DNA of 21,338 nt from a virus. The notes beneath the pieces were generated by a model. The model was given only the letters and a program-made list of their open reading frames with translations, ran no database searches and had not been told where the DNA came from. How positions within the stretch are numbered: position 1 is the first letter of the stretch; each line of letters begins with the position of its first letter. The position numbers and the translations under genes were made by a program. The stretch covers positions 1-21,338 of the IMG/VR virus record IMGVR_UViG_3300001450_000401; one strand, given 5' to 3'. Below, piece after piece: positions 1-21,338 of the stretch.

Positions 1-2954
1 TACCACTTACAGGAGCAAGCAATACTGTAGGGGCAACCGCTTATTCAAACGCGGGACTAAGTACAGATTTCTTTACTACACTACCTTCTGAAATTCAAGC
101 ATACCTTTACTCGGCAGTAACACTAACTAATGGTGGGACACTACCAACACTTAATGCAGATATATTAAATTGGTTTGAAACTAGTTTATGTACTGTTGGT
201 GAAACTACTTCAGCGGGTACCGCATGTTTACCATTAGGTACAACATCTACAGCTTTTCCAAATGGAACAATATATCAATACGGTTGTGTACCGGCTTCAT
301 TTACAAATTCAGCAATGACCTACACACAAACATCTTTATCAGCAACTGGTAGTACCGTGGTGTACAATCAGTTAGGTTCTAATTGTGATTGTGCATTAAC
401 AGGTCAGTGTTACGAAAATGATGCATGGTATTATGGATTGTTTAAAGAGGTGGATACTGATTGTTGTAGTGGTACAACATATACCGGAGTATCCTATCAA
501 ATATACGCAGAAAACACATATGGTGGTACTGGTGGTGTAGCTACAGGTACTACAGCTGGAGGTACATTAGTATATTCAGGTAGTATGAGGATAGATTATG
601 TAAAATATACTAACGTACAAGCTTATAACGATTACGATGGTATGGTGGTTATGACCTTAAGGTCTAGAGGGACAAGTACTAAAGCTAGTGGTGGTCCTGT
701 TTATGAAGTAACCGGTAATACTGTTGGTTTTGATTGTAGTGGGGTTTATGCTAATGTTTTAGAAAATCCTTTTGCTCCATTTGGTATTAGTGCAACTACA
801 GCAGCTGGAAACATATACACTTTTAAAACTTCTATGAGTAATACATCACAAGATTACGTTTCTAGAGTATTTGGTAGGAACCCTTTTGATAAGAAAAAAG
901 AGGAGGTTCCTTTGTTCGTTGAAGAAGCCTACCCAATGTTACTAAGAGACGGATATAATAAAGGTAAAGTTAGAGGGTTACAATGTTGTTTAAATTATTT
1001 ACCATCAGCGAGAGCTCCTATTAACACTAACACAATTGCGTGGAGTATGCATGAGTGGGAAACACCTGAAACACCATGGGTAGTTTCAGAACTACAAGGT
1101 TCAGATGTTTATAGATTATTTAAATTTGTATCAATATCTGACGGTAACGTAGCCAACAGAGAAATAAAAATTTCAATAACAAATCTATCTTTTGAACGAG
1201 GTGAGTTTGATGTATTAATTAGAGATTTCTATGATACTGACTCATCACCTAATGTTTTAGAAAAATATACAAGATGTAGTATGGACCCTACTAAAGTATC
1301 TTTTATTGGTAGAAAAATAGGTACTTCTACAGGAGAATTCGAATTGAAATCTAAATATACTATGATATATCCTGGTGAAGGAGTTTTGGAAGGAACATAT
1401 ACAAGTTCATTACCTTGTGGTTTTGAAGGTTATAGATTTAGACAGTATGGTTCTTGTAGTGTAAACCCAAAAATTGTATACAAACGTAAGTACTATACAC
1501 CTGGTGAAGTTATATTTGACCCACCTTTCGGAGCTGGAACAACAAATAACAGAACTATAAGTGGTGGTGATAAATTAAGTAAGTGTTACCTAGGTGTGTC
1601 TGACAGTACAGGAGCGGGATATGACGCAGACTTCTTCGAACACAAAGGATATCAAGCACCAACAAACGTATGTACAACTACAACTGGTGATGTATGGCCA
1701 GTAATAACACAAGGATTCCATATGGATTCAGGAGCTACTGTAGTAATAGGTGGTCAGGCTGGATATTTAGAATGGTCTGGAACTACATTATCAGGTAAAC
1801 CGATATTTGTTGTTGGTGACGCTTCTTTTGATAAAGAACCTACTTTAAGTACAGACCCATATAAACCATTAAGAGCACGTAAATTTACATTAGCACCACA
1901 TGGTGGTTTCGATGGATGGGATATATATAGAAAGACAAGGTCTAACTCAGATGACTATAGAATGGGATTAACTGGGTTCTTAAATGGAGCGTGTTCATCA
2001 TTAGAATTTCCGACAGCTACAGGTGCTGGAACATTCAAAAAACTATCACAAACAGAAGCAAATACAGATTACTTCGCTTATTTGAGAGGTATTAATACAT
2101 TTAGTAATCCAGAAGCTGTAGATATTAATGTATTTACAACACCAGGTATAGATTATGTAGATAATTTAGGGTTAGTAAACTCAGCTATAGATATGGTGGA
2201 AACAGACAGAGCCGATTCGTTATATGTTGTTACAACACCAGATTACAATATGTTTGTACCAGAATCAACAAACCCTGCAAATGTAATTACACCAGAAGAA
2301 GCTGTGGATAATGTAGAGGACTCGTTAATAGATTCTAACTATACTGCAACTTACTATCCGTGGATTCAAATAAGAGACGCTGCAAATAATAAACAAATAT
2401 TCATACCACCAACATCAGAGGTAATGAGGAATATAGCTTTAACAGATAATGTAGCTTTCCCTTGGTTCGCTTCAGCTGGTTACACTAGAGGTGTTGTAAA
2501 CGCAACTAAGGCTAGAAAGAAATTAACTCTAGATGAAAGAGACACACTATATGTAGCAAGAATAAACCCTATAGCGACATTTAGTGATGTTGGTCCTATA
2601 ATTTGGGGTAATAAAACCTTACAGGTTAGGGAGTCTGCGTTAGATAGAATTAATGTTAGAAGATTGTTATTACAAACTAGAAAATTAATTTCAGCTGTCG
2701 CGGTAAGATTAATATTTGAACAAAATGATGATATCGTTAGACAACAGTTTTTAGACTTAGTTAATCCTATATTAGATTCTATTAGAAGAGATAGAGGTTT
2801 AACTGACTTTAGAGTGGTACTATCTAACGACCCTGAAGAAATAGATAGAAATGAAATGAATGGTAAAATTTACATTAAACCTACAAGAGCTTTAGAATAC
2901 ATATTCGTTGAATTCTTGATAACACCTACTGGGGCATCTTTTGAGGATGTATAG
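1..2954 (+). CDS. Contractile tail sheath protein (T4 gp18-like), 5'-truncated by window edge
   Basis: This gene encodes the tail sheath subunit, which polymerises around the tail tube and contracts to drive it into the host. The frame is open from base 3, so the ATG at 315 is internal and the true start lies before the window. About 983 residues are visible, already far more than the 659 of T4 gp18. The last 300 or so residues carry the classical sheath core: PWFASAGYTRG, RINPI, WGNKTLQ, a DRINVRRLL stretch and FEQNDD, then DFRVVLSND and IKPTRALEYIFVEF. A middle part has the sheath-like FDVLIRDFYDTDSSPNVLE stretch. The N-terminal two thirds is rich in Gly, Thr and Ser and holds all 17 visible cysteines, including CDC, DCC and QCC clusters; the C-terminal core has none. 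It ends in TAG directly before a late-promoter-like box. Sheath identity is secure; the role of the extra domains is unknown. Confidence 0.93.
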   Translation, partial: PLTGASNTVGATAYSNAGLSTDFFTTLPSEIQAYLYSAVTLTNGGTLPTLNADILNWFETSLCTVGETTSAGTACLPLGTTSTAFPNGTIYQYGCVPASFTNSAMTYTQTSLSATGSTVVYNQLGSNCDCALTGQCYENDAWYYGLFKEVDTDCCSGTTYTGVSYQIYAENTYGGTGGVATGTTAGGTLVYSGSMRIDYVKYTNVQAYNDYDGMVVMTLRSRGTSTKASGGPVYEVTGNTVGFDCSGVYANVLENPFAPFGISATTAAGNIYTFKTSMSNTSQDYVSRVFGRNPFDKKKEEVPLFVEEAYPMLLRDGYNKGKVRGLQCCLNYLPSARAPINTNTIAWSMHEWETPETPWVVSELQGSDVYRLFKFVSISDGNVANREIKISITNLSFERGEFDVLIRDFYDTDSSPNVLEKYTRCSMDPTKVSFIGRKIGTSTGEFELKSKYTMIYPGEGVLEGTYTSSLPCGFEGYRFRQYGSCSVNPKIVYKRKYYTPGEVIFDPPFGAGTTNNRTISGGDKLSKCYLGVSDSTGAGYDADFFEHKGYQAPTNVCTTTTGDVWPVITQGFHMDSGATVVIGGQAGYLEWSGTTLSGKPIFVVGDASFDKEPTLSTDPYKPLRARKFTLAPHGGFDGWDIYRKTRSNSDDYRMGLTGFLNGACSSLEFPTATGAGTFKKLSQTEANTDYFAYLRGINTFSNPEAVDINVFTTPGIDYVDNLGLVNSAIDMVETDRADSLYVVTTPDYNMFVPESTNPANVITPEEAVDNVEDSLIDSNYTATYYPWIQIRDAANNKQIFIPPTSEVMRNIALTDNVAFPWFASAGYTRGVVNATKARKKLTLDERDTLYVARINPIATFSDVGPIIWGNKTLQVRESALDRINVRRLLLQTRKLISAVAVRLIFEQNDDIVRQQFLDLVNPILDSIRRDRGLTDFRVVLSNDPEEIDRNEMNGKIYIKPTRALEYIFVEFLITPTGASFEDV

Positions 2955-2965
2955 TATTTATAATA
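2955..2965 (+). promoter_or_regulatory. Putative late promoter box (TATTTATAATA)
   Basis: The box begins at the base after the sheath stop codon and lies 21 bases before the ATG at 2976. It matches the motif repeated upstream of six other genes here and resembles the T4 late consensus TATAAATA. The promoter role is inferred. Confidence 0.55.
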
Positions 2966-2975
2966 AAATAAAAAT

Positions 2976-3872
2976 ATGAAATTTAGTATAAAAACATTAA
3001 GAGAGAGTTTGGAACAACCGAAATCGGGCAAAAAAGTATTTACGAAAGGTAAAAAACAAAATGTTATTCTTAGTGAAGAACAATTAGATAGACTTATATC
3101 TACTGTAAATGACGATAAACCGTTAGACGTTAATAAAACTATTATTGAAGCATATCGCCATATTAGAATAGCAATTATTAATGAGGGATTAAATTTAGAT
3201 AAAGAGATGTACAATTATACTAATTATACTGGCTATTTATCAGAACAAGGTCAATACAATAGAGACCCTGGTTTAGCAGCCGCGGAGGGTGTTGAGAATG
3301 TGATTAATGGCATAAAGAAAGCTTATGGCATGATTAAAGATAGTGATACTAGAAAAAAGTTAGCTAATTCTATCACTAAATTAAGTAATTTTATGAGTAT
3401 AAGTGCTGAATTAATAGGTTCAGGTGCATCACAGAGAGCACCAAGGAGTTATGATATGGTTTCTGATGAGTTACCTTACCCAGAATTAGACTCGGATTCA
3501 GAACTAGAAGAAATTGCAAAAGGTGACTACCAACTAACTAAAGAAGACGCGAAACCTGACTTTTTAGACCTAGATGGTGATGGTGATAAGAAAGAATCTA
3601 TGAAAAAAGCGTCTAAGGAGGTTAAAGAAGATTCTGGACACGATGAAGCTATGAATTATGGTAAAGATGAGGGTCATGACGATAAAGAGCTTTACGATTT
3701 AAAACATGGTGGTGGAAGTGAAGACCATATAGATGACCTAGAAGATGATATGCATTATGACCATATCCACGATTCTAAGAAGATAGAAGAATCACAAAAA
3801 GAAAAAGAAATGTTGATTCAAGAAGATATTAAGAGAATGAAACAAGTAATCAACCCAATACCAAAAATATAA
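2976..3872 (+). CDS. Acidic hypothetical protein with EF-hand-like Ca2+-binding loop
   Basis: This is a 298-residue protein of unknown function. It starts with a basic segment (KSGKKVFTKGKKQ) and the short helix ILSEEQLDRLI, which resembles N-terminal segments of two other genes here. Residues 198-209 read DLDGDGDKKESM, an EF-hand/dockerin-type loop with acidic residues at positions 1, 3, 5 and 7. Loops of this kind occur in small acidic proteins of marine T4-like phages (recalled, not searched). Residues from about 215 to 275 are very rich in Asp, Glu, His and Lys (GHDD, DDMHYDHIHD), suggesting metal binding or disorder. No signal peptide or membrane segment is visible. Its place just after the sheath, with its own late-promoter box and a terminator behind it, suggests a late virion or assembly protein. 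It could be a scaffold or minor structural component; I cannot decide. Confidence 0.85.
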   Translation: MKFSIKTLRESLEQPKSGKKVFTKGKKQNVILSEEQLDRLISTVNDDKPLDVNKTIIEAYRHIRIAIINEGLNLDKEMYNYTNYTGYLSEQGQYNRDPGLAAAEGVENVINGIKKAYGMIKDSDTRKKLANSITKLSNFMSISAELIGSGASQRAPRSYDMVSDELPYPELDSDSELEEIAKGDYQLTKEDAKPDFLDLDGDGDKKESMKKASKEVKEDSGHDEAMNYGKDEGHDDKELYDLKHGGGSEDHIDDLEDDMHYDHIHDSKKIEESQKEKEMLIQEDIKRMKQVINPIPKI

Positions 3873-3888
3873 AACACTTTATTAATAG

Positions 3889-3915
3889 AAAAAGGTCCTT
3901 TCGGACCTTTTTTTT
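3889..3915. terminator. Bidirectional intrinsic terminator
   Basis: The inverted repeat AAAAAGGTCC / GGACCTTTTT has a TTTC loop. An A-run leads in and eight T residues end it on the + strand, so it can terminate both the forward gene ending at 3872 and the reverse gene whose stop codon (3914-3916) lies in the T-run. Confidence 0.9.
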
Positions 3916-4147
3916 ATTTCACTAATTTACCACCATTTAGGATTAGTAAGATAAAAATCATAGGAGCTAAAAAAGGAGCTTTTAATATATGGGTTATAAC
4001 ATAAAGTATGTACCATTTAGATGATGGAGAATCCCCCCTTCTTCTTTCGAACTTCAAATAGGAATCACGAACACTATCTTCATTTAGTGTTAGAAAAATA
4101 AACATGAGTATTTGGGAAATTATTAAGTAGGAAAGTATTGGTATCAT
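3914..4147 (-). CDS. Small two-helix membrane protein
   Basis: This reverse-strand gene encodes 77 residues with two hydrophobic segments, at about residues 2-21 (PILSYLIISQILMFIFLTL) and 45-71 (ILYVITHILKAPFLAPMIF). They flank a charged middle (KFERRRGDSPSSK), so an inner-membrane hairpin is expected. The ATG at 4147 has no Shine-Dalgarno sequence. It lies 61 bases downstream of the lipoprotein gene on the same strand, probably in one transcript, and its stop codon is inside the shared terminator. Size and topology would fit a holin, an antiholin or a superinfection-exclusion partner of the lipoprotein, but nothing in the sequence chooses among these. It could also be a spurious ORF, though the two clean helices and the terminator at its end argue for a real gene. 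Confidence 0.62.
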   Translation of the reverse strand: MIPILSYLIISQILMFIFLTLNEDSVRDSYLKFERRRGDSPSSKWYILYVITHILKAPFLAPMIFILLILNGGKLVK

Positions 4148-4170
4148 TTTTTTATTATTTTAGTTTGTTG

Positions 4171-4190
4171 ACCGTATATTAGTATACGGT
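4171..4190. repeat. Perfect 8-bp inverted repeat between the two reverse-strand genes
   Basis: ACCGTATA and TATACGGT flank a TTAG loop. The repeat lies in the 61-base gap between the lipoprotein and membrane-protein genes and is not followed by a clean T-run on either strand. It could be an operator, an attenuator or an mRNA-processing hairpin. Confidence 0.5.
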
Positions 4191-4208
4191 TAATTTATTT
4201 AAAGGTTA

Positions 4209-4781
4209 CTATAACTGTACGAATTTTAGTTTTGAGTGGTATCGGAAATTATACCCATTTATGTTTTCATACGACTCTTGTACATAAATATTAATAATCT
4301 TATTATCTTCATCTAATACTTCGTACTGTATAGGTCTAGAAGACCCACCAAGCAATAAATAACTACCGGTTATAGTTTCTGTCACCGTAAGATTATTTTC
4401 GGTCACATTTAGACCATACGTATATGTAGAATCATAATTCACCATGAACTCACCCACACCAGGTACGTTTTCCGGAAAAGATAAAGTCCAGACAGTACGG
4501 TGCTTGTCCAGGTCCTCAAATAGGTACATAGAACCACCATACCTAAGACTACCTTTAGGGCCATTAATAAAATGAGATATTTCGTAACTATCGTTAATAT
4601 CCAAATTCTCCATGTACATGGTTCCATCCACCAATAACCAATCACCCTCAATAAAGTCAAGTTGGTTATCTATTACTACACCCTGAGTTGTTGGATAATT
4701 GTTATCACACTCTATTAGTGGGTATTCTTTTTCACAAGAACATAAAATTAAAAGTAGTAATAGATAGTATAGGTTTTTCAT
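4209..4781 (-). CDS. Predicted lipoprotein, lipocalin-like, probable phage moron
   Basis: This gene encodes a 190-residue secreted lipoprotein on the strand opposite to the tail genes. The ATG at 4781 was chosen over one 27 bases upstream because it gives a compact signal peptide: MKN, a Leu/Ile-rich core, and lipobox L13-C14-S15-C16. Cys16 is the likely lipidated residue. The mature end begins Cys-Glu-Lys-Glu, weakly like the acidic surface-export signals known for Bacteroidota lipoproteins. The rest is beta-rich with no repeats. A GDWLLVDGTMYMEN segment near the start resembles the Gly-x-Trp of lipocalin-like lipoproteins. A host-type promoter match lies just upstream, and the gene sits inside an otherwise forward structural operon. 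This suggests a cargo gene acting at the host envelope, for example in superinfection exclusion; that role is inference. An outer-membrane spanin is possible but the protein is long and beta-rich for one. Confidence 0.8.
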   Translation of the reverse strand: MKNLYYLLLLLILCSCEKEYPLIECDNNYPTTQGVVIDNQLDFIEGDWLLVDGTMYMENLDINDSYEISHFINGPKGSLRYGGSMYLFEDLDKHRTVWTLSFPENVPGVGEFMVNYDSTYTYGLNVTENNLTVTETITGSYLLLGGSSRPIQYEVLDEDNKIINIYVQESYENINGYNFRYHSKLKFVQL

Positions 4782-4785
4782 ACTA

Positions 4786-4817
4786 CAAAGATAATAAATA
4801 AAAATCAATAAACCAAA
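4786..4817 (-). promoter_or_regulatory. Bacteroidota-type promoter match for the lipoprotein gene
   Basis: Read on the reverse strand, TTTG (4817-4814) is followed after 20 bases by TATCTTTG (4793-4786), matching the Bacteroidota primary sigma pattern TTTG / TAnnTTTG. The -7 box ends four bases before the ATG at 4781, so the transcript would be nearly leaderless. It is a match by eye only. Confidence 0.5.
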
Positions 4818-4831
4818 CTAATTTGTGGTTA

Positions 4832-4842
4832 TATTTATATTA
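4832..4842. promoter_or_regulatory. Putative late promoter box between divergent genes
   Basis: TATTTATATTA lies two bases before the ATG at 4844. Its first eight bases read TATAAATA on the reverse strand, an exact T4-type late box 51 bases before the reverse lipoprotein start. Its direction of action cannot be decided. For the forward gene the transcript would be almost leaderless. Confidence 0.42.
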
Positions 4843-4843
4843 T

Positions 4844-5695
4844 ATGCCACAAGAAATTATTATAACCAAAGAACAATTAAAAAAGGTGGGAGGTCTATTG
4901 AAAGAAAATAACAATATTCGAGCTTACAGTTTTGATTGGGATGACAACATCCTTAAAATGCCTACAACAATTAAGATGTTGAAAAAAACTAATGATGGTT
5001 GGGAACCTATAGAGGTGAGTACAGAGGAGTTTGCCTTAATTAGGGACGATAAAGATTATAAGTTATCCGACGGAGCTTTCGATAATTTTATAAATGAAGA
5101 GTCTTTTTTAGTTGACTTAGAGAAGGCCCTTAATACCGGAGCATTCGCACCATCGTTCGATAAATTTAAAGAGGCTTTAATATACGCTAACCCAATATCT
5201 ATAATTACAGCAAGAGGACACGACCCAAGGGTATTACGAAGAGGGATGGATTTAGTAATCTCTAATACCTTTACTGAGGGTGAGTTAAGTGAAATGTTAG
5301 ATAACATACAAAAATCATATCCAGAGTTAGGTGGCGAGTTACCAGAAGAGGTATTAAAAAATTATTTAGACTCGCAGGAATACCACACCGTAACATCAAA
5401 GATATTTACAGATAAGTTTGGTTTAGATAGTGGTTCGGCCGCAAATCCAGAGGAAAATAAAAAAATAGCTTTAAGAGACTACGTAACCAAAATTGTCGCC
5501 CAAGTAGGTAAATTGGTTAGTAGTGAGAAGACTAAACTATCTGTAGGTTTTAGTGATGATGATTTAGGTAATATAAATTCCATAATCCCTTTTATACGAG
5601 AGGTATTACAATTAGAATTTCCGGATGTTGATTTTGTGGTTTACGACACTTCTGAGGGTGGAATGAATAAAATACTATTAAAACAGGTAAAGTAA
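4844..5695 (+). CDS. HAD-superfamily phosphatase-like protein
   Basis: This is a 283-residue protein with the HAD-fold signature. Motif I is DWDDN at residues 31-35 (D31 the expected nucleophile, D33 the general acid/base). Motif II is ITARGHD with T122. Motif IV is FSDDDLGN with D238-D240, expected to bind Mg2+. The motif III lysine is not obvious. The N-terminus (EIIITKEQLKKV) is a short helix before the catalytic domain. I chose the ATG at 4844 over the in-frame TTG at 4823, which overlaps the promoter region. HAD enzymes hydrolyse phosphate esters; the substrate here is unknown. It sits between the reverse-strand cassette and the tail tube, an unusual place for an enzyme. A nucleotide or nucleic-acid 3'-phosphatase (as in T4 PseT) or a phosphatase of virion proteins are both possible. 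The family call is firm; the role is open. Confidence 0.82.
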   Translation: MPQEIIITKEQLKKVGGLLKENNNIRAYSFDWDDNILKMPTTIKMLKKTNDGWEPIEVSTEEFALIRDDKDYKLSDGAFDNFINEESFLVDLEKALNTGAFAPSFDKFKEALIYANPISIITARGHDPRVLRRGMDLVISNTFTEGELSEMLDNIQKSYPELGGELPEEVLKNYLDSQEYHTVTSKIFTDKFGLDSGSAANPEENKKIALRDYVTKIVAQVGKLVSSEKTKLSVGFSDDDLGNINSIIPFIREVLQLEFPDVDFVVYDTSEGGMNKILLKQVK

Positions 5696-5716
5696 AATTT
5701 TTTTTCATTCCTGATA

Positions 5717-5724
5717 TATTTATA
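5717..5724 (+). promoter_or_regulatory. Putative late promoter box upstream of tail tube
   Basis: TATTTATA lies 45 bases before the tail tube ATG, after the HAD gene and a T-rich run. The leader between them is almost all A. It is the same box as upstream of other late genes here. Confidence 0.5.
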
Positions 5725-5761
5725 GATATAATAAAAAAGTAAAAACAAAAATTAAAAAAAC

Positions 5762-6250
5762 ATGGCTGACTTATTAATGAAAATGCCTATACCCTACGAA
5801 CCAAAGAAAAAGAATAGGTTTATTCTTAGATTTGATTCTTCATTAGGCATTAATGAATGGTACGTAGAGAGTACTAGTAGACCAAACATAACTATAAATG
5901 CGGTAGAGGTACCATTTCTAAATACATCTACTTATGTAGCTGGAAGATTTACGTGGAATACCATTAACGTTACATTTAGAGACCCTATAGGACCTTCAGC
6001 TTCTCAAGCATTAATGGAATGGGTAAGACTACATTCAGAGTCTGTGACTGGTAGAATGGGTTACGCTGCTGGGTATAAGAAAAATATAGATTTAGAGATG
6101 TTAGACCCTACAGGTGTAGTGGTAGAAAAATGGATACTACAAGGAACATTTCTAACTGATGTTAATTTTGGGGATTTGGGTTATAGTGATGAGGGGTTAG
6201 CAACAATCACAGCTACATTAAGACCTGACCGTTGTATATTAGTTTATTAA
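5762..6250 (+). CDS. Tail tube protein (T4 gp19-like)
   Basis: This gene encodes the inner tail tube subunit, which stacks as hexameric rings along the tape measure inside the sheath. Its 162 residues almost equal T4 gp19 (163). Matching features are the N-terminal PYEPKKKNRFILRF strand, the SRPNITINAVEVPFLNTS segment, the FTWNTINVTFRDPIGPSAS loop and the end LQGTFLTDVNFGDLGYSDE. The start at 5762 follows an A-rich leader without a Shine-Dalgarno sequence. The hairpin just downstream separates it from the chaperone gene, which would let this highly expressed subunit be made in excess over the low-copy proteins that follow. Confidence 0.92.
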   Translation: MADLLMKMPIPYEPKKKNRFILRFDSSLGINEWYVESTSRPNITINAVEVPFLNTSTYVAGRFTWNTINVTFRDPIGPSASQALMEWVRLHSESVTGRMGYAAGYKKNIDLEMLDPTGVVVEKWILQGTFLTDVNFGDLGYSDEGLATITATLRPDRCILVY

Positions 6251-6271
6251 ACTAATATTACATATAGAAAC

Positions 6272-6301
6272 AATAATAAAGTCGTGAGGCTTTATTATTT
6301 T
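6272..6301 (+). terminator. Hairpin terminator after tail tube gene
   Basis: AATAATAAAG pairs with CTTTATTATT; a T-G and a C-G pair inside extend the stem around a GTGA (GNRA-type) loop. Only four T residues follow, so it may be a partial terminator or an mRNA-stabilising 3' end for the abundant tube message. Confidence 0.7.
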
Positions 6302-6376
6302 GCTTTAAATCTATTGACTTTATTATAACTTATGTGGAAGCTTAATGCTGTAATAGCTAAATTAATAAGTTTAGTT

Positions 6377-6384
6377 TATAAATA
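6377..6384 (+). promoter_or_regulatory. Putative late promoter box (TATAAATA)
   Basis: An exact T4-type TATAAATA lies 53 bases before the ATG at 6437, in the largest intergenic gap of the window (6251-6436). A 14-bp palindrome, ATATAAGCTTATAT (6387-6400), follows three bases after it and would lie near the transcript start. Confidence 0.55.
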
Positions 6385-6386
6385 AA

Positions 6387-6400
6387 ATATAAGCTTATAT
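6387..6400. repeat. 14-bp perfect palindrome at the putative transcript start
   Basis: ATATAAGCTTATAT is self-complementary and sits directly downstream of the TATAAATA box. It could bind a dimeric regulator or be a chance AT-rich palindrome; its function is unknown. Confidence 0.35.
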
Positions 6401-6436
6401 ATTTACAAATACAATAATTATATTAAATTATAGATA

Positions 6437-7183
6437 ATGCAAGAGCAATTCGACACAATCCTTCCTTACGACATGGTTACCCTACCATCACAAGGTATTT
6501 TTTACAGTAATAACAAAAAGACTGTAAAAGTTACTTATTTAAATGCTTCTGACGAAAATTTATTAGCTTCACCATCGTTACAAAATAATGGTGAATTAGT
6601 TAATACTTTATTAGATAGAAAAATACTAGATAAAGACATTGCGGTTACTGATATGCCTGAGTGTGATAAAGAGGCAATATTAGTGTTTTTACGTAATACA
6701 GCTTTCGGTTCAGATTATACAGTAAAACTTACGGACCCAAAAACCAAAGAAGAATTTGAAACAACTATTGACCTATCTACCTTAAGGACTAATGATGTTG
6801 GTGTTGAACTAGATGAAAATAATGAATTTGACCACTACTTAGAAATGTCTAAGAAGAAAGTTAAATTAACATTCCTTACACCAAAGGATGAAAGAGAACT
6901 GAGAGATATAGACAGTAAGAACCAAAAAACCCCAATCAACCCATATATGACCAAACAATTGGAAAAGATGATTAAAGAAATAGATGGGAATAGGGACCCT
7001 ATGACAATACACCAATTTATACAGACTATGCCAATTAGAGACGCACAGAACATTAGAAAATCTATAAAGGATAATGTACCGACATTAGACCTAAATGTAG
7101 ATGTTATGACACCTTCTAATGACGTAGCTACCGTTAGAATTTCATTCGGTATTGAATTTTTTCGTCCTTTCTACGGCATATAG
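6437..7183 (+). CDS. Baseplate hub / tail assembly chaperone (T4 gp26/gp51-like), zero-frame product
   Basis: This gene encodes a 248-residue protein resembling the T4 gp26/gp51 baseplate-hub family. Recognisable parts are MVTLPSQGIFY near the N-terminus, KVTYLNASDENLLASPSL, the ELVNTLLDRKI helix and AILVFLRNTAFGSDYTV. A charged region, KVKLTFLTPKDERELRDI, follows. These proteins act in hub and tail assembly and are not expected to be major virion parts. Its position between tube and tape measure is the classical place of tail assembly chaperones, which in many phages are made in a short form and a frameshifted long form. The zero frame ends FFRPFYGI-TAG, and a compatible domain continues in the +1 frame. 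The start has no Shine-Dalgarno sequence. Confidence 0.82.
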   Translation: MQEQFDTILPYDMVTLPSQGIFYSNNKKTVKVTYLNASDENLLASPSLQNNGELVNTLLDRKILDKDIAVTDMPECDKEAILVFLRNTAFGSDYTVKLTDPKTKEEFETTIDLSTLRTNDVGVELDENNEFDHYLEMSKKKVKLTFLTPKDERELRDIDSKNQKTPINPYMTKQLEKMIKEIDGNRDPMTIHQFIQTMPIRDAQNIRKSIKDNVPTLDLNVDVMTPSNDVATVRISFGIEFFRPFYGI

Positions 7184-7349
7184 GAATGCGCTGCTGCAAG
7201 AGTTTTATTACTTAATGAAACACCTACATATCGCGTGGTCAGACCTACTAAACATGCCCACCTTCGAACGACGTTTTTACGTAAACCATTTGACCAGAGA
7301 GTTTGATGCACAAAATGAGGCAAGAGAACAAGCAAGAAACAAAAGGTAA
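7152..7349 (+). CDS. C-terminal extension of tail assembly chaperone in +1 frame (candidate programmed frameshift)
   Basis: This frame is open from 7128 to the TAA at 7347-7349 and overlaps the end of the upstream gene. It has no good start before the ATG at 7215; the upstream in-frame TTG at 7152 has no initiation signal. The encoded segment YRNALLQEFYYLMKHL, then WSDLLNMPTFERRFYVNHL, looks like a compact helical domain. Recalled homologous short domains of tail chaperones share a Y/F-M-H start, W-x-D, NMP and ERR/RFY. Because this similarity begins before the ATG at 7215, fusion to the upstream gene by +1 (or -2) shifting fits better than separate translation. The ATA-TAG at the zero-frame stop, or the TTT-TTT-CGT run at 7157-7165, are candidate slip points. 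Local G+C is higher than in neighbouring genes (GCGCTGCTGC). An independent 44-residue protein from 7215, or a sequencing error, are alternatives. Confidence 0.68.
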   Translation: MNFFVLSTAYRNALLQEFYYLMKHLHIAWSDLLNMPTFERRFYVNHLTREFDAQNEAREQARNKR

Positions 7350-7362
7350 AACAGATTTTAAC

Positions 7363-7374
7363 TATTTATAAATA
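7363..7374 (+). promoter_or_regulatory. Putative late promoter box (TATTTATAAATA)
   Basis: This is the most complete copy of the motif, a perfect 12-bp palindrome, 23 bases before the tape-measure ATG at 7386. It lies 13 bases after the stop codon of the chaperone extension. Confidence 0.58.
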
Positions 7375-7385
7375 AAGTATCATTT

Positions 7386-9557
7386 ATGATTAGGTTGTTA
7401 AAACAGTTATTTATTGAAAGAAAGCTTTCCGGTTCGGAAGCTTATATAGCGTACCACCCAGACTTGGGTGTCCCTATAGGTATTTTTAACGTTAAAGACG
7501 AACCAACCCACCAATCCAGAGTAAACTCTATAAAAAAATACGGCAAGAAAGGTAATCCATTATCGTACCTAATCGCTAAAATATTGGGTATAGACTCACC
7601 AATTCCTTCATATGCTATAACATTAAAAGATGCTAGTGGGGCGGATGTAAAGTTGGAAGACTTATTTAAGGACGCAGAATTTAAAACATTATTAAAAACT
7701 TCGGGGTACGTATCATCAAATACTAGCAGTAGAACGGTAGATACTTCTGGTGCGGCTGGAGATGTGTGGGAGACCATGCAAAAAATGTTAGAAGAGAGGA
7801 CACCTAGAAAAACTGTAAGTTTAGGTGATATACAAGCAGTATCAAGAGTAATAACCGAGTTAAAAACTAATTACGCATCACTTGGTACTTTAACCGGTAC
7901 AGTAACAAAATCTATGGATGTTATATTAGATATGTTAGCCCTTGAAGATACCATGAGGCTTGACATATCCAAGACCATAGGTATGTCTAATGCTAGGTTG
8001 TTTGATACTATAGATGCGTTAACAGAAGCTAGTCTAGAAACCGCAAAATTTAATATTAATGCTAATGACTTAGCAGAAACCTTTACAAAGATAACCAAAG
8101 CATCAGGGAGACAACTATATATACCTACTGAAGTTACTGCTAGAGCTGCTTTATTAACTAAAACATTAGAAGGTTTCGATGCTGGTAAATTTGCTGATGC
8201 CTTTGATAGTATTGGTATGAGTTTAGGTGATGCGATAGGGGGTATTGATGAGACTGATAATAGCATGCAAGATGTTCTTAATACCGGTAGAAACTTTGGT
8301 GTTGTTATGGAGACATTTTTAGGTAGTGTTGCTGATAATTTGAAACTGGTAAACACCTATGGTTTTGAGAGAGGTGTGGAGGGATTGTCTGCGATGGTAG
8401 CAAGAGCTCAAAAATTAGGTCTTGATATAGGTAAGGTAGCTTCATTATCTGAAAAATTCTTAGACCCAGAGGGGGCAATTGATTTTGCAGCAAAAATGCA
8501 GGTAATTGGTGGTGCTGCTGGAGACCTAACAGACCCATTTAAATTAATGTATTTAGCAACCAATGATTTAGAAGGGTTAGGTGAAGCTATAGCTGAGACA
8601 GCTGCTGGTGCAGCTACTTTTGATAAGGAAAAAGGGAAATTTATTATATCACCAGAACAAAGAAGACAAATGATGGCCATGAAAGACGAACTAGGTATGA
8701 CTTACCAAGAATTGTCGGATTTAGCTATTAAGGCTGCTAGGGAGACGGAAGTATTCAATCAGATAGGTGATTTTAGTGATATGAGTAAAACCGACAAAGA
8801 ATTACTAGCTTCTATGGCGGAAATTGGTAAGGGTGGCGAGGCTAAGGTAAGAATACCAGGAATAGAAGAAATGGTGGATGTAGCTAACGTAACGGATTCC
8901 CAGATGGAGTTATTAAGAAAAGAAGCAATGACTGATAGTGATATATACGCACAACAACTTACAGAGGCCGAAAGAGCAAACCAATACCTATCGGCGGTTG
9001 AAGCGGGAATTAGGATAATGGTAAAGGATATGGGTGGTGGTGACGCTATGAGAGAGATGGGACTTTCACAACAGTTAGCTGGAGCTATGCCTAAACTAAC
9101 AGACGAAGATTTAAAAACAATTAGAGGTGGGGATATGGATGAAATACAAAAGATGATAACAGAAAAGGGGAAAAACGCTAAGACTGATACCGAAGCTGTA
9201 TTCGTTAAATCATTAGAAGATTGGTTTGATAAAAAAGCGACAACTGGTAATGATTTTATATTAAATGATGATGGTATATTAAATTTTAATAAAGACGATT
9301 TAATTATCGGAGGAACAAAATTGGACGCCGCTTTAGGTCGTGAAAATAGTGAAGGGGACATCATTAATAGGGTAAATAATATGAGTAATACCCAAAACAC
9401 AACTATGAGTGGTGGTAAAGGTATGGTGGAATTGTCAGGTACATTAAAAATTGAGGGTAACGGGGAAACCGCTGATATTGATGTTAAGAGGTTATTAAAC
9501 ACAATGAGTAGTGGTGACTTACAAGCTTTAAGCATCAAGTTATCCAATGCTACCTAA
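7386..9557 (+). CDS. Probable tail tape measure protein (T4 gp29-like position)
   Basis: This 723-residue, largely helical protein is placed directly after the tube and chaperone genes, where tape measures lie. A folded N-terminus (EAYIAYHPDLGVPIGIFN) is followed by a long, low-complexity helical body with many Ala, Leu, Glu and Asp residues. It contains repeated-looking segments such as NARLFDTIDALTEASLETAKF. The C-terminus returns to a compact region with FNKDDLIIGGTKLD, then a beta-like stretch (MVELSGTLKIEG) and a final VKRLLNTMSS helix. I recall an asparagine/aspartate-rich 'DDLIIGG' segment near the end of tape measures in other T4-like phages. No clear membrane helix is visible. At the usual 0.15 nm per residue it would set a tail of roughly 100 nm. 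The role is inferred from position and composition. Confidence 0.75.
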   Translation: MIRLLKQLFIERKLSGSEAYIAYHPDLGVPIGIFNVKDEPTHQSRVNSIKKYGKKGNPLSYLIAKILGIDSPIPSYAITLKDASGADVKLEDLFKDAEFKTLLKTSGYVSSNTSSRTVDTSGAAGDVWETMQKMLEERTPRKTVSLGDIQAVSRVITELKTNYASLGTLTGTVTKSMDVILDMLALEDTMRLDISKTIGMSNARLFDTIDALTEASLETAKFNINANDLAETFTKITKASGRQLYIPTEVTARAALLTKTLEGFDAGKFADAFDSIGMSLGDAIGGIDETDNSMQDVLNTGRNFGVVMETFLGSVADNLKLVNTYGFERGVEGLSAMVARAQKLGLDIGKVASLSEKFLDPEGAIDFAAKMQVIGGAAGDLTDPFKLMYLATNDLEGLGEAIAETAAGAATFDKEKGKFIISPEQRRQMMAMKDELGMTYQELSDLAIKAARETEVFNQIGDFSDMSKTDKELLASMAEIGKGGEAKVRIPGIEEMVDVANVTDSQMELLRKEAMTDSDIYAQQLTEAERANQYLSAVEAGIRIMVKDMGGGDAMREMGLSQQLAGAMPKLTDEDLKTIRGGDMDEIQKMITEKGKNAKTDTEAVFVKSLEDWFDKKATTGNDFILNDDGILNFNKDDLIIGGTKLDAALGRENSEGDIINRVNNMSNTQNTTMSGGKGMVELSGTLKIEGNGETADIDVKRLLNTMSSGDLQALSIKLSNAT

Positions 9558-9583
9558 GAACTATTTAAAATAACTAAATAATC

Positions 9584-9594
9584 TATTTATAATA
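9584..9594 (+). promoter_or_regulatory. Putative late promoter box (TATTTATAATA)
   Basis: This box lies 22 bases before the ATG at 9606 and has the same sequence and spacing as the box before the gene at 2976. No further box or terminator is seen until 20358, so it may drive four genes over about 10.7 kb. Confidence 0.55.
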
Positions 9595-9605
9595 AAACAA
9601 TAAAC

Positions 9606-12566
9606 ATGTCAGTAGGTAAAAATACAAATATACAAAATCCTTATGGTCAAGGCAACTATGTTGTTAGTACTAGTAGTACTGAAATTCTAAGGAAACATTT
9701 ATTGAGTAAAAACTTACAAAGTTCTTATTTAGCTGATGGAAATCCTGTTCCCCCACCTTTCGGAGTCCAACTACCTGGAGGAGAGGTGTATAAAAACCAA
9801 ACAATGTACAATGTGCCAGACCAACCTACAGTAGAAGAGGTTGGTGAAAGACCACAAGGCAAACTTTTTTTAGATAATAAATACGGCCCTATAGATGGGT
9901 ACAGTGACGTAAGACTTATAAACGTTGAAAAATTATTACCTAGACTAGGCACGGAATACGTATCCCTAAACTCAACACAACCAAAAAACTTTGTTTCTTC
10001 TGAATACACACCATCAGAAATATTACAAACAGTAATGATAACAAACGGAATTGTCAGCACCCTAAATTCTAAAATATTAAATGATAGTCACCTAACAGAA
10101 ATATCTAGTGGGTGGTTAAGGGAAAGTCTAGCGGAAATGCAAAAACAAAACTTAAAGGGTTTAGGTCCAGCTATACAAGGAGGTGTTAAGAGTTTTAATA
10201 TAAGTTCATCACCAGGTAAGAAAATATTACCACAATCAGACTTTATGGCTCGTATAGGTGACGAATATTACGGGTACTCGACAATCCCAGGAAGTTATTT
10301 CCAACAACCATTTATACCAGATATTAATTATTTAAAAGATAATGGTATTAGTTATGGGGGAACTTTTAGTAATATACAAGCAACAGCAAACGCAATAGTA
10401 AATCTGTTCACCGGACAAAACGACATACCTAGTAATCCAAATTCATACCAAACACCGCCTAGTGATACTTTTGTTAGTTATATGGGTGAAGAACAACAAT
10501 CTAAATTATTTGAGTCGTTTAACTATAACAAATATAGACCAGATTATTCTAGAGTTATGGTCAATACTGATGTACCAGCAGTTACACCTTATTACTATGT
10601 TGGTTCCAAAAATTCTGAACCAGGAAGTATTGATGGTCCAGTAGGAGCAGTACCCCATGATGAATTTGGTAGGAATGTAGGTGCTATAGTTTACGGACCA
10701 TCTACTCTCGCCAAAGAATTAGAAACGGTGGACGGTCAAGCTTTATGGCCTTACTATATGTTTGGGTTACAAGGACAGTCATATATGGATGGTGGTAGTA
10801 TTGCTGGGGGATGGACATGGTTTGGTAACCAATCATTTGCCTCCTTAAACGCACCTCCAGGACTACTACTAACTAGGTCATTCCAAAAACCAAAAAGAAA
10901 AGGAGGGATTTTAGACGAAACACAAAAACTTATTGATTCAGCTCCATTGATGGGTGGAGCTAGAAGAAAACATGTTGGCCACGCTATAGACCAAACATCA
11001 AAAATATTTAATGATGGATATAAAGACATATCTAAAGGTTCTGGAGCAAGATTTACAGATGAAAATTGGTTGGGGAATACTACGGTAAATGGATTTTGTA
11101 GAACTTGGACAAAAGATAACCCTTACTATAAAATGAAAAATTTGGTAAGAGCTGATGGAAATCATTTAAAAAATACCAGTTCTGTATTAACTAACACTTA
11201 TAATTTAAATATCGCTCCTGTTTTTGGTGTCAATGTTGACGAAAACAAAACTAGTAAAAACGTAAAAAAGTATATGTTTTCTATAGAAAATCTTGCTTGG
11301 AGAGGGACTAGTGAATTAACAGACCTACCAGCCACTGAAAGAGGACCTAATGGGGGTAGGGTTATGTGGTTTCCACCATACGATATAAATATTGGTGATA
11401 CAACATCAGCCAACTGGAATGGAACAACATTTTTAGGTAGAGCTGAACCACTATACACCTATAGTCACGCAGAAAGGATTGGTTCATTATCATTTAAGAT
11501 GGTGGTAGACCACCCATCGATATTAAATGAAATAGCACAGAACACTTTAAAAGGTACACCAGATTGGAAATCAGACCACGTACTCAATTCGTTTTTTGCG
11601 GGATGTCAAAAATATGATGTATATGAATTAGCAGCTAAATACCCTAATTTATCATTAGCCGATATAGTCACAGTCCAAAATAATCTAACTACTTTATACA
11701 ATTCAGGTTCAGAGGGGGCTACACAAGTACTTAATGAACTTACACCACCTCCACCTGCGAATGCTGTTAATAGTGAAGAAACGTCATATTCGGACCTTCT
11801 AGCCTCACAAGCTGACATAGACGAAATAACACCAAGCACAAGTAATGACGGTAGTACTGGTATGACTGAGACTTTTGAAAATGATAGTGGTGAGGATATA
11901 AGTGTCGATGAAAATGCGTTAAATAATAATACAACAGCACAACAAGTGACTAAAACTTTAGATACCGCTAAAATATTAGCAAAACTATTGGGTGAAGAAA
12001 ATTACTTTAACGAACTACAAGAAAATAATGAATTTGTATACAATTCATTAAAAAGAGAATTAAAACATTTTCACCCAGCTTTCCATGCTATGACACCAGA
12101 AGGATTAAACAGTAGACTAAGTTTTTTATTACAATGTACTAGACCAGGGAATACAATACCAACAGAAACAACTGGAGGTGAAAAAAATCTAGACGCTGAC
12201 AATACGGCTTTTGGAGCACCACCTATATGTGTAATGAGGATTGGTGATTTTTACCACACAAAAATAGCGATAGATTCGGTAAGTTTTAGTTACGACCCAC
12301 TAGTTTTAGATTTAAATCCTGAAGGTATTGGGGTACAACCCATGATAGCAAGTGTACAAATGAACTTTAAATATATAGGTGGACAAGGGTTAGAGAAACC
12401 AGTCTCCGAATTACAGAATGCGTTATCTAATAATTACTTTGCGAATACTGAAATGTATAATAATAAGAGTGTAAAAACTGGGGATGTTGGAAAAAACGCA
12501 ACATTACCAGATGAAGAAAAACTAATACTAGAATTAGAAGCAAATAACAGTAATGAACCATTATAA
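9606..12566 (+). CDS. Large tail/baseplate structural protein, function not assigned
   Basis: This 986-residue protein has no signal peptide or membrane helix and sits first in the baseplate block after the tape measure. The N-terminal half is rich in Pro, Gly, Tyr and Asn. A middle domain at about residues 555-650 includes YMFSIENLAWRG, GRVMWFPPYDINIG and SHAERIGSLSFKMVVDHPS, which has the look of a phage tail beta-sandwich. A flexible linker (PPPPANAVNSEE, then acidic sequence) leads to a C-terminal domain from about residue 820. That domain includes FHPAFHAMTPEGLNSRLSF, then ICVMRIGDFYHTKIAIDSVSFSY and LDLNPEGIGVQPMIASVQMNF, resembling the tube-like domain of baseplate tube-initiator or LysM-type hub proteins. 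T4 gp48 or gp54 would be the positional counterparts, but both are much shorter. Structural role likely; exact identity open. Confidence 0.7.
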   Translation: MSVGKNTNIQNPYGQGNYVVSTSSTEILRKHLLSKNLQSSYLADGNPVPPPFGVQLPGGEVYKNQTMYNVPDQPTVEEVGERPQGKLFLDNKYGPIDGYSDVRLINVEKLLPRLGTEYVSLNSTQPKNFVSSEYTPSEILQTVMITNGIVSTLNSKILNDSHLTEISSGWLRESLAEMQKQNLKGLGPAIQGGVKSFNISSSPGKKILPQSDFMARIGDEYYGYSTIPGSYFQQPFIPDINYLKDNGISYGGTFSNIQATANAIVNLFTGQNDIPSNPNSYQTPPSDTFVSYMGEEQQSKLFESFNYNKYRPDYSRVMVNTDVPAVTPYYYVGSKNSEPGSIDGPVGAVPHDEFGRNVGAIVYGPSTLAKELETVDGQALWPYYMFGLQGQSYMDGGSIAGGWTWFGNQSFASLNAPPGLLLTRSFQKPKRKGGILDETQKLIDSAPLMGGARRKHVGHAIDQTSKIFNDGYKDISKGSGARFTDENWLGNTTVNGFCRTWTKDNPYYKMKNLVRADGNHLKNTSSVLTNTYNLNIAPVFGVNVDENKTSKNVKKYMFSIENLAWRGTSELTDLPATERGPNGGRVMWFPPYDINIGDTTSANWNGTTFLGRAEPLYTYSHAERIGSLSFKMVVDHPSILNEIAQNTLKGTPDWKSDHVLNSFFAGCQKYDVYELAAKYPNLSLADIVTVQNNLTTLYNSGSEGATQVLNELTPPPPANAVNSEETSYSDLLASQADIDEITPSTSNDGSTGMTETFENDSGEDISVDENALNNNTTAQQVTKTLDTAKILAKLLGEENYFNELQENNEFVYNSLKRELKHFHPAFHAMTPEGLNSRLSFLLQCTRPGNTIPTETTGGEKNLDADNTAFGAPPICVMRIGDFYHTKIAIDSVSFSYDPLVLDLNPEGIGVQPMIASVQMNFKYIGGQGLEKPVSELQNALSNNYFANTEMYNNKSVKTGDVGKNATLPDEEKLILELEANNSNEPL

Positions 12567-12587
12567 AAAAAACATATCTAATATAGA

Positions 12588-13676
12588 ATGGCAACAACTA
12601 TAAATTATAAAAACCTATTTAATAACTTTATAGGTAATAGTAATACCTACGCTTTAGACGTTACTAATAGGCTTAAACAATTATTTTTATATAATAATAT
12701 GGGAATAGTAGAAGAATTTATGTATTCACGAAATTTCCATTTAGGGGATATGTCAACACTATCGGTAAATATGGTAGGGATACCAAACGGGCTCATTGAA
12801 AGAATTACTAACAACTACGAACAATTAAAATTGGATATTACGGCTCAAACAACAACAATACAAACACAACTAAACCAACTAAACCCAACTAACACAGAAA
12901 AAACCTATATTAAAAATGTGTTATTAAAAACATTAGAAAGTCAACTAGCTAATACTATGAATGAATATATCACTGTAGTAAATAGTTTACGGAAATTACA
13001 AGATAGGGTGATAAAAGATACTGATAGATTAAATTTTGTAACAAACAATAATTATGACGGACAATTTTTAGACCCGAATGGTGGTAGGGTGATAGCTTTC
13101 CAGTTAACAGGAACCTCAGTTTTAAATACATTAAGTACAAATTATATCAGAAGTACACAAGTGCTTAATGATTTTACTAGTAACTATGTAAATAATAAGT
13201 TTACTAAGGGATACCCATCTACAAACGAATATCTATTCTTTAGTACTAAGATATACACAAATGATATAATGTCCTTTATATTTGGTGGTAATTACAAACC
13301 ACAATTAAAAGAATTATTAAAATATAGGGATAGTACTCTATATGATGAATTAGTTAAAATAGATGAGAAGGGGATTAACGGATTAAGGTACCAACTCCAG
13401 AGACTGTTTAAACCAAAGTTAAATAATATAATTAACCCATGGATAAAATATGATGTTAATTTAATGGGGGATAGGATTAATAACGGATTAGAGTTGGGGT
13501 ATAAAATACTAGATAAAAGTTTGTATAAATATGTGGGTGATTTAGATGTAGCTTATGGTACTAATACCGGAACTACAGCTCAAAATTTGGTAAGAGATAA
13601 TTTAAGAAGTAGAGTTACAGGTTCTCTAGGTTTTAACTTTAATTTTAAATTAGATAAACAATTATATATTAGTTAA
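12588..13676 (+). CDS. Hypothetical baseplate-block protein with coiled coil
   Basis: This 362-residue protein is not one I recognise. The N-terminus (NYKNLFNNFIGNSNTYALD) is followed by helices. A region of about residues 70-140, rich in Gln, Thr, Leu and Asn, is probably a helical hairpin or coiled coil, including two QLNQLNPTN-like runs. The C-terminus has a basic helical segment (KPKLNNIINPWIKYDVN) and ends in alternating hydrophobic residues (GSLGFNFNFKLDKQLYIS), probably a beta strand. There is no signal peptide or membrane segment. It starts 21 bases after the previous gene and ends two bases before the next, so it is translationally linked to the baseplate block and probably a minor virion protein. 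Confidence 0.72.
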   Translation: MATTINYKNLFNNFIGNSNTYALDVTNRLKQLFLYNNMGIVEEFMYSRNFHLGDMSTLSVNMVGIPNGLIERITNNYEQLKLDITAQTTTIQTQLNQLNPTNTEKTYIKNVLLKTLESQLANTMNEYITVVNSLRKLQDRVIKDTDRLNFVTNNNYDGQFLDPNGGRVIAFQLTGTSVLNTLSTNYIRSTQVLNDFTSNYVNNKFTKGYPSTNEYLFFSTKIYTNDIMSFIFGGNYKPQLKELLKYRDSTLYDELVKIDEKGINGLRYQLQRLFKPKLNNIINPWIKYDVNLMGDRINNGLELGYKILDKSLYKYVGDLDVAYGTNTGTTAQNLVRDNLRSRVTGSLGFNFNFKLDKQLYIS

Positions 13677-13678
13677 TT

Positions 13679-13996
13679 ATGACTTATTATAACAGATACA
13701 ATGACTTTATTGTTAATGGTGACTATATTATGGTTCCACATATTAGTGTGACAAAAAAATCTAGTGATAAAAGAGTAACTTATAAGGTAGGTAAGAGTAG
13801 ACTAGATAAACTATCGGACCAGTTCTATGGTTCACCCTACTACGCATGGTTTATTATGCAAGCAAATTCTCAATACGGAAATCAAGAATGGTCAATTCCA
13901 GATAACGCATTAATTACAGTACCATTTCCATTAATGAAGTCTTTAGGGGAGTATAAAAGTAAACTAGACGAACATTTCCTATATTATGGCAGATAA
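13679..13996 (+). CDS. LysM-like baseplate protein (gp53 / tail protein X-like)
   Basis: This 105-residue protein contains a LysM-like core: a VGKSRLDKLSDQFYGSPYYAW stretch (residues about 38-58), then IMQAN and IPDNALITVPFPL near the C-terminus. The same pattern (D-x-L-x-x-I/L, YG, AN, P-x-x-L-x-V-P) occurs in the LysM domain of T4 baseplate wedge protein gp53 and in P2 tail protein X. In those phages such domains help attach baseplate parts around the tube or hub. The gene starts two bases after its upstream neighbour and overlaps the giant baseplate gene by 11 bases, which fits translational coupling of two interacting parts. Family-level confidence is good; equating it with gp53 is inference. 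Confidence 0.78.
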   Translation: MTYYNRYNDFIVNGDYIMVPHISVTKKSSDKRVTYKVGKSRLDKLSDQFYGSPYYAWFIMQANSQYGNQEWSIPDNALITVPFPLMKSLGEYKSKLDEHFLYYGR

Positions 13997-16900
13997 TTTA
14001 AATTCAGGGAATGTACTAACAACACAAGTAGGTAACAACGTTGTGATTATAGACCCAAACAAAGTAGTTGATTCTGCAGGTAAGGTAACAGATAGATTAG
14101 TTCCTTCAGACGAGTTAGTAATGTACGCTAATTTAAACGCTAGAATTTTTCCTAGAAGTAAAGTTTTAGCTGGAACATCCCAAGGAGCATCAGTCCAAGT
14201 AGAATTATTTGAAGGGGAAATTAATTTTATGAGACCTGAAGGAAAGAGTAAATTAGATTCTGATTGGACAGAAGCATTCACCGACCCAGAAGTTAATAAA
14301 CAAGTAAATGATGTAAGTTCAGCTGGTGTTACCGTATCTAGTGATATACAAAATAAGAATGATTTCCAGGGTTTTGGTATAACATCTATTAATGTTAAGA
14401 TTAATGCGTCCTATATCCCACAAGTAACTATTAATTTTACGGACATTAGGGGGAAAACCCTATTCGAGCAAGCTAAAGGAAATACACCATATACCGCATT
14501 TTTTCACCTACCATACCCAACATTCTTCCTAACACTGAAAGGGTATTATGGTAAAGCTGTACAATACCAACTAACACTAGAAAAATTCGTATCAAGATTT
14601 GACCCCTCTAATGGTGATTACTTAGTTACTTGTGATTTTAAAGGTAATCATATTGCATTGTTAAGAGATATTAATATGCACGAAGCGGTAACTGCACCAT
14701 ACATGTTTCCTAATAGGATGAATGCAAGTACTGGTGAGATAACATCTACTAGGGGTAGACAAACTATGTTAGATGTTTATAGGCAATATAAAGATAAGGG
14801 GTTAATAGGTAATGGAGAAAATGATACCCAAGATTTCCCAGAATTAACTATTGTAGAATTGATAGAGATAGTACAAAATTTAGATAATAATTTAAGTACA
14901 TTATATGGTGAAGCAAATCTTGAAGCAACAACTGATAAATTAGAATATTCAGAAACTTTAAATTTATTTAAAGAGGCTGTTACAGGTAAAGATGGTTGGG
15001 TTAAAAAATATTTGGATATTGGTACTCAAAGAAACTTAAAAGTTGTTGTACCTTCTGATGACCCATCAGCATTCTCTGGAAAAACCATTATAACCCCAGC
15101 ATTCCCACTATTGGGTATGTCACAAATGAGCGAAGAGAAAGACTACCAAAAACAAAAAGACGGTAAAGAAAATATAGAAAAAGAAGCAAAAAAGGCACTA
15201 GAGTTAATCGTGGGTAAGTACACTAAGTTACTAAAAGATAACCCCACATTCGGACCAATAAGTCAAAAGTTTGATGGTAAATATAGGGTAAATAGTGGTT
15301 TCTCAGAAAAAAACTACAACTTATATGATAATTCTATAATAAGAGGGAATGTGACAATCGCGGACATAACAACTAAACTTAATAAGGAATTTGCCCCATG
15401 GTTTGCGTTTGCTGGTAAATCGGAATCATTCAACCAAGTATGGGATAGAACAAGTAGAGTTTTTGAAAAAAAAGCTGAATTAATGGCTGAAGATATGACC
15501 GAAAAATTAAATGAGAGGTTAGAAGAAGAATTAGGCTTTAGACCAACAATTAGAAATGTGTTTGCTGTTATAATGGCAGGTGCAGATACATTCTTAAGGA
15601 TGTTAGACGATGTACATAATAAAGCAATGTTACAAAGTAATAATGAAAAAAGAATTAACACAGCAAAACAGTCTAACGACACACCCAAAGGAACATCACT
15701 AAAGTCCAACGGGGACGAAACGCCAAAACTAGGAAATGTGTTTCCTTGGCCCCAATATTATGTTACAGAAGAAAAAGACTGTAAAACATCCTCGACATTA
15801 AAATATCCGGGAGATAAAGAGGTTATAGAAACTACACAAGCGTGGAACACAGAAGTATGGCCCGAAGTTGAGTTCGTAGAAGAATACACTAAAAGTTCTA
15901 CATATAAATTTTCCACATTCTCATCCCCAACTAATAATGACGGTCTAGATATGAATTTTACACCAACATCCATATTTGATTGGCCACCTTACACTACACC
16001 ATATAAGGTTTTGAGTAATGTTAATATTTGGTGGGAAATAATACAAAGAGCAGAACAAATTATATTTTACGGTAGTTTTATGACAAGATTTAGAGGTAGT
16101 GGTCAATGGGTAGAATCATTGATAGAACTAAGTGAGTACGAAGCTAATAATTTATTTGAAAAAATAAAAGACCAAAAAACGATTAAGCAAATTTTTATGG
16201 ATATGCCACAGTCAGCTTTACTATGGATGGAGAATATCTTAGCTAGAGACGACTACCCAAGATTTGTACCATACTTGTTGTATAATAGTGTTATTCCAAT
16301 ACCGTTTAACAGTACAGGAAAATTTATTTGGGACCCACAAAATTTTACCGTAATATCTAAAGAATTCACTAAAAACTTTGAGGCTCTAAAAATCACTAAA
16401 GGTAATGGGTTTTTTGATGTTGCACCTACAGTATCTGGAAATTGGGTACAAACTAATTTTGCTGGTGGAAGCTCACTAAATACCAGTAATCTTTATGATA
16501 TTAGTAAAAATTTAACCTATGACATTATCACCACAAACGTATTAAGTGATACAACAAATACAAAATATTTCACAGAATTTAAATATGCTTTCGCTGGTAA
16601 GGAAGCGAAGAACTATTATTTAAATTATCTATCTAGAACTATTAATTATTCCGAGTTAAAAAATAGTAGTGGTGTGGATAAATTCTACCAAAGGATAAGT
16701 GAAAATAAATTTGTAACTGAAGGTGAAATATTGTTTACACCAGAAAGTATAGGAGCACCAGGTGTAGCGTGGACGGACCCAAACCCAATAAAAAGATTAA
16801 CATCAATTCTTAATACACCATACTTTATAAATGCTTTATTAGACGGTGTCCAAAACGAAAAATCTTTAGGTCCTAATAGTACCAACCCATATACTAAAGC

Positions 16901-19900
16901 CTCTTATTTATTTTTAAATTCGTTACCGTTACCTACATTTAGAGAAAAAGCTATAAGTGTTGGGGCTGATGAGAGCTCCTCGGAGTTTGGTAATTATATT
17001 TCCCAAATGTTTAATCAGTTACCAGCTCTTCATGAAGTACCTGTAGCTTTATTATTAAGGGTAGGTTCTGTATGGTGGAGATATAAAAATATGGTTAGGT
17101 CAACTACCGGTAATGTTGACCCACTAAGTTCTATTTGGGGTAATGTAGGTCAGTTTGGTACAATTGCACCATATAACATTGGTCCAGCCTATATATATGA
17201 TGAAGTGAATCAAGTACTGGACCCTACCGTTGCCCTACAACCACCATACGCTTTTAAAGATATGGGGGTCACATACCAATACTCCTCGGAACAAAATGTT
17301 AATAATATAATGCAAGTAGGTGTATACCCTGCATTAGTTGGGGCATTACATTTTATAGCTACAGACTCTACATCTTATATTAATACTGGTTCAGGGGCAA
17401 ATTTAAATGATATTATTAGTCCTTCCGCACCACTAACTATTACAAATAATACTGGGATAGGGTTTACCTCACCAGGTGGTACCCAAGTACAATTCTACGA
17501 CGTATATATGGACTCCGCAACAATAATTAATAAAAATGTGGGTGTACAATACAACAACAGTGAAGAACCAAAACAATATTATATATTATATCCATCATCT
17601 GGTGGGTTAGGTGAAACAGACGCTAATACTTACAATACACCAGTTATGAATAACACAGCAATCCATAACGGTGCTACACGATTATTATGGGGTACGTCCA
17701 ACTACGGATATTTTGAACATAAAGCTGGGTACAAAGGAACACCAAACCAGTACATTAAAAAAGTAAATCCTAACAAAACTCAACAAACTTCTTGGGAATT
17801 TAAAGATGACGGAAATTATTCTACCATAGAAGAACTAAGAGGTGTATTCAATGTAGAACAACTAAACGAATTTGAACAAATGTTTTTAAAGTTCGCGACA
17901 CCGACAGGGTCTTATGAAATTGGGGGGTCATTAAAAACAATAATAAAAGAATTGGTTGTGGTAGAAAAGACTTGGTTGGACGCTGTTGAGATTGTAAGTG
18001 ATATGTTTTCTAAGAATTTAGCTTGGGCACAATTAGAGAAATTTAATACAGCTATGGACCTATTTTTAAATAAAACTGTAAAATATGAACATGAAACAAC
18101 ATCAAACCTAAACCTAATAAGTGGGGACTCCAACCTTATACAAAAAGTGTCTGCCCTACATAATGAAATACAACCAGGGTTTCTCGGTTCACCATTTGCT
18201 GAGTTTAGTGACAGTTATGATTTTGGTAACTATAGTGATAACCCTATTATACCAGCATCTGGGATACCATGGGGTGGGGGTAACCCTATAGAGTTACAGG
18301 AAGCAAGAATACATCTAGGTGAGTTTGTTGTACAAGACAGCACCCAATTCTCAAGTTTAGAACCATTTGATGACACCAACCCAATGTATAAGTTTTTTAT
18401 GGATGTAAGAGGTAATGACGGTGGGATAGAATTTAACGTAGAAAACATACAAAGTTTTGCCCCAATAGCTAGACTGTATGGGACCTACCTAACAACAAAC
18501 CCAACATTTATAACTCCAAAAACGTATCTAGATTTGGTAATGAATGAAATTAACTCATTAAAAAGTGGTCAAGAGCTGTTTATTAATAGTCTAATAAAAA
18601 ACTTAAAAAAATTAATTAAAGAAGACCCAACTAAAGATACCAACAGTAGTGAAATTATAGAGAATGATGAAAGAGCTAGTATTGACGCACCGGATGTAAA
18701 ATTAGAATTGTACAACCAATTTAAAACACTAAATGATAGGTGGATAGCTGGAATTAATTTGTCTTCTACTGGAACTACCCTATTTGAAAAGTTTTTATTT
18801 TTTGACAGGGCAAATAGTGATATTGGTGACGAGGCAATAATTAATATATGGGACGTATTAAAATTAGACTCACCTTTTAAAGGAGGTGAAGAAGATACCA
18901 TAATTAAATCTACATTAACACAGAGTGTAGCCAGTTATTTAAGTACTATTTTAGCTAATAATTATTTTAATTTCATACCACTACCAGCTTATATTAATTT
19001 TAATAGCCCACTTAATGACGGGTCTAACACACAATTACAAGGAAATGCAATGTTTGGTAATTTTATGACTGTGGATTATTTAGATGCTAGGCCAGCATTC
19101 CTATGTCAATATGTAGGTAAACCATCATCACAGTTAAATATAGAAAATAATAATAATGGTTATAATAATGATACTTTTGACCCCGGAAATATTGCAAATA
19201 ATGCCTTTATTAGAAAACCGTGTAAGGATAATAAACCAGAGTTATCTAATAAGATGATGGGGTTCACCGTGGATTTTGGTATAAAAAATCAAAATATCTT
19301 TGAGTCAATAACACTGGACCAGTCCCAATTTCAAAATACGTCGGAAAGTTTTAAGATATTACAAGAAATGGCAGATTCTGGTGGTGGTGGGTCAACGTCT
19401 ATGGCATCTATATCACTATATAATATATATGCTAGTAGGTCATATACAGCAAAAGTAACCTGTGTAGGTAATGTAACAATACAACCAACACAATACTTCC
19501 AACTAAGATATTTACCAATGTTTAACGGACCTTATTTAATAATAAATGTAGACCACGAAATACGAGCTAATAGTATTGAGACTTCTTTTGAGGGGGTTAG
19601 GGTACCACTACCAGAATTACCACTGGTACAAGACCTAGTACAAAGAGTTAATAAAAAGTTATACGAAAAAGGTGAAGATAGGTTAAAAGAATTACCAGTA
19701 GATTTATATTTCGATGCACGAAGTGCTACAGAATCACAAATGAAATTGAAAAGTAATCAAAATGGATATATTGATAATGTGAGTACCTATCAGACATTTG
19801 CTAGTGATAATGTTTCTTGGAAAAATATACTAGATGGAGACAAATTCAGTGTGATAGACATGTTTGAAGACCCAGAAAAAACCCACCTGGGTATTGATTT

Positions 19901-20330
19901 TGTACCATTAGAGGGCGACACAACTACAGCTGATGGTGTTGGGCTACCGGTTTATAGTGCTACTGAAGGTAAAATAGAAAAAATGATAGATGGGTGTAAT
20001 CATTTACAAACAACTAATAATTGTGGTAAGTATGGAAATATGGTTGAAATAAAATTAACAGTAAACATAAATCCAGATGAAGGAGACACCAAATACTATA
20101 TAACCAGGTATGGGTTTATGAGAAGTGAATTATTAGTAAAAAACCAAACTAACCTAAACATATCTGATGCTGGTTTCGGTAATAAGAAATTAGGGCTTGT
20201 GGGTAATAGTGGACTATCTAAGGAAACTCATCTACATTTTGAAATTGTGAGAGGACTAAAAGGTAAGAATAATAAGATAATAGAACATTATTTAAACCCC
20301 AAAAATTTCCTACCTATGTTTAATGCTTAA
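13986..20330 (+). CDS. Giant baseplate hub-associated protein with C-terminal M23 peptidase (tail lysin)
   Basis: This 2114-residue protein is the largest in the window and ends in a zinc endopeptidase that probably cuts host peptidoglycan during injection. The C-terminal domain (about residues 1960-2110) has the complete M23/LytM ligand set: HLGID with H1967 and D1971, and HLHFE with H2082 and H2084. A G-N-S-G-L loop precedes the second motif, as usual in the family. Residues about 100-250 (TSINVKINASYIPQVTINFTD, LPYPTFFLTLKGYYG) look like a hub or wedge domain. A Gly-rich linker (GGGGS, near 1798) precedes a beta domain at about 1805-1870 (AKVTCVGNVTIQPTQYF) similar to the C-terminal domain of hub proteins. 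No signal peptide or membrane helix is visible, fitting assembly in the cytoplasm. T4 divides such roles between gp27 and gp5; here they seem fused. The middle 1300 residues are unassigned. Confidence 0.88.
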   Translation: MADNLNSGNVLTTQVGNNVVIIDPNKVVDSAGKVTDRLVPSDELVMYANLNARIFPRSKVLAGTSQGASVQVELFEGEINFMRPEGKSKLDSDWTEAFTDPEVNKQVNDVSSAGVTVSSDIQNKNDFQGFGITSINVKINASYIPQVTINFTDIRGKTLFEQAKGNTPYTAFFHLPYPTFFLTLKGYYGKAVQYQLTLEKFVSRFDPSNGDYLVTCDFKGNHIALLRDINMHEAVTAPYMFPNRMNASTGEITSTRGRQTMLDVYRQYKDKGLIGNGENDTQDFPELTIVELIEIVQNLDNNLSTLYGEANLEATTDKLEYSETLNLFKEAVTGKDGWVKKYLDIGTQRNLKVVVPSDDPSAFSGKTIITPAFPLLGMSQMSEEKDYQKQKDGKENIEKEAKKALELIVGKYTKLLKDNPTFGPISQKFDGKYRVNSGFSEKNYNLYDNSIIRGNVTIADITTKLNKEFAPWFAFAGKSESFNQVWDRTSRVFEKKAELMAEDMTEKLNERLEEELGFRPTIRNVFAVIMAGADTFLRMLDDVHNKAMLQSNNEKRINTAKQSNDTPKGTSLKSNGDETPKLGNVFPWPQYYVTEEKDCKTSSTLKYPGDKEVIETTQAWNTEVWPEVEFVEEYTKSSTYKFSTFSSPTNNDGLDMNFTPTSIFDWPPYTTPYKVLSNVNIWWEIIQRAEQIIFYGSFMTRFRGSGQWVESLIELSEYEANNLFEKIKDQKTIKQIFMDMPQSALLWMENILARDDYPRFVPYLLYNSVIPIPFNSTGKFIWDPQNFTVISKEFTKNFEALKITKGNGFFDVAPTVSGNWVQTNFAGGSSLNTSNLYDISKNLTYDIITTNVLSDTTNTKYFTEFKYAFAGKEAKNYYLNYLSRTINYSELKNSSGVDKFYQRISENKFVTEGEILFTPESIGAPGVAWTDPNPIKRLTSILNTPYFINALLDGVQNEKSLGPNSTNPYTKASYLFLNSLPLPTFREKAISVGADESSSEFGNYISQMFNQLPALHEVPVALLLRVGSVWWRYKNMVRSTTGNVDPLSSIWGNVGQFGTIAPYNIGPAYIYDEVNQVLDPTVALQPPYAFKDMGVTYQYSSEQNVNNIMQVGVYPALVGALHFIATDSTSYINTGSGANLNDIISPSAPLTITNNTGIGFTSPGGTQVQFYDVYMDSATIINKNVGVQYNNSEEPKQYYILYPSSGGLGETDANTYNTPVMNNTAIHNGATRLLWGTSNYGYFEHKAGYKGTPNQYIKKVNPNKTQQTSWEFKDDGNYSTIEELRGVFNVEQLNEFEQMFLKFATPTGSYEIGGSLKTIIKELVVVEKTWLDAVEIVSDMFSKNLAWAQLEKFNTAMDLFLNKTVKYEHETTSNLNLISGDSNLIQKVSALHNEIQPGFLGSPFAEFSDSYDFGNYSDNPIIPASGIPWGGGNPIELQEARIHLGEFVVQDSTQFSSLEPFDDTNPMYKFFMDVRGNDGGIEFNVENIQSFAPIARLYGTYLTTNPTFITPKTYLDLVMNEINSLKSGQELFINSLIKNLKKLIKEDPTKDTNSSEIIENDERASIDAPDVKLELYNQFKTLNDRWIAGINLSSTGTTLFEKFLFFDRANSDIGDEAIINIWDVLKLDSPFKGGEEDTIIKSTLTQSVASYLSTILANNYFNFIPLPAYINFNSPLNDGSNTQLQGNAMFGNFMTVDYLDARPAFLCQYVGKPSSQLNIENNNNGYNNDTFDPGNIANNAFIRKPCKDNKPELSNKMMGFTVDFGIKNQNIFESITLDQSQFQNTSESFKILQEMADSGGGGSTSMASISLYNIYASRSYTAKVTCVGNVTIQPTQYFQLRYLPMFNGPYLIINVDHEIRANSIETSFEGVRVPLPELPLVQDLVQRVNKKLYEKGEDRLKELPVDLYFDARSATESQMKLKSNQNGYIDNVSTYQTFASDNVSWKNILDGDKFSVIDMFEDPEKTHLGIDFVPLEGDTTTADGVGLPVYSATEGKIEKMIDGCNHLQTTNNCGKYGNMVEIKLTVNINPDEGDTKYYITRYGFMRSELLVKNQTNLNISDAGFGNKKLGLVGNSGLSKETHLHFEIVRGLKGKNNKIIEHYLNPKNFLPMFNA

Positions 20331-20357
20331 TAAATTGACTATTATTGATTTAATTGA

Positions 20358-20369
20358 TATTTATAAGTA
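20358..20369 (+). promoter_or_regulatory. Putative late promoter box (TATTTATAAGTA)
   Basis: This box lies in the 54-base gap after the giant baseplate gene, 27 bases before the ATG at 20385. One base differs from the full palindromic version at 7363. Confidence 0.52.
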
Positions 20370-20384
20370 TAAAAACTAATTATT

Positions 20385-20624
20385 ATGATTACAGAACAAT
20401 TAAAACAGAAACTAAGTAATTTTTTAAGTAAACCAATAACTAATGTTGTTGATAACGGTCAAACACCAGAAGGTCAAGAAGTTTGTGATTTAGATACTGG
20501 TATTTGTTATACTATAAAATCTAGAGATGGTTTAATAGAGAGAGTTGAAAATAGTATTAGGGTTAATAGAAAAGTGCAAGTAGAATCCCCATCAGGACAA
20601 TTAAAACAATTATTAAATGGATAA
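20385..20624 (+). CDS. Small hypothetical protein
   Basis: This 79-residue protein is not one I recognise. The N-terminus (MITEQLKQKLSNFL) is an amphipathic helix similar to short N-terminal helices in two other genes here. The centre has CDLDTGICYTIKSRDGLIERV, with two cysteines six residues apart, probably a beta hairpin. The C-terminus is polar and helical (SGQLKQLLNG). It starts after a late-promoter box, lacks a Shine-Dalgarno sequence and overlaps the next gene by eight bases, so the two are probably translated together. Confidence 0.72.
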   Translation: MITEQLKQKLSNFLSKPITNVVDNGQTPEGQEVCDLDTGICYTIKSRDGLIERVENSIRVNRKVQVESPSGQLKQLLNG

Positions 20625-21338
20625 TTTAGAAAAAGCTTTATTAAAACAGTTAAGTAGGTTTAAAGAAATTGGTCACAATATAAATAATCTAGACGAACAG
20701 ATTGTTGGTGGTGTAGGTGGTGGTTCAGGTTTTGAAACACAACAAGGAGGTTCCGACAGATTAGAAAAGTTTAAAAAACAACAAGATATTGGTGAACAAG
20801 AAACCGAAGATGTTGAGTTAGATATACCTACAGACCCAGAAGCTGAAATTGAAGATACCGATTTAGATATACCTACAGACCCAGAAGCTGAAGTAGAAAC
20901 GGATGTAGACATAGACATGGATATGGAAGGTGGTGAAGAAGAAATGGATATAGACACTGGAACAGACGAAACTACAGAACTAGATGTTACAGACCTAGTA
21001 ACCAAACAAGATGAAACTAACACTGAATTATCAGACCAAAAAGATATTTTATCTAAAAATACACAAAGTTTAGATGATTTAATGGATAAATTATCCGATT
21101 TAGAAACACATTTAACTTCTATGGACGATATGGTTAATAAAATACAAAATCTAGAAAATAAAATAGAAGAGTATAGACCAAAAACAGAAGAAGAAAAATT
21201 AGGTTTAAGAAAACATGATAGTGGCCCATTTGATAAAACTTTAAGTGATTTCTTTAACGATAAAGAAGAGGTTTTTGACAAAACAGGTAAAAAACAATAT
21301 ATTTTAACTAAAGATGATGTAGAGAATTTTAGTGACGC
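20617..21338 (+). CDS. Acidic coiled-coil protein, 3'-truncated by window edge
   Basis: This frame is open from the ATG at 20617 to the end of the window (about 240 residues visible) with no stop. Its order is an N-terminal helix (DNLEKALLKQLSRFKEIGHN), a glycine-rich linker (VGGVGGGSG), and a strongly acidic region with a doubled DIPTDPEAE unit. Then comes a heptad-like segment at about residues 128-185 (LSDQKDILSKNTQSLDDLMDKL, then KIQNLENKIEEY) and a C-terminal region with DSGPFDKTLSDFF. An acidic, coiled-coil protein in a phage late region could be an assembly scaffold or an adaptor, but I do not recognise the family. The long reverse-strand frame at the same place is its shadow. Confidence 0.78.
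   Translation, partial: MDNLEKALLKQLSRFKEIGHNINNLDEQIVGGVGGGSGFETQQGGSDRLEKFKKQQDIGEQETEDVELDIPTDPEAEIEDTDLDIPTDPEAEVETDVDIDMDMEGGEEEMDIDTGTDETTELDVTDLVTKQDETNTELSDQKDILSKNTQSLDDLMDKLSDLETHLTSMDDMVNKIQNLENKIEEYRPKTEEEKLGLRKHDSGPFDKTLSDFFNDKEEVFDKTGKKQYILTKDDVENFSD
20818..20892 (+). repeat. Two 30-bp in-frame direct repeats in the acidic coiled-coil gene
   Basis: Identical 30-base units at 20818-20847 and 20863-20892, starting TTAGATATACCTACAGACCC, encode LDIPTDPEAE twice. The 45-base period is a whole number of codons. The exact identity points to a recent duplication. Confidence 0.9.

Follow-up and report, generated by a model that had tools for sequence, protein, structure and literature searches.

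A programmed +1 ribosomal frameshift, for which we have high confidence from the comparison of related viruses, would make two proteins from one T4-like tail-assembly-chaperone gene, with the slip at UUU. The gene lies in a 21-kb viral fragment (21,338 nucleotides; the window in the following), and near its end the ribosome very probably skips one base at UUU-C. Phages usually slip backwards (-1) at the tail-chaperone gene, and phages with long tails as a rule require this chaperone in two forms, a short and a long one. According to the proposed model, most ribosomes would read the gp26-like gene up to the TAG at 7181 and release the short form of 248 amino acids. A minority would pause when peptidyl-tRNA-Phe sits on UUU (7160-7162) and the A site holds CGU, a rare Arg codon; the paused ribosome would then slip one base forward, the tRNA re-pairing with UUC (7161-7163) and C7163 being skipped. 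Reading would resume at GUC (7164-7166) and continue into a gp51-like helical domain, which results in a predicted long form of 303 amino acids (6437-7349, plus strand), where TTTC at 7160 is read as one Phe step. What the comparison itself brings out is that the frame and the site are conserved, that coding selection acts in the +1 frame and that no start codon is conserved.

The short form is encoded at 6437-7183 on the plus strand and ends with TAG. Its product is a member of the T4 gp26 family, as it matches the profiles PF12322 (T4 base plate protein; 43.4 bits at a cut-off of 24.5, E 4e-11) and phrog_150 (baseplate hub; E 4e-12). On the same strand, the +1 frame stays open from 7128 to 7349 and spans the gp26 stop; the end of the gene and the limits of the open frame are exactly those given in the initial annotation. 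The part translated after the proposed shift (7164-7346) encodes a gp51-like C-terminal helical domain, whose own match to the gp51 family (phrog_634) is weak (E 0.009). The zero-frame stop TAG at 7181-7183 (plus strand), which the proposed shift would bypass, differs in position and identity among relatives. The upstream neighbor is a T4 gp19-like tail tube protein (5762-6250, plus strand; phrog_4542, E 9e-32), and the downstream neighbor is a protein of 723 amino acids (7386-9557, plus strand). A family search with the latter gave no match; it is presumed to be the tape measure protein because in Flavobacterium phage immuto the gene at the same place is annotated as tape measure. The chaperone gene accordingly sits between tail tube and presumed tape measure, as in the gpG/gpGT type.

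Elsewhere in the window, the tail sheath (315-2954) is unusually long with 879 amino acids, and its family matches are confined to the C-terminal third. A protein of 298 amino acids (2976-3872) contains an EF-hand-like DLDGDGDKKESM stretch and matches phrog_24078, a family of unknown function, while a small protein with a lipoprotein-like N-terminus (MKNLYYLLLLLILCSC) is encoded on the minus strand (4209-4808), opposite to the tail genes. A protein of 2114 amino acids (13986-20330) is probably a baseplate protein with a lytic domain; its C-terminal stretch is M23 peptidase-like (residues 1985-2089), with an E of 1e-4 that lies below Pfam's cut-off. No tRNA genes were found within the window.

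The open frame of a single genome is merely suggestive, because the stretch of 222 bases also stays open in 0.75% of mononucleotide shuffles; the matter was decided by comparison across relatives. Four scans of IMG/VR yielded 265 loci, some of the contigs recurring. After removal of identical junctions, 170 window- and immuto-type junctions remained, including the window and two phage records, and 63 distinct junctions of the cyanophage type. Gp26 identity among the relatives spans 76% to about 26%. In 170 out of 170 distinct junctions, at least 45 codons beyond the site can be read in the +1 frame without a stop, and in none of them is this so for the -1 frame. The same +1 arrangement is present in all eight GTDB contigs, three of which are in MAGs labelled Flavobacteriales or Winogradskyella, and in four further phage records, i.e. 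Rhodothermus phage RM378 (TTT_TGG), Bacillus phage SP-15 (TTT_CAC), Streptococcus phage GXN1 (TTT_CGT) and Pseudomonas phage QdP_Psa3 (TTT_CCC_TAA). Taken together, the forward arrangement is kept in all of the approximately 180 related viruses examined, and the homolog search proposed in the initial annotation has turned out in favor of the shift. A search of viral_contigs with the gp26 of RAS14 found no relative.

The substitution pattern points in the same direction. Between the window and 18 close relatives, 334 of the codon changes at +25 to +145 after the slip codon are synonymous and 105 nonsynonymous when read in the +1 frame; for the other two frames, the corresponding synonymous to nonsynonymous counts are 57:397 and 43:391. 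By this comparison, synonymous changes prevail past the gp26 stop in the +1 frame only. Furthermore, in both clades the codon position with the highest variability is displaced by one base when the upstream region is compared with the downstream region. On these comparative grounds, we regard the overlapping +1 frame as confirmed, being real and far past chance. An indel in the assembly near the junction, or a decayed gene, could produce such a pattern in a single genome, but the arrangement is shared by all distinct junctions and the eight GTDB contigs, with purifying selection in both frames; judged by these independent contigs, this explanation is already refuted and its chance negligible.

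A different explanation takes the +1 frame for an independent small gene, with translation starting at TTG 7152 or ATG 7215 or coupled to the termination of gp26. TTG 7152 is in frame in the window, some TTG occurs in the upstream open part in 76 of 91 window-type loci, the cyanophages possess an ATG just past the gp26 stop (63 out of 63 distinct junctions), and T4 carries gp51 as a gene of its own. However, the start is not conserved. From the opening of the frame to 27 codons past the site, 98 out of 168 loci of the two main clades contain no ATG, and 25 contain neither ATG nor GTG nor TTG; in immuto-type loci, the first ATG is mostly located 32 or 36 codons in. Independent translation of the +1 frame can therefore not be the general route, and the proposition that the ORF of 44 residues from 7215 is always a separate gene fails among the relatives; in the window alone, TTG 7152 makes a separate translation possible. 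The predicted structure bears on the same question. For the +1 segment of 62 amino acids, AlphaFold2 predicts three helices (mean pLDDT 94.5), the first of which begins at segment residue 5, i.e. four residues past the slip and ahead of any ATG, as the initial annotation had noted for the conserved-looking part of the extension domain. The earliest ATG of the +1 frame (7215) lies within this conserved first helix, most of which a start there would delete. Moreover, independent initiation leaves the invariant TTT_Y and the CGN codon unexplained, so that we consider a separate gene quite improbable. In the public records of L001 (2336-2446), L287 (2012-2131) and L291 (2079-2198), the extension is annotated as a short hypothetical protein from an internal codon, which truncates the domain.

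The putative slip site is part of a cassette, TTT_TTT_CGT_CCT (7157-7168, plus strand), that is nearly invariant in the window's clade. Its T-run (7157-7162) corresponds to two zero-frame Phe codons, TTT TTT, which are followed by CGT CCT. Aligned by codon, the junctions read TTT TTT CGN CCT in the window type and TTT YTT TGG CCT in the immuto type; the conserved core is the slip codon and then a pyrimidine, with UUU_CGN in the window's clade and UUU/CUU_UGG and similar combinations in the sister clade. Over the 170 junctions, slip codon and next base are TTT_C or TTT_T in 149 cases, which corresponds to an in-frame UUU_Ynn, CTT_T in 20 and CTA_T in one. This last member, LR756508, has a poor re-pairing codon and counts against the model. 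In bacteria, UUU_Ynn is a sequence at which +1 shifts occur with particular ease (Atkins et al. 2016, PMC5009743). In the window's clade, the slip codon (7160-7163 with the skipped base, plus strand) is TTT in 91 out of 91 cases; elsewhere in these genes, TTT and TTC occur in a ratio of 739:330 (TTC 31% of Phe). The Arg codon that follows (CGU at 7163-7165 in the window, plus strand) is CGN in 89 out of 89 relatives, and elsewhere in these genes there are 90 CGN and 709 AGR among 799 Arg codons. In the listed genes of the window, CGN accounts for 17 of 207 Arg codons, and the TTT_CGN at 7160 is the only in-frame instance. If the slip occurs at TTT, the following C is skipped, and the +1 product hence places no demand on this base. 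The pattern fits a requirement for UUU_Y together with a slow A-site codon; the exact slip codon and ribosomal slippage as the process are inferred.

A +1 shift at another codon, either CCU (7166-7168) or AUA before UAG (7178-7184), appears unlikely. Both +1 clades retain CCT, slippage at proline codons is known from Listeria phage PSA (PMC5009743), and QdP_Psa3 has CCC_TAA; yet conservation of CCT is also expected from coding in both frames, and CCT is not required, because members without it keep the +1 frame (L068 has TTT at this place, RM378 AAT and SP-15 GCC). As to AUA-UAG, 31 of 91 window-type loci have their zero-frame stop two codons earlier, and the stop codon varies. We rejected this slip point, which had been one of two named in the initial annotation; the other, the T-run, holds in the form of its second TTT with the following C (7160-7163). 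Transcriptional slippage is known at homopolymer runs, and T6 at 7157-7162 would offer a place for it. It is nevertheless very improbable that the frame is reached in this way or by a -2 shift of the ribosome: a long run is absent from many +1 members (TTTCTTTGG in 17 junctions, TTCTTTCG in three), which argues against both processes, and a -2 shift finds no re-pairing in the CTT_T members. A programmed +1 shift in a chaperone gene between tail tube and presumed tape measure is the best-supported reading, as the initial annotation had proposed from one sequence.

The same annotation had suggested that the GC-rich stretch just downstream could form a stimulatory structure, and here the results are unsupportive. 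The stretch GCGCTGCTGC is not conserved, most close relatives reading GCCCTATTGC. RNA folding gave z = 0.03 for 7160-7240 and z = -0.82 for 7166-7245, and the consensus fold of 12 relatives reached -2.98 kcal/mol with zero compensatory pairs. A stimulatory downstream hairpin is not supported, and because no stimulator was found, the efficiency of the shift may be low.

For the structural comparison, AlphaFold2 models of the gp26 part and of the +1 domain were folded separately. The gp26 model (pLDDT 89.7) matches T4-like baseplate hub assembly proteins in BFVD. Among PDB structures, the best match is the HK97 tail assembly chaperone 2ob9 (Z 6.0, rmsd 4.3, 96 residues), followed by YqbN 3klu (Z 5.7), which we take to be a prophage chaperone relative, and 5ir0 (Z 4.6), with unrelated entries at 2.8 or less; all these fold matches are of middling Z, and Z below 8 may reflect a common arrangement. 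For the domain of 62 amino acids, the BFVD search found no match below E 0.001 and the second search of the PDB nothing above Z 2.9. These matches, together with those of T4 gp51 described below, support, but do not prove, a short and long chaperone pair like lambda gpG/gpGT. By analogy with this pair, we infer a role for the short form in coating the tape measure and for the extra domain of the long form in recruiting tail-tube subunits.

In the cyanophage relatives, the counterpart of the gp51-like domain is encoded in the -1 frame at T_TTT_TTC (63 out of 63 distinct junctions), and the stop is placed one codon further on; hence, the family uses both directions. In these phages (L045 1198-1391, L206-L285), the gp51 domain overlaps gp26 and an ATG is located three codons past the T-run, again in 63 out of 63 junctions. 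Because this ATG comes just after the gp26 stop, a frameshift and a restart are both possible in cyanophages. The motif T_TTT_TTC is also present in Desulfovibrio phage 7757, Vibrio phage Grn1 and ACG-2014j; Rhizobium phage I1_18 has T_TTT_TTA and RAS14 has T_TTT_TTT. The genes PSSM2_106/107 of the T4-like cyanophage P-SSM2, considered as a gp26/gp51 pair, are unrelated, and the real pair is located at 6495-7390 of the P-SSM2 genome. In a profile comparison, the fused window type matches the cyanophage type over its whole length (residues 32-307) with 95.7% probability, and the cyanophage domain matches residues 207-245 of T4 gp51 with 62%; a direct comparison of the window-type domain with T4 gp51 was not significant. 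The gp26 tree clusters the shift directions strongly and needs two or three changes between them, with long branches that make the deep placement unsure.

T4 gp51 (L032 6480-7229) matches phrog_150 from end to end and phrog_634 at its C-terminus and, for this reason, looks like a fused long form that exists as a separate gene. This would fit a frameshift whose place was taken by a separate copy; after T4 gene 26, no extension ORF was found. With T4, the window shares the gp26 family (phrog_150, PF12322) and the gp51-like C-terminal domain, but gp26 and gp51 are two genes on opposite strands in T4, and here there would be one gene and a shift. A title by Vladimirov, Gautam and Davidson from 2022 (PMID 34826709) reportedly proposes a mechanism other than frameshifting for T4-like phages.

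Among known systems, the tail chaperone frameshift of lambda gpG/gpGT (Levin, Hendrix and Casjens; Xu, Hendrix and Duda; reviewed in PMC5009743) is similar in the position of the gene between tail tube and tape measure and in the short and long chaperone made from one gene. However, the siphovirus lambda shifts by -1, and the shift proposed here is +1 at UUU_Y in T4-like phages. The usual, though not universal, -1 shift at an X_XXY_YYZ heptamer does not occur at this locus, the -1 frame being closed in 170 out of 170 junctions. Because the shift is +1, the window's locus represents a variant of the gpG/gpGT type and not a standard member. The chaperone genes of Vandenendeviridae and Andersonviridae, which use a -1 poly-T frameshift (PMC12846349), share the gene position, the T-run at the 3' end of the short form and a conserved downstream frame, but differ from the window's clade in direction; in our data, a -1 form of this kind appears in the cyanophages (T_TTT_TTC). 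For poly-T -1 signals in T4-like phages, PMC12846349 gives Vladimirov et al. as the source. Shifts by +1 occur in the Listeria phages PSA, A118 and A500 and in the haloarchaeal myovirus HSTV-2 (PMC5009743), which makes them alike in direction and in concerning phage tail genes; the Listeria sites, however, are CCC_U and belong to the genes of the major tail and capsid proteins rather than to the chaperone gene. The identical codon pair UUU_CGU, with the same direction and a CGN codon in the A site, acts as +1 motif in influenza A PA-X; for bacteria, +1 sites of the type UUU_Ynn are described (PMC5009743). PA-X belongs to a eukaryotic virus and the bacterial examples are cellular or error sites; moreover, the influenza site is preceded by a UCC codon, which is absent at the window's site.

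Our literature search gave no earlier case of a T4-like chaperone with a +1 shift at UUU_Y. Frameshifts in chaperone genes as such are already known; the present one, for which the comparison argues strongly, would be a new form of them. A large T4-like lineage, sampled from marine, freshwater and MAG data, appears to rely on this +1 shift, and the site is compact and would work without a stimulator. With the extension cut short or left out in public records, a protein is missing from hundreds of phage annotations. We lean, with little more than even confidence, towards one old T4-like chaperone family that obtains its long form via slippage on a U-run, with a direction that differs by lineage and a domain architecture that is kept. 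Its -1 side would comprise the U_UUU_UUN sites of cyanophages and some Vibrio, Desulfovibrio and Rhizobium phages, its +1 side the UUU_YNN sites of the window's clade, the immuto clade, SP-15 and others, and CGN would be the sole pause signal in the window's clade. The +1 clades together with the cyanophage -1 form offer a natural series in which to ask how a programmed shift can change direction and still give the same kind of product; and if the single-family reading is true, the ratio of the two chaperone forms would follow the supply of CGN-reading tRNA.
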